In this document: piece by piece, positions 1 to 64,000 of the stretch
How the letters are laid out: each line of letters starts with the position of its first letter
Position numbering within the stretch: the stretch's first letter is position 1
The notes under the pieces: generated by a model
What the model was told of the DNA's origin: nothing
Database searches by the model: none
What the model saw: only the letters and a program-made list of their open reading frames with translations
Source: Anaerolineae bacterium
Lineage (GTDB): Bacteria; Chloroflexota; Anaerolineae; Aggregatilineales; J027
NCBI GenBank assembly: GCA_019913005.1
Contig: JAIOHL010000067.1
Coordinates: 1 to 64,000, forward strand
Reading direction: 5' to 3'
DNA: 64,000 nucleotides
Program-made: the position numbers and the translations under genes

Positions 1-2
1 TA

Positions 3-19
3 GGGCGTTATGCTAGATA
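3..19 (+). repeat. Left terminal inverted repeat of the IS982-type element
   Basis: The bases read GGGCGTTATGCTAGATA and match the reverse complement of 998-1014 at 16 of 17 positions (G/C difference at the fifth base). Confidence 0.8.
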
Positions 20-37
20 AATTGGGATAGGCAAAAA

Positions 38-92
38 ATCTCTCGTTGGATAAGGTTAAGGTTGCAAACAAGAACCGAGTCCAGCGAGAGAT
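38..92 (+). promoter_or_regulatory. Hairpin covering the transposase ribosome binding site
   Basis: Bases 38-49 (ATCTCTCGTTGG) pair with 81-92 (CCAGCGAGAGAT) over 12 positions, eleven Watson-Crick and one G-U, with a 31-base loop. The 3' arm contains the GAGAG ribosome binding site (86-90) of the transposase, which starts at 96. Such hairpins are known in several IS families to block translation of transcripts entering from outside the element. That role here is inferred from position. Confidence 0.55.
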
Positions 93-95
93 GGC

Positions 96-1004
96 ATGAT
101 CATAGAAGATTTTGATGATTTTTGCTTGTGGATGTATGTGATGGTGGATGATATTTGGCAAGCGATCGCCCCGCAGTTTAAGCGTCCGGGACCGGCCCCG
201 ACCAGTTGTAGTGATAGTGAGTTGTTGACCATGGCGCTGGTGGGGGAATGTCGGGGATGGGCTGTGGAAACGGAGATGTTGAGCTATTGGCGTGAGCATC
301 GGGATTTGTTTCCCCATATTCCCTCGCAAAGTCGGTTCAATCGCCGCCGCCGCCACTTGCTGCACGCCTTCAACCTGATCCGCCAAGCGGTTTTGGTGCT
401 GTTGGATTTGGCGCTCGATCATCAATGTGTCATCGACAGTCTGCCTGTGCCAGTGGTCAAGTTTCATCTGGTGCCGGCGGCGACACGCGATTGGGCCGCG
501 CATGGCGCCACCTTTGGCAAAGTCAGCAGCAAGAAAGTGACCATCTTTGGCTACAAACTGCATCTGCTGGTGACGCTCAACGGCTTGATTCTTGATTTTG
601 TCTTGGCCCCGGCCCATGCCAGCGACTTGGCGGTGGGACAAGAACTGCTGGTTGCTCATACCGATTTGGAGGTCTTGGGTGATAAAGCCTTCATTAGTAC
701 GCCAGTGGCGACGGAATTGGCCCAACGACAACGCATTATTTTGCGAACCCTCCCGCGTGTCAACCAAAAACAACTCCCACCCGCCCAGCGCCGTTTGCAT
801 AATCAGGTGCGTCAAATTATTGAGACCGTCAACGGGCAACTCGCCGAGCAATTTCACATCGAACTCAATCATGCTCATTCCTTTGGGGGCTTGTGTACCC
901 GTTTACTCACCAAGTTGACCGCCCATACCCTGTGCATTTATCTCAATCGCTTACTCGGCAAACCCGATATCTTACAAATCAAAGCCTTAGCTTTTCCTAT
1001 CTAG
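96..1004 (+). CDS. IS982-family transposase (DDE)
   Basis: This 302-residue protein would cut and join DNA at the ends of the element. It has an N-terminal helical region (about 1-100) and an RNase H-like catalytic core. The likely DDE triad is D114 (in VIDSLPVP), D196 (in LGDKAF) and E243 (in IIETVNGQ). A basic RRRR stretch at 83-86 fits DNA binding. The ATG at 96 is chosen because GAGAG (86-90) lies five bases upstream; an ATG at 91 is out of frame and closes at once. The length is typical for the family and there is no frameshift. Product assignment is by family resemblance; the triad is read from motif position. Confidence 0.9.
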   Translation: MIIEDFDDFCLWMYVMVDDIWQAIAPQFKRPGPAPTSCSDSELLTMALVGECRGWAVETEMLSYWREHRDLFPHIPSQSRFNRRRRHLLHAFNLIRQAVLVLLDLALDHQCVIDSLPVPVVKFHLVPAATRDWAAHGATFGKVSSKKVTIFGYKLHLLVTLNGLILDFVLAPAHASDLAVGQELLVAHTDLEVLGDKAFISTPVATELAQRQRIILRTLPRVNQKQLPPAQRRLHNQVRQIIETVNGQLAEQFHIELNHAHSFGGLCTRLLTKLTAHTLCIYLNRLLGKPDILQIKALAFPI

Positions 1005-1014
1005 CATAAGGCCC
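998..1014 (-). repeat. Right terminal inverted repeat of the IS982-type element
   Basis: Reverse complement reads GGGCCTTATGCTAGATA, matching the left end at 16 of 17 bases. The transposase stop codon (TAG, 1002-1004) lies inside this repeat, so the gene runs into the transposon end. Confidence 0.8.
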
Positions 1015-1094
1015 CAATAGACAAGCCATACGAGTTTAACAGTGTATGTTCGATATTCGCAGGCAATGAGCGATTTGAAGTGGATCATCTCAAG

Positions 1095-1128
1095 AAAAAA
1101 CACGGGCACAGTTATGCTCGTGTTTTTT
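1095..1128. terminator. Bidirectional intrinsic terminator between the IS element and pnkp
   Basis: A 13-bp stem (1095-1107 with 1116-1128, one G-U) encloses an eight-base loop. It has six A on one side and six T on the other, so it can work in both directions. It lies 68 bases beyond the pnkp stop on the minus strand and also closes off transcription leaving the insertion sequence. Confidence 0.8.
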
Positions 1129-1195
1129 AAGGATGTTTCTGGTTGTCGAGCGGGGTTAGCAGTTTTTAGCGACTATGGGCATCAACGGATTTGCT

Positions 1196-3742
1196 TTATA
1201 AGCGCGGGTCTACGGGTTCGCTTTCGAGGGCGAGCACACCAAAAACACATTCATGTACCCGGCGCAGTGGCTCTTTTTGGACGAACCGTTCCAGCGACTC
1301 AATACTCAGGGCAAATTCACGGGCGGCTAAAGATCGCTTGCCTTTCAATCCTCGGCTTCGCAAACGGACTATCTGTTCGGGGGCGGTATACTCTGGCCCA
1401 TAAATAATCCGCAGATATTCACGACCTCGTACTTTCATGGCAGGCTGAAGAATACCGTAGCGACCTTTGACAATAAAATCTAGCGGTTTGACGACCATGC
1501 CCTCACCGCCTTGTCCGGTCATCTCCTCCCACCAGCGTACCCCTTCGGCTTGACTATCGGGATTCGTGACATCCACGATTTTATAGGCGGTTGGATACAA
1601 CACCGTCTCGCCAACCTGATGCAACTTGCCAATCATTTCCATATGCCAGACATGAGATTTATCCGCATGGGTGGCGCGTTCACTGGCTAACAGATGAAAG
1701 GGGGCAAGTCTCAAATCATCAATCGAGGTCACCTCCCAGCAATAGCGTCGGTAGGCCTCAATATAGTGATTGACCATTGCCGCGCGTGGTTGGAAATGAC
1801 CCAATAACTGAGCAGCATCGGGTAAACGGGCAGATGTCATTTCGAGGGCAGCGATAGTCTCGTGCATCGCATTACCTGCTGCCGACCCTACCGCCGCATA
1901 TTGCCGCTGCAACAATTCCTGCGCTTTAGCCGACCAAGGCATTAATTCACAGTCGAGTGCCACCCAATCGGTATTGAGTTCGTCCCACCAACCCGCTTCA
2001 CCGATGGCATTGCGTACCCGACTCAAGAATTCAGTTTCTAGTAGGCGATCATCAAAAAAGCGTCGCCCGGTGCGAGTATAACACACTCCGAAACCCTCCC
2101 CAATCACACCAAAACGCCGACGGGCAGCATCTTCATCTCGGCAAACGATGACCACTGCCCGTGATCCCATATGTTTTTCTTCGCAGATCACCTGTGGCAC
2201 ACCATTGTCGCGGTAATAGGCAAAGGCTTCCAGCGGATGTTCTAGTAAATCAGGTAGTTGGGTCGTTTCTGTTGGCGACATGGTAGGTGGCAAGTAAATC
2301 AGCCATTTCGGATTGACCGCAAAACGACTCATGACTTCCAACGCCGCAATCGCATTTTCCTCCCGAATGGTGATATGTTTCATCAGGCGCGTATTGATGA
2401 GACGTTTGCCGATGACATCCTCTATATCCAGCACATCATCATACTGCTGCTGCGAGGTCAGCACCGGGGCACTTTCAGCCAAGAAGGGCCGCACTGGTTC
2501 AGAATAGGTGTGCCGTGCCGGAACCGATACCACTTCTTTTTCGGGATAGCGCAAGGCCGTTAACGCGCCGCCAAATACACAGCCCGTATCAATATTGATG
2601 GTTCGGTTTAACCACTCGGCTTGGGGTACAGGCGTATGTCCATAAACCACCGTCGAATTGCCACGATACTCCGCCGCCCAATTGTGACGGACAGGCAGGC
2701 CAAATTCGTCGGTTTCGCCAGTCGTCTCGCCATAGAGGGCAAATTCGCGGACTGTCCCTGAAGCGCGTCCCGCATAATTTTCTTTCATGCCTGCATGGGC
2801 CACCACCAAGCGACCCCCATCCAGCACATAATGACTGACAAGGCCCTCGATAAAATCCGCTACCTGTTTTTTGAATTCAGCGGTCTCGTTTTCCAATTGG
2901 GCCAGCGATTCAGCGAGGCCATGTTTGATTTGTACATCGCGTCCACGCAGTTTTCGCATGAGTTTGATGTCATGATTGCCGGGGATACAAATGGCCGTAC
3001 CCGCCTCAACCATGCCCATGACCAAGCGCAAGACATCTGGGATTTTTGGCCCACGATCTACCAAGTCCCCCAAAAAGATGACTTTACGACCATCAGGTGG
3101 TGTCACTTGTGTGCCATTGCAGGCATAGCCCATGTTTTCCAGCAACATCACCAGTTCATCAAAGCACCCATGAACATCGCCAATAATGTCGAACGGGCCA
3201 TGTTCGTGTTTCAGATTATTGTGCAAGGGCTGACGGGTAATCTGCACATCGGCGATTTCTTCCTCCGATTTCAGCACATAGACCTGCCGAAAACCCTCCT
3301 TTTCCAATAGGCGGAGGGAGCGTTTTAGTTCTTGGCGCTGGCGTTTAATCACCTGCGGCCCAAAATTGCGGTCAGGCCGCTTCTGATTACGTTCCATGCA
3401 GATGCGCTCTGGTACATCCAAAACAATTGCGACCAATAGAGCATGATGCTCACGCGCCAATTTAATGAGGGGCTTACGAGCATCGGGTTGCACGCTGGTT
3501 GCATCAATGACCGTCAATTTCATATTGGCGAGGCGTATGCCTGCGATAAAATGCACCACTTCAAACGCATCTTTGGTGGCGTCTTGGCTATTTTCGTCAT
3601 CCGAGACCAACCCCCGGCAAAAATCCGAGGAGATGATTTCGGTTGACAAAAAGTGTGTCCGTGCAAAAGTAGATTTGCCGCTACCAGAGACGCCAATCAA
3701 TACAACCAGTGAGAATTCAGGAAGAGTGATATTTACGGTCAT
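1196..3742 (-). CDS. pnkp: Polynucleotide kinase-phosphatase-ligase (bacterial RNA repair enzyme Pnkp)
   Basis: An 848-residue three-domain RNA end-healing and sealing enzyme. The N-terminal kinase carries the P-loop GVSGSGKST (17-25). The calcineurin-like 2',3'-phosphatase carries GDVHG (188-192), GDLVDRG (225-231) and GNHD (255-258). The C-terminal ligase has the adenylation motif KHMG with nucleophile K523. Length and order match the bacterial Pnkp family (about 850-870 residues). The frame is open upstream to 3913, but the ATG at 3742 fits the family N-terminus and sits one base after the hen1 stop. In characterised systems Pnkp forms a heterotetramer with Hen1 to repair RNAs such as ribotoxin-cleaved tRNAs, and Hen1 activates the ligase. 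The domain set is intact. Confidence 0.93.
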   Translation of the reverse strand: MTVNITLPEFSLVVLIGVSGSGKSTFARTHFLSTEIISSDFCRGLVSDDENSQDATKDAFEVVHFIAGIRLANMKLTVIDATSVQPDARKPLIKLAREHHALLVAIVLDVPERICMERNQKRPDRNFGPQVIKRQRQELKRSLRLLEKEGFRQVYVLKSEEEIADVQITRQPLHNNLKHEHGPFDIIGDVHGCFDELVMLLENMGYACNGTQVTPPDGRKVIFLGDLVDRGPKIPDVLRLVMGMVEAGTAICIPGNHDIKLMRKLRGRDVQIKHGLAESLAQLENETAEFKKQVADFIEGLVSHYVLDGGRLVVAHAGMKENYAGRASGTVREFALYGETTGETDEFGLPVRHNWAAEYRGNSTVVYGHTPVPQAEWLNRTINIDTGCVFGGALTALRYPEKEVVSVPARHTYSEPVRPFLAESAPVLTSQQQYDDVLDIEDVIGKRLINTRLMKHITIREENAIAALEVMSRFAVNPKWLIYLPPTMSPTETTQLPDLLEHPLEAFAYYRDNGVPQVICEEKHMGSRAVVIVCRDEDAARRRFGVIGEGFGVCYTRTGRRFFDDRLLETEFLSRVRNAIGEAGWWDELNTDWVALDCELMPWSAKAQELLQRQYAAVGSAAGNAMHETIAALEMTSARLPDAAQLLGHFQPRAAMVNHYIEAYRRYCWEVTSIDDLRLAPFHLLASERATHADKSHVWHMEMIGKLHQVGETVLYPTAYKIVDVTNPDSQAEGVRWWEEMTGQGGEGMVVKPLDFIVKGRYGILQPAMKVRGREYLRIIYGPEYTAPEQIVRLRSRGLKGKRSLAAREFALSIESLERFVQKEPLRRVHECVFGVLALESEPVDPRL

Positions 3743-3743
3743 T

Positions 3744-5150
3744 TCACACTTTTTCTTCTGCCAATACCTCAAAAATCGCCATCTGACTGGGTGGGCCAAC
3801 CCGCAAATCTTCTGGCCCAATGGGTAAAAACCGTACCTGATAGCCAAAACGTTCCGCAATACCACTGGCCCATGTCTGAAATTCGGCGCGTGTCCATTCA
3901 AAGCGATGGTCACGATGGCGGAATTTTCCAGCCGGGAGGGTTTCCATCAACACGTTGTATTCAACATTGGGCGTCGTAATCACCACCATTGCGGGATGGG
4001 CGAATTCAAACAGCACCCGCTCAAATGCCGCCAAACGCGGAGGGTCGAGATGCTCAATAACTTCGACCACTGCCGCTGCATCAAAACCTTTCAGCCGCGC
4101 ATCTCGATACATTAATGACCCCTGCGCGATTTGAATACGTTCCCGCTGTTTGGGTGGCAAACGATCTAGGTGCAGCTTTTCGCTGGCGATTTCCAACGCA
4201 TGAATAGACACATCTATGCCTAAAATGGCGGTAAACTGGCGTTCTTGCAGCAGCATGGATAACAATCGCCCCTCACCGCAACCCAAATCGAGAATACGTT
4301 GCACTGCGCTGTTTTTGAGAACCGATAACACCGCCCCCAATCGCTGTTGATGCAGGCTCACCCGCTCCTCAATTTTTGCTTCTTCCGCGTCGTGTTCGTC
4401 GCTTTCTTCGTCAACACGAGGGGTATCTTCCACCAGTCGGGCTAGGGCTTCGCGTTTGAGGCTATGTTGATGTTTCAAATAGCGGGCCGTGATTAATTCT
4501 TTAGCCGGATGGGAGGCGAGCCACCCTTCGCCATGCCGCAGCAGTTTTTCTACTTCATCGCTGCCGACATAGTAATGTTTTTCATCATCTAGCACCGGAA
4601 TCAGTACGTAGAGATGCGAAAGCAGGTCGGTCAAACGAACCGTCTGGCACAGCGTCACGGTGTAATAAGCACTCTCGCCCCATGCCGGAAAAGTTTCGTC
4701 TAGCAGATAGCACTCGATGGTAACAGCATAGCCCAATGGCTCAAACAATTTCCGCAGCATAGCCTCACCCCCTCGGCAGGGAAGTGCCGTAATTTTTGCT
4801 TCGAGCGGAATCGCGGTTTGGGCTAATTCTGGGCGTGTTTTGCAGATACCCGATAGGGCCGTTCCGTACACCTGTGAAATGGCGACACTCATAAATGAGG
4901 ACGCGACATACGGGCGATCATTGACATACGGTTCTAGCGCAAATGTACTGATCCCACGTCCACGTACCAGTCCTACCGGATTGATGTCCAGCAACAAGGC
5001 AGCAGTACATCGTTCGGGGGTTGCCTCTGGATAAAAGACATGGGCCTGTCCAAAATTAAGTTCAAACGATTGAACACGATCCGGGTGTTTATACAGCAAA
5101 TAGCCGAGATCAGTGGCGGGTGAGTGGGTTGTGGTAATGGTTAGCAGCAT
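3744..5150 (-). CDS. hen1: 3' terminal RNA ribose 2'-O-methyltransferase Hen1
   Basis: The 468-residue protein has the bacterial Hen1 N-terminal ligase-activating half (about 1-240), an acidic linker (240-262, rich in D/E) and a C-terminal methyltransferase. The SAM-binding loop is DLGCGEGR (288-295). The metal site that defines Hen1 is visible as EVIEHLD (E363, E366, H367) plus a histidine of RHRDHRFEW (H412 or H415). It methylates the 2'-OH at a damaged RNA 3' end before ligation, so the repaired RNA resists re-cleavage. It is first in the operon and pnkp follows one base later, implying translational coupling. The ATG at 5150 fits the conserved Hen1 N-terminus; no strong ribosome binding site is seen. 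Confidence 0.93.
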   Translation of the reverse strand: MLLTITTTHSPATDLGYLLYKHPDRVQSFELNFGQAHVFYPEATPERCTAALLLDINPVGLVRGRGISTFALEPYVNDRPYVASSFMSVAISQVYGTALSGICKTRPELAQTAIPLEAKITALPCRGGEAMLRKLFEPLGYAVTIECYLLDETFPAWGESAYYTVTLCQTVRLTDLLSHLYVLIPVLDDEKHYYVGSDEVEKLLRHGEGWLASHPAKELITARYLKHQHSLKREALARLVEDTPRVDEESDEHDAEEAKIEERVSLHQQRLGAVLSVLKNSAVQRILDLGCGEGRLLSMLLQERQFTAILGIDVSIHALEIASEKLHLDRLPPKQRERIQIAQGSLMYRDARLKGFDAAAVVEVIEHLDPPRLAAFERVLFEFAHPAMVVITTPNVEYNVLMETLPAGKFRHRDHRFEWTRAEFQTWASGIAERFGYQVRFLPIGPEDLRVGPPSQMAIFEVLAEEKV

Positions 5151-5219
5151 CGCCCTAATTTCTCGTTAGTCATTTTCCACCTATCATAAAAGACTAAATT
5201 CAAAATGTTAAGGGTCAAG

Positions 5220-5276
5220 ATTCATATTTACATATTTTAAGATATTTTAAGAGTCCATAATAGACCAAATATGAAT
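5220..5276. repeat. Nested inverted and tandem repeats in the hen1 upstream region
   Basis: ATTCATATTT (5220-5229) and AAATATGAAT (5267-5276) form a perfect 10-bp inverted repeat. Between them ATATTTTAAG occurs twice in tandem (5232-5241, 5242-5251). The AT-rich block lies 70-125 bases upstream of hen1 and downstream of the tRNA terminator. It could be an operator or promoter region; no clear -35/-10 pair was found. Confidence 0.5.
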
Positions 5277-5300
5277 TGAACGGCTTGATTCGAGTGAGTA

Positions 5301-5336
5301 AACAAAAACCAGCCACCTGTTGAAGATGACTGGTTT
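5301..5336 (-). terminator. Intrinsic terminator of the tRNA gene
   Basis: On the minus strand a 10-bp stem (5327-5336 with 5306-5315, one G-U) and 11-base loop are followed by a T-rich run ending at 5301. It begins six bases after the tRNA 3' end, which separates tRNA transcription from hen1-pnkp. Confidence 0.75.
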
Positions 5337-5342
5337 AGGAAG

Positions 5343-5415
5343 TGGGCCTAGAGGGATTCGAACCCCCAACCAAGCGATTATGAGTCGCCTGCTCTAACCA
5401 TTGAGCTACAGGCCC
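5343..5415 (-). tRNA. tRNA with CAT anticodon, probably tRNA-Ile2 (lysidine type)
   Basis: A 73-base cloverleaf with no encoded CCA and discriminator A. The anticodon CAT is at 5382-5380 in the loop CTCATAA, and the T-arm holds GGTTCGAATCC. CAT can be elongator Met, initiator Met or Ile2. The D-arm and anticodon arm are nearly identical to what I recall of E. coli tRNA-Ile2. The acceptor stem has C4-G69 and C5-G68, which are determinants recognised by lysidine synthetase TilS. Initiator features are absent (G1-C72 is paired). I favour Ile2, reading AUA after C34 is modified to lysidine. That it is a tRNA is nearly certain; the amino acid identity is inferred. Confidence 0.9.
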
Positions 5416-5427
5416 ATCACAACTAAA

Positions 5428-5455
5428 AGTATACTGGACTCTCTTTTAATTGCAA
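5428..5455 (-). promoter_or_regulatory. Promoter of the CAT-anticodon tRNA
   Basis: On the minus strand TTGCAA (5455-5450) and TATACT (5433-5428) are 16 bases apart, ending 12 bases before the tRNA 5' end. The -10 box matches consensus at five of six positions and the -35 at four. Confidence 0.55.
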
Positions 5456-5469
5456 AGCCAGAATTTATG

Positions 5470-6888
5470 TTATTGTGTTGGGATGGGCGGGATACGCCAT
5501 TCAACAAAACGCCCCAACTGACCATTGGCGTCTATGCCAGCCACAGCAACCGTTTCGTAGAGGGACATAGACTCCCACGTAAAGCTGCTTTCGGAGGTTG
5601 TAAAAATCTGGTTATAAACGGACGATCCCGGAAACCGCAGGGCCACCGCATAAGCCGTCGCGCCGGGAACGGGTGTCCACTCCAAGTGCCATGTGCTGGT
5701 ATCAAGGCGATAATCCTGAGGTGAATTAGGGCCATCCGCCAACACCAATAGGGTCGCTAAGGCCAGTTTGGTGATACGTCCCATATAAGCTGCATCTACA
5801 TCATCAGCACGATCACGTGCATTGTGCTGGCGGCTTGGGTCATCCCGATATTCAATCATACGGATGGCCGAAATACCCTCCGCATTAAAGCTCATATGGT
5901 CGCCCCAACGCCCGGAACGGTCAATGGTCTCCTCAACCGTCACATTCAGTTCGCCCTGCATATAGGCCCGCGACACTAATTCCATAAGACGGGCAAGCTC
6001 GCGGGAGCCAGATTCGGCAGGTGGCTCAGAAAATACCCGCATCTGATTATCATATCGCTCACCATTTGGGCCGGTGGGACTTCCCACCATATCCATTGTC
6101 AGCGCAGCCTTGATATCTAGATTATTGTCTTTAAGATATTTTACGAATCCTGTACTGCCGAAACGCTGTTCAAATTCTTCAGCCGCGAATAATACAAAAA
6201 TGATGGTAGCGCGGTGATAGCCTTGAGCCATGATACGAGCGAGTTCCAAAACCACCGACACTCCAGAACCATTGTCATTGGCACCGGGTTGATATAAATC
6301 TGCACTCATAACAGAGCTACTGTTGATCGTGTCATAATGCGCCCCGACCACAATCACGCCTGCTGACGCATCCAAACCGGGCAGGATCATAAAAATATTG
6401 TCATTGGATACATTGATGCCCCCATAACTGATAGACAGCGCTTGCGTCCAGACATCAATGTGTTTGTCGGGATTAGCGGCTTTTATTTCCTCAAAACGGG
6501 CTTTTAAATATAACGCGGCGGCATAAATTCCTCTGTCAGGAGCGGGTGTCCCAAACGAATGGCGATTTTGAAAGTTTTCCATCGCCAAAACGGTGTTCAT
6601 CATACGGTTGTTATCCACGTACAACAGCCAATTGGTCACGGAATTATTGACAGGCACGTCCTCTTCTACTCCACCCGGTAATTCGGGCAAGACGGGGGGC
6701 GCTTGAATCGTCACAGGTCTATCTGCGCCAAGCGTTGGCTGAATGGTAGTCGTAGACATAGGCTGACGGGGGGCTAATGTTGGTGGGTCCTCTTCAGTCA
6801 ACGAACAAGCCAACATACTGCTGATAATCATTGCCAACACCAGCAATAATACAAGTGATTTATATAGATGGGATGGGTTTTGTTTCAT
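5470..6888 (-). CDS. M28-family zinc peptidase, lipoprotein
   Basis: A predicted surface-anchored aminopeptidase of the M28 family with two metal ions. The start at 6888 gives a short basic leader, a hydrophobic segment and a lipobox-like SMLAC, so the mature protein is probably lipid-anchored at the cysteine. Catalytic motifs are GAHYD, GANDNGSG, AAEEF (metal ligand/general base) and LTMDMVGSP. After the peptidase domain, the last 80 or so residues (WHLEWTPVPGATAY onward) resemble a fibronectin-type III-like sandwich. The frame is open to 6948, with another ATG at 6903, and neither has a convincing ribosome binding site. It stands alone; substrate is unknown but extracellular peptide use is likely. 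Confidence 0.85.
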   Translation of the reverse strand: MKQNPSHLYKSLVLLLVLAMIISSMLACSLTEEDPPTLAPRQPMSTTTIQPTLGADRPVTIQAPPVLPELPGGVEEDVPVNNSVTNWLLYVDNNRMMNTVLAMENFQNRHSFGTPAPDRGIYAAALYLKARFEEIKAANPDKHIDVWTQALSISYGGINVSNDNIFMILPGLDASAGVIVVGAHYDTINSSSVMSADLYQPGANDNGSGVSVVLELARIMAQGYHRATIIFVLFAAEEFEQRFGSTGFVKYLKDNNLDIKAALTMDMVGSPTGPNGERYDNQMRVFSEPPAESGSRELARLMELVSRAYMQGELNVTVEETIDRSGRWGDHMSFNAEGISAIRMIEYRDDPSRQHNARDRADDVDAAYMGRITKLALATLLVLADGPNSPQDYRLDTSTWHLEWTPVPGATAYAVALRFPGSSVYNQIFTTSESSFTWESMSLYETVAVAGIDANGQLGRFVEWRIPPIPTQ

Positions 6889-7000
6889 ACTGTTTGAGAC
6901 CATACAACTAGGATGGTCGAGATTGTAGCATGGATTTGACTTAAACAAGCGTCCGATTTTATGACGGTTGGGTGACTATTGCCTCTTGGCAATTCTAGTA

Positions 7001-7029
7001 TTCACACCACGCGGGCTTTCCGCTACAAT
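7001..7029 (+). promoter_or_regulatory. Sigma-70-type promoter of rpmG
   Basis: TTCACA (7001-7006) and TACAAT (7024-7029) are separated by 17 bases. Each matches consensus at five of six positions. It lies 36 bases upstream of the L33 start codon. Confidence 0.7.
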
Positions 7030-7065
7030 GTGTACCAGAAAACGCATTTGGAGGCATACAAAGTC

Positions 7066-7230
7066 ATGGCAAAGAAAAAGAGAGACCGTAGCTGGGTTCG
7101 CTTGGTCAGCACCGAAAGCAATCACGTTTACTACACTGAGAAAAATAAACGGAACGACACGGGCCGCATGGAAATCAAAAAATATGATCCCACCCTGCGC
7201 CGCCATGTGCTCTATCGTGAAAGCAAGTAG
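7066..7230 (+). CDS. rpmG: 50S ribosomal protein L33
   Basis: This 54-residue basic protein of the large ribosomal subunit begins MAKKKRDRS and ends RHVLYRESK, as in L33. The ATG at 7066 is chosen because it gives the family's normal length; the frame is open to 6979 but that would add 29 unrelated residues and start upstream of the promoter. GGAG at 7050-7053 is a somewhat distant ribosome binding site. The protein has no cysteines, so it is the zinc-independent (C-minus) form, a type often kept for zinc limitation. It is a single-gene unit with its own promoter; the neighbour downstream is on the other strand. Confidence 0.93.
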   Translation: MAKKKRDRSWVRLVSTESNHVYYTEKNKRNDTGRMEIKKYDPTLRRHVLYRESK

Positions 7231-7270
7231 CCCCAGCGAGTGTAGAAGGGCGGCTTTGCAGCTAAGAATC

Positions 7271-8851
7271 TTACTGGGTCGCCCCCTCTAACACTTTCAT
7301 CGCGGCGTTATGTCCCGGAATCCCGCTCACCGCACCGCCACGCTGCGCCCCTGATCCACAAATCAGAATGTTTTCATAAGCCGTCTCCACACCCCATTTT
7401 CCAACCCACTCGCTCCCATTTTCGGCAAAAGGCCACGATAGCGCTGTGTGGAAAATGTTTCCGGTAGGGAGTCTTAGTTCGTTTTCCAAATCAAGCGGGC
7501 TTTTCGCTTCGATACAGGGCTGTCCATTTACATCCATCGCCAAACATTCCTCTAACGGCTCATCCAAATAACGATTAATCCCCTGCACATATTTCCGCAT
7601 GATGATTTCGCGCAGTTGGGCGTTATTGGATTCATTAAACAACCGATAGGGAATATCCAAGCCAAATAAGGTAAGGGTCTGATAGCCCTGTAATTCCGGC
7701 GATAAAATCGAGGGGTCGGTCAGCGAGTGACAATACATTTCACCAGATACCCGTTCAGGAAGCTGACCCATCGCGGCAATCCGATGATGTTCTTTCATCT
7801 CCTCATAGCCCTCGTCAATATGAAAAGTCCCGGTGAAAGCATCTTTTTGGGAATATTGCGTTGCTTTCAGTTTAGGCAGATGTTTCAGCAGCATGTTGAT
7901 TTTGAAAACTGCCCCTTCATCAGCATCTTCAATGGGCAGCGGCGTCGGCAACAATTGATTGAGAACCTGTGGGGCAGCATTCACCAGCACATATCGCCCC
8001 TGCACCGATTGAGTTTTACCATCGTGGGCATAACGCACAACGGCATAGGGAGTATCTGGTTCGATCCCCTCAACTGGGGCGGAAGTCATGATTTGAGCGC
8101 CATTCGCTTGGGCCACCCGTACTAACTCAGAAGTCAGTGCTCCCATCCCACCAACGGGTACTGTCCATTCACCCGTTTCATTGCCGACAAGGTGATACAA
8201 GAAAGTGCGGTTTTGCAGCAGGCTAGGGTCATGTGGGTCAGTGGATACCCCAATCTTGCCGTCAGTGAAAATGACCCCGCGCACAAGGTCATGCTGCACA
8301 TTTTGTTCAATGCCGATACCCAATGGTTGCTCAATGAATATTTCCCAAGCCCCCTTTTGTTCATCGTTTTGGCATTGAGCCTTCATGTTGTCACGACTGA
8401 CCATTGGCGATAACAAGGTAGGCCAGATCATGCTTGCCAATTGCCCCATCAAACGATAAAAGCGGCTGTATCCCATAAAATCAGCAAGGCGGATACCGAA
8501 ATTGGCAAAAGACTGCTCTGTAATTGCCAACGATTCATTACTCACCAAGAGAGCCTTATGTTGTCCATTTTCCACCGCCGGGGTAAACGATCCAACGGAA
8601 CGACGGCGGGTTGAAAAATTGAGTTCTAAATCCTGCACAATCTTTTGGGGCAGCAAGCTCACCAAATAGGCATATTGGGATAATCGGGCATTCATGCCAG
8701 CAAAAACTTGGGCCGAGATTGCTGCGCCACCGACTACGGGTTTGCGTTCCAATACCAACACAGATTTACCTGCCCCGGCAAGATAGGCTGCTGCAACAAG
8801 GCCATTATGTCCACCCCCTACAATTACAACATCATAACTGGTCTGTCTCAT
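7271..8851 (-). CDS. FAD-dependent oxidoreductase, CrtI/PYROXD2-like
   Basis: A 526-residue flavoprotein of the phytoene desaturase/amine oxidase superfamily. The N-terminal dinucleotide-binding motif VGGGHNG (11-17) is followed by the acidic residue ending beta-2 in VLVLER. The C-terminus has the second FAD motif, ICGSGAQRGGAVSG. The overall layout resembles the PYROXD2 branch rather than true carotenoid desaturases, and no other carotenoid genes are nearby. It overlaps the upstream MFS gene by four bases (ATGA), so the two are co-translated, suggesting that the transporter imports or exports its substrate. Substrate unknown. Confidence 0.8.
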   Translation of the reverse strand: MRQTSYDVVIVGGGHNGLVAAAYLAGAGKSVLVLERKPVVGGAAISAQVFAGMNARLSQYAYLVSLLPQKIVQDLELNFSTRRRSVGSFTPAVENGQHKALLVSNESLAITEQSFANFGIRLADFMGYSRFYRLMGQLASMIWPTLLSPMVSRDNMKAQCQNDEQKGAWEIFIEQPLGIGIEQNVQHDLVRGVIFTDGKIGVSTDPHDPSLLQNRTFLYHLVGNETGEWTVPVGGMGALTSELVRVAQANGAQIMTSAPVEGIEPDTPYAVVRYAHDGKTQSVQGRYVLVNAAPQVLNQLLPTPLPIEDADEGAVFKINMLLKHLPKLKATQYSQKDAFTGTFHIDEGYEEMKEHHRIAAMGQLPERVSGEMYCHSLTDPSILSPELQGYQTLTLFGLDIPYRLFNESNNAQLREIIMRKYVQGINRYLDEPLEECLAMDVNGQPCIEAKSPLDLENELRLPTGNIFHTALSWPFAENGSEWVGKWGVETAYENILICGSGAQRGGAVSGIPGHNAAMKVLEGATQ

Positions 8852-10050
8852 GCGTTTGCCCCTTCCTGTACAATCATAGGAGTATGATGGGGTAGTTGGT
8901 TAGCCCAATAGACTAGGCCAACCATGACCATGCTAATCACCCCGATAATTCCATAAGCGGCACGAATGCTGCTGATGTCGGCCACAACCCCAAGCACCTG
9001 CGGCCCCAAGAAAATTGCCAAACCTGCGATAAATGAAATCCGCCCGCTGGCTCTATCTGTTTCTGGTGGTGTGACCATGCCAAGTGCAGTTGAAAGCGAC
9101 AACGGGAAGCCGTTTGCAACACCCAACCCGGCAATAAATAGACCCAACACACTGATGGCTGGTGTTGGCGCTAACCACAAGGGTATAAATCCGATCACGA
9201 CCAGACAGTAGGTCATCAGTAGCAAATGTTTAACTTCGATAAAACGCGACAGGCGACTGCCAATGGCCCGACCAATCACCATTGCCAAAAAGAAGACGGT
9301 TATCATGGTAGAAGCGGTAGTAGCCTTCAAATCCGCATTTTTTTCAAGGAAGTCTGCCCCCCAAAAAATGAGTCCCCATTCGATGACCGCCCCGAAGAAA
9401 ATTACCCCCAAATAGGCCCAAAAAGTAGTGGGCAGCGGAGGATGATTGTGTGTTTCTTGTTTAATCACCTGCTGCGTTGGGGGAATTGCTACATCTCGCC
9501 ACCACCACACTGCAAATCCCCATGTAATCAAGCCAACCACTAGTGCCATACGCCAACCAAGACCAATATCCTCGAAAGTGCCCACTGCCAAAGGCGCTAA
9601 TACAGCGGAAGCACTGGCCGCGATATTCGATTCAGTAATCGCAATGGCCCGTTTTTCGCCATGATGATCGCTCAAAGTTGCCTGAATCGTCACAAGCAGC
9701 CAACCTGAAGTCACCCCTATAAACAAGGTGCTGCCAATTGTCAAAACGGGATGATGCACCAGTAGAAAAATGATCGTAAAGACGATACTTGCGCCGCCAC
9801 CGCCCCAAAAAACCCAACGCCGTCCGTACCGACGCGACAAGCGATCCGTCGTTAATCCCGAGACAACGATACCAATGGCAAATGCACTCAAATGCATTCC
9901 AGCGACACTATAGCTGAGATTGAGTTCGTCGCGTAGAAATGGGATAAATGGGCCGCGTGTGGAAACCATGTAGGAGAAAAAGGCCAGCATAAAATAGGCC
10001 AACCACGTAAACCGATCGCGTACAAACGTGGCAGAAGATTCCGCTTGCAT
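8848..10050 (-). CDS. Major facilitator superfamily transporter
   Basis: A 400-residue integral membrane protein with about 12 hydrophobic helices in two halves. The loop after the second helix contains DRLSRRYGRRW, the typical MFS motif between TM2 and TM3. The ATG at 10050 is chosen because it precedes MQAESS and then TM1; the frame is open to 10134 but that extension crosses the promoter region. First gene of a two-gene unit with the FAD oxidoreductase, overlapping it by four bases. Direction and substrate cannot be told from sequence. Confidence 0.85.
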   Translation of the reverse strand: MQAESSATFVRDRFTWLAYFMLAFFSYMVSTRGPFIPFLRDELNLSYSVAGMHLSAFAIGIVVSGLTTDRLSRRYGRRWVFWGGGGASIVFTIIFLLVHHPVLTIGSTLFIGVTSGWLLVTIQATLSDHHGEKRAIAITESNIAASASAVLAPLAVGTFEDIGLGWRMALVVGLITWGFAVWWWRDVAIPPTQQVIKQETHNHPPLPTTFWAYLGVIFFGAVIEWGLIFWGADFLEKNADLKATTASTMITVFFLAMVIGRAIGSRLSRFIEVKHLLLMTYCLVVIGFIPLWLAPTPAISVLGLFIAGLGVANGFPLSLSTALGMVTPPETDRASGRISFIAGLAIFLGPQVLGVVADISSIRAAYGIIGVISMVMVGLVYWANQLPHHTPMIVQEGANA

Positions 10051-10098
10051 ATTGTCTCGTTTCAGAAATACCGCTAAGAAAAACCCATGCGAAGTTTC

Positions 10099-10104
10099 AT
10101 TATA
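10099..10104 (-). promoter_or_regulatory. -10 element for the MFS/FAD operon
   Basis: On the minus strand these bases read TATAAT, a perfect -10 box, 49 bases upstream of the MFS start. No good -35 is seen at 16-18 bases. The box touches the -35 region of the divergent promoter, which begins at 10107. Confidence 0.4.
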
Positions 10105-10106
10105 GC

Positions 10107-10135
10107 TTGACAGTACAAGAGGCGGGAAGAACAAT
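10107..10135 (+). promoter_or_regulatory. Promoter of the Gfo/Idh/MocA gene at 10172
   Basis: A perfect TTGACA (10107-10112) is followed after 17 bases by AACAAT (10130-10135), 36 bases upstream of the start codon. It is back-to-back with the leftward -10 box at 10099-10104, so one regulator could control both directions. Confidence 0.6.
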
Positions 10136-10171
10136 CTTCCTCAAATACTTAGACGATTTGGAGATAATTCT

Positions 10172-11296
10172 ATGACATCCCCTCTGCGTGTTGGTTTGAT
10201 TGGTTGTGGCGCAATTGGTCAAATCATGCACATTCCCTATTTAGTGGACGATGATGAAAAGTTTGAACTGGTAGCGCTCTCCGATGCCTACGCCCCTGTA
10301 TTGGAGGCTGTTGCGGATCGCTACCACATTGCCAGTCGTTACACCGATTGGCGTCAAATGCTGGCAAAGGAAGACATCGCAGCCGTCATCATCTGCCACA
10401 GTGGGTCGCACCGTGACACCATATTTGCCGCGTTGGATGCAGGTAAACACCTCTTTGTGGAAAAGCCCATCACATGGAATCTGCGCGAAGCTAGAGAGGT
10501 AGCGGCACGGGTGGCCCGATCAGATAGGGTGGTGCAGGTCGCCTACCACAAGCGCTACGACCCCGCTTTCCATTATGCCCGTGAGCAAGTTCAGCAAATG
10601 CGGGATATTGGTATGGTGCGGGTCACGGTTTTGCATCCCCCCAATGAAATGGGCCTTTCGCCGTTCCGCATCCGGCGCGGTAATGGCTTGATTGATGAGG
10701 GGCATCAGCCTGTCATGAATTTCGCAGAACAGGCCGCCGCGCAACTGGGGTGGTTTGCGGGTGGGAGTTTGGCCCCGTTGGTAGATGAAGCACTTGGCCC
10801 GCGTAAAGATGACCCCACCTTGCGCCTCGGTTATGGCATCATCGTCGTCAGCATGATCCATCAGGTCTATACCATGCACGGCTTTTTAGGAGCACCCACC
10901 CGTGTCCTCAGCACTGACATTTGGCGGAAGGGATTATCCATACACTCGATTGTCGAATATCCCAACGATGTCCACTGCACGTTTGATTGGCATTTTTTGG
11001 GGCATATCAAAGACTATCGTGAAGAATACGCCTTTTATGGCAACTATGACCGTGTAACTTTTCAACTGCCATCGCCCTATTTGAAAAATGCACCCAGTCC
11101 AGTGATTGTACAGGGTGGGGACGAGGAATTGGCATGGGAAAAGCGCGTGATTGTGTCCTATGATGAGGCATTCCGGAATGAGCTACTGGCATTTCATGAT
11201 AATGTCCGGCACAACCGCCAACCCGCGACGGCTGTGCCAGAAGCAGTTCAGCATATGGAATTAATTCAGCAGATGATTGATGCCGCACGGGTCTAG
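10172..11296 (+). CDS. Gfo/Idh/MocA family NAD(P)-dependent oxidoreductase
   Basis: A 374-residue two-domain dehydrogenase. The Rossmann fold begins VGLIGCGAIG (residues 7-16) and the family signature EKP is at 97-99, followed by the C-terminal beta-sheet substrate domain. Such enzymes oxidise sugars, inositols or sugar acids or reduce their keto forms. Start at 10172 has GGAG about ten bases upstream and a strong promoter. It is one of three members of this family within 10 kb, the others being at 14592 and 19017, and may serve the neighbouring sugar-acid island. Its last four bases overlap the end of the converging gene at 11293. Substrate unknown. Confidence 0.85.
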   Translation: MTSPLRVGLIGCGAIGQIMHIPYLVDDDEKFELVALSDAYAPVLEAVADRYHIASRYTDWRQMLAKEDIAAVIICHSGSHRDTIFAALDAGKHLFVEKPITWNLREAREVAARVARSDRVVQVAYHKRYDPAFHYAREQVQQMRDIGMVRVTVLHPPNEMGLSPFRIRRGNGLIDEGHQPVMNFAEQAAAQLGWFAGGSLAPLVDEALGPRKDDPTLRLGYGIIVVSMIHQVYTMHGFLGAPTRVLSTDIWRKGLSIHSIVEYPNDVHCTFDWHFLGHIKDYREEYAFYGNYDRVTFQLPSPYLKNAPSPVIVQGGDEELAWEKRVIVSYDEAFRNELLAFHDNVRHNRQPATAVPEAVQHMELIQQMIDAARV

Positions 11297-11643
11297 GTGA
11301 GATTTTCAGTAGATTCAGACTGGCGGTTTTTGCGGAGAACTGGAATAAGTTCATAACCCAACCAACCGACTGCAACTACCGCCATACCAACCCCCATATA
11401 CGGCAAGGCATCGGCTCGCTGGTCACGCAATTCATCACGCTCGACAGTGGCTTTAAACAACTCATAGCCCTCATTGAAGTTGTTTACTTCGACCTCTTGA
11501 CCGGAGTCAATCAATTTTTCGGCCTCATTGTCGCGCAGTTTTAGCTCGGCATCCACATACTGATAAACTCCGTAGCCGCCGATAGCAAAACCCAGCAGAA
11601 TAATAATTACGAGGATGCCGTTGATAATTTTCGTTTTCTTCAT
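11293..11643 (-). CDS. Hypothetical two-TM membrane protein
   Basis: A 116-residue protein not recognised. It has a basic N-terminus, a hydrophobic segment at about 8-29, a charged acidic central loop (30-80) and a second hydrophobic segment at about 82-100, then a short basic tail. This suggests a hairpin in the membrane with the loop on the outside. Its start overlaps the stop of the Cys-rich gene at 11643 (TAATG), indicating translational coupling and possibly a joint function. It ends in convergent four-base overlap with the dehydrogenase at 10172-11296. Confidence 0.7.
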   Translation of the reverse strand: MKKTKIINGILVIIILLGFAIGGYGVYQYVDAELKLRDNEAEKLIDSGQEVEVNNFNEGYELFKATVERDELRDQRADALPYMGVGMAVVAVGWLGYELIPVLRKNRQSESTENLT

Positions 11644-12122
11644 TAGTTACTTTCTTTCCAAATATCTTCCGATTTACAGCCGAACTTTGCCTCAAATTGA
11701 TAATATTGCTCTTCCTGAAGTTGTGTTGGTTCAATGTCGCGTATATCGAGATGACCCGGATAAATATCCACGCCACGAGCGTCATTTGCTTCGATTACGA
11801 CGCCATTACAATTGAAACACCTTCGGGGTGACGAAAACCGATAACTTCCTCCACACGAGCATGGTTTTAATTTTTGTTCAATTTCAGGCCAGAATTGTCC
11901 GCGATTATCATTGGATAGCCTTTGACGGGCTTGTAAAACCACATCGTCCCAAACACGAACCTCAACACAACACGGACAGCTATCACAGTAAACGTACCAA
12001 GAGTTATAAAATGGCGAATGGTCAAGCCTCCAAAGTGAGTAACCACAATGGCTACACTCGAATAACCTTGAATTTAGCCAGCCATCATCTTCGGATAGTT
12101 TTGTTTCGTCGGGCATTTTCAT
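11643..12122 (-). CDS. Hypothetical Cys-rich (zinc-ribbon-like) protein
   Basis: A 159-residue soluble protein of unknown function. Cysteine pairs appear as CSHC (23-26), CDSC with a nearby CC (46-51), CSC (88-90) and CFNC (102-105), consistent with two zinc-binding modules. No known catalytic motif is visible. It starts four bases after the MBL-fold gene ends and overlaps the membrane-protein gene by one base, so LLM, MBL, Cys-rich and membrane proteins form one operon. The Cys-rich and membrane proteins may interact; this is inference from coupling only. Confidence 0.7.
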   Translation of the reverse strand: MKMPDETKLSEDDGWLNSRLFECSHCGYSLWRLDHSPFYNSWYVYCDSCPCCVEVRVWDDVVLQARQRLSNDNRGQFWPEIEQKLKPCSCGGSYRFSSPRRCFNCNGVVIEANDARGVDIYPGHLDIRDIEPTQLQEEQYYQFEAKFGCKSEDIWKESN

Positions 12123-12125
12123 TCC

Positions 12126-12803
12126 CTAGCGTACATAATCAACTACCATTACACGGGTTTTGGTAGGCAGGCTTGCCTTATCCAAAGTTACCTCGTAATG
12201 ACTGGCGAAGTCTATATCCGCGTCATCGAAATACTCCAAGAAACGCTCAATCCAATAGATGTTGCGGAGTTTATAGGTCAGGGTGCGGAAGTGCATCGGC
12301 ACAACCAAGCGCGGCTGTATGTGGTCAATCACCCTTTTTAGTTCATCCAACTCAATGGTCGGATGTCCACCAGCAAGAGCAAGGAACACATCCACTCCTT
12401 CAAAAAACCGGAGTTGTTTTTCGGAGAAGGCGTTGCCCACATCCCCAATATGTCCGATTTCAATGCCATCCACCTGAAACCGATACATACCGTTTTGGTC
12501 GGGGTCATGTTCTCGATGATCGAGAGCTTCCATTGCCTCAATCGCCCGAAAAGCGATCCCTTTAACTATCCGCGAACCGCCTTGCTGTGCGACCTCCAAC
12601 GCATTGACAATGGTGGGTTGACCGGGAATCAAATCACCCCGGCAGTGAAAGCTATCATTGTCGGATGACATAATCACAATGTCGGCCTCATCTCGTACTG
12701 GCGCATACCCTGACGTTTCCGGCGTATAGGGGTCAGTGACGATCTTTGTCCCATTGCTGGCGGTAATCAAAAAACTGGCGTGCCCATACCATTTGAGCCT
12801 CAT
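12126..12803 (-). CDS. UlaG-like metallo-beta-lactamase-fold protein with eroded metal motif
   Basis: About 225 residues with the COG2220/UlaG-type layout: WYGHASF at the N-terminus, a D in the IVTDPY strand, HIGDVG in the middle and PMHF near the end. The hallmark HxHxDH motif is replaced by SSDNDSFH (residues 46-53), so most metal-ligand histidines of that loop are gone. It may bind a different or single metal or be inactive. The ATG at 12803 overlaps the LLM stop (TGATG); a GTG three bases earlier is also possible. UlaG itself is a sugar-acid lactonase, but the missing histidines argue against assuming that activity. Confidence 0.75.
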   Translation of the reverse strand: MRLKWYGHASFLITASNGTKIVTDPYTPETSGYAPVRDEADIVIMSSDNDSFHCRGDLIPGQPTIVNALEVAQQGGSRIVKGIAFRAIEAMEALDHREHDPDQNGMYRFQVDGIEIGHIGDVGNAFSEKQLRFFEGVDVFLALAGGHPTIELDELKRVIDHIQPRLVVPMHFRTLTYKLRNIYWIERFLEYFDDADIDFASHYEVTLDKASLPTKTRVMVVDYVR

Positions 12804-13711
12804 CACTTAATGCCCCGCAGGGTGGATAGAACATCCAGCGTCATCCCAATTACGTCGGGGTTAGGCAAGCCGAGCACTTCCAGCATGAAATAATCCACAC
12901 CGCCCTTAATAAATGCTCCCATTTGCTCTACCACCTGCATAGGAGTGCCAACAAAGGCATTATCTTTTGTCCATTTTCCGCCGCCAAGTGCCTGCGCCTC
13001 AGCCTCGGTTTTGCCGACTGCCAAGCGTCCAAACCATGTTAGGCGGATGGATTTCGGGTCGCGTCCAATCGCCCCGCAGTGCCCATGTAACACCTTCACA
13101 CGATCAAAATAGGCAGCATACCCCGCATCTGGCATATTCCACATATCCGCATATTTCGCAGCCAATAGGGTGGTTTTGTTGCCCCCGCCGCCGACCAAAA
13201 TGGGAATCATGGGATTTGGTTTGGGTTCACAATAAGCATCTACTAGATGATAATGCTTGCCCTGATAATTGACCTTGCCCGGTTGCGTCCACAGACGTTT
13301 GAAGATTTCGAGGGTATCTTCCAATTGCTCAACCCGCACACCAGCCGAAGGGAAGGGATAGTCATAGGCGCGGTATTCATCCTCTTTCCAACCCGCCCCA
13401 ATCGCCATAATTAACCGTCCACCCGTCAGGGCTTGCAAAGTAGAAGCCATCTTCGCCAATAATGCCGGATTACGATAGCTCTGACCTAAAACAATCGGCC
13501 CAATTTCAAATTGAGGCCAACGCGCTGCCGCAAAACTAAGCACCGTCCATGCTTCATAGGTCGGGTCGTCGTCCCAGAAAAAATGATCGGTCATCCATAG
13601 GCTTCTAAAAAAACCATCAAAATGGGGCAAACTGGCATCCAAATCGGACAGCCAACGCGAAATCTGACCTTTGGGTGGGCCAGCCAACATGCTGAGTCCA
13701 AACTCTATCAT
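12803..13711 (-). CDS. LLM-class (luciferase-like) flavin-dependent oxidoreductase
   Basis: A 302-residue TIM-barrel enzyme of the bacterial luciferase superfamily, using F420 or FMN. Recognisable elements are the N-terminal FGLSML strand, LWMTDHF, GGRLIMAIGAGW with its downstream EY, and PILVGGGG near the cofactor phosphate site. A purine-rich AGAGGTAGGGGT precedes the ATG at 13711. First gene of the leftward operon that also holds the MBL-fold, Cys-rich and membrane proteins. Cofactor choice and substrate cannot be read from the sequence. Confidence 0.83.
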   Translation of the reverse strand: MIEFGLSMLAGPPKGQISRWLSDLDASLPHFDGFFRSLWMTDHFFWDDDPTYEAWTVLSFAAARWPQFEIGPIVLGQSYRNPALLAKMASTLQALTGGRLIMAIGAGWKEDEYRAYDYPFPSAGVRVEQLEDTLEIFKRLWTQPGKVNYQGKHYHLVDAYCEPKPNPMIPILVGGGGNKTTLLAAKYADMWNMPDAGYAAYFDRVKVLHGHCGAIGRDPKSIRLTWFGRLAVGKTEAEAQALGGGKWTKDNAFVGTPMQVVEQMGAFIKGGVDYFMLEVLGLPNPDVIGMTLDVLSTLRGIK

Positions 13712-13775
13712 TTACCCCTACCTCTTTTTATTTCACAGAATGTTGAATAAGTTCAATCAAATTTTATTTCAAACA

Positions 13776-13803
13776 GGGTTGGCCTACCGTGAAAGCAGGC
13801 CAC
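13776..13803 (-). terminator. Weak hairpin downstream of the ThuA gene
   Basis: TGGCCT and AGGCCA form a six-bp stem around an 11-base loop in the 130-base gap between the ThuA gene and the LLM gene. No T-run follows on the minus strand, so termination is uncertain. The rest of the gap is AT-rich, with a small dyad TTGAA-TTCAA at 13743-13756. Confidence 0.3.
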
Positions 13804-13841
13804 CGTAAAACGTGAAATTGAATCAATAGGCAGTCATCAAA

Positions 13842-14579
13842 TTAGCCTTCGTGCGGCGTAATGACTTCCAAGGGCTTATGATTACCAAAAATCAGCTTGG
13901 GGCTGTTGCTCGGTGCGACCCAATTGACCCCATTGACAATCACCTGCAAGACCTCCCGCTGATAATAGGTTGGATAGGTTTCGTGGCCGGGGCGGAAATA
14001 GAAAATCTTGCCCCGCCCGCGCTGATAACAACACCCACTGCGGAAAACCTCACCCCCTTGAAACCAACTGACCAATACCAGTTCGTCCGGTTGCGGAATG
14101 TCAAAAAATTCCCCATACATTTCTTCGCGGGGGATTTCAAAATACTCACCGAGGCCCTCCGCGATAGGATGATGCGGCGCAACAACCCAAATCCGTTCTC
14201 GTTCATCGGCTTCCCGCCATTTTAGGTCACAGGTCGTACCCATCAATTTGCGGAAAATTTTGGAATGATGACCGGAATGTAGAACGACTAGCCCCATCCC
14301 ATCGAGTACCCGTTTGTGGACACGCTCGACAATCTCATCACTGACTTCTTTGTGCGCGATGTGCCCCCACCATGTCAGCACGTCGGTTTCTGCCAATGCC
14401 GCTTCGGTTAATCCATGTTCGGCGTCATCAATCGTAGCGGTTTTGACAGAAAATCCCGCCTCACGTAGCGGCTTGGCAATCGCGTCGTGTAGCCCATTGG
14501 GATACATCGCTTGTACTTTAGGATTTTTCTTTTCGTGACGGCCTTCGTTCCAAACCAAAACACGTATTGGATTTGACAT
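13842..14579 (-). CDS. ThuA domain protein
   Basis: A 245-residue protein of the ThuA (trehalose-utilisation) family, which has a glutamine-amidotransferase-like fold. Seen are VLVWNEG at the start, LTWWGH (64-69), the [10 protein letters not shown] nucleophile-elbow region and [14 protein letters not shown] near the end. ThuA proteins commonly sit beside Gfo/Idh/MocA dehydrogenases and sugar isomerases and are linked to keto-sugar metabolism. Here it follows such a dehydrogenase by 12 bases. GGAGAA precedes the start. It is the last gene of the leftward sugar-acid operon. The reaction is not certain. Confidence 0.85.
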
Positions 14580-14591
14580 CAGATTTCTCCC

Positions 14592-15599
14592 TTATTTCGT
14601 TTTTACCGGAGCGCCACCCTGCGCTGCTGAGGCTTTGACAGCATCCCACAGTTGGGACATTCGCAGACCAATTTCCGGCGGGGCGGGGTTCGGAATTTTG
14701 CCGTCTCGTACCGCTAAAAATTGTTCCCACACACCCATCGAAGCAGGGACGGGGACTTCTTCAAATTTATCGCTGCCATGTTTTTGCAGCAGCAGACGTT
14801 CGCCCCATTGACCCGTGCGGACAATGCCTTTGGTGCAAAACACGAAAATCTCCGAAGCACAGGAGGGAATAGTTTCACCGCAGGCCGCAATGGTCACCAT
14901 CGCGCCAGATTTTAGCTTACCCATAACCGTAGCACGGGTATCCACTGGGCGGTTATTGTTATCCAGCCATGCCGCTACTTCGGTGAAATCTTCTCCGGCA
15001 ATATCCGCAATCGTATTGAGCATGTGTGCTCCCGTGTCAAACAGAAAACCGCCCCCTGACAATTCGGGCACTTGTCGCCATGTCCCGGCTACATTTGGTC
15101 CCCAGTTTTGCCAGACTGTGCCGCTGATGGTCAGAATCTCGCCGAGTTCACCTGACCGCAGCATCTTGTCGAGGGTACGGATTTGAGGTGATAGACTGCC
15201 TTGAAAAGCCACTACCAATAACCGCCCGGTGCGATCCCGAATATTAATCAGGCTTTCGGCTTCTTCGGCATTCATCACCATTGGTTTTTCCAACAGCACA
15301 TCAATCCCCGCTTCCATGCACAATTTGGTTTGGTCATGATGATAGACGTGCGGGGTAATGATAAACGCCGCATCCAATTTGCCTTGATATTTGGTGACTA
15401 ATTCCTTCAAGTCTGGAATATTCGGAGGGGCTTTCAAACCAGCATCTTTGAAAACTTTGGCAGTCGCAGCATAGGCTTCTTTAGAGGGGTCAGAGACCAG
15501 CACAACCTCGGTGGTATCCGCCATTTTTAACATCTGTTTGATGTGATGACGGGCCATACCGCCGACCCCAATCATCACCGTCCGTACAATAACGCTCAT
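14592..15599 (-). CDS. Gfo/Idh/MocA family NAD(P)-dependent oxidoreductase
   Basis: A 335-residue dehydrogenase with Rossmann motif GVGGMA (11-16), EKP at 104-106 and a C-terminal mixed-sheet domain with [11 protein letters not shown]. It lies between the enolase-superfamily dehydratase (five bases away) and the ThuA gene, as in many sugar-catabolic operons. An AGGAG lies in the end of the dehydratase gene, 14 bases upstream of the ATG. It probably oxidises a sugar or a keto-sugar; substrate unknown. Confidence 0.85.
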
Positions 15600-15604
15600 A
15601 GAAT

Positions 15605-16804
15605 TTAACGAATCTCCTCGACGGCCCAGTGGTCGCCCATTGCCCGTCGGCCTTTCGCCAAACCTTCCCCTTCAGAAATTTGATAAATCAGGTCGGGTCG
15701 TTTCAACATTTCGGGACGCAGGTTTACCCCTAATCCCGGCCCTTCTGGAATAGCCAAATGTCCATCTACGACCTTCGGGGCCAATTCGCTGATGATGGGG
15801 AAATAGGTCTGATAAAAGGCTCGCACGGATTCTACAAAATAAAGATTGGGAATGTGTGCGCCGAGGTGCATACAGGCCGCATGACAAATCGGGCCAGCGA
15901 CGTTATGTAGCACCAATGGCACGCCAAACGTCTCTGCTATATTAGCGATTTTCCGGGTCTCCGCAATGCCACCATTCCACACCGGATCGGTCATCACAAT
16001 TTGGGAGACGTGCTTTTCTAGCCATTCCCGCAACTGCCAGCGGGTCATCAATAATTCTGAGCCAATGACCGGAATGGAGGTGCGGCGAGAAAATTCACGA
16101 ATTTCATCAGGATAGACCGCCGACATGACATCTTCTACAAAGAGGATGTTATAAGGCTCAAGCGCACGGGCAATCCGTTCCATACTGACCCGATTCCAGC
16201 GGAAATGACACTCGATGCCAATTTCCATATCCGTCCCCACCGCATCTCGAATTTGGCGAACGGGGATTAGGCCCTTTTCGACATCGGCAAGGCTGATATA
16301 TTGCCCGAACGATGGTTCGCTAAATTGATCGAAAGGCCAGATTTTCATCGCCTTGATACCATCTGCCAACAAACTCTTCGCTAGTGCCCCGGCGTCCTCA
16401 TGCCATGCCACATAATCCTGCACCGGGCCAAAGCCAATACAAGTGTTATAGGTCGGCACTTTTTGGCGGGTCTTGCCACCGAGCAAATGATACAGGGGGG
16501 CGTTGTAATGCTTGCCCATGATGTCCCACAGCGCGACCTCGATAGCAGAAAGCGCCCGTGTTTCTGCTCCGGCATAGCCATGATACATGAGGTTATCCAT
16601 GACAAAACGCCACAGGCCCTCAATATCCAGCGCATCCTGACCAAGTACCAGTGGCGCGATAGTACCATGCAGCGCCCCTTTTGCACCGGGGATTTTGTCT
16701 ACCGTTTCGCCCAGTCCGATGAGGCCAGAATCAGTGTGGACACGTACCACCATCAAACGGGGATATTCAGCCCATTGTAAAGATTCAATTGCAATAATTT
16801 TCAT
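15605..16804 (-). CDS. Enolase-superfamily (mandelate racemase/muconate lactonizing) sugar-acid dehydratase
   Basis: A 399-residue enzyme with N-terminal capping domain and C-terminal barrel. The three metal ligands appear to be E198 (IGIECH), E224 (FVED) and E250 (GSE), with a likely catalytic H300 in LVLHN and K-type region MKIW (153-156). Architecture resembles galactonate, fuconate and arabinonate dehydratases, which remove water from aldonates to give 2-keto-3-deoxy acids. It overlaps the phosphatase gene by four bases (ATGA). In this island it would feed one or both FAH-family enzymes. Exact sugar specificity cannot be called. Confidence 0.8.
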
Positions 16805-17256
16805 GGTTGCCTAATTTCAAGAATCAAGTCCATCACTTTTCGATAATCAATCGCTTCGTTGTAATACCCGCATAGCGAATTCCATAATTCCGGATGCGGC
16901 TGGGTGTCAAAATGTCGGGTGGCAACTTCGCGCAGGGCCTCCATCAACCCAAGATTTTCCTCCTCTTTTAGTGCAGCCAGCGCAAAACTGCTCGAACGGC
17001 TAATCCCCGCCCCACATGCTACCAAGACAATTTTGCCGAGTGCCTTTTGGGAACGGACAAATTCAATGCCTTGCGTAAGCAGGTTGATTGGAATCGGTTC
17101 GCCGTCCTCGACAGGCAGATACAACGCGGTGATGTCTGGTTGCTCGACCAACTCCGCCAATTGGAGCATTGCCCCGATGTTGCGTGATTGTAAATAGTCC
17201 AAATCACGGGTATCGCGGTATTTGCCAATATAGAGCCAAGAGCGAATCCGATCCAT
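16801..17256 (-). CDS. Dual-specificity protein phosphatase
   Basis: A 151-residue cysteine phosphatase. The P-loop CGAGISRSS (81-89) gives the CX5R motif with nucleophile C81 and R87; D51 in VEDGEP is the probable general acid. Length and the [13 protein letters not shown] start match compact DUSP domains. It sits inside the sugar-acid operon: one base separates it from the upstream FAH gene and it overlaps the next dehydratase by four bases, so it is produced with them. Its target may be a phosphoprotein or a small phosphate ester; no kinase is in this operon. Confidence 0.85.
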
Positions 17257-17257
17257 A

Positions 17258-18157
17258 TCAGATTACTTTCACAGTATTGATAAGCGTCCCTATACCCTCA
17301 ATCTCGATTCGCACCTCATCATCCGCCTGCAAGGTAAATTCGCCGGGGGGTACGACACCTGTTCCCGTCAACAGCACCACGCCTTCGGGATAGGTATTGC
17401 TACGCCCCAGATAATCCACCAATTCGGGAATGGTACGTTTAATACGCGAGGTATGTACCGCACCCTCAAACATTACTTCGCTGCCCCGACGGATATGAAT
17501 ATGAATTGAGGTATCGGGCCAATCCGTGCTTGCTTTGAGCAGGATTCCCGGCCCGATCGCACACGAAGCAGTATAGACTTTGGCTTGGGGTAGATAGAGC
17601 GGATTTTCGCCCTCAATATCCCGACTGCTCATGTCATTGCCAACTGTAAAACCGACCACTTCCATTGCCGGATTGATGACAAGGCCCAACTCCGGTTCGG
17701 GCACTGACCACGTGGCGTCGCTGCGGATGCCCACCCCGGCATGTACCCCGACTACCCATCGTCCCCGCGCTTTAAAAAATAATTCGGGACGCTCGGCGCG
17801 ATAGACACGGGCATACACATCCCCGCCGTCCTGTGATTCTTCTTGGCGGGCAACCTTGCTTCGTTCATACGTCACCCCGGCAGCCCATACATCTTGTTCA
17901 TCCACTGGAGCTAACCAATGCGGGGTGTTTTCGGCGGGGGCATTCTCAAAAATGGCGGCAGGGAAGGTCAATAGACTAGCCCGACCCGCTTGCAGGATTT
18001 CTTCTATGGCAGTTTCAGCACGGCCCATACTCGACTTGAGCCATGCGGTCAGGGTTGGATATTCGCTGTGGACATCCTGCACTTTTTCATTGAAGCGTAC
18101 CCCCAACCGTGAACCATAGTTAGGATGGAAATAGCGGACTAGTAACGGATCGTTCAT
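17258..18157 (-). CDS. FAH-family 2-keto-3-deoxy-pentonate (arabinonate/xylonate) dehydratase
   Basis: A 299-residue fumarylacetoacetate-hydrolase-fold enzyme. It strongly recalls Sulfolobus 2-keto-3-deoxy-D-arabinonate dehydratase, with VWAAGVTYERS, RPELFFKA, SVPEPELGLV, SSRDIEGENPLYLPQAK and LLTGTG. Probable metal ligands are E154, E156 and D175. The reaction converts 2-keto-3-deoxy-D-pentonate to 2-oxoglutarate semialdehyde plus water. D-xylonate and D-arabinonate dehydration give the same intermediate, so it could serve the YjhG-type dehydratase encoded at 21811. It is upstream of the phosphatase by one base. Function is inferred from family resemblance and context. Confidence 0.78.
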   Translation of the reverse strand: MNDPLLVRYFHPNYGSRLGVRFNEKVQDVHSEYPTLTAWLKSSMGRAETAIEEILQAGRASLLTFPAAIFENAPAENTPHWLAPVDEQDVWAAGVTYERSKVARQEESQDGGDVYARVYRAERPELFFKARGRWVVGVHAGVGIRSDATWSVPEPELGLVINPAMEVVGFTVGNDMSSRDIEGENPLYLPQAKVYTASCAIGPGILLKASTDWPDTSIHIHIRRGSEVMFEGAVHTSRIKRTIPELVDYLGRSNTYPEGVVLLTGTGVVPPGEFTLQADDEVRIEIEGIGTLINTVKVI

Positions 18158-18224
18158 TAAGTTTTTCGCTTTCTTTAGGACACGGGACTAAAGCCGCCGT
18201 GTTGAATATAGATTAAGGAAGGGT

Positions 18225-19004
18225 CTAATCTTGTGGTTGTTCACCTTTGGACGACAAACCGCCATCCACTTCATAATTCGAGCCTGTCACAAAACTCGCT
18301 TCATCCGATGCCAAAAATACAAACACACTAGCGACCTCATCAATCGTGCCGACTCGTCCAATCGGGTGCATGGCATCAAACTGCTGACGCAGATATTCAG
18401 GTCGAGACTGTGCCGCCAAAAAATCGTGCAGCATTGGGGAGTCAATTGTGCCGGGTGAAACCGAATTGACCCGAATCCCCAAGCCAGCATAATCGGTGGA
18501 CATGGCACGGGTCAGGGCGATTAAGGCGCCTTTGGTGGCGGAATAGGCCGCAATCCCCGGCAGGCCACGAATTCCAGTCACACTTGCCATATGGATAATG
18601 CTGCCCTGTCGCATCGCCAGCATATCAGGAATTACGGCGCGGTTACACAGGTACGCTCCACGCAAATTCACCGCGATACAGCGGTCAAAATCGTCGGGGT
18701 GCAGTTCATGAATTCGACCCGAAGGCATGACGGCAGCATTATTGACTAACACATTAATTGGGCCGAAACGCTCTTTAAGGCGAGAGACCGCCTGATTGAC
18801 ACTCTGCTCATCGGTGACATCTGCACCGAGAGCGATGGAGTGACCACCCGCCGCCAAAATTTCATCCACCACTTTTTGACAGGCACTTTCGTGTAAATCC
18901 AGAACGCCGACTTTCGCCCCCTCTTTAGCAAACCGTACCGCGATGCCATGCCCGATACCGCGTGCCGCCCCTGTCACAAGGGCCACTTTATTTTGTAGAC
19001 GCAT
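18225..19004 (-). CDS. SDR-family NAD(P)-dependent dehydrogenase
   Basis: A 259-residue classical short-chain dehydrogenase. Cofactor motif TGAARGIG (11-18), NNA at 88-90, and the catalytic S141, Y154 and K158 (YSATK) are intact. AGGGAA precedes the ATG. In this island it could be a sugar 1-dehydrogenase or act on a 2-keto-3-deoxy acid, as in the L-rhamnose/L-fucose diketo routes. It lies 12 bases from the Gfo/Idh/MocA gene upstream and 67 bases from the FAH gene downstream. Substrate not determinable. Confidence 0.85.
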
Positions 19005-19016
19005 AAAAACTTCCCT

Positions 19017-20129
19017 TTAAGTAGTAACGGAATTCACCTCAATCCAGCGACCTTCTTGATTACTTTTGATAGCTGCTGCCAGAATCCGCTGAATTTTCGC
19101 CCCAACCTGAAAATCAGGCATAGGCTGTTTATTTTCGAAGATGGCCGTGATAAACCCGCGTGTCATGTTATCCTGCTGGCGGAAAATATCCCGATAGGTG
19201 TTATGTACGGTATCACGCCGCGCCCCGGCCCAAATGCGTTCGGGAATCTCCAGCGGCTTGACTTGTCCTTCTCCGACCCGTGCGCCTGATACGGTCTGTA
19301 TCGTTGCCCAATCCGTATAACTATAGAGTGTGCCACCAGAGCCGTGAAATTCCATGTGGTGGGTCTGTCCAAAAGGGGTATCCTCATAACACACCGCACT
19401 GACCTGAATGACCCCGCTGGCCCCATTTTCAAATTGCAGGGTGACAATCGCCCCGTCGTCGCCCACTTGATAGGGCTTGCCCTCCGAGTCAGTGGATACA
19501 CGCTCCACCAGATGAGTCAAATGGCAGCTTACGCTTTTAACATCCCCGTACAACATTTGGGCAATGTAGAAAAAGTGAGTGCCGAGATCGCCGACCACCC
19601 CTGCGCCTGCTTTACCCAAATCAAAGCGCCATTGATATTCCCCATTGCGGGCATAACCCGTATAGTAGCGCATGTTGAGGTGATAGGGGTGCCCAATATA
19701 GCCGTCGTCTATCAGTTCTTTCAAAAAGCGGCTGGTCGGCATGAAACCATAGGTAAACGGCACGAGCGTCTTGAGGTGATGCGCCGTCGCAAAATCGGCC
19801 ATCTCTTTGGCTTGGGCATAGGTCATTGCCAACGGTTTTTCGCACAGCACATGCAACCCTGCCTGCATCGCTTCCATCGCAATTGGATAATGGGCGTCGT
19901 TCGATGTAGAAATCACCACCGCATCCAAACGCCGATCCTCAATCATGTCATGATAATCGGCATACACATAGGGAATATGCCAGCGTTCGGCCATATGTTT
20001 GGCCTTGTTCACATCACGTCCACAAATCGCGTCAATCTTGGCATGGGGGTGATGCGCCAGTGCTGGCAGGTGCATGGAATCCGCCCACCAACTCGTTCCG
20101 ACAATGCCCACATCTACAGGGTCTATCAT
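19017..20129 (-). CDS. Gfo/Idh/MocA family NAD(P)-dependent oxidoreductase
   Basis: A 370-residue dehydrogenase. The N-terminus VGIVGTSWWADS lacks the usual GxGxxG glycines (GTSWWA instead), while EKP is present at 97-99. The C-terminal domain includes GVVGDLGTHFF. The ATG at 20129 is chosen because GGAG lies eight bases before it; the frame runs to 20204, inside the upstream SDR. It lies four bases after that SDR and 12 before the next SDR. A role in sugar or sugar-acid oxidation is inferred from the operon. Confidence 0.83.
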   Translation of the reverse strand: MIDPVDVGIVGTSWWADSMHLPALAHHPHAKIDAICGRDVNKAKHMAERWHIPYVYADYHDMIEDRRLDAVVISTSNDAHYPIAMEAMQAGLHVLCEKPLAMTYAQAKEMADFATAHHLKTLVPFTYGFMPTSRFLKELIDDGYIGHPYHLNMRYYTGYARNGEYQWRFDLGKAGAGVVGDLGTHFFYIAQMLYGDVKSVSCHLTHLVERVSTDSEGKPYQVGDDGAIVTLQFENGASGVIQVSAVCYEDTPFGQTHHMEFHGSGGTLYSYTDWATIQTVSGARVGEGQVKPLEIPERIWAGARRDTVHNTYRDIFRQQDNMTRGFITAIFENKQPMPDFQVGAKIQRILAAAIKSNQEGRWIEVNSVTT

Positions 20130-20133
20130 GGTT

Positions 20134-20931
20134 TTACTCCGTTTTGCGTTCAACAAAATCAAGCGAGGGTGAGGGGCTAATCGCCGTCCAACCGCCATCC
20201 ACAATCAAAGTTTGTCCCGTAACTTGAGAAGCGGCAGGAGACAAGAAAAACAGGGCTGCGTTGGCAATATCCAATGGGAAAGCCGGACGCTGGGTCGGGA
20301 TAACTCGTCCCCATACGATCTCATAATTAGGGTCATCCACCAAATTACGCGGGGTAACGGTTGCCCCCGGCGCGACAGCATTAACGGTGATGCCATAGGG
20401 GGATAGCTCAACGACCAGATTTTTTGCCAGCATTTCAAGGGCGGCTTTCGTCATGGCATAGGCAGCGATATAGGGAATGGCCTGATGACCTGTGACGGAG
20501 GACATAAACAATATCCGTCCGCCGTGACCTGCCTCCCGCATATGTCGAGCGGCTGCTTGGGCGAGGAAAAATGAGCCGCGCAGATTTACCCCCAACACAC
20601 GATCCAGATTTTCAGGCGGGTAGTCAAAAAAATCGCCCCAGATGGTTAATCCCGCATTTGCCACAGCCATATCTAAACGACCAAATTGACGGACGGCTTC
20701 GGTTACAAGGCCGCGTGTTTGTTCCACATTGGCAACATCACCACCCATGCCTACACAAACACCACCTTCCGCCGCGATGGTTTGGGCGACATCTTGAGCA
20801 AGGATGGCATCCACATCATTTAATAATACTTTGGCACCGCGCAGCACCAGTTGGCGGGCGATTTCATAGCCGATACCCACACCAGCGCCTGTCACAATGG
20901 CGACCTGCCCCTCAAAATTTTTTTCACTCAT
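20134..20931 (-). CDS. SDR-family NAD(P)-dependent dehydrogenase
   Basis: A 265-residue short-chain dehydrogenase with TGAGVGIG (14-21), NAG at 92-94 and the catalytic S145, Y158 and K162. It opens the leftward sugar-acid operon: TTAGGAG lies nine bases before the ATG and a promoter is just upstream. Position next to the diketo-acid hydrolase-like FAH gene suggests a sugar dehydrogenase or 2-keto-3-deoxy-acid dehydrogenase. It is only moderately similar to the SDR at 18225, so the two probably have separate substrates. Confidence 0.85.
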   Translation of the reverse strand: MSEKNFEGQVAIVTGAGVGIGYEIARQLVLRGAKVLLNDVDAILAQDVAQTIAAEGGVCVGMGGDVANVEQTRGLVTEAVRQFGRLDMAVANAGLTIWGDFFDYPPENLDRVLGVNLRGSFFLAQAAARHMREAGHGGRILFMSSVTGHQAIPYIAAYAMTKAALEMLAKNLVVELSPYGITVNAVAPGATVTPRNLVDDPNYEIVWGRVIPTQRPAFPLDIANAALFFLSPAASQVTGQTLIVDGGWTAISPSPSLDFVERKTE

Positions 20932-20962
20932 AAACTTTTGCTCCTAAAAGGTATTGCAGGTT

Positions 20963-20985
20963 ATTATACAGAGGAGTTTAACGCT
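20963..20985 (-). promoter_or_regulatory. Promoter of the leftward sugar-acid operon
   Basis: A perfect TATAAT (20968-20963 on the minus strand) lies 32 bases upstream of the SDR start. A weak -35, TTTGAA, is 16 bases further upstream. The 76-base divergent region must also hold the promoter for the rightward arm, which I could not place. Confidence 0.45.
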
Positions 20986-21007
20986 TCAAAAATTAGGGAA
21001 AAATCTT

Positions 21008-21814
21008 ATGCGATGGGTTCGTTTTGACACTGAAAAAGGGTCACATTTTGGTTTATTAGAAAATCAGAGCGTTCTTTCGACCTCGCTTACATGGTCGGAG
21101 ATTTTGGCGGGTCATACGCCTAACCCCAAAGTCGAGTATGCGCTGGGTGCATTTCCCTTACTTGCACCCATTGAACGCCCCGGCAAAATCATTGCCATCG
21201 GCCTCAATTACATGGATCACTGCCGCGAAACCAATACCGAACCCCCCAAACGACCTCTAATTTTCACTAAATTTACCACCGCCATCACTGGCCCCAACAC
21301 CCCAATTCAGTGGGCCTCTGCTTTGACCGAGCAGGTAGATTATGAAGCCGAACTCGCGGTGGTCATCGGCAAAAGGGCTAGGCACGTCTCCGAAACCGAG
21401 GCGCTCGATTATGTATTTGGCTACACCTGCGCCAATGATGTCAGCGCTCGTGATTTGCAATTTGGCGATGGACAGTGGATTCGGGGTAAGAGTCTCGACA
21501 CGTTTTGTCCGATTGGGCCAGTGTTAGTCACCAAAGATGAAATCCCCGACCCACAGGCATTGGCGATTCGCTGTATTCTAAATGGTGAACATGTCCAAGA
21601 AAGCAATACCAGCGAGATGATTTTTGGGGTAGCCCATCTGATTTCATTTGCTTCGCAGGCCTTTACGCTCGAACCCGGCGACATCATCTTGACAGGCACG
21701 CCACACGGCACAGGTGCTTTCCGCAATCCTAAGCTATTTATGAAACAGGGGGATCGGGTCGCAGTAGAAATTGATGGTATCGGCAGATTGGAAAATACGT
21801 GCGAAGTCCTATGA
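21008..21814 (+). CDS. FAH-family hydrolase, 2,4-diketo-3-deoxy-sugar-acid hydrolase-like
   Basis: A 268-residue fumarylacetoacetate-hydrolase-fold enzyme of the FAHD type. Metal ligands are probably E113 and E115 (DYEAELA) and D144 (ANDVSARD); [10 protein letters not shown] and GTPHGTG complete the active site. Family members cleave C-C bonds of diketo acids, including 2,4-diketo-3-deoxy-L-rhamnonate and -fuconate. The ATG at 21008 gives the normal length and has a purine-rich AGGGAA upstream; the frame opens at 20954 within the promoter region. Its stop overlaps the dehydratase start (ATGA). It differs clearly from the other FAH enzyme at 17258, so two different cleavage or dehydration steps are expected. 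Confidence 0.8.
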
Positions 21815-23838
21815 CCGAACCCATCTTGCCCTCCCTAGACGATATTTTAGGCACATCGCAGTCTGTCCAAAATACACGCATTTATGGTCAAGGTGCAGAA
21901 GGTAAACTGCCCCTGACCGAAGAGATGCTGCTGAATGAACCCAGTGGGAATCTGTTTGGTATGACCCTCAATGTTGGTATGGGTTGGAATCCGGCGGATG
22001 TGGGTCGCACCCCTTATTTGATTCTGAGTACATTAGGTGGCCTGCGCAGCGAGGATGGTCGCCCGATTGCGCTGGGGTATCACACCGGACATTGGGAACT
22101 GGATGCGCTGGTGAGGGCCGCTGCCGAAACCCTGCGTGAAAATGGGGCACTGCCATTCTCCGGTTATGTCAGCGATCCCTGCGACGGACGTTCACAAGGG
22201 ACTCCGGGTATGATGGACAGTCTGCCCTATCGTAACGATGCAGCAATGGTGATGCGGCGTTTGATTCGCTCCTTGCCCACCCGCGCCGGAGTCTTGGGCG
22301 TGGCGACCTGTGACAAGGGCCTACCTGCGATGATGATGGCTTTGGCGGGATGTCATGATCTACCGGGGGTCATTGTGCCAGGAGGGGTAACATTACCCAC
22401 CGCTGAGGCCGAAGATACCGGGATGATCCAAACCATCGGGGCACGCTTCGCACACGGCATGATTAGCCTAGATTACGCCGCTGAAATGGGGTGTCGGGCC
22501 TGTGGGTCACCGGGAGGGGGTTGTCAATTTTTGGGGACGGCGGCGACTTCACAGGTCGTCGCAGAGGCGTTTGGCATGACCTTACCGCACAGCGCCCTTG
22601 TGCCATCGGGCGAACCCGCGTGGTTGGATATGGCGGGACGTTCAGCCCTAGCCCTCTTGCGACTCACCACCCGTCAAATTTCACTTGGGCATATTTTGAC
22701 CGCTGCCTCGCTAGAAAATGCGATGCTGGTACATGCCGCGTTTGGTGGCTCGACCAATTTGTTGCTGCATATTCCCGCGATTGCCCATGCCGCCGGATTG
22801 ACTCAACCCACTGTTGACGATTGGACACACGTCAATCGCCGCACCCCGCGCTTGGTGGATGCCCTGCCGAATGGCCCGCGCAATCACCCGACGGTACAGG
22901 TATATATGGCGGGGGGTGTGCCGGAAGTCATGCTGCATCTACGCGATATGGGCCTGCTTAATTTGGATGTATTGACCGTCACAGGCGAAAAACTATCTAC
23001 CGTCCTCGATTGGTGGGAACACAGCGAACGCCGCCAAACCGTGCGGAAAATTCTGGGGGCAGGCAATCAAATCAACCCTGATCTTGTGATTATGAGTCCC
23101 GATGTAGCCCGTCGGGAAGGATTAAGCAGCACCGTCGTTTTCCCAACGGGTAACATTGCGCCACAGGGAGCAGTCATCAAGGCTACTTCAATTGACTACT
23201 CGGTGATTGGGCCGGATAATACCTATCGGCATCGTGGCCCTGCTCGTGTTTTTACCTCGGAACGCGCCGCCGTTCGTGCCATTAAAGGCCAAACCGATAA
23301 ACCCGTCCAAGCAGGCGATATTGTAGTGATGATTGGCGTCGGGCCATCGGGAACGGGCATGGAAGAAACCTATCAAGTCACCTCTGCCCTAAAATTTATT
23401 CCTTGGGGCAAGACGGTATCCGTGCTGACCGATGCACGATTTTCTGGCGTTTCCACCGGGGCATGTATCGGGCACATTGGGCCAGAAGCCTTATCCGGTG
23501 GGCCGATTGGCAAACTGCGCGATGGGGACATCCTCGAAATTGTGATTGACCGCGAAAATCTCATCGGGCAGATTAATTTGGTCGGTACAGACGGGCAAGA
23601 TTTATCACCCCAGCAGGCCGCTGAATTACTCGCCAAGCGTGACCCTCATCCCGATCTACACCCCCATACACTGTTGCCGGACGATACCCGTCTGTGGGCC
23701 GCATTGCAGGAGGCCAGCGGGGGAACTTGGCGCGGTTGCATTTATGATACGGATCGCATTATTGAGGTTTTAAAAGCCGGGATGCACGCCCTAAGCCAAA
23801 ATCCCGCCCAATCTGAAGGAGTTATCTATGGCGATTAG
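21811..23838 (+). CDS. IlvD/Edd-family dehydratase, YjhG/YagF type (D-xylonate dehydratase)
   Basis: A 675-residue iron-sulfur dehydratase that follows E. coli YjhG/YagF along its length: GELPLT-like start, [62 protein letters not shown] and the ending TWRGCIYD. Probable cluster ligands are C124, C167 and C238. It converts D-xylonate to 2-keto-3-deoxy-D-pentonate, the substrate of the FAH enzyme at 17258. The ATG at 21811 overlaps the preceding stop and matches the family start; an upstream in-frame start at 21799 is less likely. It overlaps the aldehyde dehydrogenase gene by 11 bases. Confidence 0.85.
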
Positions 23839-25405
23839 TGGGTATCATTTTATTGCAGGTACACCCAGTGCCGAGGGACATCAGACCTTTACCAGCGTCA
23901 ACCCACGCACCAGAACCTCCGGTGATGTTCGATTTTTTAATGCCACCCCATCTGAGATTGACCGTGCGGTAAGCGCCGCAGCCGAAGCGTTTAAAATCAC
24001 ACGCAACTATTCCGCCAGTCGCCTTGCTGAATTTCTGGAACAGGTCGCCGCCGAAATTGAGGCGCTCGGCGATGAGTGGTTGAATACGGCGGACATGGAA
24101 ACCGGGCTAGGATTGACCCGTCTGACAGGGGAACGTGCCCGCACCACTGGACAGCTGCGTGCCTTTTCCAATTTGCTGCGGGAGGGGTCATACGTCGAAG
24201 CAATCATTGACACCGCGACGGCTGATCGGCCCGATATTCGGCGGATGCTCTTTCCAATAGGGCCTGTGGCGGTGTTTTCCGCCAGCAATTTCCCATTCGC
24301 GTTTTCGGTTGCGGGTGGAGATACGGTGTCAGCATTTGCGGCAGGTTGTCCAGTGATTGTCAAAGCGCATCCCGGTCATCCCGCCACCTCAGAATTGACG
24401 GCCCTTGCGATCTACAGAGCCATGATCCTTTGTGATATTCCACCCGGCTTTTTCTCGTTATTGCAGGGCGATAGTGTAGAAGTCGGTCAGACACTAATCC
24501 AGCATCCCTTGCTAGAAGCGGTTGGGTTTACAGGGTCGCTACGGGCCGGACGGGCCATTTTTGATACGGCGGCGGCTCGACCTAAACCAATTCCAGTTTA
24601 CGCAGAGATGGGCAGCGTCAATCCGGTGGTGATTTTGCCAGGGGCAATCGCGGCTCGAATGGAAACGCTGGCGGAGGGGCTTGTTACGTCAGTGACGTTG
24701 GGCACAGGGCAGTTTTGTACCAACCCCGGCCTTGTTTTGGTAATAGATAGTGCTGAAACGCGGCAGTTCGTCGAATTGGTCGAATCCCAAATGGAATCAC
24801 GTGCCCCCGGTGTGCTGTTGAATGCCAGTATTGAGCGGGGATTGGTCAAAGCTGTCACAGAGACAACCCTCCATACTGCTGTGCAAACGCTGACTGGAGT
24901 CACTACTGTCCAAGCAGAGGGCTTTTGTTATCCTAACACCGTATTTATAACCCATTCGCAGGATTTTCGCGCCGACCCCACCCTGCAAAATGAACATTTT
25001 GGCCCGGTGACAATGTTTGTTATCTGCGAAGATACAGCGGATTTGATGAATACCATCCCCACATTACATGGTAATTTGACGGCGACGATTCATGCTGAAG
25101 CGGGTGAAATGGACGAGGCACGCGAGATTTTTGATTTACTACGCAAAAAGGCTGGACGGCTTATTTTAAACGGTTTTCCGACAGGTGTGGCAGTCGTTCA
25201 TAGTATGCAGCATGGTGGGCCATATCCTGCCACAACCGCTCCGGCAACCACATCCGTCGGCATGACTGCCATCAAACGATTTTTGCGTCCGGTGGCCTTT
25301 CAAAATCTGCCGGATGGTCTGCTGCCTGATGCGCTAAAAAACACCAATCCGTTGAATATCTGGCGGATAGTCAATAATCAATTTACCAAAGAGGGAGTTA
25401 GCTAG
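23828..25405 (+). CDS. 2-oxoglutarate semialdehyde (2,5-dioxovalerate) dehydrogenase-type aldehyde dehydrogenase
   Basis: A 525-residue NAD(P)-dependent aldehyde dehydrogenase. Catalytic C297 lies in GQFCTNPG, the general-base Glu in YAEMGSVNP, and the cofactor region in [15 protein letters not shown]. This longer ALDH branch, with HPGHP after the KAH motif, is typical of 2-oxoglutarate semialdehyde dehydrogenases in non-phosphorylative pentose pathways. It would perform the last step to 2-oxoglutarate. GGAG lies six bases before the ATG, which is inside the dehydratase gene. Family call is firm; substrate is inferred from sequence style and operon. Confidence 0.83.
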
Positions 25406-25407
25406 GC

Positions 25408-26391
25408 ATGAATTACCGAGAATTAGGGCGCACCGGATGGAAGGTGTCGGAAGTTAGCTTTGGGGCATGGGCCATTGGCAGTGCATGGGGGTCGGTCAAC
25501 GATACGGATTCAATGGCGGCCTTACATCGTAGTATTGATCTCGGTGTCAATTTTGTTGATACTGCCGATGTGTATGGCGATGGTCACAGCGAACGCCTGA
25601 TTGCCAAGCTACGCAAAGAACGCTCCGAAACCATCTATGTTGCTACCAAAGCGGGGCGACGGTTGCCTGCTCAAACAGTTGAAGGGTACAGCCGCGAGAA
25701 TTTGAATGCGTGGGTTGACCGCAGCCTGAAAAATTTGGAGACCGATTGCATTGATTTGCTGCAACTGCACTGTCCGCCGATGGAAGCCTATTATCACTCC
25801 GAAATTTTTGGCATTTTGGATGATATGGTACAGGCAGGCAAGATTCGTTATTACGGGGTCAGCGTGGAAAGGGTCGAAGAAGCCCTCAAAGCGATTGAAT
25901 ACCCCGGTGTTCAATCCGTCCAGATTATTTTTAATATGTTCCGTTTCCGTCCAAGTCAACTCTTTTTTGAGCAGGCTAAACGCCGCAAAGTTGGCATTTT
26001 GGCACGTGTGCCGCTGGCAAGTGGGATGCTCACGGGCAAAATGACCCGCAGCAGTCAATTTTCGTCGGATGACCACCGCAGTTTTAATCGCAAAGGGGAA
26101 GCCTTTGATATGGGTGAGACCTTCTCCGGTGTGGATTATGAAACGGGCTTGCAGGCGGTGGAGGAATTACGCAGTATTATCCCCGGCGGCGCGACGATGG
26201 CCCAGTTCGCCCTGCGCTGGATATTGATGTTTGACGCCGTGACGTGTGTAATCCCCGGCGCGAAATATCCGGCACAGGCCGAAGACAACATTAAAGCATC
26301 AGCCCTCGCCCCACTAAACGACAGTCAGATGGCAAAAGTGCATGAGGTTTATGACCAATACATCCGTCCACAGGTACATCACCGCTGGTAA
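25408..26391 (+). CDS. Aldo/keto reductase
   Basis: A 327-residue TIM-barrel oxidoreductase with the catalytic tetrad D51, Y56 (DTADVYG), K81 (VATKAG) and a His in LQLHC. The NADPH-binding end includes VIPGAKYPAQAEDN. It resembles bacterial sugar-active members such as L-fucose/D-arabinose dehydrogenases, consistent with its place at the end of the rightward sugar-acid operon, two bases after the aldehyde dehydrogenase stop. AGGGAG precedes the ATG. Which sugar it acts on is not evident. Confidence 0.85.
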   Translation: MNYRELGRTGWKVSEVSFGAWAIGSAWGSVNDTDSMAALHRSIDLGVNFVDTADVYGDGHSERLIAKLRKERSETIYVATKAGRRLPAQTVEGYSRENLNAWVDRSLKNLETDCIDLLQLHCPPMEAYYHSEIFGILDDMVQAGKIRYYGVSVERVEEALKAIEYPGVQSVQIIFNMFRFRPSQLFFEQAKRRKVGILARVPLASGMLTGKMTRSSQFSSDDHRSFNRKGEAFDMGETFSGVDYETGLQAVEELRSIIPGGATMAQFALRWILMFDAVTCVIPGAKYPAQAEDNIKASALAPLNDSQMAKVHEVYDQYIRPQVHHRW

Positions 26392-26413
26392 CGCAGCAGC
26401 CACCCCACCAATC

Positions 26414-26445
26414 CAGTCATGGCAAACCATTTTTTGCCATGACTG
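26414..26445. terminator. Hairpin between convergent operons
   Basis: A perfect 13-bp stem (26414-26426 with 26433-26445) with a six-base loop lies in the 61-base gap between the aldo/keto reductase and the PrsW-like gene. It lacks a strong T-run on either side but its position and stability fit a bidirectional terminator. Confidence 0.6.
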
Positions 26446-26452
26446 ATTATGA

Positions 26453-28030
26453 TTATTGCGTCGTCGAAGCCGTTCGTTGTATCCACATCGTGAGGGCGGT
26501 TTGATGGCGCAATCGCTGTGAGAGAACCCGCATCATCTCCAAAGCAACTTGCGGTTTTGCAAACAAAAGGGTAATCAAATCTTCACGGGTTAAAACGTAT
26601 AAAGTGACATTTTCTAAACAGCTTACAGTAACCGTCGAATATTGCCCATCCAATATCTCCATCTCGCCAAACGCATCGCCCAGCCCAAAAGCGGTAATGA
26701 TGGTTTGCTGGTGTTGGTCGTCGGTGACACCAACGACCAATTTGCCCGCCGCTGTAATGAACAGGTTGTCACTTTTTTCGCCCTGATGGATCACTTCATC
26801 CCCCACATGAAATTGACGAATCGTCAGCAGCAAAGCCAAATCCACCAAGTCCTCATCCGCCAAGCCATTAAATAAAGCCCCCTGATGCAAAATGCGTTTG
26901 CGTTGTTCCAATTCAGATTGGGGAACTAGGACTTGGCGCTCATTCAATTGAATCAGGCGGGCAAGTTGCGGCTGCTCGGTATTGAGTTGATTGTCCAATT
27001 GCAGCCATACATCACTTTCTTCCGAAGGCAACACACTGCGCAGCCAAATCCATGTATACAAGCCCATGCTTCCCCGTAAGACATCTAGCTGCTGCTCGGC
27101 GGTTTGTAGCTGGCGATTGAGCGTCTCAACTAATTTAGCATTTTGGCTCAGGGCGATATTTTTACGCAGAATACCTCGTTGGGCCTGCAGGGTGACATAG
27201 CGCTGGATGAGATGGGTACGGTCTTCGCCAATTGTCCCTCGGTGTTGCGCCAGCAGTTGTGCCACCATTTCCGGATTGCGAGTTGCCATCAATTCACCTG
27301 CACTCAATATGCCTGCCAATTCTAAGTGAATGGCTTGGCTCTCTCGCTCTAGCGTCCGGCGCATGATGATGATAATCAGAACCATACTGCCTAACCCCAT
27401 ACCGAGTGCTGTCAGCAGCAGTTCCGCCCCCGATAGATGTTTCACCACAAAGTTAAAACTGGCATGGGTCATGATGACCAACAGGAGGCCAAATAAAAAT
27501 CGGTTGACGCGAGTACGATTGGGAAAAGGTAAACTCGCCCCGGCGATAGTCCCGACTAGTGCAGTTGTAAAGCCATGAACAAGGCTAGTCGAGAGCGAGC
27601 GGGTCATGGCTAATTGGACTCCGGTATCAGGATTATTGACGACATAGACAAGGTTCTCAACCATCGCAAACCCAATCCCAATTGCAAAACCATAGGCCAT
27701 CCCGTCAGCGGCATAACGCAGAATGAAACGACGCATCAAAACAATCAATAAAGCACTTTTGAGGCTTTCTTCTAAAATCGGGGCTGCAAGAAGATTTAAG
27801 TCTTTAATCGTTGCCAAATCTTGGTCAAGCATAAATCGGTTAATGGCATAAGCGATGCTAAAAACTAAAACGCCCCAACCAATAGACAACCCTAACACTT
27901 CATGGCGACTGGCGGCGTAAATTTCGAGGAGATGCACCAGATAAAGAAAAAACAGGGGGATTAAAATCCCAAGCAGATATGCCATATACATAGGAACACC
28001 CGCAATAACCCGTGTAGTAATGTGTGTCAC
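26453..28030 (-). CDS. PrsW-like intramembrane protease fused to a cyclic-nucleotide-binding domain
   Basis: A 525-residue protein. Residues 14-250 hold about seven or eight membrane helices with PrsW hallmarks: EESLK (87-91), E125 in MVENLVY, H152 and H189. A helical linker with predicted coiled-coil character (250-385) leads to a cNMP-binding domain (about 390-515) with FHVGDEVIHQGEKSDNLF and GDAFGEMEIL. PrsW enzymes cleave anti-sigma factors within the membrane; the cytosolic cNMP domain suggests ligand control. The GTG at 28030 has no ribosome binding site; ATG at 27991 (MYMAYLL) is an equally plausible start. No partner anti-sigma gene is nearby. Confidence 0.8.
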   Translation of the reverse strand: MTHITTRVIAGVPMYMAYLLGILIPLFFLYLVHLLEIYAASRHEVLGLSIGWGVLVFSIAYAINRFMLDQDLATIKDLNLLAAPILEESLKSALLIVLMRRFILRYAADGMAYGFAIGIGFAMVENLVYVVNNPDTGVQLAMTRSLSTSLVHGFTTALVGTIAGASLPFPNRTRVNRFLFGLLLVIMTHASFNFVVKHLSGAELLLTALGMGLGSMVLIIIIMRRTLERESQAIHLELAGILSAGELMATRNPEMVAQLLAQHRGTIGEDRTHLIQRYVTLQAQRGILRKNIALSQNAKLVETLNRQLQTAEQQLDVLRGSMGLYTWIWLRSVLPSEESDVWLQLDNQLNTEQPQLARLIQLNERQVLVPQSELEQRKRILHQGALFNGLADEDLVDLALLLTIRQFHVGDEVIHQGEKSDNLFITAAGKLVVGVTDDQHQQTIITAFGLGDAFGEMEILDGQYSTVTVSCLENVTLYVLTREDLITLLFAKPQVALEMMRVLSQRLRHQTALTMWIQRTASTTQ

Positions 28031-28033
28031 TAT

Positions 28034-28046
28034 ACCATTAAATGGT
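28034..28046. promoter_or_regulatory. Small palindrome at the PrsW-like gene start
   Basis: ACCATT and AATGGT flank a single A. The 13-base dyad lies three bases upstream of the GTG start and in the 99-base divergent region with ppc. It may be an operator; no further copies were noticed. Confidence 0.3.
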
Positions 28047-28129
28047 GAGAACGACTAAATATGCTTGATACCGCCCCCGATATAAGCTAAAGTTTGTCCA
28101 ATAGCATCCCATAATCAGAATACATTGTC

Positions 28130-30814
28130 ATGAAACGCACAACCTCTGAAATCTCAGCCGGAAACTTTAGCCCACTCAGCACCGATATTCGTTTTTTGGG
28201 CAATCTATTGGGCAGCATCATCCGGGAACAACATGGCAAGGATGCCTTTGAGTTAGTTGAGACGGTCCGCCAAACGGCCAAAGCCCGTCGCAATGATGAA
28301 ACGGGCGCGGCTGAAGAATTGGCAACTATCATTAATAAACTCGATTTGAATCAGCGCCGTATCCTCATCAAAGCCTTCAGCAATTATTTTCAACTCATCA
28401 ATATTGCCGAAGACCATCAGCGCATCCGCATTTTGCGTCAACGAGAACACGAAGAAAACTTGACCGAATCCATTGGCGAATCTATCCAAGCCTTGCACGC
28501 ACACGGTCTGACTGCTGATGAGGTACGGGCCATATTGGAACAAATCTCGGTGCGGTTGGTCTTGACCGCTCACCCCTCTGAGGCGAAGCGTAAAGAAGTC
28601 CTCGTGAAACTGCGCCATATTGCCCAATTATTGGCTTCCAAAGAATACCATACTGTCTTGCCACGTGAACAGCAGGCGCTAGAAAAAGCCCTTGCCGAAG
28701 AAATTGAGGAATTGTGGCAGACCCAACCGACCCGCGCTTCCAAAGCAACCGTCTACGATGAAGTGGATTTTGGTCTCTATTTCATCACGTCGGTCATTAT
28801 GGACGTGACGGCCTCGATCTATGAGGAACTTGAAGCGGCCCTTGTCCAATATTATCCCAATACCGATTGTTCGAATCTGCCTATCCTACTGCGTTTTGCA
28901 TCATGGATTGGGGGGGATCGAGATGGCAACCCAAATGTGACGCCTGAAGTGACATTGGACACCCTCAAAACCCTACGTGAAGCTGCCGTGCAAGTCTATC
29001 TCCAAGAAATCGAGTTTTTCCGCGAACACCTTACCCAGTCGGTTGAGGAAATCGGCGTATCGGACGCATTAGTTGAGTCGGTCAATGGCAGTGGTAGCAC
29101 CAAATATACCGGGGAGTTTTATCGCCAAAAGATGGACTCCATCGGGTGGCAGCTAAAATCGGGCATCTACAAAACAGGTGACGATTTATTAGAAGATTTA
29201 CGCCTCGTCCAGAACAGCCTCATGGAAAATAAGGGGCATCGAGTGGCGCGTGGCGTTCTACAGCGGTTGATGACCATTGTGCGCGTATTCGGCCTACACC
29301 TCATACCATTAGAAGTGCGTGAAGATGCCCGCCTTCATGCCGCCGCCCTCCACGAAATTTTCCATCACTATGGGTTGGAGCGTAATTATTTGGAACTGCC
29401 CGAAGAGGATAAGCAGTTTTTGCTCTCGCGTGAAATCGCCAATCCGCGCCCCCTCTTCCCCATTGAATCGCCTTTTTCGCCCGCGACCAATCGCATTATC
29501 GAAACGTGGCGCATGATCGCCAAAGCCCATCGGTTATATGGCAAAACGGTGATTGATACCGTCATCGCCAGCCGCAGCGAATCCCCCAGCGACATCCTAA
29601 CCATGATGCTGTTTGCCCGTGAGGTGGGAATTGATACCGATGTGGATTTGGTCCCCCTGTTTGAAACGATTGACGACCTACATAACGCACCAATGGTGAT
29701 GGCAACGCTCTTTCAAAACAGCGCCTATCGTCAACATGTTGAAGCACGTGGAATGCGCCAACAGATTATGTTGGGTTATTCGGATAGCTGCAAAGACGGT
29801 GGTTATCTGGCCTCCAATTGGTCGCTGTATGTCGCCCAACGCGAACTAGCCGACCTGTGCAAAACACAAAATATCAATCTTGAACTGTTTCATGGGCGTG
29901 GGGGCAGTATTGGACGTGGTGGTGGGCCAACCAATCGGGCCATTTTGTCCCAACCCCCCGGCTCGCTGCATGGCCGCATCAAGATTACGGAACAAGGTGA
30001 AGTGATTGCCTATCGTTATGGCAATGCCGAAATTGCCCGCCGCCATTTGCATCAGGTCATGAATGCCGTGCTGCTGGCCTTCGCTATGCCCTCCCAAATA
30101 CCCATCGAACCACAATGGCTCGACACCATGAGCACCCTAGCTGAGATGGGACGTGACGCCTATCGCAAATTTGTATTCGAGACGCCCCAATTTCTGGATT
30201 ATTGGCAGCAGGCCACCCCCATCCGTGAATTATCCCTCATGCAGATTGGCTCACGCCCTGCCAAACGTCAACAAGGGGGTTTCAGCGAGGTTCGGGCTAT
30301 CCCTTGGGTGTTTTCATGGATGCAAAGCCGCGCCATTATTCCAAGCTGGTATGGTCTAGGTCATGCGCTCGAAAATTACCTTCAACAAACGCCAGATGGC
30401 CTTGCCCAACTACGGCACATGTTCCAAGTCTGGCCTTTCTTCCGTGCCCTGATTGAAAACGCCCAACTTGACCTTGCCAAAGCCGATATGGGCATTGCAG
30501 AATTATACGCCTCATTGGTAGATGACGCGGCCCTGCGTGAGACCGTGTTCCAAGAAATCAAAACGGAACACACCCGCGCTTGTGACCAGATTTGCCGGAT
30601 TTTAGGGTTACAAGGGATTCTAGAAAATTTGCCCGTTATGCAGCGATCTATTGAGCGGCGCAATCCCTATGTTGACCCGTTAAACTTTATTCAAGTGAGC
30701 TTGCTGCGTGATTTGCGCCATCTCGTCCCTGACCACCCCCAATTTGAAGCAACCCTGAAGGCCGTGCTGTCCACAGTAAATGGTATTGCCGCCGGGATGA
30801 AAACCACTGGATAA
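28130..30814 (+). CDS. ppc: Phosphoenolpyruvate carboxylase
   Basis: An 894-residue enzyme forming oxaloacetate from PEP and bicarbonate, replenishing the TCA cycle. Catalytic His is H148 in LVLTAHPSEAKRK; GGDRDGNPNV (about 261-270) and LFHGRGGSIGRGGGP (about 586-600) are the other conserved loops. The C-terminus ends MKTTG, equivalent to the conserved terminal glycine of the family. The length is normal and there is no break. Start at 28130 gives the usual short N-terminus. The stop is eight bases before the methyltransferase start, so ppc leads a rightward run of genes. Confidence 0.95.
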   Translation: MKRTTSEISAGNFSPLSTDIRFLGNLLGSIIREQHGKDAFELVETVRQTAKARRNDETGAAEELATIINKLDLNQRRILIKAFSNYFQLINIAEDHQRIRILRQREHEENLTESIGESIQALHAHGLTADEVRAILEQISVRLVLTAHPSEAKRKEVLVKLRHIAQLLASKEYHTVLPREQQALEKALAEEIEELWQTQPTRASKATVYDEVDFGLYFITSVIMDVTASIYEELEAALVQYYPNTDCSNLPILLRFASWIGGDRDGNPNVTPEVTLDTLKTLREAAVQVYLQEIEFFREHLTQSVEEIGVSDALVESVNGSGSTKYTGEFYRQKMDSIGWQLKSGIYKTGDDLLEDLRLVQNSLMENKGHRVARGVLQRLMTIVRVFGLHLIPLEVREDARLHAAALHEIFHHYGLERNYLELPEEDKQFLLSREIANPRPLFPIESPFSPATNRIIETWRMIAKAHRLYGKTVIDTVIASRSESPSDILTMMLFAREVGIDTDVDLVPLFETIDDLHNAPMVMATLFQNSAYRQHVEARGMRQQIMLGYSDSCKDGGYLASNWSLYVAQRELADLCKTQNINLELFHGRGGSIGRGGGPTNRAILSQPPGSLHGRIKITEQGEVIAYRYGNAEIARRHLHQVMNAVLLAFAMPSQIPIEPQWLDTMSTLAEMGRDAYRKFVFETPQFLDYWQQATPIRELSLMQIGSRPAKRQQGGFSEVRAIPWVFSWMQSRAIIPSWYGLGHALENYLQQTPDGLAQLRHMFQVWPFFRALIENAQLDLAKADMGIAELYASLVDDAALRETVFQEIKTEHTRACDQICRILGLQGILENLPVMQRSIERRNPYVDPLNFIQVSLLRDLRHLVPDHPQFEATLKAVLSTVNGIAAGMKTTG

Positions 30815-30822
30815 TAGTGATT

Positions 30823-32013
30823 ATGAAAGAACCACGTATCGAGTTTGAAATTAGCGGCATGGCGCACGGCGGCAGTGCGATTGGACGACATGAAGGCAAG
30901 GCCATTTTTGTCCCCTATGCCATTGTCGGGGAAACCATCGGGGCGCGGATTGTCGAAGATAAGGGTAATTTTGCACGGGGGGAGTTGATTGAAATTATCG
31001 CCCCGTCCGAAAATCGTGCCGAGCCGCGTTGTCCGCACTTTGGCGTTTGTGGGGGCTGTCATTGGCAGCATATCCACTACGAAGCCCAATTGGAATTTAA
31101 ACGCCAAATCGTATCAGATCAACTCGCCCGTATCGGCGGCATTAAGGAGGCGGTGGTACATCCCACCATCGGCAGTCCGAGTGAATGGCAGTATCGTTCG
31201 CACGTCAATTTTCATCGCACCTATGACGGTCAACTTGGCTTTGTGACGACGGATGACCGCACCATTATGAATATCAACGAATGTCACATTATCCGCCCCG
31301 AACTCGTTAGTTTATTTGAGCAGTTCAAAGACAAACGCCTCAAGCCAGAGCAAAAACGGGTACGCCTGCAAGTCGGTTCACAATCCACCGAAACATTGGC
31401 GGCGACAAATGTGGGCGACGAAACGGGCAGTGACGAAACCCGCACCATTATGGGCACAGGCAAAGTCTATTACACCATCAAAGATCACAATTTTGAGGTT
31501 TCGGCGGGCAGTTTCTTTCAGGTCAATCTCCCCCAAGCCGAAACATTGGTCAATTTAGTATTGGAACGGCTGGCCCTACAAGGGTCGGAGCATGTGTTGG
31601 ATTTGTACAGCGGAGTTGGATTGTTTTCGGCTTTCCTTGCACCCGAAGCCCGTAAAGTAACCACGATTGAGTCCTATCCGCCTGCCGTTGCTGATGCCAG
31701 AGGCAATTTAGCCAAATTTTCAAATATCAAGGTCATGCAGGGCACAGCCGAACAACTTCTAACGCGCTTTTTGCAGGGTCATTTTGACGCCGCCGTGATT
31801 GACCCACCGCGTGCTGGCATGAAACCCGCCGCGCTGGATGAGTTGATTAAATGCAAACCGCGTAAAGTGATCTATGTCTCATGCGACCCGGCGACGCTTG
31901 CGCGGGATGCCAAAAAGCTCGTCGGGGCAGGTTATCGTTTAGTGGATGTGCAGCCGGTGGATATGTTTCCACAGACCTACCACATCGAGTCGGTTGCGAG
32001 CTTTACCCGCTAG
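30823..32013 (+). CDS. RlmD/TrmA-type 23S rRNA (uracil-C5)-methyltransferase
   Basis: A 396-residue SAM-dependent RNA methyltransferase. An N-terminal TRAM domain (about 5-60) is followed by iron-sulfur cysteines C70, C76 and C79 (CPHFGVCGGC), a SAM loop DLYSGVG, DPPRAG and the catalytic cysteine in YVSCDPATLARD. Family members make m5U in 23S rRNA (U747/U1939) or tRNA; which one cannot be told here. ATG at 30823 is chosen over the GTG at 30817. It follows ppc by eight bases. Confidence 0.88.
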   Translation: MKEPRIEFEISGMAHGGSAIGRHEGKAIFVPYAIVGETIGARIVEDKGNFARGELIEIIAPSENRAEPRCPHFGVCGGCHWQHIHYEAQLEFKRQIVSDQLARIGGIKEAVVHPTIGSPSEWQYRSHVNFHRTYDGQLGFVTTDDRTIMNINECHIIRPELVSLFEQFKDKRLKPEQKRVRLQVGSQSTETLAATNVGDETGSDETRTIMGTGKVYYTIKDHNFEVSAGSFFQVNLPQAETLVNLVLERLALQGSEHVLDLYSGVGLFSAFLAPEARKVTTIESYPPAVADARGNLAKFSNIKVMQGTAEQLLTRFLQGHFDAAVIDPPRAGMKPAALDELIKCKPRKVIYVSCDPATLARDAKKLVGAGYRLVDVQPVDMFPQTYHIESVASFTR

Positions 32014-32018
32014 GGCCT

Positions 32019-32747
32019 ATGACCTTTTTGCCCGAAAAAGCCTTTCACCTGACAGCCGGGTCACTGCCTATTGTGTTGACCTTGCCCCATGCCACCCCGC
32101 TTGAGCAATCGTATGCCACTGAACTACAAGAACGGTTGCGTGGTCTGAAAAAGGCCGAGGGGGGCTTGATTGACATTACCGAACGATTCAAACAAGTCTG
32201 CCATTCCCAAAAAGGCACGCCCTATGTCCTCATTGCGCGGGTGCATCGTTCGCGCATTGATTTTAGCCGCAGCAAACAAATCGTCGCGGGTGAACGTGCC
32301 TATGATGATGCGCGTGCCGAACCGCTTTATGATGCCTTTGAACAGGCCCTCGCTGGCCTTGTTCAGCAAATTACCCATGCCACGCCAACCGCCCTATTGC
32401 TCGATTTACATGGTTGCCGTAGTCGTGATACAGACGTTTATCTAGGCACATTAAACGGCAAAACCATGACTGCGAATGGGCATCTCGATTCCCTGCGAGA
32501 TCGCTTACATGCCTTATTAAGCAATCGAGGTTGGAAAGTTGAACCAAAACCCGGAGCAACCGAAACCAAATTTACCGGACGTTCCGATAGCATTATTGCG
32601 CGACATAATCTGGCAAAACTGGCGGCGCAACCCGGCAATTATGGCAGTTTGCAGATCGAGATTTCCCAACATATTCGATTACGGGCAGCAAATAATCAGC
32701 AGTTTGCCCATGACCTAGCCGAAGCCACCTTAACACTACTGGACTAA
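32019..32747 (+). CDS. N-formylglutamate amidohydrolase-like protein
   Basis: About 242 residues resembling the FGase (zinc carboxypeptidase-like) family. Seen are TLPHAT near the N-terminus, VHRSRIDFSRS, a DLHGCRSRDTDVYLGT segment typical of the active site, and QIEISQHIRL near the C-terminus. Characterised members release formate from N-formyl amino acids. The ATG at 32019 lies five bases after the methyltransferase stop; the frame extends upstream to 31881 only inside that gene. It precedes folC by three bases; any link to folate or histidine breakdown is speculative. Confidence 0.75.
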   Translation: MTFLPEKAFHLTAGSLPIVLTLPHATPLEQSYATELQERLRGLKKAEGGLIDITERFKQVCHSQKGTPYVLIARVHRSRIDFSRSKQIVAGERAYDDARAEPLYDAFEQALAGLVQQITHATPTALLLDLHGCRSRDTDVYLGTLNGKTMTANGHLDSLRDRLHALLSNRGWKVEPKPGATETKFTGRSDSIIARHNLAKLAAQPGNYGSLQIEISQHIRLRAANNQQFAHDLAEATLTLLD

Positions 32748-32750
32748 CTC

Positions 32751-34079
32751 ATGTTAGAGGCCGAAAACCTGATTTTTGAATCTTACAGCCGCGTGACTCC
32801 CTCGCTGAAAGGCTATGATTCCGAAACGCGCCATCTAGCAGGCATCCAACAGCTATTCGCCCAAGCTGACCTGCCCTTCGATTTTGTCCCGACGATCACG
32901 GTCACAGGCAGCAAGGGCAAAGGTTCGACCTCGATTTTTTGTGCGGCCCTGCTGCAAGGCATGGGTCACACCGTCGGCCTGCTAACGAGTCCCAGTTTTT
33001 TGAGTGTACGGGAACGGATTCGTGTCAATGGGCAGGCGATTTCCGAAGCGGCCTTTGTTGAAATCATGGATGATCTTTCCCCTGCCATCCGCCGGATTGA
33101 TGCCGCACTGCCCATTGACCAATATCTCAGTCCAACAGGGTTATTTTTGGCCTGTGCCATGCGCCATTTTATGCAAAATGGGGTGACGGCGATGGTATTA
33201 GAGGTAGGACGCGGGGGGCGTTTTGACGATGTGCGTCTGATTGAAAATCGTGTCAGTTGCTTTACCCCGATTATGGCGGAGCATCTGGATAAACTTGGCC
33301 CAACCGTTGCCGATGTTGTGTGGCACAAAACGGGGATTATCAAATCCAACAGCGCCGTCGTGAGTGCCCCCCAATCCCCTGAAGTGAGCCAACAAATACG
33401 GCAGGTATGTCATGAACTTGGGGCATCCTTTCAGCAGGCCGGGCGAGATATTTTATTTGAGCAGCAGCGTGAATCGGGCTTCCAGCGTGTGGTTATCAAT
33501 GGCGATACTTTTGAACTCCACACCCCGGCGACGTATCAGGCGAGCAATTTAGCAACCGCCTATGCCGCCGTGTCCGCCCTACAGGTGGGGGATATTCATC
33601 AATCCGCCTTGCCCAAAATCGTCCGTGCGGTTCGGTTGCCGGGGCGCTGTGATAAGGTCAGTGAGACCCCGTTAGTATTCGTGGACGGGGCGATTAATCG
33701 AGAATCCGCCGAACAATTTCGGGACAGCGTTCTTTCGCTCAGCCATGCCCCGACTATCTTAGTCACGGCCCTGCCACACGACAAAGACCATGTTGGTCTG
33801 CTCGAAACCTTGATGCCATATGCCGCTCACGTCATCATCACACAGGTCAGTGCCCAACACCTACTTTTTACGGACGCGGTGGTACAGACGGCCCAACAAT
33901 TATCTACCTATGTCACCCATCAACCCGCTGTGTTTGAAGCCTTTGCCCAAGCAGTTAAGAGGGCAGGGCAAGCAGGTACAATTTGGGTGGTCGGCACACA
34001 ATCATTGGTGCGCGATGCCCTCCAATTTTGGCGGCAAGACCTCGAAAATCTGCTTCCCTCGAACCCGTCCTCGGATTGA
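32751..34079 (+). CDS. folC: Folylpolyglutamate/dihydrofolate synthase
   Basis: A 442-residue Mur-ligase-family enzyme adding glutamate to folates. The P-loop is GSKGKGST (53-60); LTSPSFLSVRERIRVNG, VLEVGRGGRFDDV and the central EHLDKLG are typical FolC segments. The C-terminal Rossmann-like domain ends with VVGTQSLVRD. It follows the amidohydrolase-like gene by three bases, suggesting one transcript from ppc onward. No other folate genes are in the window, so a bifunctional FolC is assumed. Confidence 0.9.
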   Translation: MLEAENLIFESYSRVTPSLKGYDSETRHLAGIQQLFAQADLPFDFVPTITVTGSKGKGSTSIFCAALLQGMGHTVGLLTSPSFLSVRERIRVNGQAISEAAFVEIMDDLSPAIRRIDAALPIDQYLSPTGLFLACAMRHFMQNGVTAMVLEVGRGGRFDDVRLIENRVSCFTPIMAEHLDKLGPTVADVVWHKTGIIKSNSAVVSAPQSPEVSQQIRQVCHELGASFQQAGRDILFEQQRESGFQRVVINGDTFELHTPATYQASNLATAYAAVSALQVGDIHQSALPKIVRAVRLPGRCDKVSETPLVFVDGAINRESAEQFRDSVLSLSHAPTILVTALPHDKDHVGLLETLMPYAAHVIITQVSAQHLLFTDAVVQTAQQLSTYVTHQPAVFEAFAQAVKRAGQAGTIWVVGTQSLVRDALQFWRQDLENLLPSNPSSD

Positions 34080-34140
34080 CGGGTAAATACTCTAGCCGAG
34101 TCCCCAAACTGAAGAAACCTCTTTTTAGCAAGGAATAACC

Positions 34141-35934
34141 ATGATGCTAAGGCGCCTTTGTTGGGTATGTTTGGTCGTATTATGTCTCTCGATTGGATTG
34201 CCCCAAGCGGGTCATGCCCAAGATAATCCTTTTCAAAAATTGACCTATGATGGCCTCGAACGCACCGTCTATGTGCATGTACCGCCCTCCTATTCCGAAA
34301 GCCAACCCCTCCCATTGGTGTTGATGCTGCACCCCTTTGCATCATCCGGGAAAGCTATCGCCGCGCTGACCGGATTGGATGCTGCCGCCGACGCACAAGA
34401 ATTTATCGTAGCGTATCCCGACAGCTATGATTTACGCTGGGATGATGGTCGAAGTGCCTATTCGCCCCTCCCCGATACCGAGCCAGTAGATGATCTTGGC
34501 TTTATTAACTACCTCCTAGACGAACTGAGCGCGACTTACTCCATTGACGAACAGCAGATTTACTTGATGGGGTCTGGCAATGGAGGGCTGATGGCCTATC
34601 GGTTGGCCTGCGAATCACCCGAACGATTTGCGAAAGTAGTGATTGGCAGTGCTCTCATTTGGAACTATCACGAAGAACTATGCCCCACCGCCGCAACCGC
34701 CCCCGTTTCAATGCTCATAATGGTCGGCAGCAATGACTTTTACTATCCATTGGAGGGGCGCAATGTCAGTTCGGGCGATTCTGCGCCACCCCTGCGTGTG
34801 CAAAGCATGGGGGGTACACTACGATTTTGGGGCGAACGGAATGGTTGTGATCTGAATGATTTTGAAATTTTCACTGAGCCGGACATCCGCCTGTACCAAG
34901 ACTGTGGGAACGGATCATCGTTAGCCTTTCTTTCCATTGAAAATGCGGGCAACAATTGGCTACGCAGCACAGGCGACCATCAACTCAATCAGTTCGGCGT
35001 AGATTACACACAAATAGCCATAAGTTATCTATTTGGCCCACAAGATGATGAGGAGTGGCAGGCATTGGCGACAAAAATGACCAGTGAAGCTATTGCACCC
35101 GAAACATTGGCCCGCAACTACACCGTCTATGTCCCTCCCAGTTATGATCCCACCCAACCGACAGCAATAGTGATGGCCCTGCATGGCCGGCCTGATACAG
35201 GTGCTGGCTTTGCCTATTTACTGGATTTAAACCGCGTGGCCCGTACCGAAAATTTCATTGCGGTCTATCCTGATGGCATCAATCAAGGCTGGAATTACAC
35301 CCTCGATTACCCCGGTTATGGGGACAATGAAATTGATGATGTAGGGTTTCTACGCACCCTTGTTACCGATTTAGCACTGGATTTGAATGTAGATACCCAA
35401 CGGGTCTACTTAATGGGCTTTTCAAATGGCGGCTTTATGACCCAAGCAATGGCCTGTAAAGCCTATGACCAATTTGCGGCATTTGCAGTAATTGGTGCGA
35501 CGGCCTTCCCCGGCTTTGAAGTCTTTTGCGCCGAAACTCCCGCGATTCCGTTGTTGTTCATACATGGCACTTTGGACGCGAGCATTCCGTGGGATGGTCT
35601 GCGCCAACGCGGGCAGTGGGTAACCTACCCCGTATCAGAGTCATTAGGTTTTTGGGCAGTTCATAATGCGTGTGACCCGAATCAGGTTAATTTTACTGAT
35701 CTTCCCACCGAGGGAAATTCTCCCAGTACGTCGGTAAGAATCTATGACTTTAAAGGGTGTAGCGACGAGGGCAATATCGTTTTCTATGAAATTGACGGTG
35801 GCGGACACAACATCCCCGGTGTACCGGGACGACTTGATGAGGAACGATTTGGGGCAGTCAACATGGATATTGATGCTCCAAGTGTCATCTGGGAATTCTT
35901 ATCGCAATATATCCTCGATCCACTAGCTCAATAA
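34141..35934 (+). CDS. Secreted protein with two tandem PHB-depolymerase/feruloyl-esterase-like domains
   Basis: A 597-residue protein with a signal peptide (about 1-26, ending GHAQ). Two alpha/beta-hydrolase domains of the LpqC/feruloyl esterase type follow (about 30-300 and 320-597), each starting RTVYVHVPPSY/RNYTVYVPPSY. The second has an intact nucleophile elbow GFSNGG with S428 and a late GGGHNIPG histidine. The first reads GSGNGG, so the nucleophile position (146) is glycine. The first domain may therefore be non-catalytic or binding only. Likely role is hydrolysis of ester-linked plant polymer or polyester outside the cell. AAGGAA precedes the start. It overlaps the convergent next gene by seven bases. 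Confidence 0.83.
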   Translation: MMLRRLCWVCLVVLCLSIGLPQAGHAQDNPFQKLTYDGLERTVYVHVPPSYSESQPLPLVLMLHPFASSGKAIAALTGLDAAADAQEFIVAYPDSYDLRWDDGRSAYSPLPDTEPVDDLGFINYLLDELSATYSIDEQQIYLMGSGNGGLMAYRLACESPERFAKVVIGSALIWNYHEELCPTAATAPVSMLIMVGSNDFYYPLEGRNVSSGDSAPPLRVQSMGGTLRFWGERNGCDLNDFEIFTEPDIRLYQDCGNGSSLAFLSIENAGNNWLRSTGDHQLNQFGVDYTQIAISYLFGPQDDEEWQALATKMTSEAIAPETLARNYTVYVPPSYDPTQPTAIVMALHGRPDTGAGFAYLLDLNRVARTENFIAVYPDGINQGWNYTLDYPGYGDNEIDDVGFLRTLVTDLALDLNVDTQRVYLMGFSNGGFMTQAMACKAYDQFAAFAVIGATAFPGFEVFCAETPAIPLLFIHGTLDASIPWDGLRQRGQWVTYPVSESLGFWAVHNACDPNQVNFTDLPTEGNSPSTSVRIYDFKGCSDEGNIVFYEIDGGGHNIPGVPGRLDEERFGAVNMDIDAPSVIWEFLSQYILDPLAQ

Positions 35935-38561
35935 GGAGTAAGAACATCGCGGGGAATCGGCTCATAAGTTTCGCCATTGTCCAAAGACCACACTAAATGA
36001 ATGCGTGAGTAGTAGGCGGCATCCAATAATCGTACTTCGATGGGATGTCGCCCTGCTTTTAGCTCAAGCATCGTGGTAATGGGCTTATCTCCATCACTGC
36101 CGCTTACAAGGAGCACACCGTCCAGCGAAACCTCTCCAACCGTGAGTACCCGCAGGCCAATGCCATAGACCCCATCGGTTGGGACATTCAAATACCCCTT
36201 CCAAATCACGGTATAGGGACGCAGCATCGGTAATTTATGAAAGTAGACATCCAAAAAGGGATCAATACGTTCTAGTGCAGGCGACCCACTCCATTCCGTA
36301 TTGGCATAAAAATAACCGTGCAAGCCATTATTCGTCACCGGGCCATGATACAACATCCAGTTCGGCACCCCGCTCTTCACCGTATAATTCCGAACCTCCC
36401 ATTCGAGTCCTTGACCGGGGGTTATTTGAATAGCATGGTTGCCCTTTGCTAGTAAACGGCCTTCGCCAGACGGCCACACCTCGCCGTCAATCATCAATTG
36501 CCCTGTTGTGAAAAACCGATATTCGCCATACTGGGGTGCGTATAAAACCCCGGTGCTATCCTCGTTCAGGCCCTGTATCGTGGTGATATCCTCTGGGGTC
36601 AAATCAATTACGTACATCACTGGATCATGAGCAAATTCGCCCCGCACCCCATAATCAGCCGAGGTGATCGTCGTGAATTTGGCATTGGGATACAACACTT
36701 GAGCATATTCATAAGCGAGCCGTTCGGAGAAATGCAGAATAAGCGTAATCGGCCCTGTTGGTGGCGGGATGCGTAATGGTAGGGTGTCAGGGAAATCCAC
36801 TAGCTCTGATTGCTGCTGATAATCCGGGACTAGAAACTGCATATTCGCTTCGCCATACATTTGTGGGCTAATATAAAACCTGCTGTCGGGTCGCGCTCGC
36901 ATGAGTTGGCCCGCGATAGTTGAGGATGTCGAATGGCCTAACCAAACATCTTGATCACGTGCCTGTCGCTCGAAATATTTGTCATAATTGAGATACAGAG
37001 TCGTTCCCAAAAGTATACTCAAAACACCTATCGCTAAGGGCCGCAATTTGGCCCTAATGAAAATCTGTCCGATTTCTTCCAGAGTTAGGGCCGAAAAATA
37101 GCCGATAGCAGGCAAAATCCCAATCGTGCGCAAGCCTTGCGGTGCTTCATGATGGAGGGTTACGAGTCCTGATGCTAAACTGACAATAAACAATCCGATA
37201 AAAAACCATTCCTCGGCGTGGTTAAGATGGCGTAGCGACAACCCAATGCCGAGTACAAAAACAACCCCAGTGATGGCATCCACCATCGGGTCAAAGGGCA
37301 AATTATGGCGACCATTGGCATCACCTTGCACATGGAACATGCGCAAATGTCTATCTAGACTGATGTCGAGAACGTCTTCCAAAGATACCCCCAACCTATT
37401 TTCCTCCCGAAAAACAGAAACTTCCTTGCCGCGATTGGTGTATAGATCAGGGTCCAATTTGTAGAAAACGAGGATCGGCATAAATACCAAAAGTGCTGTT
37501 ATTGCCCCAAAACTAGTCATGAGCAGAGCTTGTGGTTTCCACCAACGCCATGCTATCAGTCCATAAATGACAAGCGGGATAAGGGCAAACCGGAAAGCAG
37601 CATAAAAATAGAGTCCGACTCCTACTGTCAACCCAGCCCACAAAGCATCACGCATCTGCCCATAGCGCACCATACGCATCAAGAAATAGAAGGTCAGCAG
37701 GGTAAAAAAACACGTTTCAACGCCCGTCATGGCAATCCGGCTAAAGGTGATGCTCCACGAAAAGACCGCCATAAAAAATCCCATGAGCAGGCCAAACCAC
37801 CGTCCACGCAGCAGATCTCCCACCAAAAAGGCACTGACAACGGCTGCGACACCAAAAAAAACATGCACAAGGCGTGGGCCAGCCACATTGGTGTCCCCAA
37901 ACACTCGCAGGGCCTGAGCATAGAGCATCAAATGGGGATATGTAATGTTCGGGACAAAAAAGGGGCGAAAGTTTGCATCGTTCAACATTCTACGCGCATC
38001 GAGGAGAGCCAATGCCTCGTCATACCAAATGCCGCTCGGAATATCTGTGAGTTTATAGATACGCAGAAATATCGCTACAAACAGGAGCAGTTGCAAAAAT
38101 GCCGCTGTCACCTGATTAATGACGATCTTCTTGGGGATAGCACGGGTCAATACGACTCCTCCAGCTATCCAAAAAACCACCCCTAAAAGGAAATCATTCC
38201 ATGTGTCTTGAGTAGGAGATAGCTCCGGCTTTGTCTTTAAAAACTCTTGTCCAGACGAGAGAATAAGGCCGAGGCCAATCGCTAAACCTATGATGCCTGC
38301 TACCCGTCGCCAACCGCTCGCAACCCCTAATTGACGTTTCTCAGGATAAGGTTTGGAGGGAAAAATAGGCGTAAAAACCATCATCAGCGAGCTACCCAAT
38401 GCCAACCAGCGTAGCCCTCCCCATAGGTTCAACTCCTCGAAAGATTGGTGAGCCAGATAACTGAGCAATAGGACGATGGGCAGGACGCCAAGCCCCACCC
38501 ATTGATTGTGCTGTATTTTTTTCAGATTTTCGCCAAGAGTTGATAACAAGGTTTGACTCAT
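35928..38561 (-). CDS. GT39-family membrane glycosyltransferase with C-terminal PA14-like domain
   Basis: An 877-residue integral membrane protein with about 12-13 helices in the first 540 residues. The first outer loop has WYDEALA, whose acidic pair fits the catalytic Asp/Glu of GT39/ArnT-type lipid-linked sugar transferases. After a periplasmic-type stretch (540-730), the end (about 735-877) resembles a PA14 domain: VPTDGVYGIGL, LDGVLLVSG and LELKAGRHPIEVR. PA14 domains bind carbohydrate. It is divergent from the giant protein at 38689, suggesting joint function in surface glycan assembly. Donor and acceptor unknown. Confidence 0.78.
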   Translation of the reverse strand: MSQTLLSTLGENLKKIQHNQWVGLGVLPIVLLLSYLAHQSFEELNLWGGLRWLALGSSLMMVFTPIFPSKPYPEKRQLGVASGWRRVAGIIGLAIGLGLILSSGQEFLKTKPELSPTQDTWNDFLLGVVFWIAGGVVLTRAIPKKIVINQVTAAFLQLLLFVAIFLRIYKLTDIPSGIWYDEALALLDARRMLNDANFRPFFVPNITYPHLMLYAQALRVFGDTNVAGPRLVHVFFGVAAVVSAFLVGDLLRGRWFGLLMGFFMAVFSWSITFSRIAMTGVETCFFTLLTFYFLMRMVRYGQMRDALWAGLTVGVGLYFYAAFRFALIPLVIYGLIAWRWWKPQALLMTSFGAITALLVFMPILVFYKLDPDLYTNRGKEVSVFREENRLGVSLEDVLDISLDRHLRMFHVQGDANGRHNLPFDPMVDAITGVVFVLGIGLSLRHLNHAEEWFFIGLFIVSLASGLVTLHHEAPQGLRTIGILPAIGYFSALTLEEIGQIFIRAKLRPLAIGVLSILLGTTLYLNYDKYFERQARDQDVWLGHSTSSTIAGQLMRARPDSRFYISPQMYGEANMQFLVPDYQQQSELVDFPDTLPLRIPPPTGPITLILHFSERLAYEYAQVLYPNAKFTTITSADYGVRGEFAHDPVMYVIDLTPEDITTIQGLNEDSTGVLYAPQYGEYRFFTTGQLMIDGEVWPSGEGRLLAKGNHAIQITPGQGLEWEVRNYTVKSGVPNWMLYHGPVTNNGLHGYFYANTEWSGSPALERIDPFLDVYFHKLPMLRPYTVIWKGYLNVPTDGVYGIGLRVLTVGEVSLDGVLLVSGSDGDKPITTMLELKAGRHPIEVRLLDAAYYSRIHLVWSLDNGETYEPIPRDVLTPY

Positions 38562-38688
38562 GCGAACCTTTTCCTGTTAAGGGATGTCAAGATTTCTAGC
38601 GCAGTGTGTAGATGCTTTATACTATAGGCGATGTTAGCTGCTATGACTGTAAGAAAATCTATTCGATTTTGCACTGCGGAACTGATGG

Positions 38689-41600
38689 ATGAAACAAAAA
38701 AAATACCATTGGCTTGTTTTGGTGGGGATTCTCATTCTGGCGGGATGTTTACGCTATATTGGAATCAATTGGGATTATTATAGCCATAGCCACCCGGACG
38801 AATTATTCCTAACCGCCATCGCCACACGGGTTGGTGATCGCAGTGAATTGCTTGATAACGTCAAAAAACGCTGTGCAGATGACCCCCGCCGCCACGCCTA
38901 TTTTAATACGCGCTGTAGTCCCCTCAATCCCAATAATGTCAATGAAGGCAGCTACGCCTATGGTACTCTGCCAACGTTCATGGTGTATACAGCGGGTGAA
39001 GTGGCGGTAGAAATCACAGGAAATAAGCTCTGGCGCGAATTCGATGGCCTCCACCTTGTTGGGCGTTTTGTCAATGTAATTGCCGATGTGCTGGCAACCC
39101 TGATGGTATTTATCATCGGGCGAAGGCTATTTAGTATCCGAAGCGGACTATTTGCGTCCATGCTCTACGCCGCTGCCGCCCTACCCATTCAGCTTGCCCA
39201 CTATTGGACGGTGGACACGCTTGCCAATCTATTTTTCCTCATCGCGCTCTACGCCGCCGTCGTCATTAGCCAGCGGGGTCGAACATGGGCCTTTATCTTA
39301 TTTGGTTTGGCAGTAGGGGCTGGCGTCGCCTCGCGTATCAACATCGCAATGGCGGCGGGTCTAGCTCCATTGGCGGCTTTTATCTATCTCCGCACGCTCT
39401 ATCTGCAAAAGCCCGATGCCTCGCGCAAATTCCACTTTTTTCAATGGGTACGGGTCGCGCTGCTGTTGGTCATCACAGCGGGGATTGGATTTCTGACCTT
39501 TCGCATTGCCCAACCCTATGCCTTTAAAGGGCCGGATATTTGGGATCTGCAAGGCAATGAAAAATGGTTCGATGATATTGAGTACGTCTCGAAATTATCG
39601 TCCAAGCAGGATGACGGATGGCCGCCTTCGCACCAATTCGCCGGGCGTCTCTCCTATTTTTATCCTTGGGCTAATATGGTGTTGTGGGGCATGGGTCTGC
39701 CACTAGGAATTTTGGCGACTATTGCTTTGATCCAAGCCATCAATAAACAAGTCCAGCAGTGGGAATTGTCGCCTCAGGTGGCTTTGCTAACCGCATGGTT
39801 TATCGCCTATTTTGGGTGGCATGGTCGGCTGCATTATATGACAATGCGCTATTATTTGCCGCTGTATGGCGTATTGTGTCTGCTATTGGCATGGTGGTTG
39901 CTGCAAATCCGGCCCCGTTGGTCAGTACGCCTACGGAAAGTTGTTGTCTTGGCTACATTTTTATGGGCTTTTGTTTTCACGGGCATTTATCGCGCCCCAC
40001 AAACCCGTGTCGAGGCAGCACGTTGGATTGACCAAAACATGCCAGCGGCGGTCACTGGTATTGGTGAGGACGGCACTTGGTATCATTTGACGCCGGGGCG
40101 TGGAATGCGTTATCGCATGGTCACGTATTACAAACCTGAACCCACCTTTGAGCAACTTTCGTATGAGAGCCGTCCCATCACCATCACGGGCGAGGACACA
40201 ATTGTCTTTAAGCGTTTATGGCTGCGTTGGATCGAGTCTACTCCCATTCGCGTGAATGTGCAGTTTGTTGCCTTGGACGACAATGATATTGAAACCGAAT
40301 TGCTGCTTGTTTTCGATGCCACCAGCGAAAATCCCCATGAGATGCGGATAGATTTGCCGCCCGATAAACAAATCGAAGTGAAGCCGGGGGCCTATCGCTG
40401 GAAAATGACGGTTGAATGGGACACGGATGTTCCCATGATTCATATCGTGCCCGCTATTGAATACCTCAACGTTACGAGTGACCTATGGAGTATCGGGGCA
40501 ATTCAGTTGCAACCAACAGGTCGGGCCAACATTATCCGTTATGCCATGACCGACCAAGATTATGCCTTTGGCTTCGTCCTCAAAGATCACGATCAAACCT
40601 TGAAGGGTCTCTATATTGCACACGCCATTGGCCTACCCAGCAACCTAACACTCGAAATTGAAGACGAAAAATACACCGCTAAATTGGCCTCACAAGATTC
40701 CAGCACCAGCCTTTTAGGTGAAGGTCGGTATTTTGAATTTGATGAGCCAATTCGTGTTCCCCATGATACAGCCATCAATATCACCTCGACCTATCCGCTG
40801 TGGTTTACGGGTACGACTATTGCTAGTGAGGGTGAATGGGACTTTTCCACCCCCACCCGTATCTGTTTTGAGGCAGGTAAGGTTACTTTAGGTTATTTCC
40901 CACCGAAGAGATGCCTAAATCGAAGCGGGTATGATGAAGAATGGTATACCGAACTACCCCTGCAAGTAGTTGAACATGATCGGCCCGAAAAACAGCGATG
41001 GATGAGCGACGTGCTGCTGTTGGCCGATTATATGACGATTAGTACCAATCGCATGTATGATGCCTTGACGCGCAATGAAAAACTTTATTGGTTCACGATT
41101 GACTATTATGAGGATTTATTTGGGGAAAAGCTGGGTTATCACCAAATTGCCCGTTTTGATTCCCTCCCCCGTTTCGGCCCTCTGGTCATCCCCGATCAGG
41201 TATTACCCGATTGGCATCTGCCTAGATGGTTAAACGAATTGGAGGCCGAAGAAGCCTTTACGGTGTATGACCATCCAACGATCTATGTCTTGGAGAATAG
41301 GGGTTTTGAGTCTAGCCAAATGACGGCCTTTGCCCCCTTTGTAGATGAGCGCAACCGCATTGATTTGGAGGAGGCTGCCGAACCCACCTATGTTGCACCA
41401 GAGAAAGCGGCGCGAAACCGTGAAATTCAAATACAGGTGGTTCTATTTGCCATAGGCTTCATCGCTATCAGTTGGCTGGCCTTCCCCTTGATGTTTGCCT
41501 TGTTCCCATCCCTACCGTTGCGTGGCTATGGATTAGGGCGTGGTATCTCATGGTTGGTGTTGGCGCTTCTACCGTGGTGGTTGACCGCCGCCTTCCATGT

Positions 41601-43593
41601 ACGCCTGTGGACACGCCTAGCCCTCATCGGTTTTGTAGCGGGTTATCTAGTCGTGATGATAATTTTGTACCTTCGTCAGCGCCAGCAAATTTGGCCCTTT
41701 ATCAAAACTCATTGGCGTGGCATGGTCGCCCTCGATCTAGTCTGGCTAGCCGCCTTCGGGCTAGGCATCGTGATGCGCGGTGTTAATCCCGATTTCTGGC
41801 ATCCATGGTTGGGTGGCGAAAAACATATGGACTTGGCCTATCTAAATGCCGTTTGGCGCACAGGGCAATTTCCACCGCCTAGCCCATGGCTGAGTGGGTT
41901 TGAAATCAATTATTACTATTTGGGATTTGTTGTTGCCGCCATGCCGCTCAAGCTATTCGGCTCGGCTCCCGAATATGGCCCAAATCTCATTCTGGCAGTC
42001 TTTTATGCGACCACCTTGACCCTTGTCTGTAATCTACTCCTGTCAGTTTTGAGCCAAGTCGGACGCCTCCGTTGGCGGATTGTGTTGGCAGGCATGGGGA
42101 CGATATTGGTCATGATCGCGGGGAACTATGGGGCATTCGATTTGGTACTGCAATCCATCGCTAATATGCCCGCCCATCGCTGGTATTGGTACGCCACCCG
42201 CATGATTGCCGAATCAAAAAATGGCGGCGGAGGGATTATTACCGAGGTACCGTTCTTTTCCTTCTTATGGGGTGATTTCCATGCCCATCTGTTTGGATTG
42301 CTGCCCGTCACCATCCTTCTCACACTGTTATGGGTGACATACAAGCAGCGGGCATGGTGGCAGGTGATGGCATTGGGCAGCCTTATCAGCATCATCTATA
42401 TGACCAACACATGGGATATTTTGGTCTATGTGCCGTTGACCCTGCTGGTCATTTTGTTGATTAGCCGTTTTACACAGCGCCTACCTCTACTGCTGGCGCT
42501 ATTTGCTGTTGGGGCGTTAATCACGGTTTGGCCGTATTTGCGGCACACCACACTTGGGGAATATGGCAGCATTAGCCGCTGGGAAGGGCCACGCTCCATA
42601 CTAAAACCCTTCTTGCTGACATGGGGTGCGCCGCTGGCAGTCATGCTGATTTGGCTCGTTCATCGTGTCAAAGCGATTGCTTTGCCAGATGCCGATGCGC
42701 CTGTTGAAATTGGGTTATTCATCTTGGCAGTATTTCCAGCTTTGCAGGTCGGTGGGCAAGATGGTACGTCGGTTTTATTAGTCACCATTTTGCTGCTGGC
42801 CCTATTGTTAGTGGTTTTGGATCGAAAAAACATCGCGCCGCACGGAGGAGTGGCATTCTTCGTAGTCGGCCTCTTGGCGATTGAGCATGTGGTGATCGTT
42901 GGTGACATTGACCGCATGAACACGGGTTTCAAGGTGGCTTTCCAGCTTTGGTTGTGGGCGGGTTTGTTGATTCCTGTGCTGTTGTATCACATGGTACAGC
43001 AGCGCCGCACCTACTTGCTGACAGGTCTTTCCATACTGATTTTACTGCCGGGCCTTGTCTTCCCTTACAAGGCGCTACCCGCCCGTGACAAGGAATCCTA
43101 TACTAAAGATTTTACGCTCGACGGCTATGACTTTATGGATGTGATGCCCTATCCATTGGAGTCCGAAACGATCAGCATTGCCGATGATGAGCCGTTGATT
43201 CGTTATATGCGTTCTCATATCAAAGGTTATCCGGTTATTGCCGAACTGTATACGGGGGAATATCGCTGGAATACGCGCATCGCCAGCTATACGGGCTTGC
43301 CAACTGTTATGGGTTGGGGCAATCACATGCGCCAGCAGTTCCCCCATCAGGCCGAGGAGTTAGAGCAACGTATCGGCGACATTCGGCTGTTCTACACCAC
43401 CACCAGCAAAGACCTCCTATTAAACTTGATACGCAAATATCATATCCAATACATCGTATCCGGCGAATTGGAACATACGATGGATCGTAATGGTCAGTTT
43501 TCGGTCTTGCTCAATTTGGTGACATCGGGGCATTTGTCAGTCGAATATCAAAATAACAACACATGGCTGTTTAAAGTGGAAAAGACAGAATGA
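38689..43593 (+). CDS. Giant membrane protein: GT39-like module plus DUF2298 (Chlor_Arch_YYY) module
   Basis: A 1634-residue polytopic membrane protein. The N-terminal third (about 1-470) has GT39-like features: SHSHPDE after TM1, VNEGSYAYGTLPTF and many helices. A beta-rich soluble region (about 480-900) follows. The C-terminal module (about 920-1634) matches DUF2298, named for the triple tyrosine seen here in INYYYLG, with EKHMDLAYLNA and a DFHAHLFGL loop. DUF2298 proteins are known mainly from Chloroflexota and archaea and are predicted glycosyltransferases. It overlaps the metallophosphoesterase start by four bases. Confidence 0.8.
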   Translation: MKQKKYHWLVLVGILILAGCLRYIGINWDYYSHSHPDELFLTAIATRVGDRSELLDNVKKRCADDPRRHAYFNTRCSPLNPNNVNEGSYAYGTLPTFMVYTAGEVAVEITGNKLWREFDGLHLVGRFVNVIADVLATLMVFIIGRRLFSIRSGLFASMLYAAAALPIQLAHYWTVDTLANLFFLIALYAAVVISQRGRTWAFILFGLAVGAGVASRINIAMAAGLAPLAAFIYLRTLYLQKPDASRKFHFFQWVRVALLLVITAGIGFLTFRIAQPYAFKGPDIWDLQGNEKWFDDIEYVSKLSSKQDDGWPPSHQFAGRLSYFYPWANMVLWGMGLPLGILATIALIQAINKQVQQWELSPQVALLTAWFIAYFGWHGRLHYMTMRYYLPLYGVLCLLLAWWLLQIRPRWSVRLRKVVVLATFLWAFVFTGIYRAPQTRVEAARWIDQNMPAAVTGIGEDGTWYHLTPGRGMRYRMVTYYKPEPTFEQLSYESRPITITGEDTIVFKRLWLRWIESTPIRVNVQFVALDDNDIETELLLVFDATSENPHEMRIDLPPDKQIEVKPGAYRWKMTVEWDTDVPMIHIVPAIEYLNVTSDLWSIGAIQLQPTGRANIIRYAMTDQDYAFGFVLKDHDQTLKGLYIAHAIGLPSNLTLEIEDEKYTAKLASQDSSTSLLGEGRYFEFDEPIRVPHDTAINITSTYPLWFTGTTIASEGEWDFSTPTRICFEAGKVTLGYFPPKRCLNRSGYDEEWYTELPLQVVEHDRPEKQRWMSDVLLLADYMTISTNRMYDALTRNEKLYWFTIDYYEDLFGEKLGYHQIARFDSLPRFGPLVIPDQVLPDWHLPRWLNELEAEEAFTVYDHPTIYVLENRGFESSQMTAFAPFVDERNRIDLEEAAEPTYVAPEKAARNREIQIQVVLFAIGFIAISWLAFPLMFALFPSLPLRGYGLGRGISWLVLALLPWWLTAAFHVRLWTRLALIGFVAGYLVVMIILYLRQRQQIWPFIKTHWRGMVALDLVWLAAFGLGIVMRGVNPDFWHPWLGGEKHMDLAYLNAVWRTGQFPPPSPWLSGFEINYYYLGFVVAAMPLKLFGSAPEYGPNLILAVFYATTLTLVCNLLLSVLSQVGRLRWRIVLAGMGTILVMIAGNYGAFDLVLQSIANMPAHRWYWYATRMIAESKNGGGGIITEVPFFSFLWGDFHAHLFGLLPVTILLTLLWVTYKQRAWWQVMALGSLISIIYMTNTWDILVYVPLTLLVILLISRFTQRLPLLLALFAVGALITVWPYLRHTTLGEYGSISRWEGPRSILKPFLLTWGAPLAVMLIWLVHRVKAIALPDADAPVEIGLFILAVFPALQVGGQDGTSVLLVTILLLALLLVVLDRKNIAPHGGVAFFVVGLLAIEHVVIVGDIDRMNTGFKVAFQLWLWAGLLIPVLLYHMVQQRRTYLLTGLSILILLPGLVFPYKALPARDKESYTKDFTLDGYDFMDVMPYPLESETISIADDEPLIRYMRSHIKGYPVIAELYTGEYRWNTRIASYTGLPTVMGWGNHMRQQFPHQAEELEQRIGDIRLFYTTTSKDLLLNLIRKYHIQYIVSGELEHTMDRNGQFSVLLNLVTSGHLSVEYQNNNTWLFKVEKTE

Positions 43594-44399
43594 TACAACG
43601 GGTCGGTTGGCTCACCGACATTCATCTCAATTTTTTGCCATTGCCACTCGTGAACGAATTTGTCGAAAAACTCAGCCGTCATAAGGTAGATGCTTGGTTA
43701 ATTAGCGGCGACATTGGCGAGTCCGATAATCTCAGTATTTACCTCAAGATCATGGCGGCCAAATTGTCCCAGTCGATCTACTTTGTTTTGGGTAACCATG
43801 ATTTTTACCGGGGTTCAATCTATGGGGTTCGAAACGAGATAAAAGAACTATGTCGCCAAAATCCCAATTTGCATTATCTGAATAACCTTGAATATGTTGA
43901 ACTGACTTCGACTGTTGGGCTTATCGGGCATGACGGTTGGGCCGATTTACAATATGGCAATTTTGCCACTTCGGATGTCTGGATGAACGATTATGTCCTC
44001 ATTCGAGAGTTGGCGAGTCAGAAGAAAGTCGGTCTGCTACCGAGAGTGGCATCACTAGCGGATGAGGCAGCCCAGCATTTTCGACGGGTTTTACCGAGTA
44101 CACTCGAACGCTTTGCACATGTCGTGGTCGTCACCCATGTGCCTCCGTTTCAAGAGGCCTGTTGGCATGAGGGTGGCATCTCCGATGACAATTGGCTGCC
44201 GCATTTTACTTGCAAAGCAGTGGGTGACGTACTGCGCGAGATGATGTTGGCCTATCCCCATCGGCAGATGACGGTGCTGTGTGGGCATACACATGGCAAA
44301 GGGGAGGCACAAATTCTCCCCAATTTGAAGGTCTTAACGGGTGGGGCTGAATATGGCAACCCCACCGTGCAAAAAATCTTCGACTTTACTCCTCGGTAA
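43590..44399 (+). CDS. Calcineurin-like metallophosphoesterase
   Basis: A 269-residue enzyme with the full set of di-metal motifs: LTDIHLNF (D-x-H), SGDIGES, GNHDFY, VTHVPPF and GHTHG. The start overlaps the stop of the giant membrane protein (ATGA), so they are co-translated. It may cleave a phosphodiester or pyrophosphate linkage in glycan or lipid carrier metabolism; this is inferred from coupling. It runs 14 bases into the converging kinase gene. Confidence 0.85.
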   Translation: MIQRVGWLTDIHLNFLPLPLVNEFVEKLSRHKVDAWLISGDIGESDNLSIYLKIMAAKLSQSIYFVLGNHDFYRGSIYGVRNEIKELCRQNPNLHYLNNLEYVELTSTVGLIGHDGWADLQYGNFATSDVWMNDYVLIRELASQKKVGLLPRVASLADEAAQHFRRVLPSTLERFAHVVVVTHVPPFQEACWHEGGISDDNWLPHFTCKAVGDVLREMMLAYPHRQMTVLCGHTHGKGEAQILPNLKVLTGGAEYGNPTVQKIFDFTPR

Positions 44400-47300
44400 C
44401 GGCAAATTCACATGTGCCTGCGCTGATACTGCACGTTGCCAGTGTTTCTTCGCCACGCCGGACATAAAAAACGCTGTTACCATTTGCGGCTGTCCAGAAA
44501 TGGGCGCTTGCCGCACTCTGCCGAATCCATCCCAGTGAATTACGGCATGGAGAAGGCATTACCGCCTCATCACGGGTCACTAATTGGAGACAGGCATCCG
44601 GCAACATCCGTCGTAAATCATCGAGTGAGACATTGGCCGGTAGCCACTGCGCCGTTGAAAATGTTCCAAAAGAATCACCCTCGAATACCAAATCACTGAC
44701 ATTTTGTTGGAAGGGCGAAATATTAAACAGCAAAATGGAATCTGCGGTGTATACCAAACGAATTTGCGGCTGAGTGGGCAGGGTCGGCGATGGTGTTGGC
44801 GTCAGCGTTTGTGCAAGTTCGGCAGGCGTACAGAAAGGTTCAACAATATAGATTTCGCGTTCACTGCACGACAAATCCCGCACCAACCGATTTTCGCGCA
44901 CCCACATCTTGAGTTCTTCAAGCGTATCAATGCGCCATTGGATGATACTGCCATCATCCGAAGCCGAAAATGCCGCCCGTCCGTCGTGGCTAAAGGCGAC
45001 ATGATTTACGCCACCGCGATGACCTTCAAAGCGACGGATTTCTTCCCCCGATTCCAAATCCCACAAAATCACGGTGGTATCGGTTGAACCGGACAGCGCA
45101 GTATTTCCATCGAGGTTGAAAGCGACACTGTTCACCGAGGCGATATGGCGGCGGAATCGGCGAACTTCCGTACCCATTGCCACATCCCACAAGATCAGGC
45201 TTTCATCGGATGACCCCGACAATATCTGCCGTCTGTTCGGGCTAAAGGCGACACTGTTCACCGCGCCCAGATGTCCTGTAAAGCGCTGAATTTCTTCACC
45301 TTGCAACGACCACAAAATGATTGTCCCATCCGCCCCACCGGACAAAATCTGCTGTTCATCAGCACTAAGAGCGAGGCTGAGAACCGCGCTTTCCTGATCG
45401 GTGACTTGCTGGATTTGTGTGCCTGTTTCGACATCCCACACGAGAATCCGACCATCTTCGCCACTTGAAATTACATGGGAGGTGGTATTTTGCCACACGA
45501 GGCTGTAGACCGCGCCTACGTGACCCGCAAATTGGCGAACCTGCTGCCCTGTTGCCACATCCCACAAGATAATTTCCCCGTTATCCGAACCCGATACCAG
45601 CCATTGATTATCAGCATTAAACGTGGCAGCCAAGACCCGGCCCGTATGTCCCTCGAACCGTCGAATTTCCGCACCTGTGGTCAAATCCCATAAAATCAGT
45701 CTGTGATCATCGGCTGCCGAGAGCATCCGCTGGTTATCCGCCGAGATGCTTATATCCCTCACCGCGCCACCATGCCCTAGGTCGGCAAATCGTTGTAGCG
45801 GGGTCTCGTTCTCCCACTCCCACACCATCCACACACGATTGAGACCACCCGCTAGAATATTAAATCCTGTTGGGGTCGCCGCCATATCCATGCCAAAAAT
45901 CGCGCCTGCGCTGGGGTCGTTGTAGCGATGGAGAATCTCGCCTGTTTCCCGATCCCATAAAACCAATGTGCCATTTTCAGCCGCCGATAGGAATTGCGTG
46001 CCATCGGGACTGAATTGAGCGCGGGTAATCGGAGAATCTTGACCCGTGAAGCTGCGAACACGGGTGGCAGTCTGAATATCCCACAGCACCAATATCCCAT
46101 CGGTTGAGCCGGAGAGGATACTGCCACCACGTGGGCTAAATTCTGCACTGGTTACTGGGCCGCCGTGCCCCTCAAATCGAATGACTTCCTCGCCTGTCGA
46201 AACATCCCACAAAATCAGACTGCTATCCTCAAATCCGCCGAGTGCCTGCTGACCATCAAGGCTGAATGCGACAGCATAGACTCGGCCTTCGTAGCCCTCA
46301 AAGCGCCGAATTTCTTCGCCCGTCAGCAAATTCCACAGAATCAATAATCCATCCTGTGATCCAGTCAGCGCTGTCTCCCCATTGGGGCTAATCGCCACGC
46401 TGGTCACCGGGCTGGTATGACCTTCCAAGCGCAGCACGACCTGACCCGACAGTACATTCCACCAAATCGCCGTCGTATCGTTCGAGCCAGTCAAGGCAAA
46501 CTGCCCGTCAAAATTAAATTCGATGCTTGTCACCGGGGCTGTATGCCCGACGAGACGATTGATAACCTGCCCTGTCTCAACCGCCCACAAAATGACTGAG
46601 CCATCCAGCGAACCTGTTAGAAGGGTACGACCATCGGGGCTAGCCGCTAAATCCCCGTTAGGAGCGCCCCGTCCACTGAATTGTTCTGTCACCGCGCCGG
46701 GGTGTATATCCCATTGCAACAGGGCCATATCATCCGCGCCAGAAAATACGGTCAGGCCATCGGGGCTAACCGCCACCGTATTGACGTTCGCCACATGTCC
46801 TCTAAGCGTATACAGCAGGTCACCAGATTCGACCTCCCAGATTTTGAGTGTGTCATCCGCCGAAGCCGAAACAAATCGCAGGCCATCGGGGGTAAAAGCG
46901 ATAGCTCGCACCCAGTTGGTATGTCCCTCGAAACGGTGGATTTCTTGGCCCGTTGCCATATCCCACAAAATGAGTCGGGAATCATCCGCCCCGCTCAAAA
47001 TGGAGCGACCATCTGGGCTAAAGGCGACAGCCCGTACCCAATCGGTATGCCCTTCAAAACGGCGGATTTCACGACCCGCGACCATATCCCACAACACGAC
47101 AATCCCCTGCCGACTGTCCGTGCCATTTTCTACGGAACCCGACAGCGCTGTTAATCCATCCGGGCTAAAGGCGACACTAGCAACTGGGCCGAGATTGCCA
47201 GAGAGTTTTTGAAGCTGGGTGCCGGTTTCAATATCCCATAAAATCAGAGTGGTATCGCCTGAGCCAGACAGGGCGTGTTTTCCATCGGGACTAAAAGCGA

Positions 47301-50300
47301 CTGAGAAAACCGTATTGGTATGGCCTCGGAATTGGCGGATTTGTTCACCTGTCTCAACGTCCCACAAAATCAGAGTGTTGTCTTCTGAACCCGACAAAAT
47401 CGTGCGACCATCTGGGCTAAACGCGACAGCCCGCACCCAATTCGTATGCCCCGTAAAACGCCGCACAATTTCCCCGCTGGCAATATCCCACAAAATCAGA
47501 GTGTTGTCGTCACCGCCAGACAAAAGATAACGTCCATCCGGGCTAACCGCCGCCGCCAATACTCGTCCAGTATGTCCGACAAACTGTTGACGGACACCGG
47601 GTGCATAGCCGACCTGTGCCAGTACACTTTGGGCCAACGCCGAGGGCTGTTCAGATTGATTGGCTTGCAAGGCTAGGGCGATGGAAAGTTGATTATCGCC
47701 GTTTTGAAGGGCGACCTGCTGGGCATTTGCCGCTTGTAAAACACTTTGGGCCAATTGGCGTTGAATCTCTGCCACATCCTCCGCCGCCAACCGCCCTGCT
47801 GATTCTGTCTGGACAATGGCGGCTTGTGTCGAAACATTATTAGCATTGATCTCAGCTTCGCCCTGTGCAACCGTTGCAGTAGAGGCGTTGTTTCGAGCAT
47901 TGGCGGCCTCGGTTGCGGCATTATCGGCCTGTACCAATGCCTCGCCCTGTGCGATAGTTGCTGCTATTGCATTTTCTTGAGCAATCGCCGCCTGAGTCGC
48001 TGCGTTGTTTGCCTCAACAACGGCCTGACCCTGTGCAAAAGTCGCTGTCGCTGCATTGTCCCTAGCAATCTCAGCTTGCTCCAATGCCACACCCTGTGCA
48101 TTAGTCGCCGTTGCTGCACTATTTTGGGCATCCCTCGCCGAGGTCGCGGCAATAAAGGCTTGGTTAATGGCATCCCCGCGTGCTGTCTCCGCAACTTGGG
48201 CCTGAACTTCAGCCGCTCCTTGCGCATAGGTAGCGGTAACGGCAGCTAATTCAGCAGTCGAGGCACTATTGACTGCGATAGTAGCAGCTTGATTGGCAGT
48301 AGCGGCTTGTTGGTCAGAGATGCCCTGCAAATATTGAGCAGTTCGGGCACTGTCTACTGCATCTGCACGCGCACTTTCAGCCCGACGGCTCTGGCTAAAG
48401 GCAAAGATGGTTAGGCCAATCCCCATGACTGCGACCAGCACCGCCGCGATGAGGGCCAAACCGCGATTGCGATTGCGCCGACGAAGCTCCGCTTCCCGCG
48501 CTTTACGTTCCTGTTCTGCCGCCAATTCCAATTCGCGTTTTTGGGCACTGGCATGGATAAAATCTACTTCGCGCTGATTCAGGGCAATATCGCCCCCCGC
48601 CAGCAGTGCCTCATACTGCTGTAGACGCACCCCAGAAACCAGATAATTGGCGTCTTGCTGATGATCCCACCATTCCTGTGTTTCACTCGTCAAGCGCCGC
48701 TGCAAACGCAAATCTTCACGGCTATCATTGAGCCATTCTCGCAGACGTACCCATTGGCGAATTAAGGCTTCATGGGCCACTTCAACCGTAGGTTCGCGCG
48801 TCTGGGGATCATTGTCAAACGTCAGCAGGCGCGATTTGCCAAAGATGTCAATAACTGCTTCCATGACCTCTTGCTGCTGCCCTGCCACCGAAATCAATTC
48901 GGCCCAGTGAGCACGACGGCGGGTATCTTCGTTCCCTTCGCCAACTGCCACCAAGCGCAGGAACATCTGACGGGTAGCGGATTGCTTTTCGGGGTCTAAC
49001 TGTATAAATATTTCTTCGGCCCGTCGCGCCAACGCCCCCAACGCGCCACCGATTTCATGATAGGCTTTCATCGTCAGGGTCATGCCTTCACGCCGTTCAA
49101 AAACCTCGGTCAAGGCATATTGCAGCAAGGGAAGTGCCCCCGGCTCATTGCTGACATCACTTACAATCGCCGCCACGAGTTGTGGCTCGACAATTAATCC
49201 AACCCGTTTAGCTGGCCCAACAATAGTCCGTTCCAATTCATCAGCCGAGAGGGGTAATACCACTTCAGTACGTTCACGAATCAGCGCCCCAAACTCAGGA
49301 TAAAGCAGGGGGCGATCATAAAAATCGGCCCGCAGGGTAATAATAATTCTGACGCGGCTGGCGGGATCACGTGCAGCGGCTAATAGGCTGGCAAGAAAAT
49401 GAGTGCGTTCGGCCTCATTTTCGACCAGCGTAAACACTTCCTCAAACTGGTCAATCACCAGCACCAACTCACTATTGCCCCCCGGCAGAACCGATTTCAC
49501 CATTTCAGTCAGGCCATTGGGGTCTTCGCGCAGCCGTTGGAGCGTTGCTTCATCAGCGTTGATTGCAAATGAGAGGAGTTCAGTTTCAATCTGGGTGACG
49601 GGATGTGGGCCGGGCACCATTTCAGCATAAAAACTTGAGCCATAGCCAGTAATTGCACCATCCCGCAGTTTCGGAATCAAACCAGCCTTTACAACACTTG
49701 ATTTACCACTACCGCTTGGCCCTATGACCGCCAAAAAACGCGAATCAGGGTGATTATCCCGCAGGCGATTAAGCAGTTGGTCAACAAGATTGTCGCGTCC
49801 AAAAAAATCAGCAGCATCCGCAACTTGAAAAGCCCGCAACCCCTTATAAGGATTAACAGGCTCGGCCAACATTAGCAAATTGGTGTCAATGGTAATTGGC
49901 CCGGTTGTGGCCGAGTCGCGGGTGATGATGATAAGCTCATCCCCAGTATCTTCCACTTGAGCAGGTTTCGCTGATGAGGAAGCACCCAACGCACGCCTGA
50001 AATCGGCAGCAAAGGTCAACGTATCAGGATAACGATCTTGCGGGTCTTTGGCGGTTGCTTTTTGAATGACCCGATTCAGCGAAGTAGGTAACTCATTTCG
50101 TAGGTCACGCAGGGGAGGCAGAGGGTCATTCAAATGGCGCAAAATCAATTCGGACGATTGGGCATCCGCAAAGGGCTGTTGACCTGTTAATACCTCATAC
50201 ATCACAATACCGAGGCCATAGACATCGGTTTGCGGCGTAATGGGCTGACTCCGAATCTGCTCCGGCGACATATAGGCAGGCGAGCCGATCACTGTACCGG

Positions 50301-50832
50301 GAGTATCCAGATCATCCGCCGCACCAACGACCTTGCCATCGCCCAAGTTTTTCGCAATCCCAAAATCCGACAAATAGGCATTGCGTTCTTCATCGAGCAA
50401 AATATTGGCGGGCTTGAGGTCGCGGTGAATGACCCCATTGCGATGCGCGACAGCCAATGCCGCCCCAATTTGGTCAAGTAAGCGGCCTGCTTCTTCAGGC
50501 GTCCAAAAACCACGTTTAAGCGCGTCCTGCATACTGCCCCCGCGCAACCACCGCATAACCAAAAACGCACCTGTAGGGTCGCGCCAATAGTCATAGAGGG
50601 GAACGATATGGAGATGTTCTAATCGGGCAACCAATTGGGCTTCGGCCTCAAATCGCCGAATAAAGTCGGGGTGATTGGCATATTGGGGCAGGATAATTTT
50701 GATCGCAACCTCGCGTTTGACAAGCGTCTGATAGGCGCGATAAACAGCCCCAAAGCCCCCCTGCCCAATGCGTTCTTGTAGCTCATAACCTTTAATCGTG
50801 TGCCCGCTAAGGTTATCCATATTTCCATCCAA
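44386..50832 (-). CDS. Ser/Thr protein kinase-STAND ATPase-WD40 giant signalling protein
   Basis: A 2148-residue protein. Kinase domain 15-285: GQGGFGAV (23-30), K45, HRDLKPAN (D138), DFG (156-158). STAND-type ATPase 325-700: Walker A GPSGSGKS (371-378), Walker B LVLVIDQFEE. One membrane helix at about 790-812. A helical low-complexity stalk (820-1010) with 28-residue repeats based on TATxAQG. Then 21 WD repeats (about 1084-1975), and a C-terminal Cys-containing domain after a TPTPSPTLP linker. The kinase and ATPase would be inside and the propellers outside the membrane. ATG at 50832 or 50820 could be used. Probably senses ligands or assemblies at the surface. Confidence 0.88.
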   Translation of the reverse strand: MDGNMDNLSGHTIKGYELQERIGQGGFGAVYRAYQTLVKREVAIKIILPQYANHPDFIRRFEAEAQLVARLEHLHIVPLYDYWRDPTGAFLVMRWLRGGSMQDALKRGFWTPEEAGRLLDQIGAALAVAHRNGVIHRDLKPANILLDEERNAYLSDFGIAKNLGDGKVVGAADDLDTPGTVIGSPAYMSPEQIRSQPITPQTDVYGLGIVMYEVLTGQQPFADAQSSELILRHLNDPLPPLRDLRNELPTSLNRVIQKATAKDPQDRYPDTLTFAADFRRALGASSSAKPAQVEDTGDELIIITRDSATTGPITIDTNLLMLAEPVNPYKGLRAFQVADAADFFGRDNLVDQLLNRLRDNHPDSRFLAVIGPSGSGKSSVVKAGLIPKLRDGAITGYGSSFYAEMVPGPHPVTQIETELLSFAINADEATLQRLREDPNGLTEMVKSVLPGGNSELVLVIDQFEEVFTLVENEAERTHFLASLLAAARDPASRVRIIITLRADFYDRPLLYPEFGALIRERTEVVLPLSADELERTIVGPAKRVGLIVEPQLVAAIVSDVSNEPGALPLLQYALTEVFERREGMTLTMKAYHEIGGALGALARRAEEIFIQLDPEKQSATRQMFLRLVAVGEGNEDTRRRAHWAELISVAGQQQEVMEAVIDIFGKSRLLTFDNDPQTREPTVEVAHEALIRQWVRLREWLNDSREDLRLQRRLTSETQEWWDHQQDANYLVSGVRLQQYEALLAGGDIALNQREVDFIHASAQKRELELAAEQERKAREAELRRRNRNRGLALIAAVLVAVMGIGLTIFAFSQSRRAESARADAVDSARTAQYLQGISDQQAATANQAATIAVNSASTAELAAVTATYAQGAAEVQAQVAETARGDAINQAFIAATSARDAQNSAATATNAQGVALEQAEIARDNAATATFAQGQAVVEANNAATQAAIAQENAIAATIAQGEALVQADNAATEAANARNNASTATVAQGEAEINANNVSTQAAIVQTESAGRLAAEDVAEIQRQLAQSVLQAANAQQVALQNGDNQLSIALALQANQSEQPSALAQSVLAQVGYAPGVRQQFVGHTGRVLAAAVSPDGRYLLSGGDDNTLILWDIASGEIVRRFTGHTNWVRAVAFSPDGRTILSGSEDNTLILWDVETGEQIRQFRGHTNTVFSVAFSPDGKHALSGSGDTTLILWDIETGTQLQKLSGNLGPVASVAFSPDGLTALSGSVENGTDSRQGIVVLWDMVAGREIRRFEGHTDWVRAVAFSPDGRSILSGADDSRLILWDMATGQEIHRFEGHTNWVRAIAFTPDGLRFVSASADDTLKIWEVESGDLLYTLRGHVANVNTVAVSPDGLTVFSGADDMALLQWDIHPGAVTEQFSGRGAPNGDLAASPDGRTLLTGSLDGSVILWAVETGQVINRLVGHTAPVTSIEFNFDGQFALTGSNDTTAIWWNVLSGQVVLRLEGHTSPVTSVAISPNGETALTGSQDGLLILWNLLTGEEIRRFEGYEGRVYAVAFSLDGQQALGGFEDSSLILWDVSTGEEVIRFEGHGGPVTSAEFSPRGGSILSGSTDGILVLWDIQTATRVRSFTGQDSPITRAQFSPDGTQFLSAAENGTLVLWDRETGEILHRYNDPSAGAIFGMDMAATPTGFNILAGGLNRVWMVWEWENETPLQRFADLGHGGAVRDISISADNQRMLSAADDHRLILWDLTTGAEIRRFEGHTGRVLAATFNADNQWLVSGSDNGEIILWDVATGQQVRQFAGHVGAVYSLVWQNTTSHVISSGEDGRILVWDVETGTQIQQVTDQESAVLSLALSADEQQILSGGADGTIILWSLQGEEIQRFTGHLGAVNSVAFSPNRRQILSGSSDESLILWDVAMGTEVRRFRRHIASVNSVAFNLDGNTALSGSTDTTVILWDLESGEEIRRFEGHRGGVNHVAFSHDGRAAFSASDDGSIIQWRIDTLEELKMWVRENRLVRDLSCSEREIYIVEPFCTPAELAQTLTPTPSPTLPTQPQIRLVYTADSILLFNISPFQQNVSDLVFEGDSFGTFSTAQWLPANVSLDDLRRMLPDACLQLVTRDEAVMPSPCRNSLGWIRQSAASAHFWTAANGNSVFYVRRGEETLATCSISAGTCEFAVTEE
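44920..47583 (-). repeat. Array of 21 WD40 repeats encoded within the kinase gene
   Basis: About 126-base units encode consecutive blades, most with FEGH at the start, SPDG in the middle and LILWD at the end. I count 21, which divides into three seven-bladed propellers; blades 7-8 and 14 are the most degenerate, near the expected propeller borders. The DNA units are diverged, so this is not a recent tandem expansion. Confidence 0.8.
47800..48220 (-). repeat. Coding repeats of the coiled-coil-like stalk in the kinase gene
   Basis: Encodes a chain of Ala/Asn/Gln/Thr-rich repeats; at least three successive units are 28 residues long (four heptads), each with TxAQG. Coordinates are approximate. 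Confidence 0.6.
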
Positions 50833-50901
50833 GTTGGCCTGCCAAAGTTGTATGTATTGCGTTTAGATTAGCATCATTTATGGTTTTTGTGCAAAAGTGC
50901 C

Positions 50902-50940
50902 GCGAAAATAACAAAGGCGACTTCCGTTTAGAAATCGCCT
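50902..50940 (-). terminator. Intrinsic terminator after coaX
   Basis: On the minus strand a ten-bp stem (50940-50931 with 50924-50915, one G-U) with a six-base loop is followed by TTTGTTATTTT. It lies 28 bases after the coaX stop and separates it from the kinase gene. Confidence 0.75.
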
Positions 50941-50968
50941 CTGTCGGAGGTTTACGCCCCAAATTAGC

Positions 50969-51730
50969 CTATGCATTACGTTCCGCCACCAAACGCAACC
51001 CTTCAAGCGTCAAATAGGGATCAACTACATCAAACCGATCGGTTAGTGGAGCGATAAGGCTCACCAAGCCTCCGGTGGCGACTACTTTTGCATCCCCCAA
51101 TTCGGCTTTTACGCGGTCAATCAAGCCTTCGGTCATGGCGACATAACCCACCACCAATCCTGCCTGCATCGAATGAACTGTATTGCGCCCAATCACGGAT
51201 GGCGGCGGCACTAAATCCACATAGGGGAGCTTGGCAGCTTTACTGACCAACGAATCAACCGTCGCGTACAATCCGGCGGAAATCGCCACACCCAAAAAAT
51301 CACCTTGTGCATTGATAGCGATAAACTTGGTCGCCGTGCCAAAATCCACCACAATGCAGTTGGCTTTGAAGTGGTCATAGGCTGCTACCGCGTCGGCAAT
51401 CAAATCCGCCCCCACCTGATGGGGAAAATCGGTGAGGATATTGATGCCCAAATTCACCCCATATTGCAGTACCACAGGTTTACGTGGAACATAACGTTCG
51501 GCCAGTTGAATCATGCCGGGAGTCAGCTTTGGAACCACGCTGCTCACGACTGAATTTTTGAGTTGGGTGATGTCCAGACCGGAATCAGCGAAAAATTGGC
51601 GGAAATAGGCGGCATATTCATCTGCCATACGGTCAGCAACGGTTTGCACCCGCCAAACGTGTGTCCATTGCTGACCGTTGTGTATGCCAAACTTTACGTT
51701 GGTGTTGCCAACGTCAATGGCAAACAGCAT
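50969..51730 (-). CDS. coaX: Type III pantothenate kinase
   Basis: A 253-residue ASKHA-fold kinase making 4'-phosphopantothenate, the first step of CoA synthesis. The start IDVGNTNVKFG holds the P-loop-like Asp (D6); HQVGADLIADAVAAY and VVDFGTATKF are the family motifs, and VVATGGL is near the end. It starts six bases after the aminotransferase stop, so it is in the same leftward operon as the beta-alanine-type genes; beta-alanine is a pantothenate precursor. The normal DFGTAT is followed by K instead of the usual T. Confidence 0.92.
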   Translation of the reverse strand: MLFAIDVGNTNVKFGIHNGQQWTHVWRVQTVADRMADEYAAYFRQFFADSGLDITQLKNSVVSSVVPKLTPGMIQLAERYVPRKPVVLQYGVNLGINILTDFPHQVGADLIADAVAAYDHFKANCIVVDFGTATKFIAINAQGDFLGVAISAGLYATVDSLVSKAAKLPYVDLVPPPSVIGRNTVHSMQAGLVVGYVAMTEGLIDRVKAELGDAKVVATGGLVSLIAPLTDRFDVVDPYLTLEGLRLVAERNA

Positions 51731-51736
51731 TCGTTT

Positions 51737-53086
51737 TTATCCTTCGTAGTAGGTGTCTACTTCATCAAGGGCCGCATCCAAAATTTGAAGCCCTTCCTGA
51801 AGCTGCTCTTCGGTAATAATCAGCGGCGGAGTGCAGAACACATAATCCCAGCGAATCATCGTGCTAAGGCCAGCCTTACGCAGTGCCGCCCCTAATTTTT
51901 TGGTCGGTTCACTCTGCGGCAGATTAAATCCACTCATGGGGGCGCGGGTTTCACGGTTCTTGACTAGTTCCAACACATGGTGCATCCCTACGCCGCGCAC
52001 TTCGCCAATTGAGGGGTGTTTTTCAGCAAGGTCATTCAAGCCGCGCCGCAGCACTTTGCCCATCTCACGCGAACGTTCAATGAGATTCTCTTGATGATAA
52101 ACTTCCAACGTCGCCACACCGGCCGCACAAGCCAACGTATGAGCGCTGTAGGTTAGGCCACCCCAGAAGATATGGTCGTCAAAATACTTGGCAACTTCTT
52201 CGGAAACAGTCACACCACCCAATGGCACATAACCACAGGTAACGCCTTTGGCAAAGGTAATCATGTCGGGATTGACCCCATAATGATTGATGCCAAACCA
52301 TTCACCCGTGCGCCCAAAACCACTCATCACTTCATCGGCAATCAGCAGGATGCCATATTTATCACAGATTTCGCGGATACGCTTCCAAAAAACTGGCCCG
52401 CCTTGAATGATACCGCTTGAACCGCTGTAGCCTTCTAACATAATCGCGGCGACGTATTGCGGCCCTTCCAAAATGATCGTGTCCTCGATCAAATCTGCCA
52501 ACAGCGCATCCCCTTCATCGGGAGTGCGGTCACGATAAATGGGGCTGCGATAGGAATAAGGATCAGGCACATGCACGATCCAAGGAACGCCCGGTTCATT
52601 CGCCAAACGGCGTGGATCACCCCCCGCCGAGGCCGAAGCAAACGTCCCGCCGTGATAAGCACGATACCGCGCCACAATCTTTTGGCGTCCGGTATACTGG
52701 CGGGCCAGCTTCATGGCATTTTCGACACCTTCGGCCCCGCTGCATGTAAATAGGGTTTTCTTGAGATTCCCCGGCATCACTTCGGCCAGCATTTGGCCCA
52801 AACGACCACGCGGCTCGGTGGCAAGCGTCGGTTGCACATAACATAGCTTTTCGACCTGTTCCTGAATGGCACGGATCACATGTTTATTGCTGTGACCGAT
52901 GTTGACATTGACCAACTGCGATGACCAATCGAGATAGCGTTTGCCATCGGCGTCCCACACATAGACTCCTTCGGCACGGACGGCACTCACTGGATTGGCC
53001 CATGTGTTTTGGGCTGACCAACTGGTGAGGGTATATTCACGGTTAAGTTCGACCAGTTCCGCATGACTGGCGATATGAGAAGCCAT
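51737..53086 (-). CDS. Class III (PLP-dependent) omega-aminotransferase
   Basis: A 449-residue fold-type I aminotransferase. The PLP lysine is probably K280 in ITFAKGVT, with D251 in IADEVMSGFGRTG and the phosphate site SGAEGVENA (116-124). Members transaminate beta-alanine, taurine, GABA and similar amines. In this operon, with dihydropyrimidinase and a malonate-semialdehyde-type dehydrogenase, beta-alanine:pyruvate aminotransferase is the best guess, but sequence alone does not fix the substrate. It lies 79 bases after the dihydropyrimidinase gene. Confidence 0.85.
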   Translation of the reverse strand: MASHIASHAELVELNREYTLTSWSAQNTWANPVSAVRAEGVYVWDADGKRYLDWSSQLVNVNIGHSNKHVIRAIQEQVEKLCYVQPTLATEPRGRLGQMLAEVMPGNLKKTLFTCSGAEGVENAMKLARQYTGRQKIVARYRAYHGGTFASASAGGDPRRLANEPGVPWIVHVPDPYSYRSPIYRDRTPDEGDALLADLIEDTIILEGPQYVAAIMLEGYSGSSGIIQGGPVFWKRIREICDKYGILLIADEVMSGFGRTGEWFGINHYGVNPDMITFAKGVTCGYVPLGGVTVSEEVAKYFDDHIFWGGLTYSAHTLACAAGVATLEVYHQENLIERSREMGKVLRRGLNDLAEKHPSIGEVRGVGMHHVLELVKNRETRAPMSGFNLPQSEPTKKLGAALRKAGLSTMIRWDYVFCTPPLIITEEQLQEGLQILDAALDEVDTYYEG

Positions 53087-53165
53087 ATAAAACCTTCCTT
53101 GAACACTGATTTTTTGAACAAAAGAACAACGGGCCTATCCGATAAACCCATTGTCCAGGATTGGC

Positions 53166-54638
53166 TTATAACACAGGCGCATGTGGGCTACGCGGGATAA
53201 ATTGACCTTTGCCTTTTTCACCCACCCATTTCTCGCCATCCACAATCTTCTTACCGCGCAGATAGACCTGCACCGGAACACCGCGTACCCGCATCCCCTC
53301 ATACACGTTGTAATCCACGCGCATATGGTGGGTCTTGGCGCTGATGGTATGTTCCTTGTTCGGGTCCCACACCACAATATCGGCATCTGCACCAACAGCA
53401 ATCGTACCCTTGCGTGGATACATGCCAAAAATCCGGGCGGGATTGGTGCAGTTGAGTTCAACAAAACGGCTGGGGCTGAACCGACCACCATTTACCCCGC
53501 GATGCCACATGACCATCATGCGGTCTTCCAAACCGGGCATCCCATTCGGAATCTTGGCGAAGTTGCCCTTGCCCAATTCTTTGCCGGGACGACGATAGGA
53601 CGGGTCTTGGGATTCGAAGCCAACCCAGTTGCCGCCATGCTTCTGATGCCATTCCTGCCAAGGGCCTTTACCGCCTTCATACCAAAAGTCGCAGTGGTCG
53701 GTGCTGACGATTTGTAGGGTGCTGTCACGTAGTGCTTTCCACAAGACTTCTTGGTCGTGTTTAGTACGGATCGGTGGCGAGCAGACAAATTTCGCGCCTT
53801 CAAAGCCGGGGGCTGCCAGATGTTCTTCAACGGTTAGGAATAGATATTGAGTACAGGTTTCGCCCATGACCGGATAACCCAAAGCCCGACCCCGCTGCAA
53901 GGCTTGGATGGAGGGTTCGCAGGTCATATGCACCACGTATAGCGAACACCCCGTTAACCCTGCCATCATCACGGCACGATTGGTCGCTTCACCTTCAATT
54001 TCCGGTGGACGTGAACTGGCGTGATACTTAGGATCAGTCTTGCCAGTGGCGACCAATTGCGGGGTCAACTGTGCTTCGACATCGCCGTTTTCAGCATGTA
54101 CCATCACAATCATGCCGTGTTTGGCTGCGACCTGCATTGCTTTAAAAAGGGTGGTGTCGTCCACCATAAACACATTTTTATAGGCCATAAACAGCTTAAG
54201 GCTGGTCACGCCTTCATGAATCAACGATGGAATTTCTTCCAACACATCTTGGCGCAAATCAGTAATGGCAAGATGGAACCCATAGTCTACGCAGGCAATT
54301 TCGGCTTTCTTGCGCCATATCTTAAGTCCATCCGCCAAGCTGCCGCCTTTGGGTTGAATCACAAAGTCAATATGACCCGTCGTGCCGCCAAAGGCTGCCG
54401 CGATGTGTCCACTTTCGAAATCGTCATTGCTGTCTGTGCCACCAAATGGCAAATCCAGATGGGTATGGACATCAATCCCACCCGGCATTAAATATTTACC
54501 CGCGCAATCCACCACTGTATGACCAGCAGCGGGAATGTCGCGCCCGATCAGGCTGACAACTTCGCCTTCCACCAACACATCGGCTTTTACCATGTCGCTG
54601 GCGGTGATGACCGTGCCATTCTTAAATAAAGTCCCCAT
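53166..54638 (-). CDS. Dihydropyrimidinase/hydantoinase
   Basis: A 490-residue amidohydrolase opening dihydrouracil or hydantoin rings. The binuclear metal site is visible: DVHTHLD (H58, H60), K148 in TSLKLFMAYKN as the carboxylated lysine, VHAENGD, VVHMTCE and STDHCDF. The length is typical. No dihydropyrimidine dehydrogenase or beta-ureidopropionase is in the window, so the pathway would need genes elsewhere. It lies between the LLM oxidoreductase (67 bases) and the aminotransferase in the leftward operon. Confidence 0.9.
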   Translation of the reverse strand: MGTLFKNGTVITASDMVKADVLVEGEVVSLIGRDIPAAGHTVVDCAGKYLMPGGIDVHTHLDLPFGGTDSNDDFESGHIAAAFGGTTGHIDFVIQPKGGSLADGLKIWRKKAEIACVDYGFHLAITDLRQDVLEEIPSLIHEGVTSLKLFMAYKNVFMVDDTTLFKAMQVAAKHGMIVMVHAENGDVEAQLTPQLVATGKTDPKYHASSRPPEIEGEATNRAVMMAGLTGCSLYVVHMTCEPSIQALQRGRALGYPVMGETCTQYLFLTVEEHLAAPGFEGAKFVCSPPIRTKHDQEVLWKALRDSTLQIVSTDHCDFWYEGGKGPWQEWHQKHGGNWVGFESQDPSYRRPGKELGKGNFAKIPNGMPGLEDRMMVMWHRGVNGGRFSPSRFVELNCTNPARIFGMYPRKGTIAVGADADIVVWDPNKEHTISAKTHHMRVDYNVYEGMRVRGVPVQVYLRGKKIVDGEKWVGEKGKGQFIPRSPHAPVL

Positions 54639-54705
54639 ACAAATCGCTCCTTTGAGTGAGGATGTCCGTTTTTAACAAGGCATATCGCTATGCCGATTCT
54701 AAAAT

Positions 54706-55713
54706 TTAGCGAACGGCTGATTTCTGGAAGGCGGGAAGGACATGTTTACCATACTGCTCGACAATGTGTTCTTCTTCACCGCACATCAAATAGATATTGA
54801 ACTGGGTCACGCCTGTGGATTCCAGTTCACGAATTTTCTCAATATGTTTTTCGATTGGGCCAAGCACCCCAAAACTGTCAATCACATCGTTGGTAATAAA
54901 ATCGAGGTGATCCGCGTCCTTATCGGCATGATGGCGATAATCATAGCCCTTGCGTCCGGCAATATAATCCGTTAGTGACTGAGGAATACCGCCCCCGGTA
55001 TGATATTTCTCCACCAAATCCGCGACATGATTCCCAACCATTGCCGGGAACCAGCGGGTTTGGGCGCGGCACTTCGCCATATCGTCAGAAACAAAGACCG
55101 GCGCAGCAGCACAGACCCGGAGTTTGGAAGCGTCGCGTCCCGCCTCGGTTGCGGCATCGCGGAACTGGGTAATAAACCAATTACAGAGGAAGGGGTCAGC
55201 CAATTGGATAATCAAACCGTCACCGTGCTGTCCAGCCGTCTTAAGTGCCAATGGCCCATACGCTGCGATCCAGATCGGCATATCATAATGTGACCACGTG
55301 AGGGTCGTAGGATACCCTTCCACAGGTGCTTCCTCCCCACGTGTTAATTTTCGCACCGTCTCCACAAATTCACCCATCTCAGCATAGGTCACGGGTTTGC
55401 GCCCCAACATGCGCTGTGAACTATCCCCACGCCCCACGCCCATGTCAATGCGTCCCCCGCTGAGAATCGCCAGCGAAGCGTGCATACTCGCCGTCACTGA
55501 CCAGTCACGAATGGCGGGGTTGGTTACAAATGGCCCAAAACGAACGCGCCTAGTGTGCTGGCTGGCGGCGGCCATATACGCATAACAGTCTTGCCAGAGA
55601 ACATGTGAATCAAAAAACCAAACATAATCAAATCCGGCGGCTTCGGCCTGCTTAATCAGATTGAGCGTGCGCTCTGGGCCGATGTCACCTTTAAATGTAA
55701 TTCCAAATTCCAT
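54706..55713 (-). CDS. LLM-class (luciferase-like) oxidoreductase, F420/FMN type
   Basis: A 335-residue TIM barrel of the luciferase superfamily: EFGITFKGD start, VWFFDSHVLW, GGRIDMGVGRGDSS and a substrate-cap region. It is not closely similar to the LLM protein at 12803. Adjacent dihydropyrimidinase and semialdehyde dehydrogenase genes suggest a redox or ring-oxidation step on a cyclic amide, but this is only context. Cofactor choice is not readable. Confidence 0.83.
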   Translation of the reverse strand: MEFGITFKGDIGPERTLNLIKQAEAAGFDYVWFFDSHVLWQDCYAYMAAASQHTRRVRFGPFVTNPAIRDWSVTASMHASLAILSGGRIDMGVGRGDSSQRMLGRKPVTYAEMGEFVETVRKLTRGEEAPVEGYPTTLTWSHYDMPIWIAAYGPLALKTAGQHGDGLIIQLADPFLCNWFITQFRDAATEAGRDASKLRVCAAAPVFVSDDMAKCRAQTRWFPAMVGNHVADLVEKYHTGGGIPQSLTDYIAGRKGYDYRHHADKDADHLDFITNDVIDSFGVLGPIEKHIEKIRELESTGVTQFNIYLMCGEEEHIVEQYGKHVLPAFQKSAVR

Positions 55714-55762
55714 AACTAAACTCCTGCATATTTTTTAGCGTGGTGTTAAATAATGGGTACGA

Positions 55763-55788
55763 AGGGGCGACCTTACTAGATCACCCCT
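55763..55788 (-). terminator. Hairpin between mmsA-like and LLM genes
   Basis: AGGGGTGA and TCGCCCCT pair over eight positions (one G-U) around a ten-base loop on the minus strand. There is no T-run, so it may be an attenuating or mRNA-stabilising hairpin rather than a full terminator. Confidence 0.4.
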
Positions 55789-55819
55789 GATTTAATCTCT
55801 ACATATTCGCAAACGAGTA

Positions 55820-57271
55820 TTACAGCCAGCGTTCAATCACAACTTTGTGGTCGGTGTAGAAATGAATTGAATCCGGCCCTTGACCGTGTGTATCCCCCAT
55901 AAACGAATCTTTTTGGCCGCCGAATGGGAAGGAAGCTGTTGGGGCCGCCACGCCGATATTGACGCCGATGTTGCCTGCATTCACACGATATTTGAAATCA
56001 CGAGCATAACCGCCATTGGTCGTAAAGATGCTGGCAGCATTCCCGTAACGGCTGGCATTAATGGTTTTCACAGCAGTGTCAAAGTCTGGCACGTGCATAA
56101 TGCTCATGACAGGCCCAAAAATCTCTTCACGGGCAAGCGTCATGTTAGATTCAACCCCGTCAAAGATGGTGGGGCCAATGAAATTGCCATCCTCAAAACC
56201 TTCGACCTTGATACCACGTCCATCCAAAATCAGTTTCGCGCCTTCTTGCACACCTTTTTCGATCATGCCCTTAATACGTTCACGTGATTGAGCCGAAATG
56301 ACCGTGCCCATTTGTGAAGATTCGTTGAGGCCATAACCGACACGCATCCGTGAGGCACGATCCATCAAAGTCTTTTTGAGTGGTTCATAAACATCCCCCA
56401 CCGCGACAATCACCGAACCCGCCAAACAGCGTTGACCCGCACAGCCATAAACCGATCCCATAATGTTGGCGACGGCCTTTTCCAAATCGGCATCGGGCAT
56501 GACGGCGATATAGTTCTTCGCGCCGCCTTGTACTTGCACCCGCTTACCATATTTAGCCGAGGTTTCATAAATAATCTTGCCAACGTGGGTCGAGCCGACA
56601 AAGGAAATACCACGCACATCGGGGTGAGCCATCAACGCATGGGCGCTATCCGCACCGCCATGCACCATGTTGACCACGCCTTCTGGCAGACCCACTTCAT
56701 CCAAAACCTCAAACAGCAGTTCGGAACTGAGCGGGGTTTGGGGAGAAGGTTTCAATACAAAAGTGTTGCCGCACGCAATCGCCACTGGCAAAAACCACAG
56801 CGGTACCATCATGGGAAAGTTGAAGGGGGTAATTGCTGCAAAAACACCCAACGGTTGACGCTCGGCGGTTTCATCAATGCCCGATGAAATGTCTTCCACT
56901 TTGAAGCCCGTCATCAGGGCGGGTACAGAAAACGCAAATTCCACACTTTCGATGCCGCGCCGTACCTCACCGCGTGCCTCATCAATCGTTTTGCCGTTTT
57001 CTTTGACGACCATTTCCGAAAGGTCATTAAAGCGTTCTTCCAGCAGATTCTTAAAGGCGTACATATAACGGGTACGGCTGAGAATGGGCGTTTGTCGCCA
57101 TTCCAGATAGGCTTCGGCAGCAGCCCGTACCACATCATCCACGTCGGAAGCCGCTGAATCCGGAGTTTCTGCCATCAGTTCACATGTTGCGGGATTCACC
57201 ACTGGAGTATATTTGTCAGTGGAGGCCTCTACCCATTCGCCATTGAAATAATTTTTTAGTTTCCTTGCCAT
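55820..57271 (-). CDS. mmsA: CoA-acylating methylmalonate/malonate-semialdehyde dehydrogenase
   Basis: A 483-residue aldehyde dehydrogenase of the MmsA branch. It converts malonate semialdehyde to acetyl-CoA, or methylmalonate semialdehyde to propionyl-CoA, with NAD and CoA. Catalytic C282 lies in GCAGQRCLAG, and FAAITPFNFPMMVP, QGGAKNY and PFGGQKDSF are branch-typical. It lacks the usual ALDH general-base Glu, as expected for MmsA. First gene of the leftward operon; it would finish beta-alanine breakdown after the aminotransferase. The divergent ABC operon starts 215 bases away. Confidence 0.9.
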   Translation of the reverse strand: MARKLKNYFNGEWVEASTDKYTPVVNPATCELMAETPDSAASDVDDVVRAAAEAYLEWRQTPILSRTRYMYAFKNLLEERFNDLSEMVVKENGKTIDEARGEVRRGIESVEFAFSVPALMTGFKVEDISSGIDETAERQPLGVFAAITPFNFPMMVPLWFLPVAIACGNTFVLKPSPQTPLSSELLFEVLDEVGLPEGVVNMVHGGADSAHALMAHPDVRGISFVGSTHVGKIIYETSAKYGKRVQVQGGAKNYIAVMPDADLEKAVANIMGSVYGCAGQRCLAGSVIVAVGDVYEPLKKTLMDRASRMRVGYGLNESSQMGTVISAQSRERIKGMIEKGVQEGAKLILDGRGIKVEGFEDGNFIGPTIFDGVESNMTLAREEIFGPVMSIMHVPDFDTAVKTINASRYGNAASIFTTNGGYARDFKYRVNAGNIGVNIGVAAPTASFPFGGQKDSFMGDTHGQGPDSIHFYTDHKVVIERWL

Positions 57272-57367
57272 TTGCCATGCTCCTGCAATTCACTACTGAG
57301 AGGTATTTTTAGCTGCACAAGTTGCGCCGAAAGTCTTAATGATACCCCTATGTGGCGCATTTGAACA

Positions 57368-57432
57368 AACATCATCTTTCGATTGTTTGCATTGATGTTG
57401 TAGAATTTGCCGCAATGATTTATATTGATTGC
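57368..57432. promoter_or_regulatory. Two dyads in the mmsA/ABC transporter divergent region
   Basis: AACATCA (57368-57374) with TGATGTT (57393-57399) and an imperfect 21-base dyad GCAAT-ATTGC (57412-57432) lie between the divergent operons. They could be operator sites for a shared regulator. No clear -35/-10 pair could be assigned in this 215-base gap, and no riboswitch was recognised. Confidence 0.35.
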
Positions 57433-57486
57433 AGTCTACTATTTAAAATATCCTTAAACTTCTGTTTGGTAAAGTGTTGTTGAAGT

Positions 57487-58479
57487 ATGTCTACCGTACC
57501 CGATAGTCAACTCAGTACACCTGCACCATCCAAATTCCGGCTTGCCCTCCAAGAATTTCTCGATGGGTCGGGGGGAACGGTGCTGTATTTTCTGGTGATC
57601 GTCCTCTGCCTGATCGGGGCATGGGAAGGGGCAAAATGGCTGGGCCAAGAAACCGACTATCGGCTTGAATTTGGCCCGGTAAAAATCAGCCTCAATATGA
57701 CCCGCGACCTCAATATGCCTCACCTCAAAGATATCGCGGAAGCCCTTTCTAAACCTTCACAAAGGCAGGGGCCACCCCTTATTGAGATTTTAGTTGAAAA
57801 AGCCAGCTATACCCTCCGACTAGCTGTTATCGGCTTCACGATTGGCACCATCATTGGCCTCGCATTGGCAATCTTGTTTGCCCATTCACGTTTATTGGAG
57901 CGCGGCCTTATGCCGTATGTGGTCGCATCCCAAACCGTGCCTATCTTAGCGTTGGCCCCAATGGTGATTATCTGGTCGGAAAACTTGTTTGGTTCGCGCG
58001 AAATCGGGATGCCCATGATTACCGCCTATCTCGCCTTTTTCCCGGTAACGATCTATACCCTTCGTGGTCTAAGTGATGTTCCACCAACGGCACTCGAACT
58101 CATGAAATCCTATGCCGCGACCCGGCGCGAAATTTTATGGAAATTACGCTTTCCCAATGCCGTCCCATATATTTTTACCGCATTAAAAATTACGGCCCCC
58201 GCCAGTGTGGTCGGAACGATCATTGCCGAACTGCCAACGGGTATTCAGGACGGACTAGGGGGAGCAATCATCAACTTTGCGCAATATTATGTCAGTGGGC
58301 CGTCTCGTTTGTGGGCCACCAATTTTGTGACCGCGATGGCTGGTATCTTATTTTTTGTCACCGTAGCAGTTACCGAATGGTTGGTCGTTCGCTGGAAACG
58401 TCCCAGCAACCGCATGGATCGCTGGGTAGACACATTTTTGAGAAATCTTCGTCGCGTAGTGCCGCTATTGAGAGATTAA
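57487..58479 (+). CDS. ABC transporter permease (NitT/TauT/THI5 type)
   Basis: A 330-residue membrane protein with about seven helices. The ABC-permease EAA-like loop appears as ELMKSYAATRREILWKLRFPNAVPYIF (residues about 202-228), which contacts the ATPase. The N-terminus includes one extra helix and a hydrophilic loop before the core. First gene of the rightward operon, with the ATPase 36-41 bases later. It belongs with importers of pyrimidine-like, sulfonate or riboflavin-type compounds; substrate depends on the binding protein at 61246. Confidence 0.88.
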   Translation: MSTVPDSQLSTPAPSKFRLALQEFLDGSGGTVLYFLVIVLCLIGAWEGAKWLGQETDYRLEFGPVKISLNMTRDLNMPHLKDIAEALSKPSQRQGPPLIEILVEKASYTLRLAVIGFTIGTIIGLALAILFAHSRLLERGLMPYVVASQTVPILALAPMVIIWSENLFGSREIGMPMITAYLAFFPVTIYTLRGLSDVPPTALELMKSYAATRREILWKLRFPNAVPYIFTALKITAPASVVGTIIAELPTGIQDGLGGAIINFAQYYVSGPSRLWATNFVTAMAGILFFVTVAVTEWLVVRWKRPSNRMDRWVDTFLRNLRRVVPLLRD

Positions 58480-58520
58480 GTGGTTGGGTCTTTGAAATAA
58501 AATAGTTCTGGAAGGTGTTT

Positions 58521-59315
58521 GTGGCAGCAGTGCAAGATACGAAAACCATTATTTCCATCAAAAATTTAAATAAAGAATACGTGAGCAGCGATGGCAAAGT
58601 CGTCCGTGCTCTACAAAATATCAATCTCGACATTCATGAAGGCGAATTTATCTCCCTCATTGGGCCGTCGGGTTGTGGTAAAAGCACGCTACTGCGTCTC
58701 ATCGCCGATCTTATTCCACCAACTAATGGGCAATTGACGATTAACGGGCATTCCGCACATGAGGCCCGCGAAAATCGTGAATATGGCTTCATATTTCAAA
58801 GTGCCACGTTATACGACTGGCGCACCGTCGTAAAAAATGTCCAACTTCCCCTTGAGGTCATGCGCTATTCCCGTAAGGAACGGGATAAACGCGCTCATGA
58901 GATGCTCAAATTGGTCGAGTTGACGGATTTTGCTGATCACTTTCCATGGCAGCTTTCCGGTGGAATGCAGCAACGTGTCAGTATTGCACGGGCACTGGCT
59001 TTTGAACCCAATTTACTGCTAATGGATGAACCATTTGGAGCACTGGATGAAATGACGCGGGAGCGCCTCAATAATGAACTCCTCGAAATTTGGGGCAAGA
59101 TTCCCTCCATGACCGTTATTTTTGTGACCCACAATATCTCGGAGGCGGTGTATCTATCTTCACGAGTGGTGGTGATGTCGCCGCGCCCCGGACGTATCAG
59201 CCAAGTTGTGAATATTGATCTCCCCCGTCCACGTGGCCCTGAAACACTGGACAGCGACCAATATTTCCATCTGATCAGCCAAGTGCGCCATTTGCTCCGC
59301 GAGGTCCATGACTAG
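58521..59315 (+). CDS. ABC transporter ATP-binding protein
   Basis: A 264-residue ATPase of the NitT/TauT (SsuB/TauB-like) type. Walker A GPSGCGKST (48-56), Q-loop FIFQSA, signature LSGGMQQR (about 144-151), Walker B LLLMDEPFGALDE and switch VTHNI are intact. The GTG at 58521 is preferred because GGAAGG ends five bases before it; the GTG at 58515 overlaps that site. It energises import together with the two permeases, which flank it. Confidence 0.92.
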   Translation: MAAVQDTKTIISIKNLNKEYVSSDGKVVRALQNINLDIHEGEFISLIGPSGCGKSTLLRLIADLIPPTNGQLTINGHSAHEARENREYGFIFQSATLYDWRTVVKNVQLPLEVMRYSRKERDKRAHEMLKLVELTDFADHFPWQLSGGMQQRVSIARALAFEPNLLLMDEPFGALDEMTRERLNNELLEIWGKIPSMTVIFVTHNISEAVYLSSRVVVMSPRPGRISQVVNIDLPRPRGPETLDSDQYFHLISQVRHLLREVHD

Positions 59316-59324
59316 GGATTTATC

Positions 59325-61178
59325 ATGAGCGAACAAGCACTGGATATCGCAACGCTAACTACCACACTGGAAATGGTACAGGCCGAAGTCGAAGCGTCGG
59401 AGATTCCGGCACCCCGGCCTGATTTACGTCGGGAAGCTGCTGGCCTATTAACCCTCCTTTTTTTGATTATCACCTATCACATCCAACACCCCTTCATGTT
59501 GTTTCGCGTCCAGTTTGGTGAGGGCTTCCGGGATGTGCGTGAAGAAGGCCTCCAAGAAGCAATGCTAATTGCACTTCTCACGTCCGGCCTCCTGCTGATA
59601 GGGTCGCCACGCAAATTATGGGAGCAGGGCCACGAAGTATTTGGACGCCTCCGCCTTGCCATCGTCATCATTGGCATGATTCTGTACCTGCTGCATATCT
59701 TTTTGGTGATCTATCGAGACACCAATGTTTTTGTCAAACTTTACGATCTTGATCCGGTCGTATTTGCCGATGAATTGCAGATGGGTAAAAAAGAAGCGGG
59801 CGAACTTGCCGACCCAATGAAGACCCTACACGGCATGGGATTACTGGGAGGTATTGGGTTGGCCTCGGCGATTTATTTATGGTCACCGTGGGAAAGCATC
59901 CGGCGTTACACAAAGTCGAATGCTGAAAATAAAGCAATGCCGCTTTTAGCAGTCGTGATTAAAGATGCAGTGGCAATCGCGGTGATAATCTTATGGGTCA
60001 TCAGCTATCAACTCTTTAATCCTCTGTGGTTCCAAGAATCCGGTCTTGCCGAGCAGTTCCGCGATCAGGAAAGTCTCATCGCATTGCTATTATTATTTGC
60101 GGTGGGGCTGTTGTTCTTTGCCCAACGGGATATTGGCTATGCCAGCGCGACAGGCCGCTTACGTATTGCCATTGGGGTTGGGTTGGCCTTTTACGTTGCA
60201 GCGGTTCTGGGTGCTACATGGGGCGACTCCAACATCATTGCCAACTATTATCATGTTGATCCGGCTGTTTATGGGAATCAAGTATTCACGCCAGAACGGA
60301 TCGAACCCCTCAAAGCCGCTGACTGGGGAGCGGTGTTGGCAGGGGTAGCACTGGCAAGTGTTATTTATTTCTGGGCACCATGGGAACGTCTACATCTATA
60401 TGCTCAAATACTGCGCCAAAACATCGCAGCGATTCTCACCGCTTTGCTAGTGCTGTTCGCATGGGAATATGGGGTGAAATTGTTTGAAATTGAGCAGTTT
60501 TTGTTACCTAAGCCAACGGTTATTTGGGAGACTTTCAAAGAAATCTATCCCAATTTGATTGCAGGTGGGTGGTTCACCTTCCAAAATGCCCTGCGCGGCT
60601 TTGCGATTGGCTGCGGGGTTGGCATTTTGACCGGAATCATCTCAGCCCGATTTTTACGATTTAGTAAAGCGATTTTGCCACTGGCAATTGCCGCCAATGC
60701 TGTGCCGATTATCGCGTTTGCGCCGATTGCTAATGCGTGGTTTGGCTTGACCAGTTCCAATTCCAAAGTGGCAATTGTCGCTGTCTTGTGTTATTTTCCG
60801 GCGATGATCAGCACAGTACGCGGCCTAACCAGTGTTGAACCCATTCAAATTGAACTCATGCGCTCCTATGCCGCCAGTCAGCTAGAAATTTTTTGGCATG
60901 TTCGCTTGCCAAATGCGCTGCCCTTTATTTTCAGCGCCCTAAAACTGGCAACCACTTTGTCAATGATTGGGGCTATTGTTTCAGAATATTTTGGGGGGAC
61001 ACCCAACACCTCACTCGGTTTTAAAATTAAAAATGATGCTGCCTTACTCAAAATGACCGATTCGTGGTCGGCGATCATCATGACATCATTGTTAGGCATC
61101 GGATTTTACGTCTTTGTTTCCGTAATGGAACGCACCGCGATGCCGTGGTATCGGTCTTTCCGCAGTGATTCTCGCTAA
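59325..61178 (+). CDS. ABC transporter permease with duplicated N-terminal membrane domain
   Basis: A 617-residue protein. Residues 365-617 are a normal NitT/TauT-type permease with EAA-like ELMRSYAASQLEIFWHVRLPNALPFIF. The first 360 residues are unusual: two copies of a membrane unit of about 150 residues (37-195 and 212-359). The copies share an EGFRD/EQFRD start, GRLRLAI/GRLRIAI, YDLDPVVF/YHVDPAVY and LASAIYLWSPWE/LASVIYFWAPWE. Each unit has about three helices and an outside loop. I do not recognise this domain. It lies ten bases after the ATPase gene. The extension may bind ligand or the binding protein. Confidence 0.87.
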   Translation: MSEQALDIATLTTTLEMVQAEVEASEIPAPRPDLRREAAGLLTLLFLIITYHIQHPFMLFRVQFGEGFRDVREEGLQEAMLIALLTSGLLLIGSPRKLWEQGHEVFGRLRLAIVIIGMILYLLHIFLVIYRDTNVFVKLYDLDPVVFADELQMGKKEAGELADPMKTLHGMGLLGGIGLASAIYLWSPWESIRRYTKSNAENKAMPLLAVVIKDAVAIAVIILWVISYQLFNPLWFQESGLAEQFRDQESLIALLLLFAVGLLFFAQRDIGYASATGRLRIAIGVGLAFYVAAVLGATWGDSNIIANYYHVDPAVYGNQVFTPERIEPLKAADWGAVLAGVALASVIYFWAPWERLHLYAQILRQNIAAILTALLVLFAWEYGVKLFEIEQFLLPKPTVIWETFKEIYPNLIAGGWFTFQNALRGFAIGCGVGILTGIISARFLRFSKAILPLAIAANAVPIIAFAPIANAWFGLTSSNSKVAIVAVLCYFPAMISTVRGLTSVEPIQIELMRSYAASQLEIFWHVRLPNALPFIFSALKLATTLSMIGAIVSEYFGGTPNTSLGFKIKNDAALLKMTDSWSAIIMTSLLGIGFYVFVSVMERTAMPWYRSFRSDSR

Positions 61179-61245
61179 AGGGGGATACACCGCGTTGGAC
61201 AATGCTTCAAATAAAATTTAGTAGGAGATCTCAAAGGAGCTTGTT

Positions 61246-62391
61246 ATGAAGCACACACGTAAGGGTTTGGTTTTGCTGGTAATGTTGTGTTTGGTCGTAG
61301 TGGGTGCTTTCCGTCCAAGCGCGGAACACAAGACCGCCCAAGCACAAGATTTGACTCCGGTTCGGCTGCAACTGAAGTGGGTGACTCAGGCGCAGTTCGC
61401 GGGATACTATGCCGCCTTGAATCAGGGCTACTATGAAGAAGCGGGTCTGGATGTGGAAATCATCCCCGGCGGCCCCGACATAAGCCCTCAACAGGTGTTG
61501 GCAGCGGGTGGTGCGGAATTTGCCATTGACTGGGCAGGCAGCGCGTTGGCCTCCCGTGAAGCAATCGTCAACGGTGGGGGCAGCGGCCCTGTTAATGTAG
61601 CCCAAATTTTCCAGCGCAGTGGTATGCGTGAAATCGCCTTCAAAGACAGTGGCATTGAGAGCATTGAAGACCTTGAAGGCAAGAACGTCGGTGTGTGGTT
61701 CGCAGGCAATGAACTGCCCTTGTTCGCCGCGCTGGTCGCCAATGACCTCGATCCCGAAGACCCCAATGATGTGAACGTTGTCGCGCAGGCCTTCGATATG
61801 GTTGCTTTCATCAATGGTGAATTGGATGCCGCTGCCGCCATGACCTACAACGAATTGGCGCAGGTGTTGGAATTTGTCGGTGAAGACAACGCCTTCCCAG
61901 TCTACACGCTGGATGATCTGAACATCATTGACCTGAACGAAGTCGGCACGGCGATGTTGGAAGACGGCATTTACGCTAATGAAGAATGGCTGGCCGATGA
62001 AGCTAACCAAGCGACTACCGTCCAATTCCTTGTTGCCAGCTTCCGGGGCTGGATTTACTGCCGCGACAACCCCAGCGACTGCGTAGATTACGTATTGGCA
62101 GAAGGCTCGGCGCTGGGTGTCGGTCACCAGACATGGCAAATGAGCGAAATCAACAAGCTGATTTGGCCCTCTGAACTAGGTGTTGGTCAACTTGATGCCG
62201 AATTGTGGACACGCACGGCAGACATCGCCCTGACCTATGCCGTCATTGAAGAAGCAGCCGATGAAGCAGCGGCCCGCAGCGATCTCGCCGCCGCCGCCCT
62301 CGCCAGTTTGCAAGAATCCTTCCCTGATCTCGATGTAAATGGCGCAGATTGGGTTGCGCCGGAAGTCGAAATCACCCCCAACGGTGAATAA
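61246..62391 (+). CDS. NMT1/THI5-like ABC substrate-binding protein
   Basis: A 381-residue exported protein with a cleavable signal peptide (about 1-34, ending AQAQD) and no lipobox. The mature start VRLQLKWVTQAQFAGYYAA with a QGYYEEAGLDVEI segment is characteristic of the NMT1/THI5-like/SsuA family that binds pyrimidine precursors, riboflavin or related heterocycles. AAGGAG is seven bases before the ATG. Last gene of the importer operon. With the divergent pyrimidine-type catabolic genes, a pyrimidine or hydantoin ligand is a reasonable guess. Without a lipid anchor it might associate with the enlarged permease. Confidence 0.87.
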   Translation: MKHTRKGLVLLVMLCLVVVGAFRPSAEHKTAQAQDLTPVRLQLKWVTQAQFAGYYAALNQGYYEEAGLDVEIIPGGPDISPQQVLAAGGAEFAIDWAGSALASREAIVNGGGSGPVNVAQIFQRSGMREIAFKDSGIESIEDLEGKNVGVWFAGNELPLFAALVANDLDPEDPNDVNVVAQAFDMVAFINGELDAAAAMTYNELAQVLEFVGEDNAFPVYTLDDLNIIDLNEVGTAMLEDGIYANEEWLADEANQATTVQFLVASFRGWIYCRDNPSDCVDYVLAEGSALGVGHQTWQMSEINKLIWPSELGVGQLDAELWTRTADIALTYAVIEEAADEAAARSDLAAAALASLQESFPDLDVNGADWVAPEVEITPNGE

Positions 62392-62408
62392 GAAATAGGC
62401 TTTTTCGT

Positions 62409-62439
62409 AAAGGGGCGGGCCTAAAAACCTGCTCCTTTT
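62409..62439 (+). terminator. Terminator of the ABC transporter operon
   Basis: AAAGGGGCGGG (62409-62419) pairs with CCTGCTCCTTT (62428-62438) over 11 positions including two G-U, ending in TTTT. It overlaps the end of the converging TfoX-N gene. Confidence 0.6.
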
Positions 62440-62807
62440 GATTTCAGAGTCTTTGGGGGCTTTGCCGCCTTTTTGCGGGGTTTCTTGGGTGGCATCTCAC
62501 GGATATATTCAAGGGCAGCCCGCGCAAATTTTTCCCAATCATCAGCATGTTGAGATGGAATAGTCAGCCATCCGGTCATCGGTTTACCCGTTTCCATAGG
62601 GTCAAAGGCTTTAGCACCTTCCATAGCTATCGCCTCGGCATAATCCTCTGGTTTCAGTTTTACCAGCAAATCATCATGATACAGTGCTGCAAATGCATAC
62701 CCATTTGCCATTAAATTGGGTGAACCAAACATTTGGCGCGGGGTAACCTGTTCGGTAATCACCAGCATATCGCGTAACTGCTCATACGCCTTTTTCCCGT
62801 CCGACAT
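62421..62807 (-). CDS. TfoX/Sxy N-terminal domain protein
   Basis: A 128-residue protein with a TfoX-N domain (about 1-100: QMFGSPNLMANGYAFAAL and DDLLVKL) and a Lys/Pro-rich basic tail (about 105-128). Stand-alone TfoX-N proteins are widespread and their function is poorly known; full-length TfoX regulates competence in proteobacteria, which cannot be assumed here. The basic tail may touch nucleic acid. It converges on the ABC operon and stands 70 bases from coaBC. Confidence 0.8.
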   Translation of the reverse strand: MSDGKKAYEQLRDMLVITEQVTPRQMFGSPNLMANGYAFAALYHDDLLVKLKPEDYAEAIAMEGAKAFDPMETGKPMTGWLTIPSQHADDWEKFARAALEYIREMPPKKPRKKAAKPPKTLKSKGAGF

Positions 62808-62877
62808 TCTATCCTTACTCCATTTCTAGTTGGTGCCAACTTCTTTATTATTTTACCCCAAAACAGAAACGGATGTT

Positions 62878-64000
62878 CTAAGACGTTTTATCCCTCAAAA
62901 TCTCGCTTACCCGTTTAACAATCACCTGCCCAACCTCGGCCTTACTCAAGAGGTCATAATTGCTACGCCCACCTGCTGCATCCAAGATTGTTATGCGATT
63001 GGTCTCGACCTCAAAACCCGCATCAGGGGCGGTGATGTCATTGGCGACAATAAAATCCAGCCTTTTCCGCTCCAATTTCGAGGCGGCATTCGTCAATAAA
63101 TCGTGGCTCTCAGCGGCAAATCCCACTACACAACGCGGATAATCCGATTGCTGACGTAGCGCCTTAACTGCCAGCAAAATATCTTCGGTGCGAGCCAATT
63201 CTAAGGTGATACCCGTTTGGTTGTCATCTGATTTTTTGATCTTCTGCGTGGCGACTACAGCAGGTCGAAAATCTGCCACCGCCGCCGCCATAATCAAGAC
63301 ATCTGCGCTATTCGCCGCCTGCAAGACTGCCTCTAGCATGTCGGACGCCGAACTGACCTTGACCTGTGTCGCGCCAATTGGGGCGGGCAGATGTTCAACC
63401 GTGCTGATTAAGGTCACTTCCGCACCAGCATCCAACGCGGCCTGCGCGACAGCATAACCCTGTCTGCCACTGGAACGATTAGTGATATACCGCACTGGGT
63501 CAATCGGCTCTTTGGTACCACCCGCCGTCACCACCACCCGCCAACCCGCCAATGGCCCATTCTGTGCTAACGTCCGCCGAATGAATCCCATAAGCGTAGG
63601 GGTCTCTGGCAAGCGCCCTTGTCCCACCAATCCCGATGCAAAACGTCCGACTTCCGGCTCGATGATTTGCACGCCCCGTCCCCGTAAAACAGCAAGGTTA
63701 GCTTGTGTTGCAGGGTGTTGATACATCCCGCCATCCATCGCCGGAGCGATCATCACGGGGCAGTGCACCGCTAATGACGTTACCGACAACAAATCGTCGG
63801 CAAGGCCGTGTGTCACTTTGGCAATTGTGTTTGCTGTTGCTGGAGCAATCACCAACACATCCGCACCTTCGCCAAGCCCCACATGCGCGATATGGGTGGG
63901 CAAGCTGCCGCTGCTGTCGGCTTGCCACAAATCAGTATAGACGGGTCGTCCTGTCACCGATTGGAAGGCCAATGGGGTGACAAATCGTTGCGCCGCCTCG
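62878..64000 (-). CDS. coaBC: Phosphopantothenoylcysteine decarboxylase/phosphopantothenate-cysteine ligase, 5' end cut by window
   Basis: The gene runs off the right edge; in-frame codons continue to 64000 (EAAQRFVTPL, typical CoaC N-terminal region), so only about 30-50 residues are missing. The CoaC part has VIAPATANTIAKV, GLADDLL and PAMDGGMY; the usual PxMNxxM asparagine is Asp here. The CoaB part begins VVVTAGGTKEPIDPVRYITNRSSG. It makes 4'-phosphopantetheine from phosphopantothenate and cysteine. With coaX at 50969, two CoA synthesis genes lie within 13 kb but in different operons. Confidence 0.92.
   Translation of the reverse strand, partial: EAAQRFVTPLAFQSVTGRPVYTDLWQADSSGSLPTHIAHVGLGEGADVLVIAPATANTIAKVTHGLADDLLSVTSLAVHCPVMIAPAMDGGMYQHPATQANLAVLRGRGVQIIEPEVGRFASGLVGQGRLPETPTLMGFIRRTLAQNGPLAGWRVVVTAGGTKEPIDPVRYITNRSSGRQGYAVAQAALDAGAEVTLISTVEHLPAPIGATQVKVSSASDMLEAVLQAANSADVLIMAAAVADFRPAVVATQKIKKSDDNQTGITLELARTEDILLAVKALRQQSDYPRCVVGFAAESHDLLTNAASKLERKRLDFIVANDITAPDAGFEVETNRITILDAAGGRSNYDLLSKAEVGQVIVKRVSEILRDKTS

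Follow-up and report, generated by a model that had tools for sequence, protein, structure and literature searches.

Permease B, encoded in a four-gene importer operon of the window (the whole stretch of DNA analyzed, 64,000 nucleotides), carries a new domain family on a known kind of transporter. Two tandem copies of a membrane unit of ~165 amino acids form an extension of ~365 residues ahead of an ordinary ABC permease core, and this repeat is more than chance and undescribed in the libraries searched. The unit is a real, selected, lineage-specific add-on, present in zero, one, or two copies among relatives. The reading we prefer, with a probability of about 0.48, is that the extension serves permease B of this type I ABC importer as an accessory (scaffold) module of four TM helices, present in duplicate. 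The gene is divided as follows.

59325..61178, + strand: permease B, 617 aa; two N-terminal units and an ABC permease core
59415..59933, + strand: unit 1 (residues 31-203); predicted to have four TM helices; retains the QFGxxFRD...Q motif of single-copy relatives
59934..60422, + strand: unit 2 (residues 204-366); predicted to have four TM helices; retains the PWERLxxY junction beside the core
60423..61175, + strand: type I ABC importer permease core (BPD_transp_1) with a CmpB/NrtB-like fold (Pfam, NCBIfam, structure match)

The start codon of permease B is ATG, and the open frame reaches just 3 codons upstream of it. At 617 aa, the protein is more than twice as long as its ~250-aa core, as the first-pass annotation had remarked. 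The core (residues ~367-617) is an ordinary ABC permease of the SsuC/NrtB/CmpB type. BPD_transp_1 (PF00528) matches residues 433-603 with 75 bits, above the gathering score of 26.4, while the NCBIfam matches are confined to the core and each lies under its equivalog cut-off. The PDB sequence matches cover residues 418-592 only and are the CmpB and NrtB permeases. In the predicted structure, residues 364-607 superimpose on CmpB with a Z of 23.6 and an rmsd of 2.3 over 239 aligned residues, and Foldseek gives an E of 5.5e-7 for the core against a solved type I permease. A plasmid search with permease B matched the core alone, at less than 60% identity (best rows, residues 370-617), and found no plasmid record covering 80% of the query. 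Judging from the model, the core alone makes up a complete permease of the CmpB/NrtB type.

The two units align with each other over nearly their full length, with a BLOSUM62 local score of 175. In 6,000 shuffles of three kinds, the highest score was 74; the corresponding z values are 29 for full shuffles, 21 with the hydrophobic/polar pattern kept, and 18 for shuffles of 12-residue blocks. Neither unit aligns with the permease core better than chance. The FG of the FGxxFR motif is lost in unit 2. The first-pass annotation had seen an undescribed-looking membrane domain, duplicated in tandem and joined to an ABC permease, and this description holds: the libraries searched contain no match to the domain, the repeat far exceeds shuffled membrane sequence, and single- and zero-copy orthologues exist. 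The four landmarks on which it was based (FRD, GRLR[LI]AI, D/H-x-DP-V, and LAS-IY-W-PWE) are all present and aligned across the units. The interval given for it, 59433-60401, lies inside the repeat, though the boundaries listed above are better.

The units have no match in Pfam, NCBIfam, PHROG, or the PDB sequences. Pfam gave no significant match in residues 1-360. The best hit, the membrane sensor MASE3 (PF17159), scores 10.3 bits, far under its gathering score of 31 (E 0.53). No Rfam match was found in 57000-62600.

Permeases orthologous to permease B are widespread in Chloroflexota. Of 29 orthologues inspected beyond the window's order or on its margin, none has a believable membrane extension; L030 has one weak hydrophobic stretch, in an upstream frame that looks noncoding. 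Stop-to-stop frames of up to 709 codons in relatives outside the order are not hidden extensions, as they contain essentially no hydrophobic segments before the core. A search of 400 genomes of the phylum with the unit profile gave nothing convincing besides the window's own protein. Within the order, 33 of 154 genomes have clear units (E below 1e-10), and a divergent one in G782 makes 34. Most of the unit-bearing permeases of the order have one copy, and two copies occur only in family f1, whose 7 genomes are five of the window's genus, G684, and G685. The first unit of the G684 protein (L096:3348-5360, - strand) is longer by about 45 residues, which bring one more hydrophobic stretch. A hit in G116 (L011, E 6.7e-4) is a YidC-like protein and no relative. 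Weak profile matches in G406 and G437 fall within an ORF rich in G+C and a transporter-like protein that is unrelated.

In a tree of 39 units, those of the two-copy proteins are set apart by a branch with support 100/99, and among them unit 1 and unit 2 group separately (96/87 and 89/79). This topology fits a single duplication in the f1 ancestor that gave both copies. When four genomes of the window's genus are compared, dN/dS lies at 0.05-0.09 in unit 1 and at 0.09-0.20 in unit 2, and the core has 0.03-0.07. Both units are thus selected protein, and each is under purifying selection. These values bear on the idea that the units are a lineage-specific elaboration of little function, accumulated as by a ratchet. 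The units occur in one order only, a loss or independent absence is seen once (G780, G781), and unit 2 is diverging faster than unit 1, all of which agree with such a history. However, the dN/dS of 0.05-0.20 and the retention of invariant residues across genera are not expected from it, and we consider it quite unlikely.

The AlphaFold2 model of unit 1, built with 38 aligned units, is an up-down bundle of four long helices (5-25, 47-63, 76-102, and 126-157) with short surface helices (mean pLDDT 71). In the full-length model of permease B, the core is good (blocks mostly 80-90), unit 2 is moderate, and unit 1 is poor, because most relatives have a single unit that aligns to unit 2. The mean number of Lys and Arg residues is 2.7 and 3.7 in the two inside loops and 1.7 in each outside loop, and outside loop 2 is acidic. 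This positive-inside bias places the N-tail, loop 2, and the C-tail in the cytoplasm. As modeled, each unit resembles a membrane bundle of four helices whose two ends are cytoplasmic, and an even number of helices would allow a unit to be added or duplicated without inverting the core. The extracellular loops, of about 19 and 30 residues, are short. A fold search for relatives of the unit returned generic helical bundles only: the best Foldseek E is 0.93, and the VIA Z values for unrelated four-helix bundles, up to 9.4 with this query of pLDDT 71, are within the range noted as common among helical bundles.

The positions of the conserved residues should be noted. P56, R69, Q77, and N134, on the side predicted to face outward, are invariant or near-invariant, as are W186, P188, W189, and Y195 at the inner end. 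The outer-face motif N/H-P ... QFGxxFR ... Q, together with N134, is conserved in single-copy units and in unit 1. Of the inner-end residues, P188 and W189 do not vary among the 38 units and Y195 occurs in 95% of them, and the basic PWxRLxxY segment directly precedes the core. Such a location would suit an extension that regulates ATPase coupling from the cytoplasmic side via the PW...Y junction and the basic tails. However, the motif may be a mere membrane-interface cap and Pfam finds no known regulatory domain, and we regard this regulation as very improbable.

The other genes of the operon and its divergent neighbors are as follows.

57487..58479, + strand: permease A, the partner permease, with no extension in the window genome (ORF, Pfam)
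58515..59315, + strand: ABC ATPase subunit (ORF, Pfam, NCBIfam)
61246..62391, + strand: NMT1/THI5-like solute-binding protein; cleavable signal peptide without a lipobox
55820..57271, - strand: (methyl)malonate-semialdehyde dehydrogenase, MMSDH subfamily, divergent neighbor (Pfam, NCBIfam)
54706..55713, - strand: LLM-class flavin oxidoreductase, TIGR03842 (Pfam, NCBIfam)
53166..54638, - strand: dihydropyrimidinase/hydantoinase (TIGR02033, above cut-off)
51737..53086, - strand: class III aminotransferase (PRK06062 subfamily, above cut-off)

The operon order is permease A, ATPase, permease B, and NMT1-type binding protein, and permease B has the ABC_tran and NMT1 neighbors of a type I importer. 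The neighboring genes fit reductive pyrimidine or hydantoin catabolism as generally known, and the gene context suggests that the importer probably takes up pyrimidines, hydantoins, or related heterocycles. In G684, the cluster is joined by a nitrilase-type protein (L096:9325-10164), presumably a beta-ureidopropionase. The LLM-class flavin oxidoreductase accompanies dihydropyrimidinase in many related loci and might supply the reducing step of pyrimidine breakdown. Elsewhere in the window (44386-50832, - strand), a 2148-aa ORF appears by eye to combine a Ser/Thr protein kinase with an NTPase-like region, a TM segment, a heptad-like stretch rich in A and Q, and numerous WD40-type repeats.

The divergent catabolic genes and the unanchored binding protein had led the first-pass annotation to suggest that the extension could pre-bind a heterocyclic ligand or dock the binding protein. 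In the first case, the units would bind the substrate or heterocycle in the membrane and pass it to the core or sense it, and the adjoining dihydropyrimidinase and related genes, as well as the conserved aromatic and polar residues, are consistent with this. However, unit-less orthologues adjoin the same catabolic genes (G780/L107), and no known ligand-binding membrane family matches in the Pfam, NCBIfam, and fold searches. The suggestion is unsupported, and we think it has hardly any likelihood.

The main argument for docking was the unanchored binding protein. In this explanation, the soluble binding protein would be held at the permease by the units, through docking or tethering, and its local concentration would rise. 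The binding protein indeed lacks a lipobox, and the conserved outer-face motif with N134 would offer a contact. However, a lipobox is found in none of 30 SBP_bac_1 proteins inspected in the window genome (G000, loci L118-L147), and relatives with bare permeases likewise have nonlipidated binding proteins. The unanchored state is therefore the rule here and does not distinguish the window system. The short outer loops also disagree with docking, which is left without support as a claim and which we consider unlikely, while contact of the outer-face residues with the binding protein is possible. Cleaved signal peptides seem to be the only kind that the binding proteins of the organism have.

In the scaffold reading that we prefer, each unit would enter and leave the membrane on the cytoplasmic side, pack beside the permease core and the partner permease, and stabilize the assembled TMD pair. 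The outer-face residues P56, F64, G65, R69, Q77, and N134 of unit 1 would be presented near the binding-protein docking surface. The units would resemble in action the scaffold helices around the TMD of OpuA, to which a relationship is undetectable. Because orthologues manage without units, the units probably lie outside the translocation path, and the zero-unit orthologues across Chloroflexota indicate that the transport fold does not depend on the unit. The completeness of the core, the purifying selection on the units, a sister clade extended on the other permease, and the published precedent of OpuABC argue for a scaffold to the degree stated at the outset.

In that sister clade, 45 operons of the order have a bare permease B, and permease A has an N-terminal extension of its own, with four predicted TM segments, followed by a ~140-residue extracellular insert after the first TM of the core. 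Examples are L106:7872-9605 (-), L112:4341-6092 (-), and L113:4269-6002 (+). Homology of this extension with the unit was undetectable in profile comparison (E 0.21 with 3 sequences; 0.083 over 18 columns with 45 sequences) and was rejected. The insert looked binding-protein-like by eye, which was unconfirmed: profiles of NMT1 proteins gave E 0.063 over 13 columns, and Pfam gave no match.

Both permeases were readable in 77 operons, one operon with permease A cut by a contig end being excluded. Only permease B is extended in 29, only permease A in 45, neither in 3, and both in none, so that exactly one permease is extended in 74 of the 77. This mutual exclusion is suggestive of equivalent roles for the two extensions, though not proof. 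In the permease B tree, A-extended and B-extended operons form two well-supported clades, and thus a single gain in each clade, with no repeated switching, may be enough to explain the exclusion. For the scaffold reading, this means that the exclusion could be two frozen accidents; in addition, the three operons with neither extension show that the module can be absent, and the packing on the core is putative, unit 1 being poorly predicted in the full-length model. A broader proposal, an order-confined new domain family adding intramembrane docking, binding, or regulation, with unrelated four-TM extensions doing the same job on opposite permeases, seems rather unlikely to us.

The unit merits its own domain family, since annotation pipelines see the C-terminal permease only. 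This unnamed membrane module forms a clean 0-1-2 copy series on a standard importer whose sister clade has the other subunit extended, which allows a direct test of the role of extra helices on one importer half.

Permease B shares its core fold and operon logic with CmpB and NrtB of the cyanobacterial bicarbonate and nitrate ABC importers (PDB 9u9z and 8wm7), whose chains of about 280 aa match only the residues after about 355. The SsuC, TauC, and SaoP permeases are similar to its core in NCBIfam, but these families lack the extension, and permease B scores far under the equivalog cut-offs (81/295, 75.6/347, 43.3/342, and 39.8/209 bits for the SsuC, TauC, NtrB, and SaoP equivalogs). MalF of the maltose importer has an N-terminal TM segment and a large extracellular P2 loop or domain. 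In both MalF and permease B, one permease of the pair has extra N-terminal membrane or extracellular structure, but the outer loops of the unit, at 19-30 residues, contrast with the large P2 domain. In OpuABC (Lactococcus lactis OpuA), the TMD is ringed by a scaffold domain (PMC8199443, PMC11065425). Both OpuA and permease B are thus parts of type I importers that have membrane segments in addition to the core; in OpuA, the binding domain is fused to the TMD. No sequence relationship was found between OpuA and the unit, whose predicted fold is a generic four-helix bundle, and the likeness would be that of a scaffold by analogy.
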